Below are positions 1 through 42,232 of a stretch of DNA of 42,232 nucleotides, one piece after another (the first letter of the stretch is position 1; every line of letters starts with the position of its first letter). Under the pieces are notes generated by a model, which was given only the letters and a program-made list of their open reading frames with translations, ran no database searches and had not been told where the DNA came from. The DNA is from Terriglobia bacterium. Its GTDB lineage: Bacteria; Acidobacteriota; Terriglobia; JAJPHL01. A program made the translations under genes and the position numbers. The stretch spans positions 1 to 42,232 of the forward strand of contig JAJPHL010000003.1 in assembly GCA_021325275.1 (NCBI GenBank), given 5' to 3'.

Positions 1-225
1 GCCATTCACGGGGGCTAAAGCCCAATTCCTTTCCTCGTACGTTCGGCACGGCTGAAGCCGTGCCCTGATACAAGGCCGATCATATCCGATGCGCCCTTTC
101 CGCACTATTCCGCGCTACCCGGCTTCGTATCAAGGCACGTGCCTTAGCCGTGCCACAAGCCGTCTCTTGCTGCGGGGCTTTAGCCCCGGCGAGAACCGCG
201 AAACGGACGATCATTCGCGCGCAGC
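1..225. repeat. REP-like palindrome cluster downstream of accC
   Basis: There is no gene in this stretch. It holds two kinds of palindrome. The first is GGGGCTAAAGCCC at 11-23, with the related GGGGCTTTAGCCCC at 174-187. The second is GGCACGGCTGAAGCCGTGCC at 45-64, with a degraded copy around 132-154 (GGCACGTGCCTTAGCCGTGCC). Short linkers resembling TGATACAAGGC or GTATCAAGGC and CAAGC.GT.TCTTGCT recur beside them. The same two families occur in the same arrangement at the far end of the window, so these are dispersed elements rather than local terminators. The 174-187 hairpin lies 38 bp past the accC stop and could still stop or protect the accC transcript. Confidence 0.75.
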
Positions 226-1599
226 CTACGCCTTTCGCGATTCGTTCATGCGCTCGATGAATTTCGTATCGATGTTGCCGGCGATGAATTCGGGATGGTG
301 CATGATTTTCTGGTGCAGCGGGATGGAAGTAAAGATGCCCTGCACGATGAACATTTCGAGCGCCCGCGACATGCGGCTGATCGCTTCGTCGCGATCGCGG
401 CCGCGCACGATGAGTTTGGCGATCAGGGAATCGTAATACTGCGGAATCACGCATTCGCTGTGCGCAAACGTGTCGACGCGCACGCCGGTGCCGCCGGGTA
501 AGTGCAGGGCGGTGATTTTTCCCGGCGATGGCGCGAAAGTCTCGGGATTTTCCGCGTTGATGCGGCATTCGATCGAGTGGCCGCGCAATTCCACGCCGCC
601 GTCTTTGCCCAAAACGCCGCCGCGCAACACCGCGTTCATGTCCGAGCCGGCTGCGATCATGATCTGCGCCTTCACGAGATCGATGTTGGTGACCATTTCC
701 GTCACCGGATGTTCCACCTGAATGCGCGTGTTCATCTCGATGAAGTAGAGACGGCCCTTTTCGTCCATCAACAATTCCACGGTGCCGGCGTTGGTGTAGC
801 CGATGTCTTCGAGCGCCTTCAAGATTTGTTGGCCCATGGCCTTGCGCAACTCCGGCGTCATGCGCGGCGAGGGCGATTCTTCGATCAACTTTTGGTGGCG
901 GCGCTGGATGCTGCACTCGCGTTCCCCCAAGTGCACGATGCGGCCGTGCTGATCGCCGAGCACTTGAAACTCGATGTGACGAGGGCGATCGATGAAGCGC
1001 TCCACGTAGACATCGGAGTTGCCGAACGCCAGTCCCGCTTCGTTGCGCGCTGCTTGCCACGAGGAAACGAGTTCTTCTTCCTTGCGCACGATGCGCATGC
1101 CGCGTCCGCCGCCGCCCGCCGCCGCTTTGATCAGCACGGGAAAGCCAAGATCGCGCGCGATGGCCTTCAAATCATCTTCCGCATCGATCACGCCATCCGA
1201 TCCCGGAATGATCGGCATGCCCGCTTCCTTCATCGCTTGCCGGGCGCGATCTTTTTCGCCCATCAGCCGGATGATTTCCGGGCGGGGGCCGATGAACGTC
1301 AAGCCGCTGGTCTCGCAGACTTCCGCAAAGTTGGGATTCTCCGAGAGAAAACCGTAGCCGGGATGCACGGCGTCGGCGTTGGTAATTTCCGCGGCGCTGA
1401 TCACTTGCGGAATGTTCAGGTAGCTGTCGCTCGATCGGGGCGGGCCGATGCAAATCGCTTGGTCGGCGAAGCGCACGTGCAGCGAATCGCGATCGGCTTC
1501 CGAATACACCGCCACCGAGGGAATGCCCAGTTCCTTGCAGGCGCAGATTACGCGCAAGGCAATCTCGCCTCTGTTAGCAATGAGGATTTTTCTAAACAT
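226..1599 (-). CDS. accC: acetyl-CoA carboxylase, biotin carboxylase subunit
   Basis: AccC carries out the ATP- and bicarbonate-dependent carboxylation of biotin on the carrier protein AccB, the first half-reaction of acetyl-CoA carboxylase in cytosolic fatty-acid synthesis. The protein is about 457 residues, the usual length. It opens with the family hallmark [16 protein letters not shown]. The ATP-grasp glycine loop [12 protein letters not shown] is at about 158-169, and the conserved [14 protein letters not shown] stretch and the C-terminal biotin-carboxylase domain are intact. A longer reading from 1635 adds 12 residues encoded by heptamer repeat DNA, so I start at 1599. The 15 bases before this ATG are pyrimidine-rich with no Shine-Dalgarno sequence, because the repeat element fills the gap after accB. 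Translation may depend on accB or be leaderless-like. Confidence 0.96.
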
Positions 1600-1614
1600 G
1601 GGAAGCCGGAGGCG

Positions 1615-1713
1615 AAGGCAAAAGGCAAAAGGCAAAAGTCAAAAGGCAAAAGGAAGGAAGAAGGCGTTCTTCTTGATTTTTGCCTTTTGCCTTTTGCCTT
1701 TTGCCTTTTGCCT
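1615..1713. repeat. heptamer (AAAAGGC)n inverted-repeat element, copy 1
   Basis: Tandem GGCAAAA heptamers on the left (1615-1652, with one GTC-for-GGC variant) face the inverse TTTTGCC heptamers on the right (1677-1713). Between them is a small hairpin, GAAGAA-GGCG-TTCTTC. The left 42 bases (1615-1656) are identical to 3397-3438 of copy 2, including the variant unit. The arms can pair as a very long RNA stem. The element begins 20 bp after the accB stop and ends 15 bp before the accC start, so it makes up nearly the whole intergenic region. Confidence 0.9.
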
Positions 1714-1733
1714 TCATTTTTCTCGCCCTCTCG

Positions 1734-2291
1734 CTACGCCGGTCGTATCGCAAACAGCGGCTGGCCGTATTCCACCGGCTGTCCGTTTTTCACGAGACAC
1801 TGCACCACTTCGCCGGCGACATCCGATTCGATTTCGTTCATCAGTTTCATTGCTTCCACGATGCAGAGCACTTGACCCTTTTGAACCGTTTGACCAACCC
1901 TCGCGAGCGGCGGCGAGCCGGGCGCCGACGATTCGTAAAATGTCCCGACGATCGGCGATTTCACCGTGGACAAGTTTTCTTCCGCGGCCTTCGGCGTGGG
2001 AGGCGCGGCGGGAGCCGGAGCCGCCGCCGGAGGATCGGCCACGGGCGAAGGCGCCGCCATCGGCACAGGCGCCAGTTGCGCGGGAATCGCCACCGGCTCG
2101 TAGGCGATCACCGGTCCGTGCGACGGCAGCAGTGGCTGCTGTGCTTCGCGACGCACGCGCAAGTGCATGCCGCCGGCTTCCAATTCAAATTCCGCAAAGC
2201 CTTTCTCCTCCACCATCTCGAGGAGTTCCTTGATCTCGCGCAAGTTCAGCGGCGAGTCATGCTTAGGCTTGTCCTTCCCTTTCGGCTTCAT
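1734..2291 (-). CDS. accB: acetyl-CoA carboxylase, biotin carboxyl carrier protein
   Basis: AccB carries the biotin that AccC carboxylates and presents it to the carboxyltransferase (AccA/AccD, not in this window). It has 185 residues. An N-terminal region (about 14-50) is helical and matches the start of AccB proteins (LNLREIKELLEMVEEKG). A Pro/Ala-rich flexible linker follows at about 70-105. The C-terminal biotinyl domain has the EAMKLMNE motif, with Lys149 as the expected biotinylation site. Its start codon overlaps the stop of the upstream aminopeptidase gene (ATGA at 2288-2291), indicating translational coupling. The pair accB-accC is the usual arrangement, but the gap to accC holds the heptamer element. 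Confidence 0.96.
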   Translation of the reverse strand: MKPKGKDKPKHDSPLNLREIKELLEMVEEKGFAEFELEAGGMHLRVRREAQQPLLPSHGPVIAYEPVAIPAQLAPVPMAAPSPVADPPAAAPAPAAPPTPKAAEENLSTVKSPIVGTFYESSAPGSPPLARVGQTVQKGQVLCIVEAMKLMNEIESDVAGEVVQCLVKNGQPVEYGQPLFAIRPA

Positions 2292-3382
2292 ATTGGCGTG
2301 AATTCCTTGGGCGACGGAGTCAGTCCCTCGGCGCCGTTCTCGCGCACCACTACCATATCTTCAATCCGCACGCCGCCGAACCCGGGGAGATAAACACCCG
2401 GCTCGATGGTAATGACGGCGCCGGCCGGCAACTTGTCTTTCGATGTCGCGGCCACGCGCGGCGATTCGTGAATCTCCAGTCCTACACCGTGTCCCGTACT
2501 ATGCGAGAAATATTTTCCCCAGCCTTTGGCCGCGATGACGCGGCGCGCCGCGGCATCCACTTGCGAACAGCGCGCGCCGGCGCGCACCGCCAGACGGGCT
2601 TGTTCATGCGCTTCCAAAACGGTGGAGTACAATTCGCGTGCTTTCCCCAAGTCCGCGGCCTCGGAAGAGCGAATCCAAACGGTTCGCGTCATGTCCGAGC
2701 AGTAACCATTCAACATAGTACCATGGTCGAAAAGCAGGAACTGTCCCGGACCGACCGCGCGGGAAGTGGGATGCGCGTGCGGCAGCGCGCTGTTGGGTCC
2801 CGCGGCGACAATGCTATCGAACGACGGTCCCGAGGCGCCGGCGCGGCGCATGCGGTAGTCGAGTTCGGCGGCGAGATCGCGTTCCGTGACGCCCGGCTTT
2901 ACCAGTTTCAGGATTTCCGCGTGCACGCGCGAATTGAGCTCCGCCGACGCGCGGATCGCCGCGATTTCCTCTTCGTCCTTGACGCCTCGCAGACGCTCCA
3001 CCACGCCGGCGACGGCGCGCGTACGCTTTTCACCCAATCCCTTCAGGATGACCTTCGACAGTGCAAAAGACACGCCGGAGTCGAAGCCGGCCACCAGGCC
3101 GCGGCGTCCTTTCAGCCGCTTCAGCGCTTCCGGCCACAGACCTTTCTTCGGTGTAACGACTTCCGCATCGCTCACTTCCTGTTGCGCTTGTGTGGTGTAG
3201 CGACCGTCGGTGAAAAACACAGTGGAATCGCGATCGACCAGCAGCAAAGCGTTGCTGCCGGTGAATCCAGTGAGGTAGCGAATGTTGGCCATTCCCGACA
3301 CGAGCAGGCAAGTGACTTTGACCTGAGGGAAGAGCGCGCGAACACGATCGATTCGGCTGGTCACGGGATCAATGGCCTTCAA
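2288..3382 (-). CDS. pepP: Xaa-Pro aminopeptidase / M24 family metallopeptidase
   Basis: This is a cytosolic dinuclear-metal aminopeptidase that removes N-terminal residues preceding proline. The creatinase-like N-terminal domain covers about 1-125 (IRYLTGFTGSNALLLV, FFTDGRYTTQA). The pita-bread catalytic domain has the M24 metal ligands: Asp in LLFDHGT, Asp in CSDMTRT, His in HSTGHGVGLEIHE, Glu in ITIEPGVY and Glu in VRIEDMVVV. The length of 364 fits PepQ/YpdF-type enzymes. Co-location just upstream of accB is common in bacteria. The annotated start is a TTG with no Shine-Dalgarno sequence. A GTG six codons later (3364) has AAGG 11 bases upstream and is a fair alternative. Gene-symbol choice between pepP and pepQ is uncertain. 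Confidence 0.92.
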   Translation of the reverse strand: MKAIDPVTSRIDRVRALFPQVKVTCLLVSGMANIRYLTGFTGSNALLLVDRDSTVFFTDGRYTTQAQQEVSDAEVVTPKKGLWPEALKRLKGRRGLVAGFDSGVSFALSKVILKGLGEKRTRAVAGVVERLRGVKDEEEIAAIRASAELNSRVHAEILKLVKPGVTERDLAAELDYRMRRAGASGPSFDSIVAAGPNSALPHAHPTSRAVGPGQFLLFDHGTMLNGYCSDMTRTVWIRSSEAADLGKARELYSTVLEAHEQARLAVRAGARCSQVDAAARRVIAAKGWGKYFSHSTGHGVGLEIHESPRVAATSKDKLPAGAVITIEPGVYLPGFGGVRIEDMVVVRENGAEGLTPSPKEFTPI

Positions 3383-3396
3383 GGAGATTTAAACAC

Positions 3397-3512
3397 AAGG
3401 CAAAAGGCAAAAGGCAAAAGTCAAAAGGCAAAAGGAAGACCAAAGTGCGCTTCCTATGGGCTAACCGTCCTAAACTTTTGCCTTTTGACTTTTGCCTTTT
3501 GCCTTTTGCCTT
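3397..3512. repeat. heptamer (AAAAGGC)n inverted-repeat element, copy 2
   Basis: The left arm at 3397-3434 and right arm at 3475-3512 are perfect 38-bp inverted repeats made of GGCAAAA heptamers, including the single GTC/GAC variant unit mirrored in the other arm. The spacer is 40 bp. The right arm starts 19 bp after the pilQ stop, and the left arm ends 14 bp before the pepP start, almost the same placement as copy 1. In the pilQ-pepP transcript this would fold into a 38-bp stem. Confidence 0.93.
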
Positions 3513-3531
3513 CGGTTTTCCTTTCCTCGTC

Positions 3532-6168
3532 CTACAGAATCTTCGGCGTTACGAAGAAGATCAACTCGGTCGTCGTGGTGGAGACCGAAGTGGTCTTGAA
3601 CAGGTTGCCGACAATCGGGATGGAGCCGAGGAGCGGCACCTGCTGCACCGACAGGTTGTTGCTGTTCTGCACCACGCCGCCGAAGACCACCGTGCCGCCG
3701 TCCTGCACGGTCACGCTGGTGGTGGCTTCCTGCGTATCGAGCGCCGGCGTACCGTTGATGCGCGGGATACCGGGGTCGATGGTGGAGTTGCTCACGTCGA
3801 TATCCATGAAGATCGTACCGTCGGCGGTGATTTGCGGCGTCACCGTCATCGACAACGTCACGTCTTGGAACAACAAGCTGATCGTGTTGTTCACCGTCGT
3901 CTGGATCGGAATCTTCACGCCCTGGGAAATCTTGCCCTGGCGATTGTTTTGCGTGATGATCTTCGGCCGCGAGAGCAGTTTTCCGGTACCTTTTTGTTCT
4001 GCCGCTGTCAGAATCAAGTCCAGGTCGAAGCGCGGATTGAACAGCGTGTAGGCCACGCCCGTGTTCGCGCCCGGTGCGGGGAAGTTGGAGAACAACGGCA
4101 GCGAGTTGCCGCCGCCCGCCGTGAAGACCGGCGCGGGAGTCCGCGAAATCGGGCTGGTGTTGCCGCCGAGCGGGTTGCCGCCCAGGATCGAATTGCCCGA
4201 GCCGAAAGCGTAACCGATTTGCGAACCGAAATCGCGCGTGAACTGCCGGGACGCCGCTACGACGCGCGCTTCAATCTCCACTTGTTGGTTGCGCTTGTCG
4301 AGTTGCGCCAGGATGTTGTCCACCGTGGCGATGCCGGCCGGCGTATCGGTAATGATCAATTGGTTGTTGCGATCGTACGCCACCACGTCGCCGCGCTTGG
4401 TCAGGAACTTGCGCACGGTGGGCATCAATTCGGCGGCCTTGGCGTAGCTCAGCGTGCGCGTTACGGTTTGGCGTTCGATCGTCTCTTGCTGCGCCGCGGC
4501 GGCGTCGGCAATCACTTTCTGCTCCGTACGCACCTGATCGGCAGTGGCGATGCGCAACACGTTGCCGTCGAGCACGGCGTCAAGCTGGAAATTGTGCAGC
4601 ACGATGTCGAGGGCCTGATCCCACGGCACATCGTTCAACGTCATGGTAAGTTGGCCGTGCACCGCTTGATCGATGATCACGTTCAGGCCGCTGATTTCCT
4701 GGATCAAGCGGAAGAAGTCGCGCAGATCGGCGTCCTTCACGTTGATGGAGATCAGTTCACCCGTATAACGCTTCGTTCCGGCGGGAGGCGGCGGCGCGCC
4801 GGGTCCCAACATTACTTGACCGCCAGACATCGGAGGCGTCGCTTGCTGCGCGGACGGCATCGCTTGCCCGGTGCGCAACATGGCTGCCGCCGTCGCCATG
4901 GAAATCGGCTTGGTTTCAGCCGTGGTTGGCGGAGCGGGCGCAATCGGAGCCGGAGCGGCCGGAGAAGGCGTGGCGATTGCCATCGGGATTCCCGGCACAA
5001 TCGCCGAAGGCGTCACGGGCGCCGGAGCGATATTCTCTTCCACCGGCGTGCGATTCGGACGCGGCACGAGCATCGGTTCCGGCGAAGCGGGTTCGTCCTT
5101 CGGCGCCGCGGAAGCTTGCTGAATGTTGGCCATCACGGCGCTCGACGCCGCGGGCAACACCGGAGCGGCTGTCGTAGTAGGCGCGGGCGCGAGACTCGCG
5201 GAATAGGTAGCCGCCGAAGTCTTTGCTGGGGTTGCCGCAGGCGCTGAAGTGGCAGGCGCGGAAGCCGAGCGCACTTCAATCTCCACGCCGTTCGGTCCGC
5301 GATGCACGTCGTACTTGGCGTCGTCGTTCAGTTCCAACACCACGCGCGCGGTGGGAGGATTTTCGCGGAATTGTCCCACGCGCACGGCACGCAGCGGAGA
5401 CGATTCCTTCACCACAACCGGTTCCTTCCCGGCATGATTCACAACGCCGGCCATGTCCACAACCAAGCGATGCGGCGCACGCAGTTCGAAAGCCTTAAAT
5501 TCCACGCTGCCGTTGGCGGTGACTTGCACGCTGGGAGATTCGCTCGATCCTGAGAGTTGAACTTTTTCCAACCGGTTCGCCGGACGCGAGGAAACTTGCG
5601 TTTCCGACACGTTCATCATTTTCGGCGTCGCGGCCGCGGGCGCCGAAGCGATCGCCGGCGCAGCGGGCGTGGCCGCCGGACCCGACGAAGCCGTCGCGGC
5701 CATCAAGCGCATTTCCAAACCACGCTCGGTGCGGCGATACTCTGCCGTCGCGGGAGCCTTTAGCAAAACTTCCATGCGCAGCATCGGATGCCCGCCGATC
5801 TCCACCGGAGCCACGCGATAGCTGGACACCAACTGCGACGCCAGCAAGTGGCTGGCGCTATCTTCGTCGGTGACCGCGCCGGGCAGATCGATGGTGAGCA
5901 AGCGCGTGCCGGAATTGCCGGGCGTGTACGTGTAGTCGCCGGCCAAGTCCAACGCCAGCGTCACAGCGTTGCGGCCGTTGTCGCGGAACGTCACGGCGTG
6001 GACCGCCTGAAGACGGATTGCGGGCGTCGCGGGCGCGGGGGACTGCGCGTTCGCCATCACCGGAGACAGCATCATCGCCAACGCAACAAGCAAAGCCGCT
6101 ACGGCCGCCTTGACAGGCGCCGCCTTCGGCGATTGATGACCATTCGTTTGGTTAGCTTCTCGCTTCAT
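3532..6168 (-). CDS. pilQ: type IV pilus secretin PilQ
   Basis: PilQ forms the outer-membrane secretin ring through which the type IVa pilus passes. Seen in order from this start: a signal peptide (hydrophobic run ending near MANAQS, about residue 42); two AMIN-like domains (about 53-155 and 197-303) expected to bind peptidoglycan; a long Pro/Ala-rich linker; an STN-type domain (TGELISINVKDADLRDFFRLIQ); a secretin N1/NolW-like domain; and the C-terminal secretin barrel with VTPQITADGTIFMDIDVSNS and a C-terminus of FFVTPKIL. An in-frame ATG at 6225 overlaps the pilP stop (ATGA) and would add 19 residues. I prefer 6168 because it has GGGAGGAG ten bases upstream and gives a normal signal peptide. 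It is the last gene of pilMNOPQ. Confidence 0.95.
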   Translation of the reverse strand: MKREANQTNGHQSPKAAPVKAAVAALLVALAMMLSPVMANAQSPAPATPAIRLQAVHAVTFRDNGRNAVTLALDLAGDYTYTPGNSGTRLLTIDLPGAVTDEDSASHLLASQLVSSYRVAPVEIGGHPMLRMEVLLKAPATAEYRRTERGLEMRLMAATASSGPAATPAAPAIASAPAAATPKMMNVSETQVSSRPANRLEKVQLSGSSESPSVQVTANGSVEFKAFELRAPHRLVVDMAGVVNHAGKEPVVVKESSPLRAVRVGQFRENPPTARVVLELNDDAKYDVHRGPNGVEIEVRSASAPATSAPAATPAKTSAATYSASLAPAPTTTAAPVLPAASSAVMANIQQASAAPKDEPASPEPMLVPRPNRTPVEENIAPAPVTPSAIVPGIPMAIATPSPAAPAPIAPAPPTTAETKPISMATAAAMLRTGQAMPSAQQATPPMSGGQVMLGPGAPPPPAGTKRYTGELISINVKDADLRDFFRLIQEISGLNVIIDQAVHGQLTMTLNDVPWDQALDIVLHNFQLDAVLDGNVLRIATADQVRTEQKVIADAAAAQQETIERQTVTRTLSYAKAAELMPTVRKFLTKRGDVVAYDRNNQLIITDTPAGIATVDNILAQLDKRNQQVEIEARVVAASRQFTRDFGSQIGYAFGSGNSILGGNPLGGNTSPISRTPAPVFTAGGGNSLPLFSNFPAPGANTGVAYTLFNPRFDLDLILTAAEQKGTGKLLSRPKIITQNNRQGKISQGVKIPIQTTVNNTISLLFQDVTLSMTVTPQITADGTIFMDIDVSNSTIDPGIPRINGTPALDTQEATTSVTVQDGGTVVFGGVVQNSNNLSVQQVPLLGSIPIVGNLFKTTSVSTTTTELIFFVTPKIL

Positions 6169-6221
6169 GTCGATCTCGCTCCTCCCCCGTCCAAAAAAGC
6201 TGTAAACCTTCTTGGTCGGGC

Positions 6222-7064
6222 TCATGGCTGCTTCTTCTCCGCCGCGGGCATCGTCTTGACGACTTCGCGTTTCGTCGCCTTGCCCAACGGGTCCACGTTC
6301 GTTTCCTCAAAGTAAATCGAGTCCTCGGTGATCTTGGTCACTCGCGCGTTGTAAATCTTGTCGTTCACCCTCAGGAAATACGTCCGACCGTTGGGACCCT
6401 TCACCACGGCGCGATTTCCACTGGCTATTTTTATGACGCCTTGCAAATCCACTTGCGATACCAGCAAGCCCGCTTGACCCTGCGGCAAATCCTGCGGCGT
6501 AACCGCCGCGGTTTGCGGCTTGAGGGGAACGGCGAACGGATCGCCCTTCTCCACGATGAATCCGGAAGTCTTGGTAGGCGCGACACCCGCGGGACCCTTC
6601 GGCGCTTCGGGACCCTTAGAGCCGGTCTTGCCGCTCTCGCCCTTGGCGGCGGCTTGCTTTTGTTCTTCCGCGGCAGCTTGACGGCGACCCGCTTCACTGC
6701 TCATCTGCTGGGCTTTCTTCAGGACTTCAGCGGCGCTGGGTTGAGCGGTGCCCGTTCCGCCGGATTTGCCCATGGCTCCGGATTTTCCAGTGGCGCCCGG
6801 CTTCCCTTGCATGCCCGCCATCGGTTGAACGCTGGTGGGGAGCGGCTGACCAGCCGGCGTCGGCTTGGTGGGAGCTGGAGCGCCGGTCGCGTTGGCCGAT
6901 TTGCCCGGCGCGCTGGTTGGAGCCGGCTTGGCCGCGCCGGTTTTCCCCGTGGACCCCGCAGGCGCAGGTTTGGCCTGGCCCCAGGCGATACTCAATACGC
7001 CTGGGACCAGCGCCATTGCCAGCGCGGCTGCTAGCAAACCGAATTTTCTTCCGAGACTCGTCAT
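6222..7064 (-). CDS. pilP: type IV pilus assembly protein PilP
   Basis: PilP links the inner-membrane PilN/PilO complex to the PilQ secretin across the periplasm. The protein has 280 residues: a hydrophobic N-terminus (residues about 8-28, LLAAALAMALVPGVLSIAW), then a long low-complexity Ala/Pro/Gly/Lys/Thr-rich linker (about 30-175). The conserved C-terminal PilP beta domain (about 195-270) includes LQGVIKIASGNRAVVKGPNGRTYFLRVNDKIY. There is no clear lipobox cysteine, so anchoring by an uncleaved segment or simple export is more likely than the lipoprotein form of proteobacterial PilP. The linker is longer than usual. The start has AAAGGG about 10 bases upstream; the stop overlaps the longer pilQ reading by ATGA. 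Confidence 0.9.
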   Translation of the reverse strand: MTSLGRKFGLLAAALAMALVPGVLSIAWGQAKPAPAGSTGKTGAAKPAPTSAPGKSANATGAPAPTKPTPAGQPLPTSVQPMAGMQGKPGATGKSGAMGKSGGTGTAQPSAAEVLKKAQQMSSEAGRRQAAAEEQKQAAAKGESGKTGSKGPEAPKGPAGVAPTKTSGFIVEKGDPFAVPLKPQTAAVTPQDLPQGQAGLLVSQVDLQGVIKIASGNRAVVKGPNGRTYFLRVNDKIYNARVTKITEDSIYFEETNVDPLGKATKREVVKTMPAAEKKQP

Positions 7065-7082
7065 AACGATTGTCCCTTTGCC

Positions 7083-7721
7083 CTACTTCTTCGCGGGCGT
7101 CTTGCTCGCATCCTTTTGGTAAAACGTCGTCACATGGCAACTGGCTTGTAACGTCTCGCCCGGTGCGTAGGCGTATTGTTTGTGGACGCCCTTCACTCCG
7201 CCGCCCAAGGGACCCGCCGCCACATCGCTCACGTTGGCGATGCGCGGCAGCGTGCCCACACGATTGAAGAATTGCAGCATCGAGTGAAACGTGCCGTCAA
7301 ACTCGATGTCCAGCGGAATCTCCACGTAATACTCGCGAGTAGTTTCGCTCATCGGCGTGAAGCGGCGAACCACGACGCCCGAAAGGTTGGCGGCTTCGCG
7401 CACGCCCTTGATAAATCCGTCCACGTCTTTGTCGAACGGCACGATGTTGCGAAGCTCCACCAGTTTGGCCTGCATCTGGTCGCTTTCCTTCTTGATGTTG
7501 GCCAGATCCTTCTCGATCGCTTGATCCTTCTTGTTCTGGGCTTCCAGGTCGGAAACTTTTTTGCGCTGCCCATCGTTGTAGGTCTGCCATTCCTGCAGCG
7601 TGCCCGACGGAGTGGGAGCGAACGGGAAGTAAGCAAACTCGGCGACACCAATGATGATCGCCGGGATCAGCAAGAAGATTCCCAACTGCGCGACCAACGG
7701 TAGATCGGAAAATTTCTTCAT
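7083..7721 (-). CDS. pilO: type IV pilus inner-membrane protein PilO
   Basis: PilO pairs with PilN to form the periplasmic alignment complex of the type IVa pilus. It has 212 residues: one N-terminal transmembrane helix (about 10-30, LVAQLGIFLLIPAIIIGVAEF), a coiled-coil region (about 45-105, rich in Lys/Asp/Glu/Gln with heptad spacing), and a C-terminal ferredoxin-like domain (IVPFDKDVDGFIKGVREAANLSGVVVRRF, then DIEFDGTFHSMLQFFNRVGTLPRI). The gap from pilN is 18 bp and the gap to pilP is also 18 bp. GAGGAA lies about 8 bases before the ATG. The order M-N-O-P-Q makes the call firm. Confidence 0.93.
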   Translation of the reverse strand: MKKFSDLPLVAQLGIFLLIPAIIIGVAEFAYFPFAPTPSGTLQEWQTYNDGQRKKVSDLEAQNKKDQAIEKDLANIKKESDQMQAKLVELRNIVPFDKDVDGFIKGVREAANLSGVVVRRFTPMSETTREYYVEIPLDIEFDGTFHSMLQFFNRVGTLPRIANVSDVAAGPLGGGVKGVHKQYAYAPGETLQASCHVTTFYQKDASKTPAKK

Positions 7722-7739
7722 AGCCGGTTCCTCTTCTCC

Positions 7740-8339
7740 CTACTTCTTCCCCGCCGCTTGCGTCGGCGAGACGTTGGCCAATTGCGCCGTCAGATCGAAC
7801 GTGAACGTGGGACCGAAGTCCTTGCTGTCGTCTTCCGAGGTGTCCTTCAACTCGATATTCGTGAACTGGCCGGTGTCCTTTAAATTGCGCATGAAGTCGG
7901 CGACCGTATCGGCCGAAGTCGCGCGTCCGGTCATGTGCACGTTGACGCCGTTGTTCTCGAAGGTGGTCAGCCACATCGTTTTCGTGGAAATCACCGTGTT
8001 GGCGAGCGCCGCGAGCATTTCGACAGGGCCGGTGCGCCCCTTCTCGAGCGCCGAGATCACGTCGATTTGCTTGATCAGCAGCGCCTTCTGCTTCTGCATG
8101 TCGTCGTACTGTTTCTTGACGCCCGCCAATCGCGTTTGCTCTTTCGTGGCCTTGGCCATGTCGGCGGTGATCTTGTTGGCGTCGTTATCGAGCGTGTAGT
8201 AGCGGTAATAGCACCAGCCCAAGCCGACCAGCAGGAAAATCACGGCCGCCGCCGAAAGCGCGGTGCCCGCCAGCGACACCGACGGCGCGGCGCTCTTCTT
8301 GATTTCCTTCTTCAGTCCGAGGAGGTTGATCTTGATCAT
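7740..8339 (-). CDS. pilN: type IV pilus inner-membrane protein PilN
   Basis: PilN binds cytoplasmic PilM through its short N-terminal tail and pairs with PilO in the periplasm. From the ATG at 8339 the protein is 199 residues and begins with the diagnostic tail MIKINLLGLKK. A single transmembrane helix (about 23-43) and a coiled coil (about 48-85) follow, then a C-terminal ferredoxin-like domain (WLTTFENNGVNVHMTGRATSADTVADFMRNLKDTGQF). A longer reading from 8435 adds 32 residues that overlap pilM and look like noise. The chosen start overlaps the pilM stop by ATGA (8336-8339), giving translational coupling. Confidence 0.94.
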   Translation of the reverse strand: MIKINLLGLKKEIKKSAAPSVSLAGTALSAAAVIFLLVGLGWCYYRYYTLDNDANKITADMAKATKEQTRLAGVKKQYDDMQKQKALLIKQIDVISALEKGRTGPVEMLAALANTVISTKTMWLTTFENNGVNVHMTGRATSADTVADFMRNLKDTGQFTNIELKDTSEDDSKDFGPTFTFDLTAQLANVSPTQAAGKK

Positions 8340-9394
8340 AGGTTTTCGAAGCTCCTCAGCGCCAATCCCACGGCCACCGCCAGGCGTGGCGCATTCTCTT
8401 CCACCACCTGCGCCCAGGGACCCGAGGGATTCCAAGAAATGCGCTGGAACGGATTCAATTCCTCCACCGGCATGGAGAAATCCTGTTTCAGCAATTCCAT
8501 CAAGCCGGCCACCCGCGCCGATCCGCCGGCGAGATAGATCTTTTGAATCTGCTCGCCGCCCGCGGTGGAACGGAAATAGTCGAAGGTCTTTTGAATTTCC
8601 AGCAAAATGATTTCCGATACCGACTTCAGCACCGGCAAGCGCGCCTCATCGGACACGCCGGCGACATTCTTGCCCATCTTCACGCGCTCGGCGTCCTCGA
8701 AGTTCAAGTCCAATTCCTTGATCAGCGAATCGGTGTACTGATTGCCGCCCACCGAAACGTCGCGGACGAACAAAGGCGTTTGCCCGCGCACCAAATTGAT
8801 GTTCATCACGCTGGCGCCGATGTTCAGCAGCGCCACCGTCACGTCGGCCGCCGGCTGATAGTTGTACTCGTAGGCGTTTTGCATCGCGAAGGCGTCGATG
8901 TCCACCACGCCCGGCGCGCGCCCGGCTTGGTTCAGCACGAACGTGTAGTTCAGAACTTTTTCTTTTTTCGCCGCGACGAGAAGCACGTCCATGTTGGCGG
9001 TGGTCTCGTCGCCTTCCAGGATCTGGTGATCCATGTTGACTTCCGCGATGTCGAAGGGGATGTGCTGCGCCGCTTCCATCTGGATCGCATCGGCGAGGTC
9101 GGCTTCCGACATGCCGGTCATGGTGAGCCGCTTGACAATCACCGAGTGTCCGCTGACGCTGGTGGCGACGTTCTTGGTTTTGATCTTTTGTTCGGCGAAA
9201 AGCTGGGTGATGGTGTTCGAGACGGCGCCGGAGTCGACGATTCCGCCGTCGACCACCACTTCCTGGGGAAGGGGGAGCAAACCCAGGTGGACGATCTCCA
9301 GGTTCTTGCCGCTCTTCTTGATCTCCACGGCTTTCACCGAGCTGGATCCGATGTCCAGTCCGACGATCTGCTTGCTTTTTCCCATCCCAAACAT
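8336..9394 (-). CDS. pilM: type IV pilus assembly ATPase-fold protein PilM
   Basis: PilM is a cytoplasmic FtsA/actin-like protein that binds the N-terminus of PilN and couples the alignment complex to the pilus motors. It has 352 residues, the typical length. The phosphate-1 motif VGLDIGSSSVKAVEI is at about 11-25. The SHS2-type subdomain region (VSGHSVIVKRLTMTGMSEADLADAIQMEAAQHIPF) and the second phosphate/adenosine motifs (VALLNIGASVMNINLVRGQ, IYLAGGSARVAGLMELL) are present. AGGA sits 7 bases before the ATG. A 48-bp gap separates it from the upstream helix-turn-helix gene. Confidence 0.95.
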   Translation of the reverse strand: MFGMGKSKQIVGLDIGSSSVKAVEIKKSGKNLEIVHLGLLPLPQEVVVDGGIVDSGAVSNTITQLFAEQKIKTKNVATSVSGHSVIVKRLTMTGMSEADLADAIQMEAAQHIPFDIAEVNMDHQILEGDETTANMDVLLVAAKKEKVLNYTFVLNQAGRAPGVVDIDAFAMQNAYEYNYQPAADVTVALLNIGASVMNINLVRGQTPLFVRDVSVGGNQYTDSLIKELDLNFEDAERVKMGKNVAGVSDEARLPVLKSVSEIILLEIQKTFDYFRSTAGGEQIQKIYLAGGSARVAGLMELLKQDFSMPVEELNPFQRISWNPSGPWAQVVEENAPRLAVAVGLALRSFENL

Positions 9395-9442
9395 GTGTTT
9401 GTCCTGCCTCTCCGCGCTTTCCCCTGCTCGTTAAGTCGTCGG

Positions 9443-9655
9443 CTACTCTTCCACACTGGCGCCGGATTGCCGCGCCATTTGATTCACCATCCAACGGTCC
9501 AGCGTCGTCTTCTTGAACTTCCAGCGGTTGCCCAGCTTGAAAGCGGGAATCCGTTTGTTCGACACGTAGGTATAAAGCGTGTCGGCGGAGATCCCCAAAT
9601 ACTGCGATGCTTGCCGAACATTCATCACTTCTCGCGAATCAAGCAGCATGGGCAT
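9443..9655 (-). CDS. small helix-turn-helix (excisionase-type) DNA-binding protein
   Basis: A 70-residue protein made almost entirely of a MerR/Xis-like winged helix: VRQASQYLGISADTLYTYVSNKRIPAFKLGNRWKFKKTTLDRWM (about residues 13-56). This matches the HTH_17 / excisionase-type domain, which usually binds DNA as a small regulator. It is the first gene of the pil block, 48 bp before pilM on the same strand, so it may regulate the pilus operon or itself. No integrase is nearby, so a role as phage excisionase is unlikely. GAGG is 9-10 bases before the chosen ATG; a second ATG two codons in is possible. Confidence 0.85.
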   Translation of the reverse strand: MPMLLDSREVMNVRQASQYLGISADTLYTYVSNKRIPAFKLGNRWKFKKTTLDRWMVNQMARQSGASVEE

Positions 9656-9764
9656 TGGACGAAAACCTCATTACCCTTTTCATCACCGGAGCGGGCCCAA
9701 TCAGAAAACGCCGCGAAGGCCCCAAACGCACGAGCCCGAGCGGATGCACCACTCCTGTGCAATG

Positions 9765-9794
9765 TTGATATCTCCGTCAATAGCAGGCTGTCAA
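9765..9794 (-). promoter_or_regulatory. candidate sigma70-type promoter for the HTH-pilMNOPQ block
   Basis: Read on the minus strand, TTGACA (9794-9789) is followed after 18 bp by TATCAA (9770-9765). The -35 is a perfect consensus and the -10 matches 4 of 6. It lies about 110 bp upstream of the helix-turn-helix start, so the transcript would have a leader of roughly 100 bases. It was found by eye only. Confidence 0.4.
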
Positions 9795-9872
9795 GTGAAG
9801 CTAACGGCGTTTCTGCCGAAAACCTTGGGTTTTCACGGGCTTTTTCCGGCGATTTAAAGCTGGAATCACGAA

Positions 9873-9908
9873 GATGTAGTGGTTGACCAACGAGTTAACC
9901 ACAACATC
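9873..9908. promoter_or_regulatory. 12-bp imperfect inverted repeat, possible operator
   Basis: GATGTAGTGGTT (9873-9884) and AACCACAACATC (9897-9908) are inverted copies with one mismatch, separated by 12 bp. The dyad lies about 80 bp upstream of the candidate pil promoter. It has no T-run, so an operator for a dimeric regulator is more likely than a terminator. The small helix-turn-helix protein at 9443 is one possible binder, which is inference. Confidence 0.4.
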
Positions 9909-10067
9909 TGCCCCCATCGTTGCAACTCGATAACCGTATCAACTGAGTAAACAATTTTGCACGCTACGCTATGCCATGCCCATGCCTGAATCAAAGGAGT
10001 AATCAGAGCACGGCTGGCGCGTGGGCGGCAAGACCTGATGGTCCTGGGGCGAGAAGAGGTTAGAAGT

Positions 10068-10094
10068 GAGGGACAGCGTGAAACGCCGTCCCTC
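10068..10094 (-). terminator. hairpin after the Cys-rich exported protein gene
   Basis: GAGGGACAGCGT and ACGCCGTCCCTC form a 12-bp stem with one mismatch and a 3-base loop, 23 bp past the stop codon of the minus-strand gene ending at 10118. There is no good U-tract, so it may be a weak terminator or a 3'-end stabiliser. Confidence 0.45.
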
Positions 10095-10117
10095 GAGGAA
10101 CCGGGTTTGAAATGCTT

Positions 10118-11527
10118 CTAGACAACGCTGCGATAGACACGTCCGATTCCAAGGCGACGCGGCGGGCCCGCCGACCAAACGTCGGCGGTGTACGTTGCTT
10201 GCTCGCTAATAGACCGACGCGCGTTCATGACGACCATCGACTGACTAGGCCGATCGGCGCCGACATTGCGACGCGGATGCTCCGGTCCCGGCACAGGCCG
10301 CGTGGATTCGCGGAGCTTCCCGCTCGGCGCTGACGGCACCGTCTCGATCACTGCGGTATCCGTAAGCGGCGGATACACCACCTCACGAATCGGGCAGGTG
10401 CTCAGTTGGGATGCTTCCCCGCGACAGGTAACGTCTTTCGCACACCGCTCGGCATACCTAATAGCATCGATGCGTGCCGGCAGTTTTTGTCCTTGGTTGC
10501 AGAGGAGTTGCGAACGAGTCTTCAGGGCGGGCAAGTAGCCAGTCTCAACGTTTTCGTTCAAAATGAAGAGCGCCGTGTCCACGTGATTCAGCCACGCTTC
10601 CCCGGCGGCGAGAAGATTGAAGAACGCTCGCGGGGGCTCCCTGGTCAAGCCGATTGCCGCACGAATGTCCTCGACGGCAGCGCGGTAATCCTTACAATCG
10701 ATATCGATTCGAGCCGATGCGCTGAACGCGCGCATGCGGCTTTCGGTGCTGCCTTGATGCGTGGCCTGTCTGCATTTGTACTTCGCAATCTCAGCGCCAT
10801 ATGCCTCGTACTGCGACTGGCAGACCAATCCGGGAGCGTCCTCGGCGCCCTTTTGCTCAGCGGCCACGAAGGCATCGTAAGCTCGCCGAGATTCATGAAT
10901 CTTCTCTAAATCAGCACCAATGTCCATCAAAACAGCAGCCGACCCGGGCTCGGCATCTTCTTCCTCGGTAGCGAGAACTTCGGTCGCTACCGCAAAGTGA
11001 TTAATCGCGGATGCGCGTGCGATCTCGCGTTCCGCAAAACGACTCTCTCGGTCGGCCCGCAGAACATCGCGGACATCACATTCACCGAGCAGGGCGTAGG
11101 TCGTTCCTACAGCTTCATCCGTCTCCAGCAAAGCAGCACCATACTTGCGAATGTCTCCGCAGCGACCGAGATGAAACAGCACGCCCATTTCGGTCAAGAT
11201 CGTGCCGGTGTCTTGCCATTCCCCGGAGTCCAAGAGCTGCTTGAATAGATCGTGGGCGATGGAAGCATGAGCAGTCCGATCCTCGCCTTCGGCCCGGTCG
11301 GCCAGCGCGGCTTCGCAGTAGGCGTACATCATCCTGACATAAGTGCGCTCTTCGCGGGTCAAGGCCGGCGGATTCTCGGCGTGCTCCAAAGCGTCTGCGG
11401 CCTGATTCGCGCATTCGGAGAAATGGCCTTCCTTGTAGGCCGTGAAAACGTTGATGCTCAGGTCTGCGGAACTGACCTGAGCTAAGAGTACCAAGGCAAG
11501 CAGCAAAGCAAGCAATCTCGGGTTCAT
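10118..11527 (-). CDS. exported Cys-rich, possibly TPR-like protein of unknown function
   Basis: I do not recognise the family. From the ATG at 11527 the protein has 469 residues and a clear signal peptide (MNPRLLALLLALVLLAQVSSA). The mature part is mostly helical-looking, with repeats of the kind seen in TPR/SEL1 proteins (for example YRAAVEDIRAAIGL and a stretch ending WLNHVDTALFILNENVETGYLPAL). It holds about 12 cysteines, unusual for a cytosolic helical repeat protein but consistent with disulfides outside the membrane. The last about 80 residues are Pro/Arg/Ser-rich and look disordered. A 12-residue upstream extension to 11563 is unlikely because AAGG precedes the 11527 ATG at good spacing. 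It is divergent from the MerR-DnaA fusion gene and shares its intergenic region. Confidence 0.7.
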   Translation of the reverse strand: MNPRLLALLLALVLLAQVSSADLSINVFTAYKEGHFSECANQAADALEHAENPPALTREERTYVRMMYAYCEAALADRAEGEDRTAHASIAHDLFKQLLDSGEWQDTGTILTEMGVLFHLGRCGDIRKYGAALLETDEAVGTTYALLGECDVRDVLRADRESRFAEREIARASAINHFAVATEVLATEEEDAEPGSAAVLMDIGADLEKIHESRRAYDAFVAAEQKGAEDAPGLVCQSQYEAYGAEIAKYKCRQATHQGSTESRMRAFSASARIDIDCKDYRAAVEDIRAAIGLTREPPRAFFNLLAAGEAWLNHVDTALFILNENVETGYLPALKTRSQLLCNQGQKLPARIDAIRYAERCAKDVTCRGEASQLSTCPIREVVYPPLTDTAVIETVPSAPSGKLRESTRPVPGPEHPRRNVGADRPSQSMVVMNARRSISEQATYTADVWSAGPPRRLGIGRVYRSVV

Positions 11528-11652
11528 TTGGTTCCACCTTCCTGTCGAATAATGCACTACCACCTGTCCAATGTGGAACTACCGCTGTTACCAAATTCGA
11601 CACCGAGCACCCGCTATGGGTTCCAGAAATATATGTAATGGCAACAACGACA

Positions 11653-11672
11653 GTTGCAATATATGTTGCAAC
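11653..11672. promoter_or_regulatory. 20-bp dyad 1 (GTTGCAA-N6-TTGCAAC)
   Basis: This is a perfect 7-bp inverted repeat with a 6-bp spacer, in the intergenic region between the exported protein gene and the divergent MerR-DnaA gene. A partial direct copy of the flank (AATATATG followed by GCAACA) lies just upstream at about 11630-11645. The size fits a dimeric regulator site. Confidence 0.55.
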
Positions 11673-11701
11673 ACTCTAAGAAAACGTTACCTTGTTGAGA
11701 A

Positions 11702-11721
11702 GTACCATCGTCCAATGGTAC
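11702..11721. promoter_or_regulatory. 20-bp dyad 2 (GTACCAT-N6-ATGGTAC)
   Basis: This is a perfect 7-bp inverted repeat with a 6-bp spacer, the same geometry as the dyad at 11653, with centres 49 bp apart. It overlaps a second smaller palindrome, GTACG-TC-CGTAC (11718-11729). The half-site sequence differs from dyad 1, so the two may bind different proteins. Confidence 0.5.
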
Positions 11722-11816
11722 GTCCGTACTATTCTACTCTACGTGCCGCCGTAGTAACTTTACGTCAGGAATACAGGGAACGCTGCGGATGAACCGCAGG
11801 GTGGCTCAAGCACTGA

Positions 11817-12842
11817 ATGGCCAGCGAACCGCAAGCTCTGAACACCGACGACGCTTTTCCGCTACAGCGGGAATACACTCTTCGTCCCAATGAAGTGCTA
11901 CGGCGCGTGCCTGGTGCTCAACGACAGCATCTGCTCCGCTGGCGAGATCAAGGCCGAATCACCGCGAAAGATTCATCCATCGGCAAGAAAAAAGTGTCGC
12001 TATACGCCGAGTCGGAAATTCCGACGATGCGTCGGCTCGCCGGTGCCATTAAGGGTCGGTTTCCCGCCACTCACGAGGAGTTTAAAACGTGCGATGCCAA
12101 TCGGCGCGCGTTTGAAGCTGTGTGCCGCATCGCTCGAGGACGGAATAGCGCAGCGAATCCCGTTTGCATTTTTGGTGACGCCGGTGTCGGAAAGACCCAT
12201 CTACTGATGGCCGTGGAGCCGTTTTGTTGGGAATGGGATCCCTCTCGTGCGGTACGGTACGTCTCGTGCCGCAATGCATCGGTGCCCGCTTCCGGGAGTT
12301 TCGTCTCCCCAGCAGCGGCGAAAGTTCTCAGCAACTGCGACATCCTGCTCATCGACGATTGGGACGAGTTGACAGCCCAGCCCAGCCTGAAATGGCATGT
12401 AGAAACACTCATCGAATCGCGGGTGCGCAGGCATCTGCACACAATCGTCGCTTGTCGTCACGCTCCGAAGGCGGAGTGGGTTGGAAACCGTCTCGCGTCG
12501 TTATTCCGTGGCGGGTTCACAGTGGAGGTCGGCGCGCCCGATTTCGAAACGCGCTGCCGGATCATCCAGCGCCGTGTTGAGCAGGAGCGAGAGGCGGCGA
12601 AGGAGTGGAATCCGGGCCACGCGGGACCCTGGCTAACCGACGAAGTAGTGCGATTTGTAGCAGAAAAAATTTCTTGCAATATTCGCGAACTTGGTGGGTT
12701 TGTCAACCGCCTGTGTTCGCTTCCTCCGCCGGTTCTCTTGCCGCAAGCCCTGGCAGAATGGCACTATTGGGATCACGCAGAATCTTCTGGAGATCACTCG
12801 GAATCTCGCGCGTTCTCGTCTAGTGCTGCGACTGCTTCATAA
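11817..12842 (+). CDS. MerR-like HTH fused to DnaA-type AAA+ ATPase
   Basis: The function is unknown; a DNA-bound ATPase or switch is the inference. Residues about 19-78 resemble a MerR winged helix (YTLRPNEVLRRV, HLLRWRDQGRI, SLYAESEIPTMRRL). Residues about 89-300 are a DnaA-family AAA+ module: F.TCDANRRAF, Walker A GDAGVGKT (120-127), Walker B ILLIDDWDEL (176-185), sensor 1 around TIVACRHAP, the DnaA signature PDFETRCRIIQRR (241-253) and sensor 2 NIRELGGFVNRL (288-299). It ends about 40 residues later, so DnaA domain IV, which reads DnaA boxes, is absent. The arginine-finger position of the DnaA SRF motif is Leu here (ASLFRGG). The 341 residues are intact. No strong Shine-Dalgarno precedes the ATG. 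It is not the replication initiator; IstB/DnaC-type helpers are the main alternative. Confidence 0.8.
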   Translation: MASEPQALNTDDAFPLQREYTLRPNEVLRRVPGAQRQHLLRWRDQGRITAKDSSIGKKKVSLYAESEIPTMRRLAGAIKGRFPATHEEFKTCDANRRAFEAVCRIARGRNSAANPVCIFGDAGVGKTHLLMAVEPFCWEWDPSRAVRYVSCRNASVPASGSFVSPAAAKVLSNCDILLIDDWDELTAQPSLKWHVETLIESRVRRHLHTIVACRHAPKAEWVGNRLASLFRGGFTVEVGAPDFETRCRIIQRRVEQEREAAKEWNPGHAGPWLTDEVVRFVAEKISCNIRELGGFVNRLCSLPPPVLLPQALAEWHYWDHAESSGDHSESRAFSSSAATAS

Positions 12843-12940
12843 GCACGCCCTTCGCAGGTAAGTGCCAACGGATGCGCATGTTCGTTTTTCGGGGGAGGGG
12901 CGGGGACGACCTGAACTGCGTCACCGTTTTCCGATTGCAA

Positions 12941-13273
12941 TCACCCTAGAGAAACGATCAGCTTTTTTCCAACCGCATCCGCGTAACGGACCAACGTCTC
13001 GATCGTCGGGTTCACGCGTTGTCCCGTTTCCAGCTTCGACAACGCGGATCGGTCCATGCCTGTTCTTTCCGTCAGATCCGACAGGCTCAAACCCATTTTT
13101 TCGCGAGCCGCCTTCAATTGCACGACTAGGCTTTGAAATTGACCGAAAGCCGTCATTCTCTGTTCATGCCGCTCCAGAAGTTCCGGCAGTTCCGCGTTGA
13201 TCTTCTCTCGAATGCCTCTGTACTTTGCGGCTTCCGCACGGGTCAGGCGCCGGCGACGAATCACTCGCTTCAT
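12941..13273 (-). CDS. XRE-family HTH antitoxin
   Basis: A 110-residue protein with a Cro/C1-type helix-turn-helix in its C-terminal half (LVVQLKAAREKMGLSLSDLTERTGMDRSALSKLETGQRVNPTIETLVRYADAVGKKL, about 49-106). The N-terminal half is a charged helix that probably binds the partner toxin. Its ATG overlaps the stop of the upstream toxin-like gene (ATGA at 13270-13273), so the two form a coupled toxin-first pair, as in higBA-like modules. It probably represses the pair's promoter near 13560. The pairing rests on arrangement and size. Confidence 0.85.
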   Translation of the reverse strand: MKRVIRRRRLTRAEAAKYRGIREKINAELPELLERHEQRMTAFGQFQSLVVQLKAAREKMGLSLSDLTERTGMDRSALSKLETGQRVNPTIETLVRYADAVGKKLIVSLG

Positions 13274-13536
13274 TGTTTTTTCCTCCGTGGGACTTCGTAT
13301 GCCGTGATCGGATAGACAGTGTCCGAATCGACTTCCTCGTAGACAACCATCAGATGGCGTCTGCCTGCCGTGAATCCGAAGATCACCGGCCGCCCGGAAG
13401 TCCGGCTCACATCGTCATCGATGACATTTTGAAACACAGATTCCACTTCCTCCGGTGTGACGCCGTGCGAGGCGCAATGGCGGATGTTTCCATCGGGATC
13501 GTCATCGGCGTCCCAGAGAATGGCGCTGTATGCCAC
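13270..13536 (-). CDS. BrnT/DUF4258-like toxin of a toxin-antitoxin pair
   Basis: An 88-residue protein with the small RelE-fold-like pattern of BrnT-type toxins: N-terminal HGVTPEEVESVFQN helix, then FGFTAGRRHLMVVYEEVDSDTVYPITAYEVPRR, the central-strand GR.L.VVY motif and a C-terminal basic strand. BrnT relatives cleave RNA; activity here is not proven. The usual cognate antitoxin (BrnA, ribbon-helix-helix) is replaced by an XRE protein. The start is GTG, with AAAGG about 9 bases upstream and a TATAAT -10 about 30 bp upstream. Confidence in a toxin-like role is moderate. Confidence 0.7.
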   Translation of the reverse strand: MAYSAILWDADDDPDGNIRHCASHGVTPEEVESVFQNVIDDDVSRTSGRPVIFGFTAGRRHLMVVYEEVDSDTVYPITAYEVPRRKKQ

Positions 13537-13538
13537 GC

Positions 13539-13577
13539 AGGTCGTCCTTTCACCGTAGCATTATAATACCACGACCT
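13539..13577 (-). promoter_or_regulatory. toxin-antitoxin promoter with flanking dyad
   Basis: On the minus strand a perfect TATAAT box (around 13560-13565) lies about 25-30 bp before the toxin GTG. It is bracketed by perfect 7-bp inverted repeats, ACGACCT (13571-13577) and AGGTCGT (13539-13545). A repressor dimer on this dyad would cover the core promoter, as expected for an autoregulated toxin-antitoxin operon. The -35 is weak. Confidence 0.5.
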
Positions 13578-13631
13578 CCCGATCAGCCGGGCGCCCAGTG
13601 TCCGGCTGGTCCGATTGGCCTCATCCAGAGG

Positions 13632-13656
13632 AAAAAAGGGGCAGCTGACCCGTTTT
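13632..13656 (-). terminator. candidate terminator downstream of the beta-helix gene
   Basis: Minus-strand GGGTCAGCTGCCCC followed by six T residues lies about 40 bp past the stop at 13692. The near-palindrome (with flanking AAAA/TTTT) can form a short stem. It also resembles AAAGGG...CCCTTT palindromes elsewhere in the window, so it could be a repeat remnant serving as a terminator. Confidence 0.45.
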
Positions 13657-13691
13657 CCCAATAAATCTCACGCGCGGCCTCTTGTGGCCCT

Positions 13692-15947
13692 TCACTGAAC
13701 CGCGATGGTTACCACGTTAGACGCCCCTTGATTGAATCGGATCGAGACGGGCACCTCTGCGCCGGTCGAAGAATTCGCCGGCACCTGCACGTTCACCTGA
13801 TACAAACCCGTGAAGCCCGGAGCCAGCCCTGAGAATTGGACCGGCACAAGCACGCCTCCCACAACCACTGTCGGCACGGTCAAAGTGCTAGACGGCGGAT
13901 TGTTTGGCGCCGGCGATCCGTCCGCAGGTGCATTCGTCACGGGACCCAGACCCGTACAGTAAATGGAAATGTATTCTCCGCGATTGACTGGACGCGAGTT
14001 TGGCCCGACGGCTCCGGCGATCTGGTCCGTTTGCGAAATCAAGATCGCGCCCTGTCCGGTTCCTTGTTGATTCAATGTGAAAATTCCAGGCGCGTCAACA
14101 AACAGCCTGATCGTCACCGCGGGACTCACCACTCCATTCACAATGACCACCAGCGAGGCCTCGCTCAATCCCGTCAATCCGGATGGCAACTGATAATTGA
14201 TCTGCGTCGGCGATGCGTAAAACAGGGGGGCTGCCAGTCCATTGACGGTCACAACCGTTCCGTTCAGGGAGGACGGCAAAGGCAACGACGGTGCCGCCGC
14301 CGGCGTGATCGCCAGCGCCGTACCAAACAGCGAAACAACTGATCCCGGTGCATTGGCCGCTGCGCTGTAGCTCGCCGCGCTCACGGTGACTCCGGGTGCG
14401 GGGGTTACGCCGCTGGGGGTGATGGTGACGGCGCTCCCGGCTTGAGCCGCATTGATAGCCGTGACGTCGATGCCAACGTCGGTGCCGTCCGTGGCGGCGT
14501 TGTGCAGCGAACTGCTGGCCAGCAAACCGAACTGTCCGGCCGACGGATTCACAAAACCCACCTGGGCGATTCCCGACGGAAAGAAGTTTCCCGACGGATA
14601 CACCGAGGCATTCCCACCGATGATCCCGTTGCCGCGGAACACCGAGTTCGGGAAGTAATGGGCCAGCGCGGGATTTCCTTCCCCGTAGTCGCTGCCGGAA
14701 AATCCATAGTCGGCGTGCGCTGCCAGATTGTTTGTGAACACGAAGCCAAGACTGGGAATTTCGTCGGCCATCGAAATCGCGCCGTCAGAAAAACCGGTAT
14801 TGTGATCGACCGTAACGTTCAGAGCGCTATTCAGGACCTGGAACAAGCGCGCTGTACCACCCCATCCGAAGCTGACGTCATTAAAGAAATTGTTCTTGAT
14901 GGTGATGTTATGAAGCTGCTTGCTGCCGTAGATGTCGTCGGTTCCCAGAATGTTGATCCCCGAGGCCACGTGCTGGATGATGTTGTTGGTGAACTGGGCG
15001 TCGGAGACCACGCTCCACGGCGCGGTATCGTTCTGGTTGCGCGGCGTGAACAAAATGGCGAAACCGTCCTGCGCGTCGGCCCAATTGTTCTCGAAGAAAT
15101 TGCCATCCACTATGATTTGCCGGGCATTCTTGAATTCCAGAAGATTCTTCACCGACCAGTGAGTCCCTTGGTAAGAAGGATCCCCCACACGCCAGGACAG
15201 CGGCTTCGAAAAATAGTTCTGGCGAATGGTGATGCCGGTGGGAACCAGGTTGGGAATGGTGGGATCTTGTCCGCCCACCAGAATGTTCTCGCCCGCGCCC
15301 TCCAGATAGTTGTTGGTGATGACGAACGGTCCCGGACCGTTCCAACTGGCCAGGGCCTGCGAGTCGGCGTTCACGATTTTGAAATCCGAGAGATACGAGT
15401 TCATCACCGTGACGTTGGGCACGTTCATGGAGATGCCTCGCCTGGCGCCTTGTTCCGGATCGCCGTGTAAGTAGCAGCGGTCAAATACGAAATCGCTGGG
15501 AAGCTGATCCAGCGAAGTTTCCACGCCGGTACCGAGTTGAACCAGTTGATAGAGAGCCGCGCCCGGCGTCGCCGTGATTTCCACGCCGATAAACTGAAAG
15601 TGGCTGGAGCCTGGCGTGGTGGTAAGGATGGGGCTATCGCGATCGCCGTTTCCGACCAACTTCGGCATCACATTGGAATAGGACGGATCGATCCGGACAC
15701 CGGCGGCCGGCAGGGCGCTATCCGCAGCGCTGGTTCGAACGGTGATGTACGAACTCCCTGGGTTCGCCGGCAAGGTGAAGGGACCCTGATAAGTGGCGCC
15801 GGCAGCAAGCCGGATCACGTCGCCCGCTTGCGCGGCATTCAACGCCGCCTGAAAACCACCGCCGGCCGGTACATTGATAGTGTTTGCGGCGAGCGTCCCG
15901 GTACAGCAGGATAGCAATGCGAAAAAAGTCGCGTATCGGATAGTCAT
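13692..15947 (-). CDS. secreted right-handed beta-helix protein with Solibacter-type C-terminal domain
   Basis: Residue numbers run from the ATG at 15947, giving about 751 residues. A signal peptide (MTIRYATFFALLSCCTGTLA) is followed by the typical pectin-lyase-fold opening (TINVPAGGGFQAALNAAQAGDVIRLAAGATYQG). A long parallel beta-helix region covers about 85-480, full of short turns such as NNYLEG, RQNYFSK, DGNFFENNW, NNIIQH and NNFFND. A Pro/Thr/Ala-rich join follows. The last about 220 residues are the domain typical of Solibacter secreted proteins (ending VPVQFSGLAPGFTGLYQVNVQVP). The fold suggests polysaccharide binding or cleavage at the cell surface, but I see no certain catalytic residues. 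Upstream in-frame ATGs (to 16010) lack a signal-like start. Confidence 0.85.
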   Translation of the reverse strand: MTIRYATFFALLSCCTGTLAANTINVPAGGGFQAALNAAQAGDVIRLAAGATYQGPFTLPANPGSSYITVRTSAADSALPAAGVRIDPSYSNVMPKLVGNGDRDSPILTTTPGSSHFQFIGVEITATPGAALYQLVQLGTGVETSLDQLPSDFVFDRCYLHGDPEQGARRGISMNVPNVTVMNSYLSDFKIVNADSQALASWNGPGPFVITNNYLEGAGENILVGGQDPTIPNLVPTGITIRQNYFSKPLSWRVGDPSYQGTHWSVKNLLEFKNARQIIVDGNFFENNWADAQDGFAILFTPRNQNDTAPWSVVSDAQFTNNIIQHVASGINILGTDDIYGSKQLHNITIKNNFFNDVSFGWGGTARLFQVLNSALNVTVDHNTGFSDGAISMADEIPSLGFVFTNNLAAHADYGFSGSDYGEGNPALAHYFPNSVFRGNGIIGGNASVYPSGNFFPSGIAQVGFVNPSAGQFGLLASSSLHNAATDGTDVGIDVTAINAAQAGSAVTITPSGVTPAPGVTVSAASYSAAANAPGSVVSLFGTALAITPAAAPSLPLPSSLNGTVVTVNGLAAPLFYASPTQINYQLPSGLTGLSEASLVVIVNGVVSPAVTIRLFVDAPGIFTLNQQGTGQGAILISQTDQIAGAVGPNSRPVNRGEYISIYCTGLGPVTNAPADGSPAPNNPPSSTLTVPTVVVGGVLVPVQFSGLAPGFTGLYQVNVQVPANSSTGAEVPVSIRFNQGASNVVTIAVQ

Positions 15948-16179
15948 TGGCCTCTTGGGCGGACGTGCCGCCATTCTCAAACAAATAGAGATGTTGGGAG
16001 GGAACCGCAAAAACTCCAGACGAAACGCCCGATTAGGCGACCGCGGCTCTGCTGCGTAACCCAGCCTATCCCACTAAACGCGGGCTGCATAGCCATCTTT
16101 ATTTTGTCTGAGCAATTCTGCTCACCGCACGGAATCGTACGGAACTGACATTTCTGCACCTTTCGAGATATAAGTACCC

Positions 16180-18411
16180 GTGCACAAGTTCGGGCGCGCC
16201 GCCTTCCTCCTTATCGCAACGACCGCCGCGGCGTACGTCATCGATGCTTTGGTCCACGCACCGCCGTCGTACAACACTTTCGTGCCGCCGGCCGCCGGCG
16301 CTTCTTATGTCGACCCGGTGTTCGGCACCACCATCACCCGCATCACCGATGCCCTGCACACGCTCGACACCTCGAATGTCGGGTATCTCACCTGGATCGA
16401 AGACGAGTATTCGACGGCGAATCCATTCAACAGCGACAAGACCCGCTTCCTGCTGCTCTTCCAAAGCTACTTCGGAATGTTTGACGGCCAGGGACACTAC
16501 CTCACGCACCTTCCCTTTGCCGTCAGCGCGCTCACTGAGCCACGTTGGTCGCGCACCAATCCGAACGTTTTGTACTTCCACAACACCAACCAGTTGGAAC
16601 AACTGGATGTCTCCACCATGACCATCTCGGTGGTTCACACGTTTTGGGAATACGAATCGATTTCCGGCAAGGGTCAGATGGACATTTCTCTCGATGGCGA
16701 CCATTTCGTGCTTCTTGGGAACAACCGCTACATGTTCACCTACCAGATCAGCACCGATACCAAGAGTCCGGTTTTCGACACCGGAGTCGTGAGCTATTCC
16801 GTCCTCTATATCGGCGCGAATAATTCGGTGACGATCTCATGGGCACAAGCCGGCACGACGCGTTTCACCGGAGTCGAGTTATTCGACGTGAACATGAATT
16901 TCCTTCGCCAGTTGACTCATGCCGCCGGCCACATGCACATGGGCGTGGACACCAACGGCGAGCCCATCTTGATCTGGAATAACTCCGCCGATCCGGCACC
17001 GGTGTGCGGCCAGAACGCGGTGGTGAAAGTCCGCCTGGAAGACGGATTGCAAACCTGCATCCTGTCGCTCGATTTCAGCTTGGCCATGCACATCTCGGCG
17101 GCCGACAACTCCTGGGCATTTGTCGAAACCTATGTTCCTTCCGACGTGAATCCCTCGTCCCCCGCCTGGGTGCCGTACACGGACGAGGTTCTGCAGATCA
17201 AGCTGGACGGTTCCGAAGTCCGTCGCCTGGCGCACCACCGGAGCCGGCCGTTCGATACCTATGTTTATGAGCCGAAGGTATCGTCGAGCCGCGACGGAAG
17301 CCTGATTGTCTACGCGAGCAATTTCGATTTGCAGTCGATCCGGGGAAATCCCACCCAATACGCGGACACCTACATGATCTCCACCGGCGTCTCTGTTCCG
17401 CAAGGGATCCAGAACGGAGTGAGCAATGTGACGCGGCCTTCGATCAGCGGGACTCCCTTGCAGGGACAAGCGCTCACAGCGTCCACGGGTGTTTGGGCGG
17501 GCCCGGCCACCGCTTATGCCTACCAATGGCAGCGCTGCAATTCCAGCGGAGCTAGTTGCGTAAACATCACGGGCGCCAGCGGCTTGCAATATGTTCCGGG
17601 CAGTGCCGATGTGTCCGCGACATTGCGCGTGGTGATCAACGCTTCCAATCCGATCAATTCAGCGCCGGCGACTTCGCTCGCAACATCGGCGGTGCAGCCG
17701 TCCACGCCGCCTCCCAGCTACATTGAGGGCGACGTTAGTCCTTCTACGGCCGATAGCATCGGCAATTTCGGCGACGGTGTCATCAATACATTGGATCTGA
17801 TCGCGGAACTTCGCGCCGTCACCCACTTGCCGGGCTCGGTGCCCGCAACCTGCTCCGATCGTTTCGATGCCATGGATCTATTTCCTCCAGATACGAATTC
17901 CACGCGCGGCGGCGACGGCATTCTGAATACTCTGGATCTGATCGCCGTTTTGAAGCGCGCCACGAACATCGACACCACAAGGCCCGCCCGCGTTTCCCGT
18001 GGTATGGCTTGTCCTCCCCCGGCATCCGCGGCGACGCAGAGCGTCCGCGGACGAACGCGGACACCGGAGGCGGAGGGCGCACTGGAATTCGATCTGCCTG
18101 CCGGGTCTTTACGAGCGGCGATCTACCTGCGAGCTTATGTCCCTATGGATCTGGTAGGTCTTAGCTTTTCCGTAGCATGCGGCGCATGTCAACTGAGCTA
18201 CGTTGCTCCTGGCGGATCGGCTCCGTCGCTGGTTGATGCGGAATTACCAGGAAAGTTGGCCGTGGCCTGGCTCAACGGCTTCTCCGCCGCGGCGGGCGAT
18301 CGCGTTCTGCTAGGCTATCTTGACACCAACGCGCCAGCGTCGCTGCGGTTCGTAGGCGCATCCGCCAATGCGACAGGCAGCGGTCGCGATGTGCGACTGG
18401 CTGTACCCTAA
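16180..18411 (+). CDS. secreted beta-propeller/Ig-like protein with duplicated dockerin-like repeats
   Basis: The function is unknown; it is an exported, possibly cell-surface protein of 743 residues starting at GTG (no strong ribosome site). An N-terminal hydrophobic segment (about 5-25) serves as signal. Residues about 35-400 look like a WD40/PD40-type propeller (repeats such as YLTWIEDEYS, MDISLDGDHFVLL, SSSRDGSLIVYASN). An Ig-like domain lies at about 408-506 (GTPLQGQALTASTGVW...YQWQRC). Two dockerin type I-like calcium repeats follow, at about 514-552 (FGDGVINTLDLIAELRAVT) and 565-597 (GGDGILNTLDLIAVLKRATN). A C-terminal cohesin-like or beta domain (about 630-743) may follow. Dockerin-type repeats are known outside cellulosomes, so no cellulosome is claimed. 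It is divergent from the beta-helix gene. Confidence 0.75.
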   Translation: MHKFGRAAFLLIATTAAAYVIDALVHAPPSYNTFVPPAAGASYVDPVFGTTITRITDALHTLDTSNVGYLTWIEDEYSTANPFNSDKTRFLLLFQSYFGMFDGQGHYLTHLPFAVSALTEPRWSRTNPNVLYFHNTNQLEQLDVSTMTISVVHTFWEYESISGKGQMDISLDGDHFVLLGNNRYMFTYQISTDTKSPVFDTGVVSYSVLYIGANNSVTISWAQAGTTRFTGVELFDVNMNFLRQLTHAAGHMHMGVDTNGEPILIWNNSADPAPVCGQNAVVKVRLEDGLQTCILSLDFSLAMHISAADNSWAFVETYVPSDVNPSSPAWVPYTDEVLQIKLDGSEVRRLAHHRSRPFDTYVYEPKVSSSRDGSLIVYASNFDLQSIRGNPTQYADTYMISTGVSVPQGIQNGVSNVTRPSISGTPLQGQALTASTGVWAGPATAYAYQWQRCNSSGASCVNITGASGLQYVPGSADVSATLRVVINASNPINSAPATSLATSAVQPSTPPPSYIEGDVSPSTADSIGNFGDGVINTLDLIAELRAVTHLPGSVPATCSDRFDAMDLFPPDTNSTRGGDGILNTLDLIAVLKRATNIDTTRPARVSRGMACPPPASAATQSVRGRTRTPEAEGALEFDLPAGSLRAAIYLRAYVPMDLVGLSFSVACGACQLSYVAPGGSAPSLVDAELPGKLAVAWLNGFSAAAGDRVLLGYLDTNAPASLRFVGASANATGSGRDVRLAVP

Positions 18412-18492
18412 AAGGCCCTGGACGCGATTTCGGCTCGTGATTCGATCGGTGCAGGTCTACCGTACCGGCAGAGACACGATGTTGCTGAAGCT

Positions 18493-18516
18493 GACCCAAT
18501 TTCCGACCCAATTTCC
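18493..18516. repeat. 12-bp tandem duplication
   Basis: GACCCAATTTCC occurs twice in direct tandem in the spacer between the dockerin-like protein and the AsmA-family gene. It is probably a recent slippage duplication. I see no other clear signal in the 250-bp spacer. Confidence 0.7.
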
Positions 18517-18662
18517 AAGGTCAGGGATCCTTCCGGATTCTGAACACTCCTCAGGCTGACAGGCAGTCCGCTGCCCTTGAGCGAAGAGCCAAACGTCGTG
18601 GACGCTTTTGAACAGACATTGGATCATTCATCCTCTATTCTCTTGGGAAGCCCACATCTACC

Positions 18663-20027
18663 ATGCCCGCCGAGCGATGGAGAATTCGGATCGTTCTGGG
18701 AGTCGGTGCCATACTCCTGGCCGCGCTTATCATCGTAGCGCCCGCTCTCCTCACGGTGGATCGCTACCGGCCTCGGGTGATCTCCTATCTCCAACAGGAG
18801 ACCGGACACCAAGTGGAAATCGGACGGATGGCTCTCACGCTGTTTCCCCCGACAATTCACATCGAGCAATTCGGCGTGAAGAACCCGCCGATCTTCCCGG
18901 CCGGCTATGTTGTCCAAGTGGGGCGGATCGATGCCGAACTCAACGTGGGAGCGCTCTTCCGCCAGCGGCGCGTGATTGTCAAATCTCTGGTGCTGGAAGA
19001 GCCGGTTCTGCATCTGACTTCGGATCCCGACGGACCGTGGAACTTCGAAAACCCGCAAGCTACGACCTCGGAGAATGCCCTTCCTCTGCCTCCCACTTCG
19101 ACTGTGCAGATCAAACGAGGCCACGTAATTGCTTCAAACCTCCTGCCGTCAGATGCACAAGGTCCGATTTTCTTCGAAGCCCACGATGTCTCTTGCGAAC
19201 TCCAGCACGTCAACTTGGTTCGAATCCTGAGTCGCTCCGCGGCGCCCTCAGGGAGACACACCGAGGGCACGCTCAAGGCAGGACTTCTTCGCCTCGGCGC
19301 AGTGGAGGTGAGTAATCTGGAGTCCAAGGTTGGCATGCACGCCAGACGCGTGACTTTCACCGAGGTCAAGGCAGCCGTCTACGGCGGGAATGCAGTCGGT
19401 GATCTCTCCTTCGACTTATCGGGGAAGACCCCGCGATTTGAGACTACGGCGCGGCTAAGCGGCGTCAATTTGGCGCGTCTGTTGGCCGCCTTCCCGAGCG
19501 GCGGCGGAAAAATTAGCGGGAAGATGGAGGGAGAATTGAAACTAGCGGGAGAGATTGTCTATTCCCTTCACCCGCTGGCGGAAATTCACGGCGCGGGACA
19601 CGTGACGGTGCGCAACGGACAAATGGCAAGTATCAAGCTCAACGCGAATCTGATGAAGCTGGCGCACTTCAACGATTTGGGCCCGGCTCGCGACGAACCC
19701 TCGTCGTTCAAGATGATCAGCACCGATTTGGAGCTATCCAATCAGCGCATCTCCAGCAAGGTGATCGACATCGATGGCTACGGCGTCGACGTGGATGGCT
19801 CGGGGAGCGTCAGCGTCTCGGGATCGGACGAACTAAACTATCGCGGCTTGGCGGAGATCACAACCAAGGAGGGATTCTTCACCAACACGATCGCCCGCCT
19901 GTTCTCGGGAGCGACGTTGAAGGATGGCCGGTTGCAATTCCCGTTCCGGATCCGCGGAACGATAGATAACCCGGTGTTCTCCAAGGGCAAGGGTGACAAA
20001 GATGTCGATGCGCCGAAACGCCGCTGA
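18663..20027 (+). CDS. AsmA family protein
   Basis: AsmA-type proteins are anchored in the inner membrane and reach across the periplasm; several move phospholipids to the outer membrane. This one has 454 residues, shorter than E. coli AsmA. It has an N-terminal transmembrane helix (about 9-31), the typical AsmA opening (VDRYRPRVISYLQQETGHQVEIGRMALTLFPPTIHIEQFGV) and the conserved C-terminal part (GHVTVRNGQMASIKLNANLMKLAHFNDLG, ITTKEGFFTNTIARLFSGATLKDGRLQFPFRIRGTIDNP). The C-terminus is basic. It stands alone on the plus strand. Its exact substrate cannot be told from sequence. Confidence 0.9.
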   Translation: MPAERWRIRIVLGVGAILLAALIIVAPALLTVDRYRPRVISYLQQETGHQVEIGRMALTLFPPTIHIEQFGVKNPPIFPAGYVVQVGRIDAELNVGALFRQRRVIVKSLVLEEPVLHLTSDPDGPWNFENPQATTSENALPLPPTSTVQIKRGHVIASNLLPSDAQGPIFFEAHDVSCELQHVNLVRILSRSAAPSGRHTEGTLKAGLLRLGAVEVSNLESKVGMHARRVTFTEVKAAVYGGNAVGDLSFDLSGKTPRFETTARLSGVNLARLLAAFPSGGGKISGKMEGELKLAGEIVYSLHPLAEIHGAGHVTVRNGQMASIKLNANLMKLAHFNDLGPARDEPSSFKMISTDLELSNQRISSKVIDIDGYGVDVDGSGSVSVSGSDELNYRGLAEITTKEGFFTNTIARLFSGATLKDGRLQFPFRIRGTIDNPVFSKGKGDKDVDAPKRR

Positions 20028-20335
20028 TGCTCACTCCGCATATCGCTCTTCGATAATGTAGACCTTTGAAAAGCGTTCGCCGCATGGGCTGGGCTATTTT
20101 CATGCCGTCCGTTTCACGGACGCCCGAAAGGCCAAACACCCGAGTCTGCGCAGCAAGCCGAACGGTTTTTCCTCACCGGTCAAATTCAAAAATCGAGTCA
20201 CTACCGAACTTTTGCACTGCGTCATTCCGCGCAACTTCTCAGTATTCACTCACTTCTTACCCGCGCCGATGAATGCGCTGAGGAGAATACCCGGTCGAAG
20301 GCAATGCTGTCCCTTGCCTTGGCTGAACAAAACCG
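20028..20335. other. spacer before the giant YDG protein; hairpins only
   Basis: I see no gene here. A perfect hairpin, CGTCCGT-TTC-ACGGACG (20106-20122), lies 79 bp after the AsmA stop without a T-run. A second stem, AAGGCA/TGCCTT, lies about 15-35 bp before the YDG protein start and might affect its translation. I looked for a GEMM-type riboswitch and did not find a convincing match. Confidence 0.5.
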
Positions 20336-23300
20336 ATGTCTAAGATCTCATCCATCACCTGCGCGATATTGTGCGCTCTCATACTCATCACTGTTTTTGC
20401 CACGCCGGTGCACGCCTGCGGAGTGGCGCTGTCAATGGCGATGCCGGCCACGTTTCGTTTGTCGACAACCTTGAGCGTATCGAGCGCCTCGGGTACGTAC
20501 GGCGGAACCGCCAGTTTGTCGGCGACGCTTTCGAACGGATGCACGCCGATCGCCGGCCGCACGATTGCGTTTACGGTGAACGGTACGAGCGTGGGATCTG
20601 CGACCACCGATGTCAGCGGCACGGCGACCGTTGCCAGCGCGAGTCTGTCGGGCGTCTCCGTGGGCGCATATGGAACGGGCGCGCGGGCCAGTTTTGCGGG
20701 CGATTCCAGCTACACCAGCAGCAGCGGATCGTCCACGCTGACGGTTAACGCGCGTGCGTTGACGGTCACCGCAACCGGCATCAATAAGGTTTACGACGGC
20801 GGAACATCGGCCACCGTGATTCTCTCCGACAATCGCGTTTCGGGCGACGTCTTCACCGACAGCTACACCGGCGCTAGCTTCGCCGGCAAAGCGGCCGGCA
20901 GCGGCAAGACCATTTCGGTCAGCGGCATCTCGATTTCCGGCGCCGCCGCGGCCAACTATACGGTCAACACCACCGCGACGGCCACGGCCAACATCACGCA
21001 GCGCGCACTGACGGTCTCGGCCATGGGCGTCAACAAAGGTTTTGACGGAACCACCGCCGCCACGGTAACTCTCTCCGACAATCGCGTGTCGGGCGATGTC
21101 TTCACGGACAGCTACACGAGCGCCAGTTTCTCCGACGCGAGCACGGGCGTGGGAAAAACCGTTACGGTAACAGGCATTTCGATTTCCGGCGCCGATGCCG
21201 CCAACTACACGGCCAACTCGAGCGCCAGCACCACGGCGAATATCACGGGAAAAACTCTCACCGTTACGGCCACCGGCGTCAATAAGGTTTACGATGGCGG
21301 CACTTCGGCCACCGTTACGCTCGCCGACAATCGCACGATCGGCGACAACATCACAGTCAGCTATGCCAGCGCGACGTTTGCGGCGAAGAGCGTTGGCAAC
21401 GGCGTGGCGGTTTCGGTGAGCGGCATCTCCGTCACGGGTCCGGACGCGGCCAGCTACATCAGTCTCAACACCACGGCGACCACCGCCGCCAACATCACCG
21501 CGAAAACCCTGACCGTCTCCGCAAGCGGCATCAATAAGGTGTTCGATGGCGGTACGACCGCGACGGTGACGCTTTCCGACAATCGCGTTTCCGGTGACGT
21601 CTTCACCGACAGCTACACCGCCGCGAGTTTCTCGGACAGCTCTGTGGGAGTTGGCAAGATCGTATCGGTGAGCGGAATTTCCATCACCGGCACCGACGCC
21701 GCGAACTACTCGGCGAACAGCACCACGACAACCACGGCGAGCATCACCGGCAAGACCCTCACGGTCACGGCCAGCGGCGTCAATAAGGTTTACGATGGCG
21801 GCACTTCGGCCACCGTTACCCTCTCCGACAATCGCACGACCGGCGACAACATCACGGTGAGCTACACGACGGCCGCGTTTGCGGCGAAGAACGCTGGCAA
21901 CAGCGTCGCGGTTTCGGTGAGCGGAATCTCCGTCACGGGTCCCGACGCCGCCAGCTACACCAGTTTCAACACCACGGCCAGCGCCACCGCCAACATCACG
22001 GCGAAGGCGCTGGCGGTTTCAGCCACCGGCGTCAACAAGATATACGACGGCGCCGCAACGGCGACGGTGACGCTCTCCGACAATCGCGTTGCTGGCGACG
22101 TTTTCACCGCCAGCTACTCGAGCGCGAGCTTCTCCGACAAGAACGTGGCGGCCGGCAAGACCATATCGGTCAGCGGAATCTCGATCTCCGGCACGGACGC
22201 CGCGAACTATACGCCGAACACCACGGCCGGCGCCACGGCCAACATCACGGCGAAACCGTTGATGATTTCGGCCACGGGCGTCAACAAGGTGTACGACGGC
22301 GGCGCGTCGGCGACGGTGACTCTCTCCGACAATCGCATTTCCGGCGACGTTTTCTCGAGCAGCTACTCGAGCGCGAGTTTCGCCGATAAAACGGTAGCCG
22401 CCGGCAAGACGGTTTCGGTGAGCGGCATCGCGATTTCCGGTGCGGACGCCGCGAACTATACGCCGAACACCACGGCGAGCGCCACGGCCAACATCACCGG
22501 CAAACCGCTGGCGATTTCGGCCACGGGCATCAACAAAGTGTACGACGGCGGCACGTCGGCGACGGTGACGCTCTCCGACAACCGCGTTTCCGGCGATGTT
22601 TTCTCGAGCAGCTATTCGAGCGCGAGTTTCGCCGACAAGACGGTCGCGGTTGGCAAGGCGGTTTCGGTGAGCGGAATCTCGATTTCCGGCGCGGACGCCG
22701 CGAACTACACGTTCAACACGACGGCCGGTGCGACCGCCAACGTCACGGTGTTGGCTCTGACCGTTTCCGCCACCGGCATCAACAAAGTATTCGATGGCGG
22801 CACGTCGGCCACGGTAACCTTGTCCGACAACCGCGTATCCGGCGACGTTTTCACCGATAGCTACGCCAGCGCGAGCTTCTCCGACCGCATTGTGGGAGTC
22901 GGCAAAACGGTTTCGGTGAGCGGCATTTCCATTTCCGGAGCCGACGCCGCGAACTACACGTTCAACACCACCGCAACCACCGTCGCGAGCATTACTGGAA
23001 AGCCGCTGACGATCACGGCGACCGGCGTCAACAAGGTTTACGACGGAAACACTTCGGCCACCGTTGTTCTCTCCGATAATCGCGTCTCGGGCGACGTGTT
23101 CACGGACAGTTATACGACCGCCAGCTTCGTCGACAAAAATGCCGGCTCCGGAAAAACGGTTTCGGTAAGCGGCATCTCCATCTCCGGAGCGGACGCCGCG
23201 AACTACACGTTCAACACCACCGCGACCGCCACGGCCAACGTAACGGCAAGACCACTGACCATCACCGCCACCGGCGTCGACAAGGTCTACAACCGCACGA

Positions 23301-25831
23301 CGCAGGCGACGGTCACATTCTCTGACAATCGCCTCGAAGGCGACGTCTTCACCGATCACGGCAACGGATTCTTTGGCGATGCGAACGTAGGATCGGCCAA
23401 GCCCGTGACCGTGGCGAACATCACCATCGCCGGCGCCGACGCAGGAAATTACTCGTACAACACGACGGCCAGAACCACGGCCAACATTACTCCAGCGACG
23501 CCGGCGTTGTCGGTCACCGGATTCACGGGAACTTACGACGGAGCGTCGCATGGCGCTTCCTGTGTGGCGCACGGCGTGCCCGGTCCTACGGATCGTCCTT
23601 CACCCATTGCAGAGAGAGCGCTTCGTCCGCTGAACAACAACGGCGGCCCGGTCAACGGAACGTGCACTTTCACGTACACGCCCGGCGGCGCGACGATTCC
23701 GGTCGGCGCCGGCGCTTATGCGGTCAGCGTCTTGTTCACCAGCAGCGATTCGAATTACACGAGTGCCGGCGGATCTACGACGATCACGATCAGCCAGGCG
23801 TCGCTGACCGTGACTGCCAGCGCGCAAACGATCACCTACGGCGTAGCGCCTACCTACACCGCAACGTATTCCGGATTTGTCGGTGAGGACTCGCCGGCGT
23901 CGGTGAGCGGCACCGCCGCTTTCTCGACGAACGCAACGCTGACTAACGGCAAGCCGAACGCCGGCACGTGGACCATTACTCCGGCGGTCGGAAGCTTGAG
24001 CGCCGCGAACTACAGTATTGCGACGTTCGTTCCCGGCACGTTGACGGTCGGCAAGGCCGCGTTGACGGTCACGGCGAACAGCGCCGGTAAGGCTTACGGC
24101 GCACCGTTGCCGGCGCTCAGCGCGATGGTCAGCGGCTACGTGAACGGCGATACGTCCAGCGTGGTTTCCGGCACACCTGTTGTAGCGACCATCGCGACCG
24201 CGAACTCGCCGGCCGGCAATTACGCGATCACCGTTAGTGGATCGTTGTCGGCGGCGAATTATACGTTTACGTACGCCCCGGGAACATTGACGATCTCCGC
24301 GGGCGTGCTCACCGTGATCACCGACGGCGGCACACGAATCTACGGAGCGCAGAACTCGCTCAGCTATTCCATCAGCGGTTTCGTAAACGGCGACACGGCG
24401 GCCGTGGTTTCGGGCGCGCCCGTGCTCTCGACGACGGCATCGCAGAATTCCTCTCCCGGAACCTACGCAGTCACGGCGACGATCGGCACGCTCGCGACGC
24501 CCAGTTACACGTTTGCATTCCAGTTTGGCTCGTTGGTCGTGACGCCGGCCACCACGGATCTCGGTTTGAGCGCGCCCACCACGACGGTCGGCGCGGGACA
24601 GAGCTTCACGCTCAACTTCCTGCTCGCGCCCGTCTCGGGCGGCGCCGCGCCGAGCGGAGCGGTGATCTATTCGGTAGATGGCGGTGCTTCGCAGAGTGTT
24701 TCGCTGGCCAACGGCGCGGCCACGGTTACGCTGTCGCCGCTCGCGGTGGGAGCGCATCACCTGGTCTCGAACTACAGCGGCGACGTGAACTACGCGGCGA
24801 CCACGCCGCATTCGGTCACACTGACCGTGACGGCGTTGTCGACGCAACTGACGGTCAGCGCGACGCCCGGAATGACCGCGCCCCAAGGTCAGCCGATCAC
24901 ATTGACGTTTTCGCTGACGGGAACGCCCGCCCCGTCGGGAACCGTTGCGTATTCGCTGGATGGCGGCGCGCCGCAAATGGCTTCGGTTTCCTCCGGAACG
25001 GCGGTGGCCTCGCTGAGCGGATTGGCGATGGGACAGCATGTCCTGAGCTACAGCTACAGCGGCGATCGCAACTATCCCTCGATTTCGCGCACCGCGACGA
25101 TCGTGGTAACCACGCCGCTGCCGGTTCTGAACACGGTGGTGAACGCCGCCGACTTCGGCTCCAAGATTTCGGCGGGCGGCTTGGCCACGATCTTCGGTGC
25201 GGGATTGGCCACCGATACGCTGTCCGCGACAGCGGTGCCGTTGCCGATCACGTTGCACGGCACGCAAGTGCTGGTGAACGGCGCGACCGCGCCGATCACT
25301 TTCGTTTCGACCGAGCAGATCAATTTTCAAGTACCGATCGGAACGCTGGTGGGAACGCCGGTGCAAGTTGCGGTGGTGTTGAACGGCGTATCCAGCCTGC
25401 CCACGATGGTGACGTTCTTCACCAACGCGCCCGCAGTGTTCGACTACTATCGCACGCCTGATTCCTTCGAACCGATTGTGGTTCACGCCGACAACTCGCT
25501 GGTGACTCCCAGCGCTCCGGCAACCGCCGGCGAGATCCTGACGATCTACGCCACCGGCGCCGGCGCGTTGAACAACCCGCCGCTGGACGGCCAACCCGCG
25601 CCCTCATCGCCGGCCTCGACGACCAAGACCCTGCCGATTGTCATGGTCGGCGGAGTGGCGGCGACCGTGCAGTTCTCCGGATTGACGCCGGAATCGGTCG
25701 GCCTCTTGCAGATCAACATTCAACTTCCCGCAACGCTGCCCGCGGGAAGCGGAACGCCGCCGACATTGCCGCTCGGGATCAACCTCGGTGGATCGTCGAG
25801 CACGCCCGTGAAGTTGTGGATGGTCCAGTAA
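20336..25831 (+). CDS. giant secreted YDG/MBG/Ig-repeat adhesin-like protein
   Basis: Probably a large surface or extracellular adhesin. It has 1831 residues: signal peptide (about 1-28, ending VHACG), one Ig-like domain (about 44-138) and 11 YDG-type repeats of about 83 residues (141-1054). Each YDG repeat begins L[TA][VI][TS]A.G[VI]NK.[YF]DG and ends AANYT.NTTA. A divergent linker with a short Arg/Pro-rich break (about 1079-1105) comes next. Three MBG-like domains (about 1155-1404), two Ig-like domains (about 1405-1590) and a C-terminal Solibacter-type domain (about 1600-1831) complete it. There is no LPXTG or autotransporter barrel, and no TPS partner is nearby, so export beyond the signal peptide is unclear. 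No strong Shine-Dalgarno precedes the ATG. The ORF stays open over 5.5 kb despite the repeats. Confidence 0.9.
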   Translation: MSKISSITCAILCALILITVFATPVHACGVALSMAMPATFRLSTTLSVSSASGTYGGTASLSATLSNGCTPIAGRTIAFTVNGTSVGSATTDVSGTATVASASLSGVSVGAYGTGARASFAGDSSYTSSSGSSTLTVNARALTVTATGINKVYDGGTSATVILSDNRVSGDVFTDSYTGASFAGKAAGSGKTISVSGISISGAAAANYTVNTTATATANITQRALTVSAMGVNKGFDGTTAATVTLSDNRVSGDVFTDSYTSASFSDASTGVGKTVTVTGISISGADAANYTANSSASTTANITGKTLTVTATGVNKVYDGGTSATVTLADNRTIGDNITVSYASATFAAKSVGNGVAVSVSGISVTGPDAASYISLNTTATTAANITAKTLTVSASGINKVFDGGTTATVTLSDNRVSGDVFTDSYTAASFSDSSVGVGKIVSVSGISITGTDAANYSANSTTTTTASITGKTLTVTASGVNKVYDGGTSATVTLSDNRTTGDNITVSYTTAAFAAKNAGNSVAVSVSGISVTGPDAASYTSFNTTASATANITAKALAVSATGVNKIYDGAATATVTLSDNRVAGDVFTASYSSASFSDKNVAAGKTISVSGISISGTDAANYTPNTTAGATANITAKPLMISATGVNKVYDGGASATVTLSDNRISGDVFSSSYSSASFADKTVAAGKTVSVSGIAISGADAANYTPNTTASATANITGKPLAISATGINKVYDGGTSATVTLSDNRVSGDVFSSSYSSASFADKTVAVGKAVSVSGISISGADAANYTFNTTAGATANVTVLALTVSATGINKVFDGGTSATVTLSDNRVSGDVFTDSYASASFSDRIVGVGKTVSVSGISISGADAANYTFNTTATTVASITGKPLTITATGVNKVYDGNTSATVVLSDNRVSGDVFTDSYTTASFVDKNAGSGKTVSVSGISISGADAANYTFNTTATATANVTARPLTITATGVDKVYNRTTQATVTFSDNRLEGDVFTDHGNGFFGDANVGSAKPVTVANITIAGADAGNYSYNTTARTTANITPATPALSVTGFTGTYDGASHGASCVAHGVPGPTDRPSPIAERALRPLNNNGGPVNGTCTFTYTPGGATIPVGAGAYAVSVLFTSSDSNYTSAGGSTTITISQASLTVTASAQTITYGVAPTYTATYSGFVGEDSPASVSGTAAFSTNATLTNGKPNAGTWTITPAVGSLSAANYSIATFVPGTLTVGKAALTVTANSAGKAYGAPLPALSAMVSGYVNGDTSSVVSGTPVVATIATANSPAGNYAITVSGSLSAANYTFTYAPGTLTISAGVLTVITDGGTRIYGAQNSLSYSISGFVNGDTAAVVSGAPVLSTTASQNSSPGTYAVTATIGTLATPSYTFAFQFGSLVVTPATTDLGLSAPTTTVGAGQSFTLNFLLAPVSGGAAPSGAVIYSVDGGASQSVSLANGAATVTLSPLAVGAHHLVSNYSGDVNYAATTPHSVTLTVTALSTQLTVSATPGMTAPQGQPITLTFSLTGTPAPSGTVAYSLDGGAPQMASVSSGTAVASLSGLAMGQHVLSYSYSGDRNYPSISRTATIVVTTPLPVLNTVVNAADFGSKISAGGLATIFGAGLATDTLSATAVPLPITLHGTQVLVNGATAPITFVSTEQINFQVPIGTLVGTPVQVAVVLNGVSSLPTMVTFFTNAPAVFDYYRTPDSFEPIVVHADNSLVTPSAPATAGEILTIYATGAGALNNPPLDGQPAPSSPASTTKTLPIVMVGGVAATVQFSGLTPESVGLLQINIQLPATLPAGSGTPPTLPLGINLGGSSSTPVKLWMVQ
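20756..23497 (+). repeat. eleven tandem coding repeats (about 249 bp) in the YDG gene
   Basis: Eleven units of about 249 bp encode YDG domains. Units 1, 2, 4 and 6-10 are of a 'GDVFT/GDVFS' type. Units 3 and 5 are of a 'GDNITVSY...FAAK' type and are nearly identical at DNA level (about 21280 versus 21775). This implies duplication of a two-unit block (2-3 into 4-5). Unit 11 has diverged. The high identity marks this as a site of recombination and of likely assembly error. Confidence 0.9.
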
Positions 25832-25859
25832 GGAGATTCAGCAACGAGCCGCCGTGGAG

Positions 25860-25892
25860 AAAGGGTCAGTCTGAAATTCAGGCTGGCCCTTT
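25860..25892 (+). terminator. intrinsic terminator after the YDG protein gene
   Basis: A 15-bp stem with two G-U wobbles pairs AAAGGGTCAGTCTGA with TCAGGCTGGCCCTTT over a 3-base loop, 28 bp past the stop codon. T-rich stretches (TTTTCC, then TTGTTTTAC) follow. It can also act on the opposite strand. Confidence 0.75.
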
Positions 25893-25915
25893 TCCAATTG
25901 TTTTACTAACTCCGC

Positions 25916-26026
25916 ATGGCAATCAAAACCATTGCGGTGAATGTAGCCCAGAGGCTACAATCACCTCAATTCACTTTTGCGATCTGCTTGTGCGGGCTAC
26001 GGAAACGAATCAAAGGGATGTCATGA
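25916..26026 (+). CDS. possible 36-residue leader ORF overlapping the antidote gene
   Basis: An ORF starts with ATG at 25916 (MAIKTIAVNVAQRL...) and ends with TGA at 26026, where its last bases form an ATGA overlap with the antidote start. It has no visible Shine-Dalgarno and no recognisable family. It occupies the place where a RelE/HigB-type toxin gene would be expected, but is far too short and does not resemble one. It may be a leader peptide or chance. Confidence 0.22.
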   Translation: MAIKTIAVNVAQRLQSPQFTFAICLCGLRKRIKGMS

Positions 26027-26385
26027 GAAAGAACAAGCCGGTCCCCAAAGTCAAGCGGCGCGGGACAGTTCGCCCGTCACGCCGCTGGGATGATTTCATG
26101 CGCGAGGAATTGTCCAATACGGCACGCGCGTGTGCGTACCTCGAGGTAGCCATCAACGAGTTTCAGGAGAGCGGAAGCGTGGAGCATTTTCTTGAGGCGC
26201 TACGTCATCTCGCCCAAGCCGGCGATGGAATGGCAGACATCGCTCGCAAGACGGGTGTGAGCCGGGAGAGCCTTTATCGCACGCTCTCCCGTCACGGCAA
26301 TCCCCAGTTCAAGACGGTGCTCGGCGCCATTGGCGCATTGGGAATGCGCGTTCAAATCTCACCAGCGGAGCGGCGGCCATCGTGA
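26023..26385 (+). CDS. addiction-module antidote protein (HigA-like, HI1420 family)
   Basis: A 120-residue antitoxin-type DNA-binding protein. Residues about 50-110 match the HI1420-type antidote: YLEVAINEFQESGSVEHFLEALRHLAQAGDGMADIARKTGVSRESLYRTLSRHGNPQFKTVLGAIGALGMRVQI. This includes the helix-turn-helix (MADIARKTGVSRESLYRTLS). These genes usually follow a RelE/HigB-type toxin gene, but no toxin ORF lies on either side, so this looks like an orphan. A longer in-frame reading from 25816 would start inside the YDG gene and is not credible. I chose the ATG at 26023, which has AGGG a few bases upstream. Confidence 0.85.
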   Translation: MRKNKPVPKVKRRGTVRPSRRWDDFMREELSNTARACAYLEVAINEFQESGSVEHFLEALRHLAQAGDGMADIARKTGVSRESLYRTLSRHGNPQFKTVLGAIGALGMRVQISPAERRPS

Positions 26386-26454
26386 CAATCCAGATCGGCG
26401 GACTAAGCCGTACAGCCAGTTGAACCCCGTGGGCCTTCTTCCTCTAAACACGAA

Positions 26455-26512
26455 GTGGAGAAGCCCATTCCTTCTCGGAGGCAGATCGGGCTTTCACAAA
26501 CGCCTCGGTTTT
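26455..26512. repeat. dispersed 58-bp repeat, copy A
   Basis: The stretch from GTGGAGAAGCC to GCCTCG and a few T residues matches 30769-30826 with about four differences. Read on the minus strand, both copies encode EAFVKARSAS-KE-ASP in one frame. It lies in the 215-bp spacer before the NTF2-like gene; I see no other feature in that spacer. Confidence 0.8.
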
Positions 26513-26600
26513 CCTCGTGCCATTCGGAGCGCCGGGCTGTCCCGACCCGTTCGAATCCTCCGCATGGTAACATCGGCCGTGTTGGGCGGGCGACGTCATC

Positions 26601-26984
26601 ATGCAAGACGAACAAATACTTGAAGCGCTGAATAAACACTGGCAAGCGTCGGCGGCGGGCGACGCAAACGCGGAACACGAGATTTACGATGACCACGCCG
26701 TTTGCGACTATCCGCAGTCGGGCGAACGAATCCTCGGGCGAAGCAATTTGCAGGCATTGCGGAGTCATCACCCCGGCAAACCATCGGGTTTCAACGTCAA
26801 GCGAATTGTTGGAAGGGACGATCTCTGGATCACGGAATACACGATCGTCTACCAGGGACGATCATCATTCACCGTGAGCATTATGGAGTTCCGCAACGGC
26901 AAGGTCGTGCACGAGACGCAGTATTTCGCGGATCCTTTTGAAGCGCCCGCGTGGCGGAGTCAGTGGGTTCAGGGGATCACGTGA
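26601..26984 (+). CDS. NTF2-like / SnoaL-like protein
   Basis: A 127-residue single-domain protein of the NTF2-like fold: N-terminal helix (ILEALNKHWQASAAGDANAEHEIYDDHAVCDYPQSGERILGRSNLQAL), then alternating strands (VKRIVGRDDLWITEYTIVYQGRSSFTVSIMEFRNGKVVHETQYFADPFEAPAWRSQWV). The ILGRSNLQ and FADPFEAPAWR stretches are typical of SnoaL-like polyketide-cyclase-related proteins. Such proteins range from isomerases to binding proteins, so the substrate is unknown. It has no operon partner and no signal peptide. Intergenic sequence follows to the kinase gene end at 27214 (229 bp) with nothing recognisable. Confidence 0.85.
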   Translation: MQDEQILEALNKHWQASAAGDANAEHEIYDDHAVCDYPQSGERILGRSNLQALRSHHPGKPSGFNVKRIVGRDDLWITEYTIVYQGRSSFTVSIMEFRNGKVVHETQYFADPFEAPAWRSQWVQGIT

Positions 26985-27213
26985 TGGCGTTTGGGAGTGC
27001 GTGTGTGCGAGGGCCAGCGAAGTACGAGAGAGATTTGATCTGTGCGGGAACGTTTTTGTGAATCTTTGGCTCTGATGAAGGATCACGCGCCGAGAAGGAT
27101 GCTGCGCAGATGTCCCGCGCCGTCCCGACAGACCATCGACTGGATCCAAGCGGCATGGCTGCAGAGTTAGGTGGGTAAGGACGTGGTTCGCCAGATGGCT
27201 ATTGCCGGGACAA

Positions 27214-29790
27214 TCAGGGCTTGCCGCGCAGGACCGTAGCGGGCCAATTCACCACGATGTTCAGCGGTGTCGCGACCGTTGCTTGATCCTCGATCAACGT
27301 CAGGAACCGCTTGCCGTCGGGAGCCGGCTCGTAGTCTTGTAAGCCTGTGACTGGCGAGGTGAAGAGCTCGCGGGGCTTCGACACTTCCGCCGTGCCGCCA
27401 AGCTTTAAGTCCACGGCAACCAGGAAGCTGCGCTTGCGGCGGTAGTAGAGCTGCCGCCCGTCCGGTCGCCATTTCGGCGCGGCACCACCGTCGTTTGAGA
27501 CCTGGATCCGTTGATCGGTGGGAGGAAACTTCTTGATGTACACCTGTGCCACGCCGGACTCATCGCTGGAATACGCTACCCAATGCCCGTCCGGCGAGAA
27601 TCTCGCTTCTCCCGCGTTGAACTCGCCGCGAACTACCGGAAACGGTTTTCGATCGCCATCCAGTGGCATCGCCCAAATGCTGGGACGACCCGTCTTGGGG
27701 TCGTTCTCTGAATACAGCAAGAATCTGTCATCCCGAGTCACGTCCAGGGCTAGCTTGCGGACGGGAGTCTTAAGGACCGATTCCGCGCTGCCGCCGTCTG
27801 GGGAAATTGAGGAGAGGTCCCCGAATGTCGCCGTTCCGAGCTGACTAAAAAAAATCCGCGAACCACTGCGCGACCAGATTGCAGAGAGGGCAAAGCCAAC
27901 TGAGGTCAGTTTGGAGAATACGCCTCGGGCGAGATCCAACGTCCACAGGTCCACCTTTTGGCTTTCAGGGTCCCTGCGGAGGCGCGCGACTCTACGGCCG
28001 TCGGGTGACAACGAAATGCCGACGAGCGGTTCTGGTGTTCCAACGGTTCCCAGCGCTTTTCCTTGGTCGTCGAGCCAGGTCATTTGAAACGTTCTCGGCT
28101 GGCGATTTTGCCAAGCCAGCACTCCTGATGGGGAGGCCGAGTAGTCTACAATCTCCTCGGCGATTTGAACGGCGTCGCCGGTGAACTCTAGTTTGTCGGG
28201 GTCGAAGGGCCGCGCCGTCAGGGAGAACGTTCCTTCCGGCTGGTAGAACAGATAGCCTGCAACTCCGGTATGCCCACGGTCCGCGGCGGGCATGAATCTC
28301 GCGCGTTGGGCCCTTTCGAGAATTAGCTTGCGTCCGCCTTTGCCGCCTAGGGACGCTACGTAAACCGACGGAGACGAACCCCCGCCTTGAAATAGGAAAT
28401 GCTGCCCGTCCGGCAGGAAACTGGGTTCTCTGACAGATTCTCCAGCCGCCTCATCCGTCTTGAGGTCGGAAGGAACACCACCAGTCGCGGCTACTTTCTG
28501 TATCCATACTAAACGCCCGGGATCCCGGGCGGTCAGTAGAATATCTCCGGCCGAATTCCAGGTTCCGGTGGTGTTGTGGGACAGGTCACAGATATTCTGC
28601 GGCGTTCCTCCCGCCACCTCGATTTTCTTCAACTTCCTGTCATTGACGGCGAAGGCCACAAAGCGACTATCCGGAGACCAAAACGGCCCAACGGCATCCT
28701 CCGTGCCGGGTAAGGGTCGAGAAATCGGCGAATCGAGAGGCCTGATCCAGAGAGATCTCTTGCGATCCTGAGAGTCCGCAACGAAAACGATCATTCGTCC
28801 ATCCGGCGATGTGGAGAAAGGGAAACCGGTGTCGGTATCGAACACGGTCTTCTCCGGGGGCTGGAGTTGGAACTGAACGGCCTTTTGCTCGGTCGCGGTC
28901 GGCCGTTGAAAGTAAGACACTCCGATCGCCCCAAGCAATGCTGCGCCGAGCGCAGCGGCTACGCCCCACGGCAGCCATTTTCTTTCCGCAACCGGTGCCG
29001 GAGCCAATTGCGCCGACCACTGAAGGGCGTGTCTAACTTCGCGCGCCGACTGCCAGCGATCCTCGGGGTCCTTCGCCAAACAGGTTAGGGTCACACGCTC
29101 CAATGCCGGCGGCAGACCGGCGATCGGTTCGGGGTCCTTGGCCAGAATTGCAGCGGCGATGCTGGAAGCGTTCTTGCCCGCGAAGGCCTTCCGGCCCGTG
29201 AGCATCTCGTACATGACGCAGCCCAGCGAGAAAATATCGCTGCGTGCGTCGGCCTCTTTGCCCTCCACCTGCTCGGGAGCCATGTATTGCGGCGTGCCGA
29301 GTACCGCACCGTGTGCCGTGAGCGCTTTCGATATCGTCTCCTCGCTCAGGTCCGGGTCCTCGCGAATCTTGGCCAAGCCGAAATCCAGCAACTTGATCCC
29401 TTTCTTGTTAACCAGGATGTTCGCGGGCTTCAAGTCGCGATGCGTGATGCCCTTCCTGTGTGCGGCATCGAGAGCCTCGCAGATCTGCGCGGCGTACTGC
29501 ATCACCTTGTCGAGCGGCAGCGGGCCGCTCAGCGGCTCGCCCTCTACGTACTCCATTACGAGATAGTTGGGACCAACATCAAAGAGCGTGGCGATATGGG
29601 GATGGTTCAGCGAGGCAACCACGCGCGCCTCGCGTTCGAAGCGCTCACTGAACGATTCTTTCGATACCTTGAGCGCGACAATGCGGTCCAGGCGCGTGTC
29701 GCGCGCCTTCCACACCTCGCCCATCCCGCCCGCGCCGATCGGCGCGATAACTTCATAGGGTCCGAGGCATGAACCGGCCGTCAAAGGCAT
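27214..29790 (-). CDS. transmembrane Ser/Thr protein kinase with PD40 beta-propeller
   Basis: A membrane sensor kinase of the PknB type. Residues 13-260 form the kinase: Gly-rich loop GAGGMGEVWKA, Lys41 in VALKV, HRDLKPANILV (117-127), DFGLAK (136-141), GTPQYMAPEQ and the DIFSLGC motif. All catalytic residues are present. One transmembrane helix lies at about 274-294. The remaining about 560 residues face the periplasm and form a WD40-like (PD40/TolB-like) propeller with repeats such as FSTSPDGRMIVFVADS, WSPDSRFVAFAVND, LSPDGRRVARLR and FSPDGHWVAYSSDESG. This architecture is very common in Acidobacteriota. Ligand and target are unknown. It is monocistronic. Confidence 0.95.
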   Translation of the reverse strand: MPLTAGSCLGPYEVIAPIGAGGMGEVWKARDTRLDRIVALKVSKESFSERFEREARVVASLNHPHIATLFDVGPNYLVMEYVEGEPLSGPLPLDKVMQYAAQICEALDAAHRKGITHRDLKPANILVNKKGIKLLDFGLAKIREDPDLSEETISKALTAHGAVLGTPQYMAPEQVEGKEADARSDIFSLGCVMYEMLTGRKAFAGKNASSIAAAILAKDPEPIAGLPPALERVTLTCLAKDPEDRWQSAREVRHALQWSAQLAPAPVAERKWLPWGVAAALGAALLGAIGVSYFQRPTATEQKAVQFQLQPPEKTVFDTDTGFPFSTSPDGRMIVFVADSQDRKRSLWIRPLDSPISRPLPGTEDAVGPFWSPDSRFVAFAVNDRKLKKIEVAGGTPQNICDLSHNTTGTWNSAGDILLTARDPGRLVWIQKVAATGGVPSDLKTDEAAGESVREPSFLPDGQHFLFQGGGSSPSVYVASLGGKGGRKLILERAQRARFMPAADRGHTGVAGYLFYQPEGTFSLTARPFDPDKLEFTGDAVQIAEEIVDYSASPSGVLAWQNRQPRTFQMTWLDDQGKALGTVGTPEPLVGISLSPDGRRVARLRRDPESQKVDLWTLDLARGVFSKLTSVGFALSAIWSRSGSRIFFSQLGTATFGDLSSISPDGGSAESVLKTPVRKLALDVTRDDRFLLYSENDPKTGRPSIWAMPLDGDRKPFPVVRGEFNAGEARFSPDGHWVAYSSDESGVAQVYIKKFPPTDQRIQVSNDGGAAPKWRPDGRQLYYRRKRSFLVAVDLKLGGTAEVSKPRELFTSPVTGLQDYEPAPDGKRFLTLIEDQATVATPLNIVVNWPATVLRGKP

Positions 29791-30036
29791 GCGTCACGAT
29801 TTTGACACATGGGGACAGACCGGAAGCACAGAAAAGCGCGGACAGAGCAGAGGACGACAATCGAGTCTGTTTGCCTGCAGGGTCCGTCCACAGACAAATA
29901 TCGGGCTCGCGAACGGCTGGATGCCGCCGCTAAGCTTTCCCTCACCGCCTCTCGTCCGAAGGTGTGGCCCCTGAATGTTCCCGTCAGACTTCAAAGAACG
30001 CTTGTCCGTCTTCCACGGGGAAACGGGGGAAAGGGG

Positions 30037-30064
30037 GACAGCCAGCCTGATCCCTTTCGCATTT
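30037..30064. repeat. degenerate AAAGGG...CCCTTT palindrome
   Basis: In the 292-bp spacer between the kinase and HNH genes, AAAGGGGGACAGCCAGCCTGATCCCTTT-like sequence forms an imperfect stem. Its minus-strand half (TCAGGCTGGC) matches the terminator stem at 25860-25892. It may terminate the HNH transcript, whose stop is at 30083. Confidence 0.4.
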
Positions 30065-30082
30065 TCACTCGGCCTAGACGTT

Positions 30083-30460
30083 TCACACCGATTCGCGCAC
30101 CTTTAAGTTGCGAGAGTCGTTCATCGCGAGCACATTGACGGTCGCGCGTCCCATTGGACTTGTGCCTTCAATCCGCATTCCCCTAAATACGAAGTGCGCA
30201 GACCAAGAGTCCGTTCTGGGATTGAACAGTGGAACGAGGACGCCGGTGTCCGGATCGATTCCGGACAGATTCGGACCCTTGTGCCGGTTGCAGTAGTGGC
30301 ACGCCAACGCCAAGTTGCCGGTTTCGTCGCCGCCGCCATGCTGCCGGGCGACAATGTGTTCGACATGATGCTTCGCTTCGAGGTTCGCTTCCGGCAGCAG
30401 GCAGTACTCACAACGGCCGCCGGCGCGACGTCTGACGAAATCGCGCGTGGCCGCGAGCAT
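30083..30460 (-). CDS. HNH endonuclease
   Basis: A 125-residue HNH-family nuclease: RDFVRRRAGGRCEYCLLPEANLEAKHHVEHIVARQHGGGDETGNLALACHYCNRHKG. The two CxxC pairs (CEYC at 18-21, CHYC at about 53-56) bind structural zinc. The ...HVEHIVARQHGG...NLALAC...CN..KG pattern is the beta-beta-alpha metal site. It follows a small helical protein gene with only 2 bp between stop and start, so the two are co-translated. The family is often stand-alone and chromosomal; its DNA target and purpose are not known. The C-terminal 60 residues (FNPRTDSWSAHF.F...I.G.SPMGRATV) are typical of this subgroup. Confidence 0.92.
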   Translation of the reverse strand: MLAATRDFVRRRAGGRCEYCLLPEANLEAKHHVEHIVARQHGGGDETGNLALACHYCNRHKGPNLSGIDPDTGVLVPLFNPRTDSWSAHFVFRGMRIEGTSPMGRATVNVLAMNDSRNLKVRESV

Positions 30461-30462
30461 TG

Positions 30463-30711
30463 TTAGTTTCCGCTAGCCCGAAGCTGTTCCTTGGCTTTGA
30501 CCTTCAGAATCGTGATGAAGTCGGTGGCGGCGATGATCGCGTCGTATTCCGCCAGTTCTTCGCGCGTGGCGGTTCCTTCATTGGTTCGATCCGCGAGTAC
30601 GTCAAGACGCTCTTGCATATCGGGCGGCAGTCGGTATTCCACGATCCGGCGCGAGGCTTCTGCGTTCAAGCAGCGGCTCAGCGGATCGAGGAGCGTATCG
30701 AGGACGGTCAT
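30463..30711 (-). CDS. small helical partner of the HNH endonuclease
   Basis: An 82-residue protein with no named family that I can assign. It is almost wholly helical and acidic: LLDPLSRCLNAEASRRIVEYRLPPDMQERLDVLADRTNEGTATREELAEYDAIIAATDFITILKVKAKEQL. Proteins of this shape are often seen directly upstream of HNH nuclease genes in many phyla (general recollection, not a search). The ADRTNEGTAT.EE..EY core is the likely conserved part. I start at 30711 because GGAGAG lies about 10 bases upstream; an ATG six codons earlier lacks a ribosome site. It could be an inhibitor or a specificity partner, which is inference. Confidence 0.75.
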   Translation of the reverse strand: MTVLDTLLDPLSRCLNAEASRRIVEYRLPPDMQERLDVLADRTNEGTATREELAEYDAIIAATDFITILKVKAKEQLRASGN

Positions 30712-30768
30712 AGTTGCGACGCTCTCCATAGCTGTACACTACCATACCGGGACGAACGATGTTGGGAT

Positions 30769-30826
30769 GTGGAGAAGCCGATTCCTTCCCGGAGGCAGAT
30801 CGGGCTTTCACGAACGCCTCGATTTC
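30769..30826. repeat. dispersed 58-bp repeat, copy B
   Basis: This is the second copy of the element at 26455-26512, about 93% identical. It lies 57 bp upstream of the helical/HNH gene pair and could contain part of its promoter region or be a relic of a longer coding sequence. It reads REIEAFVKARSASGKESASP on the minus strand. Confidence 0.8.
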
Positions 30827-30902
30827 CCTGGGCAACTCTGTCCCGCACTCCCCCGCCGTGACGTTACCCCGTGCGGTGGAAGAGAAGTTGAATCGGCGCG
30901 CC

Positions 30903-31661
30903 TTACTTCTCCGCCTTCATGATTTGAACTAGCTTGGCTTCGAAGGGCTCGAAGTGCAGCACGTAGTTTACGGGCGATTCTCCGGACCGCTGACCTCGGA
31001 TGGCGACATGCCACTGGAAGAACGCGACGGCAGGCGTGGTCGTGTTGGCGCTCGCTGGTATCATCGTGTCAAACTTGATCGACTGAATTGTCAATGATCC
31101 GAAAAAACGCTCCAGAGCCTTCAGGGGTATGGCCTTCATAAACGCTTCTTGTTCCCCTGGACCGTAGCGCGGAGCAGCCTCACGCAGGGCCCGAAGACCC
31201 TGAGCCTCATTCCAGTCTCGATGGCTCTCGACGAGAGCATGAAGGTCGAAGTTCTTGCCTGAATTCGCGAGAAATGAGTCGCGCGCGGTGAACTCCTCCA
31301 GACGGCCGCTGGCATCCAAAGCAAACTCTCCCCTCATCAGGGGCCGACGCTCAAAGTCCTTCGGGGCCCTCCGCTCGTCTCCGGCCACGATCATATAGGA
31401 GGGCCATGCGAATGGTTGTTGCCAGATCTCGAACTGGCCACTACGGAGCTTGGTCCACTTCGTATCGAACGGCTCGTTCGACGTGATCGCTAAGTCGACT
31501 CGCTCGGTTGGCAATTCCGGATACATCGACTCGAGGAACAGCCGCAAGCCGCTCACGCCTGTTGCCTCAGGCACCGTCTGACCGGCTATCGGGCCATGCG
31601 CGAATATTCCGAGCAGCAGACACGCGTGTGGCAGCAAGGGTTTTCGGCGAGGTAATTTCAT
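30903..31661 (-). CDS. exported protein of unknown function, paralog 2
   Basis: The family is not recognised. The protein has 252 residues with an N-terminal signal-like segment (PHACLLLGIFAHGPIAGQ, about 11-28). It is a paralog of the gene just upstream. Shared features include L.LFLE..YP.L near the start, a LM.GEFALDASG.L.E block, and a C-terminal core RYGPGEQEAFMKAIPLKALERFFGSLTIQSIKF followed by a ...RGQRSGESPVNYVLHFEP strand pair. Its ATG overlaps the stop of the upstream paralog (ATGA at 31658-31661). A role in the periplasm or as a surface protein is inferred from the signal only. Confidence 0.75.
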   Translation of the reverse strand: MKLPRRKPLLPHACLLLGIFAHGPIAGQTVPEATGVSGLRLFLESMYPELPTERVDLAITSNEPFDTKWTKLRSGQFEIWQQPFAWPSYMIVAGDERRAPKDFERRPLMRGEFALDASGRLEEFTARDSFLANSGKNFDLHALVESHRDWNEAQGLRALREAAPRYGPGEQEAFMKAIPLKALERFFGSLTIQSIKFDTMIPASANTTTPAVAFFQWHVAIRGQRSGESPVNYVLHFEPFEAKLVQIMKAEK

Positions 31662-32317
31662 TTGCGAATTTCCGGCAACTCACCGATTTGGTTCAGCATT
31701 CCGCCGAGTGGATCGAACCCCAGAAAGTACCTAGCTGGTGGCCGTCCGGGACGTTGCACATGGAGATAGATTGTCCAGGCACCGCCAAATCGAACTTCCT
31801 GGACGACGAACGGTCCAATTAGGCTTTCGAGCCGCTTGAATGGAACCGTCTTTAGGAAGGCGTCTCTGTCACCCGGGCCATAACGCGCGCCGGCCGCTCG
31901 CTGGGCGCCGGCAATCCTTGCTTTGGACCACTTCGGATGGCCCGACAATTGTTCAAGAAACAACGCGTACCGTAACGCGTTGACCGCTTCGCCGCCTGCA
32001 TCGTACTGGGTGATAAATCCGGAGCGATCCAGCCATAAGCCGCCGTGTAGGAGTAGGGTTGATTGCAACTGATCCGCGTTTGACCGGGGCGGAGGGCCAT
32101 CCCACACGATTCGCCCCGCGGCCTCCGGGGCTCCTGCGGAGTCCATCGCCACCGAGAAACTGATCTGAATCTGGCTGTTCCCTCTTTGGAGCTTCGGATA
32201 GAACGCTTGAACGAAAGATGATCCCAGGGTGAGCAGACGTTCTTCGGAAAGGCTCTGCGCGTCACCGGTCCCTGGATGAACCAGCAGAAGCAAGGCCAGC
32301 AGATAGTGTCTCCTCAT
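31658..32317 (-). CDS. exported protein of unknown function, paralog 1
   Basis: From the ATG at 32317 the protein has 219 residues, with a signal peptide (RRHYLLALLLLVHPGTGDAQS). The family is not recognised. It matches its downstream neighbour over most of its length: LTLGSSFVQAFYPKL, LLLHGGLWLDRSGFITQYD, and the core RYGPGDRDAFLKTVPFKRLESLIGPFVVQEVRF then YLHVQRPGRPPARYFLGFDP. The 17-residue extension to 32368 lacks a signal-like character. The two genes are translationally coupled and probably arose by tandem duplication. The 221 bp between this gene and the sugar dehydrogenase stop hold nothing recognisable. Confidence 0.75.
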   Translation of the reverse strand: MRRHYLLALLLLVHPGTGDAQSLSEERLLTLGSSFVQAFYPKLQRGNSQIQISFSVAMDSAGAPEAAGRIVWDGPPPRSNADQLQSTLLLHGGLWLDRSGFITQYDAGGEAVNALRYALFLEQLSGHPKWSKARIAGAQRAAGARYGPGDRDAFLKTVPFKRLESLIGPFVVQEVRFGGAWTIYLHVQRPGRPPARYFLGFDPLGGMLNQIGELPEIRK

Positions 32318-32538
32318 CTTCGCACCTATTTTCGTATCTTCACTGTGCTGTCCCCAAGGGAGGTCCATCGAAGAGCATAGCCGGTCGTTCGCATCGTGTC
32401 GTTCGCCGCCGCGACTGCGGCAGCGACGCTGCCGCCGTTAGCAAGGGTCTGGTTTGTTTTTTAAAACCGTGATTGCCCTCGGCGCCGATCCCGCGCCGCG
32501 GGATCGATCAGGACCAACTGGCCATCACGCGATCGTCG

Positions 32539-33807
32539 CTACTCTTTTCGCGACGTCGTCTCACCCGCCACCGGTTTCGGCGTCACATGGACCAACGCGC
32601 CGGGATTCGCGTCTTCGATCATCCACAATGTGCCGTCGGCCGCTTCTTCCACGTCGCGCACCCGGAATCCAATGTCCCAGCGCTCCGCGCTCTTCGCGCC
32701 GCCGTGACCATCGAAGACAATCCGGTTGAGGCACATGCTCGCCAGACCACTCACGAATCCGCTGCCGTCCCACTGCGGAAAGCTCTGCTTCCCGGTGTAG
32801 AACATCAGATTGCCCGGAGCAATCACCGGAACCCAGTACAGCACGGGCTCGGTCAAGTCGGGCCGCGTTTCGTGACTCGGAATCGCCACGCCGTTATAGT
32901 TTTTTCCGTACGAAACGAGCGGCCATCCGTAGTTCTTGCCCGGCTGGATCAGATTCAACTCGTCGCCGCCGCGGGGACCGTGTTCCACTTCCCACAATTC
33001 ACCCTTGGGTGAAAACGCCATGCCATACGGCGTGCGGACTCCCGTGGCCCACGTTTCCGATGGCGTGAGATTCGGCGTGGGATACGTGTACGTGCTCACG
33101 ACCTTGGCGGTTTTGGCGACTTCGGTGTCCTGCGGCGGATCGATTAACGGAACCGTTTGATCGCCGGTTTTGCCGAAGTTGGGATTGCCCGGCGCGGGTT
33201 TGCCGTCGAGCGTGAGATGCAGGATTTTTCCAACGGGCTGGCTGGGGTCTTGCGCGGGGTTCATGCGTTGCCGATCGCCAACCGACAGAAACAGCGATTC
33301 GCCGTCGGGCGCGAATGCCACCACCGCGCCTTCCTGTCCGCCTTTGCCGCGCGGCATCTGCCGCCAGATCACTTGCAATTGCCGCAATCCCGCCGAGGCC
33401 GTGCCGACGACCAGTTTCGCGCGCGCCAGGGCCAGACCGCAGCCGTAATCGCCTGGCTCGCAGTAGGTGAGATACACGCTTTCGTCGGTGGCGTAGTGCG
33501 GCGAGAGGAAAATGCCGAGCATCCCGTTTTGTCCCTGCCAATAAACGGGCGGCGTACCGTTGAGCGCCGCGATTTTCTCGCCTTGCGCGGAAACCAGCCA
33601 GATCGGTCCGACTTTCTCGGTGATCAGCATGCGGCCGTCGGGAAGAAACGCGATCCGCCAGGGCAGCTCGAATGTGGACGAGGCCTTGGTCATGTTGAAG
33701 GGCGTCGTGGCTTCGGGTTTCTGCTCACCGATATTGACTTGGGCCCAAGCGGCCGCCGTCAGCATTGACGCGAGCGCGAGAGGCAGAGCTGTTTTCCGGA
33801 AGTTCAT
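32539..33807 (-). CDS. PQQ-dependent sugar dehydrogenase (soluble GDH/YliI type)
   Basis: A secreted or periplasmic aldose dehydrogenase that would oxidise sugars with PQQ. It has 422 residues: signal peptide (about 1-22, ASMLTAAAWAQ) then a six-bladed propeller of the GSDH family, with LPWRIAFLPDGRMLITEKVGPIWLV, GQNGMLGIFLSPHY, GDRQRMNPAQDPSQPVGKILHLTLDG, GVRTPYGMAFSPKGELWEVEHGPRGGDELNLIQPGKNYGWP and the C-terminal RVRDVEEAADGTLWMIED. These motifs place it with E. coli YliI-like enzymes. I see no PQQ synthesis genes in the window. It is monocistronic, with a clear signal for export. Confidence 0.92.
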   Translation of the reverse strand: MNFRKTALPLALASMLTAAAWAQVNIGEQKPEATTPFNMTKASSTFELPWRIAFLPDGRMLITEKVGPIWLVSAQGEKIAALNGTPPVYWQGQNGMLGIFLSPHYATDESVYLTYCEPGDYGCGLALARAKLVVGTASAGLRQLQVIWRQMPRGKGGQEGAVVAFAPDGESLFLSVGDRQRMNPAQDPSQPVGKILHLTLDGKPAPGNPNFGKTGDQTVPLIDPPQDTEVAKTAKVVSTYTYPTPNLTPSETWATGVRTPYGMAFSPKGELWEVEHGPRGGDELNLIQPGKNYGWPLVSYGKNYNGVAIPSHETRPDLTEPVLYWVPVIAPGNLMFYTGKQSFPQWDGSGFVSGLASMCLNRIVFDGHGGAKSAERWDIGFRVRDVEEAADGTLWMIEDANPGALVHVTPKPVAGETTSRKE

Positions 33808-33882
33808 GGGGTGTGTCTCCTAAGCTTGCATCTTATATCGTACACGAAGGGAGGCCGCGGCTGATCCGCGGGTGGCGACAAA

Positions 33883-34587
33883 TCACGAGTATCTGCGATG
33901 GCGTGCGGAATCGGCAAGGAGTTTGGCGGCCGCGGCCATCAACCAAAACAGCACGGCGGCGCCCAACATGAACGCCGGACGGTAGCGATGCCACGGTAAT
34001 CGCTCGACGCGAAAACTCATGTGACCATTTCCCACGCGCCAGCTCTCGATGATCCACGACCAAACTTCGCCCATCAACGCGGCGCCGACCGCGAAAACAA
34101 TCGAGACGAACAGCATCATCAGCAGGGGCGGCATCCACCCGTTCTCCGATACCGGATACTTCTTCCAAATCATACGCGTGGCGATCATGGCGGCCAGACA
34201 GCAGAACAACACGAACGGCAGGTTGATCGCGACATCGAAGCTCCCGCGATTCTTGCCGAGCAATCCCGCGACGCGCTCGGCGGAAACGCCATGCGTCGTT
34301 GCGACCTCGCGAAAAAGCGCGTCACGGCAAGCGTCGCGCGCCTTTTCGTATGCCTCGCCGGAGACGAAGTTGGGCGTGCGCAATCCATCATGACGGTCGG
34401 CGTAGCGGATCGCCAGGTCTTCGGCGAACTCGGCGTCCGCGCTGAGGTGCGCATCGTCGGCTGCGTGCACGGGCGTTTCGCCCGGCCACCGGCAGTCGGA
34501 GTTGCGTCCGTCGCGGCGCATGCATCCGGTGGCGGCCAGCACGAGGGGCAGCGCGAGGATCGGAAGGGTGCGGCGCGGCAAATGCAT
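33883..34587 (-). CDS. membrane lipoprotein of unknown function
   Basis: The family is not recognised. The protein has 234 residues. A lipobox (VLAATGC, Cys22) marks it as a lipoprotein or signal-anchored protein. A soluble region with a helical pattern (about 40-115, AEDLAIRYADRHDG, DACRDALFREVATTHGVSAERVAGLLG) follows. Three transmembrane helices lie at about 117-140, 151-176 and 207-227. A lipobox followed by three transmembrane helices is unusual; the N-terminal Cys may not be lipidated. It lies alone on the minus strand, between the sugar dehydrogenase and the divergent Tat-exported protein. Confidence 0.6.
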   Translation of the reverse strand: MHLPRRTLPILALPLVLAATGCMRRDGRNSDCRWPGETPVHAADDAHLSADAEFAEDLAIRYADRHDGLRTPNFVSGEAYEKARDACRDALFREVATTHGVSAERVAGLLGKNRGSFDVAINLPFVLFCCLAAMIATRMIWKKYPVSENGWMPPLLMMLFVSIVFAVGAALMGEVWSWIIESWRVGNGHMSFRVERLPWHRYRPAFMLGAAVLFWLMAAAAKLLADSARHRRYS

Positions 34588-34700
34588 TTTCCCAAACTTA
34601 AGCGAACGAGAACCGCCCTATCTCCATAGCTCTTCGGTATCGATTATGCCTCATGGTCCTGACTTCCGCCGGGGCGGTTCCGGTTTACACTGGACGCACC

Positions 34701-36176
34701 ATGGACCCTATCACTCGTCGTGACTTTGCAGAAATCACCGTCGGTGGCGCTGCCGCGGTTTCGCTCGGCGCACAACAGCCTGCTTCCACCAAGAAGATGT
34801 TCGGCATTCAGGTCGGCGCCGTTTCCTTTGTCGACGAAGGAGTCGAGCCGGTGCTCGACAACCTTGAGCGACTCGGCGGCGTCAACACGCTGTTCATCGC
34901 GACGTTCACGTATGGCCGCGGCATCGCGGGACGCCAGATTCCCGGCCAGCCGCTGCCCGATCACGGCAAGCAGGAATACGACACCGGCTATCACGGCGGA
35001 AACTACACGCGCATTCATCCGCAGTATTACAAGGACACCGTGCTCAAGGATTTTCGCGCGCCCGATCACGGCGACTTCGATGTGCTGGAAAGCGTGATCC
35101 CCGCGGCGCGTAAGCGAGGCATGCGGGTCATCTGTTGGTACGAGGACGTTTTTCGCAACGACATTCCGAATATCGAAAAACTTCAGGAGCGCGACCTGCA
35201 CGGCAATCGCGCCACCACGTTGTGCTTCAACAACCCCGACTATCGCGGATTCCTGCTCGGTTTGAGCGAAGATTACGTCCGCTCGTATGACGTGGACGGC
35301 GTGATGTGGGGATCGGAACGCCAGGGCGCGCTGGCGAATTCGTTGAGCGCGTCGCATGACGGCACGTTCGATCCCAGCCGCGCGACTTGTTTCTGCGAGT
35401 TCTGCCAGCGGCGCGCGAAGGAACACGGCATTTCGGTGGATCGCGCGAAACAGGGTTTCCTGGAATTGGAGAAATTTGTTCGCGCCGCGCGGGGCAAGGA
35501 GCGGCCTGTGGACGGGTATTACGTCGCGGTGTGGCGCTTGCTGCTGAAGTTTCCGGAACTGCTGGCTTGGGAGAACATGTGGCACGACAGCCTCCGTGAT
35601 ACCTATCGGGCCATTTACGATCGCGTGAAGTCGGCGAAGTCTTCGGCCGGAGTCGGCTGGCATATTTGGCACAATAATTCGTTTAATCCCATTTATCGCG
35701 CCGAGCAGGATCTTCAGGTCATCGCTCCCTATTCCGATTTCCTGAAAATCGTGATCTATCACAATTGCGGCGGCGAGCGTCTGGCCAACTACGTAAAGAG
35801 CGTGGGGCAAACGATGTTCGGTGACGTGCCGGCGCAAGAATTGCTCGATTTCCACTATCGCGTGATGGACTACGGTGCGGAAGGCAGTATCACGCAAATC
35901 CCCAAGACCGGGCTTTCCGCCGACTACGTGTATCGCGAAACGAAGCGGGCGCGCGCGGGTCTCGCGGGGACGAAGACGCTGTTGTGGCCGGGCATCGACA
36001 TCGATATCCCGACCGCCGCGACGAGTTCGAAATCCACGCCCGAGGGCACCGCGGCCGCGGTGGACGCGGCGTTTCGCGGCGGCGCGGACGGCGTGCTGCT
36101 GTCACGCAAGTATTCCGAGATGAAACTGGCGAATCTGCGCGGCGCCGGCGACGCGATTCGCCGGCGTTCCGCATAG
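34701..36176 (+). CDS. Tat-exported putative TIM-barrel (glycoside-hydrolase-like) protein
   Basis: A 491-residue protein with an apparent twin-arginine signal (MDPITRRDFAEITVGGAAAVSLGA), so it is exported folded. The rest looks like a TIM barrel of the hypothetical-glycosyl-hydrolase / alpha-amylase-like kind: GVNTLFIATFTYGRG near the first strand, KRGMRVICWYEDVF, VDGVMWGSERQGAL, GWHIWHNNSFNPIYRAEQDLQVIAPYSDFLKIVIYHN, and the C-terminal AVDAAFRGGADGVLLSRKYSEMKLANLRGAG. The CFCEFCQRR motif (about 231-239) suggests a metal site or a disulfide pair and is seen in related uncharacterised barrels. No catalytic pair can be assigned with certainty. The 16-residue upstream extension to 34653 lacks a signal pattern. 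Confidence 0.75.
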   Translation: MDPITRRDFAEITVGGAAAVSLGAQQPASTKKMFGIQVGAVSFVDEGVEPVLDNLERLGGVNTLFIATFTYGRGIAGRQIPGQPLPDHGKQEYDTGYHGGNYTRIHPQYYKDTVLKDFRAPDHGDFDVLESVIPAARKRGMRVICWYEDVFRNDIPNIEKLQERDLHGNRATTLCFNNPDYRGFLLGLSEDYVRSYDVDGVMWGSERQGALANSLSASHDGTFDPSRATCFCEFCQRRAKEHGISVDRAKQGFLELEKFVRAARGKERPVDGYYVAVWRLLLKFPELLAWENMWHDSLRDTYRAIYDRVKSAKSSAGVGWHIWHNNSFNPIYRAEQDLQVIAPYSDFLKIVIYHNCGGERLANYVKSVGQTMFGDVPAQELLDFHYRVMDYGAEGSITQIPKTGLSADYVYRETKRARAGLAGTKTLLWPGIDIDIPTAATSSKSTPEGTAAAVDAAFRGGADGVLLSRKYSEMKLANLRGAGDAIRRRSA

Positions 36177-36194
36177 TAATGTCGGCGTTGCCGA

Positions 36195-37091
36195 TTATCG
36201 CGTCATCTGCTTGAACAATGCGAGCACAAACGCCGCGTAGCGCGCGCGGCCCGGCAACAGCAGCGGCCAGTAAGAGATGGAGCGCGCCAGGAAACCAAGT
36301 TCACGCGGGTCGCCGGCGCCCCGCGCATTCATCGCGGCGCGGAACATGATCGCCGCGAGAATGCGGCGTCCCCACAAATACGCGCGAAATCCGTCGAGGT
36401 CTGAAATCATCGTGGGCAGTGAAAGCAAATCCGCTTCCAACATGCCGTCGATGCGTTTCGAGGAATTGGTGTTGGTCTCGCGATAGCAGGTGAGCGTTTC
36501 GGGAACCCATCCGACACGCATCTTCTGGCGAATGATCAAGCGCGCGAACAATTCCCAATCCTCCGAGCCGTGAATCCGCGGATTGAATCCGCCGCCTTCA
36601 ATAAACATGTCGCGGCGCATCATCACGCTTGACGGCGTGATCAAGTTTCCATAACGCAAGTTCGGCCAGATCGCCTCGGGCGGCGTGCTCCGCGCGTTTT
36701 CGATTGTGCCGTCGGGATAATGCAATTCCAGCGGCGTGTACACCAAGTCGCACCCCGGCGATCCGGCAACCACGGCCGCTTGGCGTTCCAACTTAGCGGG
36801 CTTCCACCAGTCATCCGCGTCGAGAAACGCGATCCACTCCGATTGCGCCGCGTTCACCGCGTTGTTGCGCGCGGTGGCGACACCGGATTTTTCCTGGCGA
36901 ATGTAGCGGACCACGAGCGGGTGTTGCGCGGCATAGCGCCGCCCGATTTCCGGCGTGGCGTCGGTGGATCCGTCGTCGACCAGCACGATTTCCGCCGCGG
37001 GCAACCTCTGCGCCAACACGCTGTCGAGCGCTTGCGCCAAATACGGCTCGCCGTTATAACACGGAATCACGACGCTGATGCGGATCGGCAT
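36195..37091 (-). CDS. family 2 glycosyltransferase
   Basis: A GT-A fold inverting transferase for polysaccharide assembly at the cytosolic membrane face. It has 298 residues: ISVVIPCYNGEPYLAQALDSVLAQ at the start, VDDGSTDATPEI, NNAVNAAQSEWIAFLDADDWWKPAKLE with the LDADD metal motif (about 92-96), and GGFNPRIHGSEDWELFARLI in the acceptor region. The C-terminal helix is basic. It is the last gene of a three-gene minus-strand run with two methyltransferases, 18 bp from the gene before it. The donor sugar is not readable from sequence. Confidence 0.93.
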   Translation of the reverse strand: MPIRISVVIPCYNGEPYLAQALDSVLAQRLPAAEIVLVDDGSTDATPEIGRRYAAQHPLVVRYIRQEKSGVATARNNAVNAAQSEWIAFLDADDWWKPAKLERQAAVVAGSPGCDLVYTPLELHYPDGTIENARSTPPEAIWPNLRYGNLITPSSVMMRRDMFIEGGGFNPRIHGSEDWELFARLIIRQKMRVGWVPETLTCYRETNTNSSKRIDGMLEADLLSLPTMISDLDGFRAYLWGRRILAAIMFRAAMNARGAGDPRELGFLARSISYWPLLLPGRARYAAFVLALFKQMTR

Positions 37092-37109
37092 GCTCGATCT
37101 AACGGTAGG

Positions 37110-37982
37110 CTACCGCTTTCGCCCCAAAAAGAAAATGTGATCGCCGTAGTAGCGATAAAAAGGATGCCGGTCGAGTTGCGCGTAGCGTTGGCGTTCCGCC
37201 TCCGACGGCGCCTTGTGCTGTTGGAAGAAGAATGTTTCCAGGCGCAGTGTCTCGCAGCCGTGCTTTTCCGCGAAGGCGGCCAAATCCGCCGGGTGGATGC
37301 GCGTAATCATGTCGCAATCGGGATAGACGGGCATGGCGTCGAGGTTCGGAGGGATGTTTTGATAAATGCGTCCAGCGCGGCCTGAATGCAGCACGGCGCG
37401 CGCGGCCGCCAGATTGATCCAGCGAACCGACGCCCGCAATTTCAGATGCAGGTCGAGCGAATATCCGTTCGGCGTGGTAAAAAAAACACGGCCACCGGGA
37501 CGAACCACGCGGATCATCTCGCGAATGACAGCTTCGGGATCCCAAACGTGCTCGAGCATCTCAAAGCAATAGGAAAAATCGGCGCAACCGTCCCGCAGCG
37601 GAGCGCGCGCGGCGTCGGCCCCGGCGAGCACGGCTTTGGGCGATCGCGTGGCTGCCCGGCGCAGTGCGATCGGGCTGACGTCCATTCCCAGCGCGCGCCG
37701 GACGCGCCGCGAAACGGCGTCGAGCACCACACCGCCGCCGCATCCAAACTCCACGGTGAAGTAGGAGGGGTCGAGCATTTCCAGGAGCGCACGAACCTGG
37801 GGATGATCCGCCCTATCCTCGGACGCGGTCATGGCGTGATAATCGGAGCGCTCCGCGTAAAAGCGGCTGAGTCGTTCGGCGATCGCCGCGATGTCGACAG
37901 GCGGAGGCCACCAGTAACGCACGATGTTAGAGATGGCCGAGATCATTTCGGACAGATTTCTTGATTTTAGGGACGACTCCAA
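37110..37982 (-). CDS. class I SAM-dependent methyltransferase
   Basis: A 290-residue Rossmann-fold methyltransferase: motif I VEFGCGGGVVLD (about 78-89), motif II region ALGMDVSPIALRRA, acidic loop AGADAARAPLRDGCADFSYCFEMLEHVWDP, and RVVRPGGRVFFTTPN. It resembles enzymes that act on sugars or lipids in polysaccharide clusters. The first 50 residues are helical. Its start overlaps the upstream methyltransferase by 16 bp; an in-frame ATG 12 codons later (37946) is possible. Confidence 0.9.
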   Translation of the reverse strand: MESSLKSRNLSEMISAISNIVRYWWPPPVDIAAIAERLSRFYAERSDYHAMTASEDRADHPQVRALLEMLDPSYFTVEFGCGGGVVLDAVSRRVRRALGMDVSPIALRRAATRSPKAVLAGADAARAPLRDGCADFSYCFEMLEHVWDPEAVIREMIRVVRPGGRVFFTTPNGYSLDLHLKLRASVRWINLAAARAVLHSGRAGRIYQNIPPNLDAMPVYPDCDMITRIHPADLAAFAEKHGCETLRLETFFFQQHKAPSEAERQRYAQLDRHPFYRYYGDHIFFLGRKR

Positions 37983-38692
37983 CGCAGACGCTGAAAATAA
38001 ACGTACCGCCGCATTCTTTGCGAGAATCTGGGCGATACCGGTACGGTCAAATCCGGCAGCGCGCGCGCGCCGCGGGCAACGTCGGCGAGCTCGCGGCCCA
38101 TATCGTCTTCATCGAATTCGATGACTTCCCGCGCCTTCACTTCGTCGCGCCACTCATACTGGAAAATCGAGTACTTCGGATTGATCGCGCGGCGGCCGTC
38201 GAGCCGGGTCACGATCGCTTCCGGGAGGCTGTGGAGGCGATGCACCTTTAAACGGAACTCGATCACTCCGTCTTTTTCACTCAGCAACCAACGATGATGC
38301 GTGTAACCCGCGTAGTTGGGACTTTCCACGCCGATGGTTTGTTCGACGATTCGCGACGGCGTCTCCACATATCCCGCTTTCGCGACGCGGCTCAGCTCCG
38401 AACAAACCCAGATGGGATCGCGAATGTCTTCCAGCGTGTGCGAGCAGACCACGTAATCGAAAAACTTGTCCGCGATAGGCCACGGCCGTCGCTCGCAAAT
38501 GTCGGCCTGAATCCAGGTTTTCTGCGTGAATCGCGCGGGTTTTCCGGCGAGCGTGGGCTTGGCATCGGAAAACGGCGTGAAGTCCAGAACGTAGTCCGCG
38601 CGAAAATACGGCGAGCCGCCGCCACCGACATCCAGGACCAGCGCGTCGGCGGGAAGCTCCTGATCCAATCGCAGTGACGCGGCGCGATCCAT
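37967..38692 (-). CDS. class I SAM-dependent methyltransferase
   Basis: A 241-residue methyltransferase-fold protein: LVLDVGGGGSPYFRADYVLDF (motif I, about 18-38), WIQADICERRPWPIADKFFDYVVCSHTLEDIRDP (motif II to IV region), then VETPSRIVE. It lacks an N-terminal extension. It is the first gene of the minus-strand run and stands 75 bp from the divergent glycosyltransferase gene, a likely two-way promoter. It is a diverged relative of the other two methyltransferases here. Confidence 0.85.
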   Translation of the reverse strand: MDRAASLRLDQELPADALVLDVGGGGSPYFRADYVLDFTPFSDAKPTLAGKPARFTQKTWIQADICERRPWPIADKFFDYVVCSHTLEDIRDPIWVCSELSRVAKAGYVETPSRIVEQTIGVESPNYAGYTHHRWLLSEKDGVIEFRLKVHRLHSLPEAIVTRLDGRRAINPKYSIFQYEWRDEVKAREVIEFDEDDMGRELADVARGARALPDLTVPVSPRFSQRMRRYVYFQRLRWSRP

Positions 38693-38767
38693 GGTGAAAT
38701 GCTAGCACAGCGAAGCGCCGCACCCGCGTGCTAAACTCGTTTGATTCCTGCTGCTAATTCCATCCCG

Positions 38768-39925
38768 ATGCCCACTAACTTGAAGATTGCGGTCGGCGCC
38801 AGCGGACTCTCCCACATTCGTCGCGGCGTGGAAGCGTGGGCCGAGGAGTCCGCGGCGGCGTTGCAGTGCGCGGGCGAGCACGCGGTGCTCTTCAAGGCCA
38901 CCGGCCGTTCCGATTCGCGATCCACCGTTGTGCTCGACACCATGCCGCGTTCCGATCCGCGCGCCATCGAGTGGGCCAAGCTTCTGCGGAGCTCCGGGTT
39001 GTGGCGCGTGGGACTCAGCAATCCTTACGACTACGAACAACTCGCCTACACGGTCGCGTTGTGGCAAGCGATCGGCCGCGATTACGACATTCTGCATTTG
39101 CAGGATCCCATGGCGGCGCTGTGGATGACGTGGCTTCATCGCGCGGGATTGTCGCGTCCCCGCGTGATTCTGGCGCACGGAACGGAAGAACCAACGGAAA
39201 CGTTGGTTCGATACGACGCCTTGCAGCATCTTGCGCCGGTGTACTTGGAAGAATGGGAAAGGCATCGCCCGCGCGGCCAAAAGGTTTTTGCGATTCCCAA
39301 TTTCATCGACGTCCAACGCTTTCGGCCCGGCGATCAGGGAGGGGCGCGTGCGCAATGGAATCTGCCGGGCGATGCATTCGTGATTCTCACCGTCGCGGCG
39401 ATCAAAAAAACGCACAAGCGCATCGACTACCTGATCCGCGAAACGGCGCAGCTTCCGCAACTCGATGGACGGCCCTCGTACCTCGTGATGGCGGGAGCAC
39501 GCGAAACCGAAACGCCGGAGATCGAAGCATTGAGCCGCGAGTTGCTGGGCGACCGCGGCCGCGTGCTGGTGGATGTTCCGCGCGCGGAGATCGCGAGCTT
39601 GTATCAAGCGGCTGACGTATTTGTGTTGGGATCGCTGCACGAAATGTTGGGCATCGCGCTGGTGGAAGCGATGGCCTGCGGAATCCCCGTATGTTGCAAC
39701 AATTCGCCGACGCTGGCCTGGGTTGCGGGCGACGCGGGACAGCCGAGCGACATCAGCCAGCCGGGCGCGCTTGTGGCGCAACTGCGCGCGCTTGAAACAC
39801 GCAGCGAACGCGAGCGTCTTGCGAAGCTCGCCCGCCGGCGCGCCGTCGAGGTTTTCTCCGAACAAGCCGTGATCCCGCAATTTCAGGCGATGTATCGGCA
39901 GGTGATGTCCGCACCGGCCTCTTAA
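38768..39925 (+). CDS. family 4 (GT-B) glycosyltransferase
   Basis: A retaining GT-B transferase for surface polysaccharide. From the ATG at 38768 it has 385 residues: Rossmann start LKIAVGASGLSHIRRGVEAWAEE, the C-terminal domain with ILTVAAIKKTHKRIDYLI, then the EX7E-type site VLGSLHEMLGIALVEAMACGIPVCCNN (about 291-317). The 9-residue upstream reading begins with TTG and is weaker. It is followed 35 bp later by a methyltransferase gene on the same strand. Confidence 0.92.
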   Translation: MPTNLKIAVGASGLSHIRRGVEAWAEESAAALQCAGEHAVLFKATGRSDSRSTVVLDTMPRSDPRAIEWAKLLRSSGLWRVGLSNPYDYEQLAYTVALWQAIGRDYDILHLQDPMAALWMTWLHRAGLSRPRVILAHGTEEPTETLVRYDALQHLAPVYLEEWERHRPRGQKVFAIPNFIDVQRFRPGDQGGARAQWNLPGDAFVILTVAAIKKTHKRIDYLIRETAQLPQLDGRPSYLVMAGARETETPEIEALSRELLGDRGRVLVDVPRAEIASLYQAADVFVLGSLHEMLGIALVEAMACGIPVCCNNSPTLAWVAGDAGQPSDISQPGALVAQLRALETRSERERLAKLARRRAVEVFSEQAVIPQFQAMYRQVMSAPAS

Positions 39926-39960
39926 AATTGAGTCCGGCGTGGTAGCCTAGATTGACTCCG

Positions 39961-40743
39961 ATGAAAGACACCGCTCCGACCAACGAATACACCAAAAAGT
40001 TTTTCAGCACGATCGAAAACCTCACGCGAGTGTCCGCGGAAAAGCTTTGTCCCTTGGTTTTGGAGTTGGTTCCGGCAAAGAGCGTGGTAGACGTCGGTTG
40101 CGGCGAAGGCATTTGGCTCCGAGCCTTCGCGGACGCAGGCGTCAGCCGGATCGTCGGCCTCGACGGCGACTACGTCGACCGCGCGCGATTGCAAATCGCC
40201 AAGGAAACCTTCATCGCCCACGATCTCACCCAGCCGTTTCCCGAACTAGGGCGCTTCGATCTCGCAGTCTCTCTCGAAGTCGCCGAGCATCTGGACGCGG
40301 AATTCGCGGACGACTTCGTGGCCTCGCTCACTTCGCTGAGCGACTACGTCCTTTTTTCGGCGGCGATCCCCGGTCAGGAAGGCACGCATCACGTCAACGA
40401 GCAGTGGCCCAGCTACTGGGAGAAGCGCTTCGAGAAGTGCGGATACAAAATGCTCGACTGCATCCGGCCGCAGATTTGGAACCGCGAAGAGATCATCGTC
40501 TATTGCCGCCAAAATACATTTCTCTGCGTCAGCGAAAAGACCCTGGCGTCGCGCGCCGACCTTCGCCGCTTCGCCGGGCCCGTCCTCGACATGGTTCATC
40601 CTGGCTACTGGAATCGCCGCGAGGAAATAGAAATAGCCTGGATGACCTACCGCACCGCGGCAATCCGCGCGATCAAGAAACGCTTCGGCATCGAAGGATC
40701 GTTTCGCGACGCGCTGTTGGGTCAGCGGCGCAAAAGTTCCTGA
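39961..40743 (+). CDS. class I SAM-dependent methyltransferase
   Basis: A 260-residue methyltransferase: SVVDVGCGEGIWLRAFADAGVSRIVGLDGDYVDRARL (motif I, about 40-77), DLAVSLEVAEHLDAEFADDFVASL and the C-terminal region EIIVYCRQNTFLCVS. It is 35 bp after the glycosyltransferase gene and probably modifies its glycan product. The start is the ATG at 39961 rather than the upstream TTG. Its last 22 bp overlap the tail of the convergent glycosyltransferase gene (40722-40743). Confidence 0.9.
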   Translation: MKDTAPTNEYTKKFFSTIENLTRVSAEKLCPLVLELVPAKSVVDVGCGEGIWLRAFADAGVSRIVGLDGDYVDRARLQIAKETFIAHDLTQPFPELGRFDLAVSLEVAEHLDAEFADDFVASLTSLSDYVLFSAAIPGQEGTHHVNEQWPSYWEKRFEKCGYKMLDCIRPQIWNREEIIVYCRQNTFLCVSEKTLASRADLRRFAGPVLDMVHPGYWNRREEIEIAWMTYRTAAIRAIKKRFGIEGSFRDALLGQRRKSS

Positions 40744-41948
40744 TACAACGCCTGCGTCCGGCCGATCATCGCCGGTAGATTGAACGATTCGCGCACCCAT
40801 TCGCGCGCCGCTTGTCCCATAGCCGCACGCCGTGGTGCGTCGCCGAGCAATGCAATGGTCGCCGCGGCAATTTTTTCGGGATCGCGCGGAGGAAACAACA
40901 ATCCATTGCGATCGTGCAGGATGATTTCAGAAACGCCGCCGACGTCCGAGCCCGCCAGCGGCACGCACATTCCACCCGCTTCGAGCAGACTCATCGGCGT
41001 GACTTCGCACAGCGACGGCTGTATATAAAGGTCCAGGCATTCCAGCAAGTCGCGAATCTCCGGCAGAAATCCGATAAAACGCAGCGCGTGCTCGACACCT
41101 GCTTCCGCCGCACGCTGGCGCAAGCTTTCTTCCAAATATCCGCGGCCGCCAATCACGAACAACGCGCGCGGCTCGCGCGCCAGAATCGCGGGAATCGCCT
41201 GGATCAGATACTCGTATCCCTTAGCGGGCTCTAAGCGCCCCAGGCTGCCCACGACCAATGCGTCTTGCGGAAGGCCCATCGCGGTGCGGGCCTCGGCCAT
41301 CGAGCGACGGCGCACCAAGCGGTCTTCGCTGACGCCGTAATGCATCACGGTGACGCGTTTTTCGTACGCCGCGCCAAGACTGCAGCGGCGGATCCAATCC
41401 TGCTTGGTGTGCTCGGCGGGGGCTATGGCATGATCGAGCGATTTCATGCAGCGGCGCTCGAGCCATCGATAGCGAAACGCGGTCTTGCCGAAATCGTAGT
41501 CCGATTCCACGTGCCACGTCGCGAGAATCCGCGGAATTCCCGCGCGCCGCGCGGCGATCGGCGCAGGCTCGGCTCCGGCGTTGTTGGAGTGGAACAAATC
41601 GACGGGGCGCTTCTCGATCAAGCGCACGAGGTCGTTCATGTCGTGACGCAGTCCCAGCCACCAAGCGACGGTTTTTGGTAAACGCGGCTTTTTTCGCTTG
41701 GCAGGATTCGTGGCAGGCGGAGCCGGTGGCGACGATGGAACTGTCGGCGCGTCGGGCTCGAGCAAAACAATCTCGACGTTGCGCTCAACCAGTTTGGAAT
41801 GCCACCAGGCCGGACGAAATCCGTAGTAGACCGGGTGGAAAATGCTGCGATCGAGGCCGGTGAGCAATTCCAGCAGATAGCGCGTCGTGCCGCCGTGACC
41901 GCTGCCGTCGTCGAAGTATCCAATGGTGTGGCGCGCGCCCGAAGCCAT
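40722..41948 (-). CDS. family 4 (GT-B) glycosyltransferase
   Basis: A 408-residue GT-B transferase: N-terminal IGYFDDGSGHGGTTRYLLELLTGLD, donor domain VVGSLGRLEPAKGYEYLIQAIPAILAREPRALFVIGGRG (about 242-280), and EX7E region YIQPSLCEVTPMSLLEAGGMCVPLAGSDVGGVSEII. A Pro-rich insert at about 68-90 is a linker or disordered. It is convergent with the methyltransferase gene and overlaps it by 22 bp at the 3' ends. No operon partner is present upstream, where the REP-rich end begins. Confidence 0.93.
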   Translation of the reverse strand: MASGARHTIGYFDDGSGHGGTTRYLLELLTGLDRSIFHPVYYGFRPAWWHSKLVERNVEIVLLEPDAPTVPSSPPAPPATNPAKRKKPRLPKTVAWWLGLRHDMNDLVRLIEKRPVDLFHSNNAGAEPAPIAARRAGIPRILATWHVESDYDFGKTAFRYRWLERRCMKSLDHAIAPAEHTKQDWIRRCSLGAAYEKRVTVMHYGVSEDRLVRRRSMAEARTAMGLPQDALVVGSLGRLEPAKGYEYLIQAIPAILAREPRALFVIGGRGYLEESLRQRAAEAGVEHALRFIGFLPEIRDLLECLDLYIQPSLCEVTPMSLLEAGGMCVPLAGSDVGGVSEIILHDRNGLLFPPRDPEKIAAATIALLGDAPRRAAMGQAAREWVRESFNLPAMIGRTQALYQELLRR

Positions 41949-42232
41949 GCGAATTCATCGTAGCATAGGGACGAAAGTTGCTCTTGGAGTGCGGCGGCAT
42001 GTCCGAGGCTTGCCTCGGACGCACTAGTGGGCTGTCGGTGAGTTGTCGATAGTGCCGTCGATCACGTAAAAGGAGCGCAGTCTTGTACCAGGGCACGGCT
42101 TCAGCCAGGCTTCAGCCGTGCCGCCAGCAGTGATTTGTATCAGGGCACGGCTTCAGCCGTGCCGCAAGCTGTTTCTTGCTCCGGGGCTTTAGCCCCTGCG
42201 CCTTTCTTGCTCGCCAGATACGTAAAGCAATA
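41949..42232. repeat. REP-like palindrome cluster at window end
   Basis: There is no gene here. In order: a perfect 9-bp hairpin GTCCGAGGC-TT-GCCTCGGAC (42001-42020); a GGGCACGGCTTCAGCC unit with a partial repeat of its core (42091-42122); GGCACGGCTTCAGCCGTGCC (42144-42163); and GGGGCTTTAGCCCC (42183-42196). The linkers (TTGTATCAGGGCACGG, CAAGCTGTTTCTTGCT) match those at the start of the window. Confidence 0.8.

Follow-up and report, generated by a model that had tools for sequence, protein, structure and literature searches.

What does a DnaA-type ATPase do when it is joined to an N-terminal part of another kind and lacks domain IV? Domain III of DnaA usually comes joined to domain IV, or is found as Hda, and the architecture of P0001, a 341-aa protein encoded in a 42,232-nucleotide stretch of DNA from a Terriglobia bacterium (here called the window, located on contig C41 of a 6.86-Mb genome), is unusual. 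The open reading frame is real: it runs from ATG to TAA at exactly 11817–12842 on the plus strand, the boundaries given by an earlier sequence-only reading of the window, and an in-frame stop immediately precedes the ATG. It encodes an 84-aa N-terminal part, a DnaA-clade AAA+ ATPase and a 40-aa tail.

The ATPase core belongs to the DnaA clade

Residues 85–301 (12069–12719, +) form the AAA+ core and lid. Their assignment to the DnaA family, proposed earlier from motifs, holds well beyond chance: Pfam Bac_DnaA recognizes a DnaA-type domain III (4.1e-15, 56.8 bits, cut-off 23), the NCBIfam DnaA model TIGR00362 matches at 4.5e-34 (118.3 bits, short of its whole-protein cut-off of 343.9), and a sequence search finds DnaA chains in the PDB with E-values as low as 2e-15. 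The NCBIfam Hda model reaches 47.2 bits against a cut-off of 194.8, the NCBIfam IstB model NF038214 23.2 bits against 200, and Pfam IstB_IS21 11.1 bits against 24.1. These profiles place the ATPase in the DnaA clade and not with IstB/DnaC.

The structural comparisons agree, with the reservation that the AAA+ model was predicted from an alignment with four DnaA proteins, which favors a DnaA-like result and is the reason why we give the sequence scores more weight. In this model, the AAA+ part is well formed (pLDDT mostly 70–88), its best structural match is DnaA of B. subtilis (8btg_B; VIA-align Z 19.6, rmsd 3.0, 215 aligned residues), and Hda-type entries rank after the DnaA structures (Z 17.1–16.1). 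A maximum-likelihood tree places P0001 on a very long branch beside the DnaA rows, apart from Hda and DnaC/IstB, with a support of 84/99 for the fork joining it to DnaA that we do not count as firm. P0001 is a genuine, divergent paralogue of DnaA that has been pared down to its ATPase domain. It is not the initiator of this genome, since a complete DnaA (L002) is encoded on another contig.

An intact nucleotide pocket and a substituted assembly interface

With DnaA domain III, P0001 shares the AAA+ core, both Walker motifs and the PD.ETR and N-I/V-REL motifs, at only about 26–28% identity to the aligned DnaA proteins. The motifs named in the sequence-only reading are all in place: Walker A GDAGVGKT (residues 120–127; 12174–12197, +), Walker B, previously put at 176–185 and here found as ILLIDD (176–181; 12342–12359, +), PDFETR (241–246) and the sensor 2 sequence NIREL (288–292; 12678–12692, +), in which R290 corresponds to R334 of E. 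coli DnaA. We aligned P0001 with the Hda and DnaC of E. coli and with 36 DnaA-type rows, of which two are very divergent; in this comparison, the equivalents of E. coli DnaA K178, T179, D235, D236, R281 and R334 are retained.

Other residues of the core, overlooked in the earlier reading, are lost. The arginine finger R285 is an arginine in 35 of the 36 DnaA-type rows as well as in E. coli Hda and DnaC, and is L229 in P0001 (12501–12503, +); misalignment is unlikely because the surrounding columns are ungapped. R231, two residues further on, might act as a replacement finger. In the ungapped alignment downstream of Walker B, Q188-P-S190 (12378–12386, +) replaces K243-E-R245 of DnaA, so that K243 becomes Q188 and R245 becomes S190. 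R227 of AID-1 is S172, the sensor-1 aspartate D269 is R214, L290 corresponds to F234, and V156 stands opposite V211 where the alignment has gaps. In E. coli DnaA, R285, K243 and R227 serve ATP-dependent head-to-tail assembly, V211 and R245 bind single-stranded DNA, and D269 functions in ADP release at DARS1 (PMC5742627). Because the pocket is kept while assembly and single-stranded DNA residues are replaced, we infer that P0001 binds ATP without forming DnaA filaments or holding DNA open.

These losses bear on two alternative roles. The sequence-only reading had suggested that P0001 could work at sites of its own as a DnaA-like switch or loader, a proposal weakened by the substitution of R285, R227 and K243 for assembly and of R245 for single-stranded DNA. 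On this view, P0001 would be a second initiator or helicase loader that reaches its own origin through an N-terminal helix-turn-helix, as the intact Walker motifs and sensor 2 of a DnaA-type ATPase and the possible winged-helix topology of the N-terminal part in a low-confidence model would allow. However, the arginine finger, Lys243, AID-1 and the H/B-motif arginine are lost, which argues against an initiator or a loader, and there is no domain I for contact with DnaB. We regard this role as very improbable.

Could P0001 act on DnaA itself? In head-to-tail DnaA assemblies, the contact links bound ATP with R285 of the neighboring molecule (PMC5742627). As the ATP-site residues are kept and those on the finger side are lost, P0001 could be a one-sided cap, Hda-like or dominant-negative, that ends or poisons DnaA filaments and restrains initiation or DnaA-driven transcription. 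In this attractive model, the ATP face of P0001 could accept the arginine finger of a neighboring DnaA, and P0001 would offer none onward. P0001 also resembles Hda/HdaA as a DnaA-clade AAA+ protein that lacks domain IV and has no conserved DnaA-type ISM sequence. Yet Hda has a clamp-binding motif (QLSLPL in E. coli) and an arginine finger, whereas P0001 has neither: on reading residues 1–84, no sequence like the sliding-clamp motif QL(S/D)LPL was seen. Its 84-aa N-terminal part is of another kind, and the Hda model scores 47 bits where the DnaA model scores 118. Moreover, the low identity to DnaA makes a match with the interface of the host DnaA uncertain. Overall, we consider a capping function unlikely.

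The N-terminal part and the C-terminal tail

The sequence-only reading described residues 19–78 as a MerR-like winged helix and took DNA recognition to have apparently moved to the N-terminus. By eye, residues 20–78 do resemble the MerR/HTH_17 pattern (Y-T-L ... H-L-L-R-W-R-D-Q-G-R-I ... L-Y-A-E-S-E-I), but profiles do not bear this out. At E<=10, residues 1–88 match nothing in Pfam or NCBIfam. Of the profiles that we built from 24 MerR and 18 HTH_17 domains of this and related genomes, the MerR profile gives the N-terminal part 0.1 bits, reached by 487 of 1713 scored shuffles (28%), and the HTH_17 profile 1.2 bits, reached by 157 of 1593 (10%). With hhalign, the N-terminal part falls in the expected MerR register, at a score that 24 of 200 shuffles (12%) attain; for the HTH_17 profile, 16 of 200 shuffles reach the score.

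Structure prediction gives a divided answer. A single-sequence model places elements at E18–22, H24–30, H36–45, E48–52, E60–64 and H69–77, and this beta-alpha-alpha-beta-beta-alpha order is that of MerR; its mean pLDDT, however, is 50.8, and searches with the N-terminal part by Foldseek, VIA and PDB sequence returned neither a helix-turn-helix match nor a MerR structure. Residues 28–80 match phrog_5866 at E 0.013, a match that gave no further lead. A winged helix in residues 1–84 (11817–12068, +) is possible on the order of elements in this model. The earlier claim that DNA recognition had moved there depends on the same helix-turn-helix, which the profiles leave unconfirmed, and this also counts against an initiator or loader that would find its origin by this route. 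No DnaA domain I or II was seen in residues 1–84.

The absence of domain IV, stated in the earlier reading, stands. The tail (residues 301–341; 12717–12839, +) carries no trace of it: against residues 297–341 the domain IV profile scores −2.7 bits, which 1149 of 1312 scored shuffles equal or exceed, and we reject the idea that the tail is a domain IV remnant. Nor was domain IV found in the other frames out to 13700.

Relatives and distribution

The same fusion was looked for in genomes and in mobile-element collections. Within its own genome, P0001 matches only DnaA and faint AAA+ proteins, none of them alike in N-terminal part or domain order, and a search at the level of the order likewise gave no relative with either. 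Among 399 genomes of the class, no relative in architecture was found, the best matches being frames of 474–490 aa, all DnaA. In 121 class genomes searched with PF00308, matches other than DnaA were partial and IstB/DnaC-like, mostly of 150–330 aa, and P0001 is the only match listed, other than DnaA of normal strength, that spans almost all of the domain. Across 396 genomes of the phylum, the whole protein best matches frames of 467–706 aa, taken as DnaA by their length alone, and residues 1–89 gave best matches at E 1e-4 to 0.05, none of them a relative; the top one (L009) overlaps other open reading frames in another frame.

No protein with a similar N-terminal part or domain order turned up in plasmid and phage collections, and IMG/VR returned DnaA with domain IV, one DnaC-like and one ClpB-like protein. 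About 85,000 species genomes were scanned coarsely in two ways, with 8-mer patterns and with a spacing pattern (W-R..G plus Walker A) that recovers P0001 itself; neither scan gave a relative, at a coarseness that would miss diverged ones. Of the 45 loci from the spacing pattern, those in frame are DnaA, Hda-like or unrelated; one that looked promising at first (L072) is a DnaA adjoining dnaN and gyrB. Significant matches outside the P0001 gene all fall on the AAA+ core, and titles and abstracts of the open-access literature mention no fusion of a helix-turn-helix with a DnaA AAA+ domain. That no named family has this order of domains, as the sequence-only reading supposed, thus holds in that none was found, but solely because no N-terminal relative was found among the sequences searched. 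Since the searches gave no relative in N-terminal part or domain order, no conservation stands behind any functional claim for P0001.

The closest genome-search match to the ATPase (L005; contig C34 of genome G070, 1120–2577, −) is a second, divergent full-length DnaA in a member of the class; contig C23 of this genome gives a further DnaA match, contamination stands at 8%, and L005 may itself be contamination.

Composition and the possibility of a decaying gene

The third-position GC content (GC3) of P0001 is 0.59, and P0001, its upstream neighbor and a downstream gene pair together span 0.59–0.65, compared with 0.70–0.82 in the flanking long genes. This composition suggests a small acquired stretch, and P0001 itself was probably acquired, given its low GC3 and poor codon fit; its in-frame codon score is no better than that of the other frames. 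The poor codon fit would equally suit a decaying gene. Is P0001, then, an orphan that is decaying or has arisen recently and does little or nothing? Such an origin would agree with the codon score, with the very long branch, with the replacement of several residues that elsewhere hardly vary and with the lack of a whole-protein relative in every collection searched. On the other hand, 341 codons stay open with Walker A and B, sensor 2 and the DnaA-type motifs intact, and random decay would not spare them. We think it doubtful that P0001 is such an orphan.

Candidate operators and a possible regulatory role

The spacer of 253 bp that separates P0001 from its divergent upstream neighbor contains two perfect dyads, each with 7-bp arms and a 6-bp spacer: GTTGCAATATATGTTGCAAC at 11653–11672 and GTACCATCGTCCAATGGTAC at 11702–11721. 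The pattern of the first occurs once in the genome when up to one mismatch is allowed. At least two such dyads occur in 205 of 20,000 simulated regions (1%) and in 50 of 840 overlapping tiles of the window (6%); because of this latter frequency, we treat them as operator candidates only, and they may be there by chance. No DnaA-box cluster lies near P0001 and no plasmid or phage replication gene was seen in its immediate surroundings, both of which speak against an origin of its own.

The most likely role of P0001, as far as its sequence indicates, is that of an ATP-binding regulator, and a DnaA-derived regulator seems more likely than a second replication starter. We tentatively favor, as something close to an even call, a fast-evolving DnaA paralogue in which the ATPase domain and a new N-terminal part make up an ATP-gated regulator bound to DNA or to DnaA. 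Its intact pocket (Walker A, Walker B and sensor 2) would bind ATP, which might be hydrolyzed poorly or only with a partner. With domains I, II and IV gone, together with the arginine finger, the H/B-motif arginine, Lys243, AID-1 and the sensor-1 aspartate, P0001 would build no DnaA-type filaments and open no origin. The target would be supplied by the N-terminal part, which may be a winged helix; the nearest candidate target is the divergent intergenic region with its two dyads directly upstream. P0001 would regulate transcription or DnaA. A point against a regulator is that residues 1–84 resemble no DNA-binding domain to a significant degree.

In a bolder version, a DNA-binding domain newly gained at the N-terminus would direct a DnaA ATPase to other targets; one-sided and without a finger, this ATP switch would cap filaments of DnaA or control promoters at sites of its own, and would represent a previously undescribed class of regulator. 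We hold this to be improbable, and a new class finds no support in a single relative-less sequence whose N-terminal domain is unconfirmed. If true, a natural DnaA ATPase without DNA reading and arginine finger, and with another N-terminal part, would mean that the ATPase machinery of DnaA can be reused as a switch in settings other than replication, which is beyond what one such sequence can yet carry.

Other ATPases share parts of this layout. The helicase-loader and transposase-helper ATPases IstB, DnaC and DnaI are small, belong to a related AAA+ clade and have an N-terminal extension, but the IstB profile stays below its cut-off, the lid of P0001 is DnaA-type with sensor 2, and no transposase adjoins it or was seen in its immediate neighborhood, for which reason we set aside a role as transposition helper. 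MuB, which combines a helix-turn-helix with an AAA+ domain, and TnsC, both target-selection ATPases of transposition, also place an N-terminal extension before the AAA+ domain; they differ in that no sequence relation to P0001 was seen and no MuA- or TnsB-type partner was noticed nearby. Several viral contigs of IMG/VR (L036–L044) encode DnaA-like proteins with domain IV intact, and in L039 and L041–L043 fewer residues precede the ATPase than domains I and II would take up.

Other genes of the window

The upstream neighbor is a 481-aa protein (10118–11563, −) with a signal-peptide-like start and no Pfam match. Downstream of P0001, an HTH_3 antitoxin-like gene and a BrnT-like gene overlap by a few bases (12941–13536, −); the BrnT-like match is weak (25.7 bits, Pfam cut-off 34.5), and the two are a probable toxin–antitoxin pair in which HTH_3 replaces the usual BrnA. 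The window has no tRNA. Upstream of a pilM gene lies a 70-aa stand-alone protein of the HTH_17/excisionase type (9443–9655, −; 55.9 bits), and further class genomes contain closely similar domains (L118, L119 and L121). Farther downstream, a secreted-looking protein of 1831 aa (20336–25831, +) carries eleven YDG repeats and MBG_2 and Big_3_5 domains, and a 189-aa protein (25816–26385, +) combines about 95 extra N-terminal residues with a C-terminal HI1420-type addiction-module antidote domain (60.8 bits).
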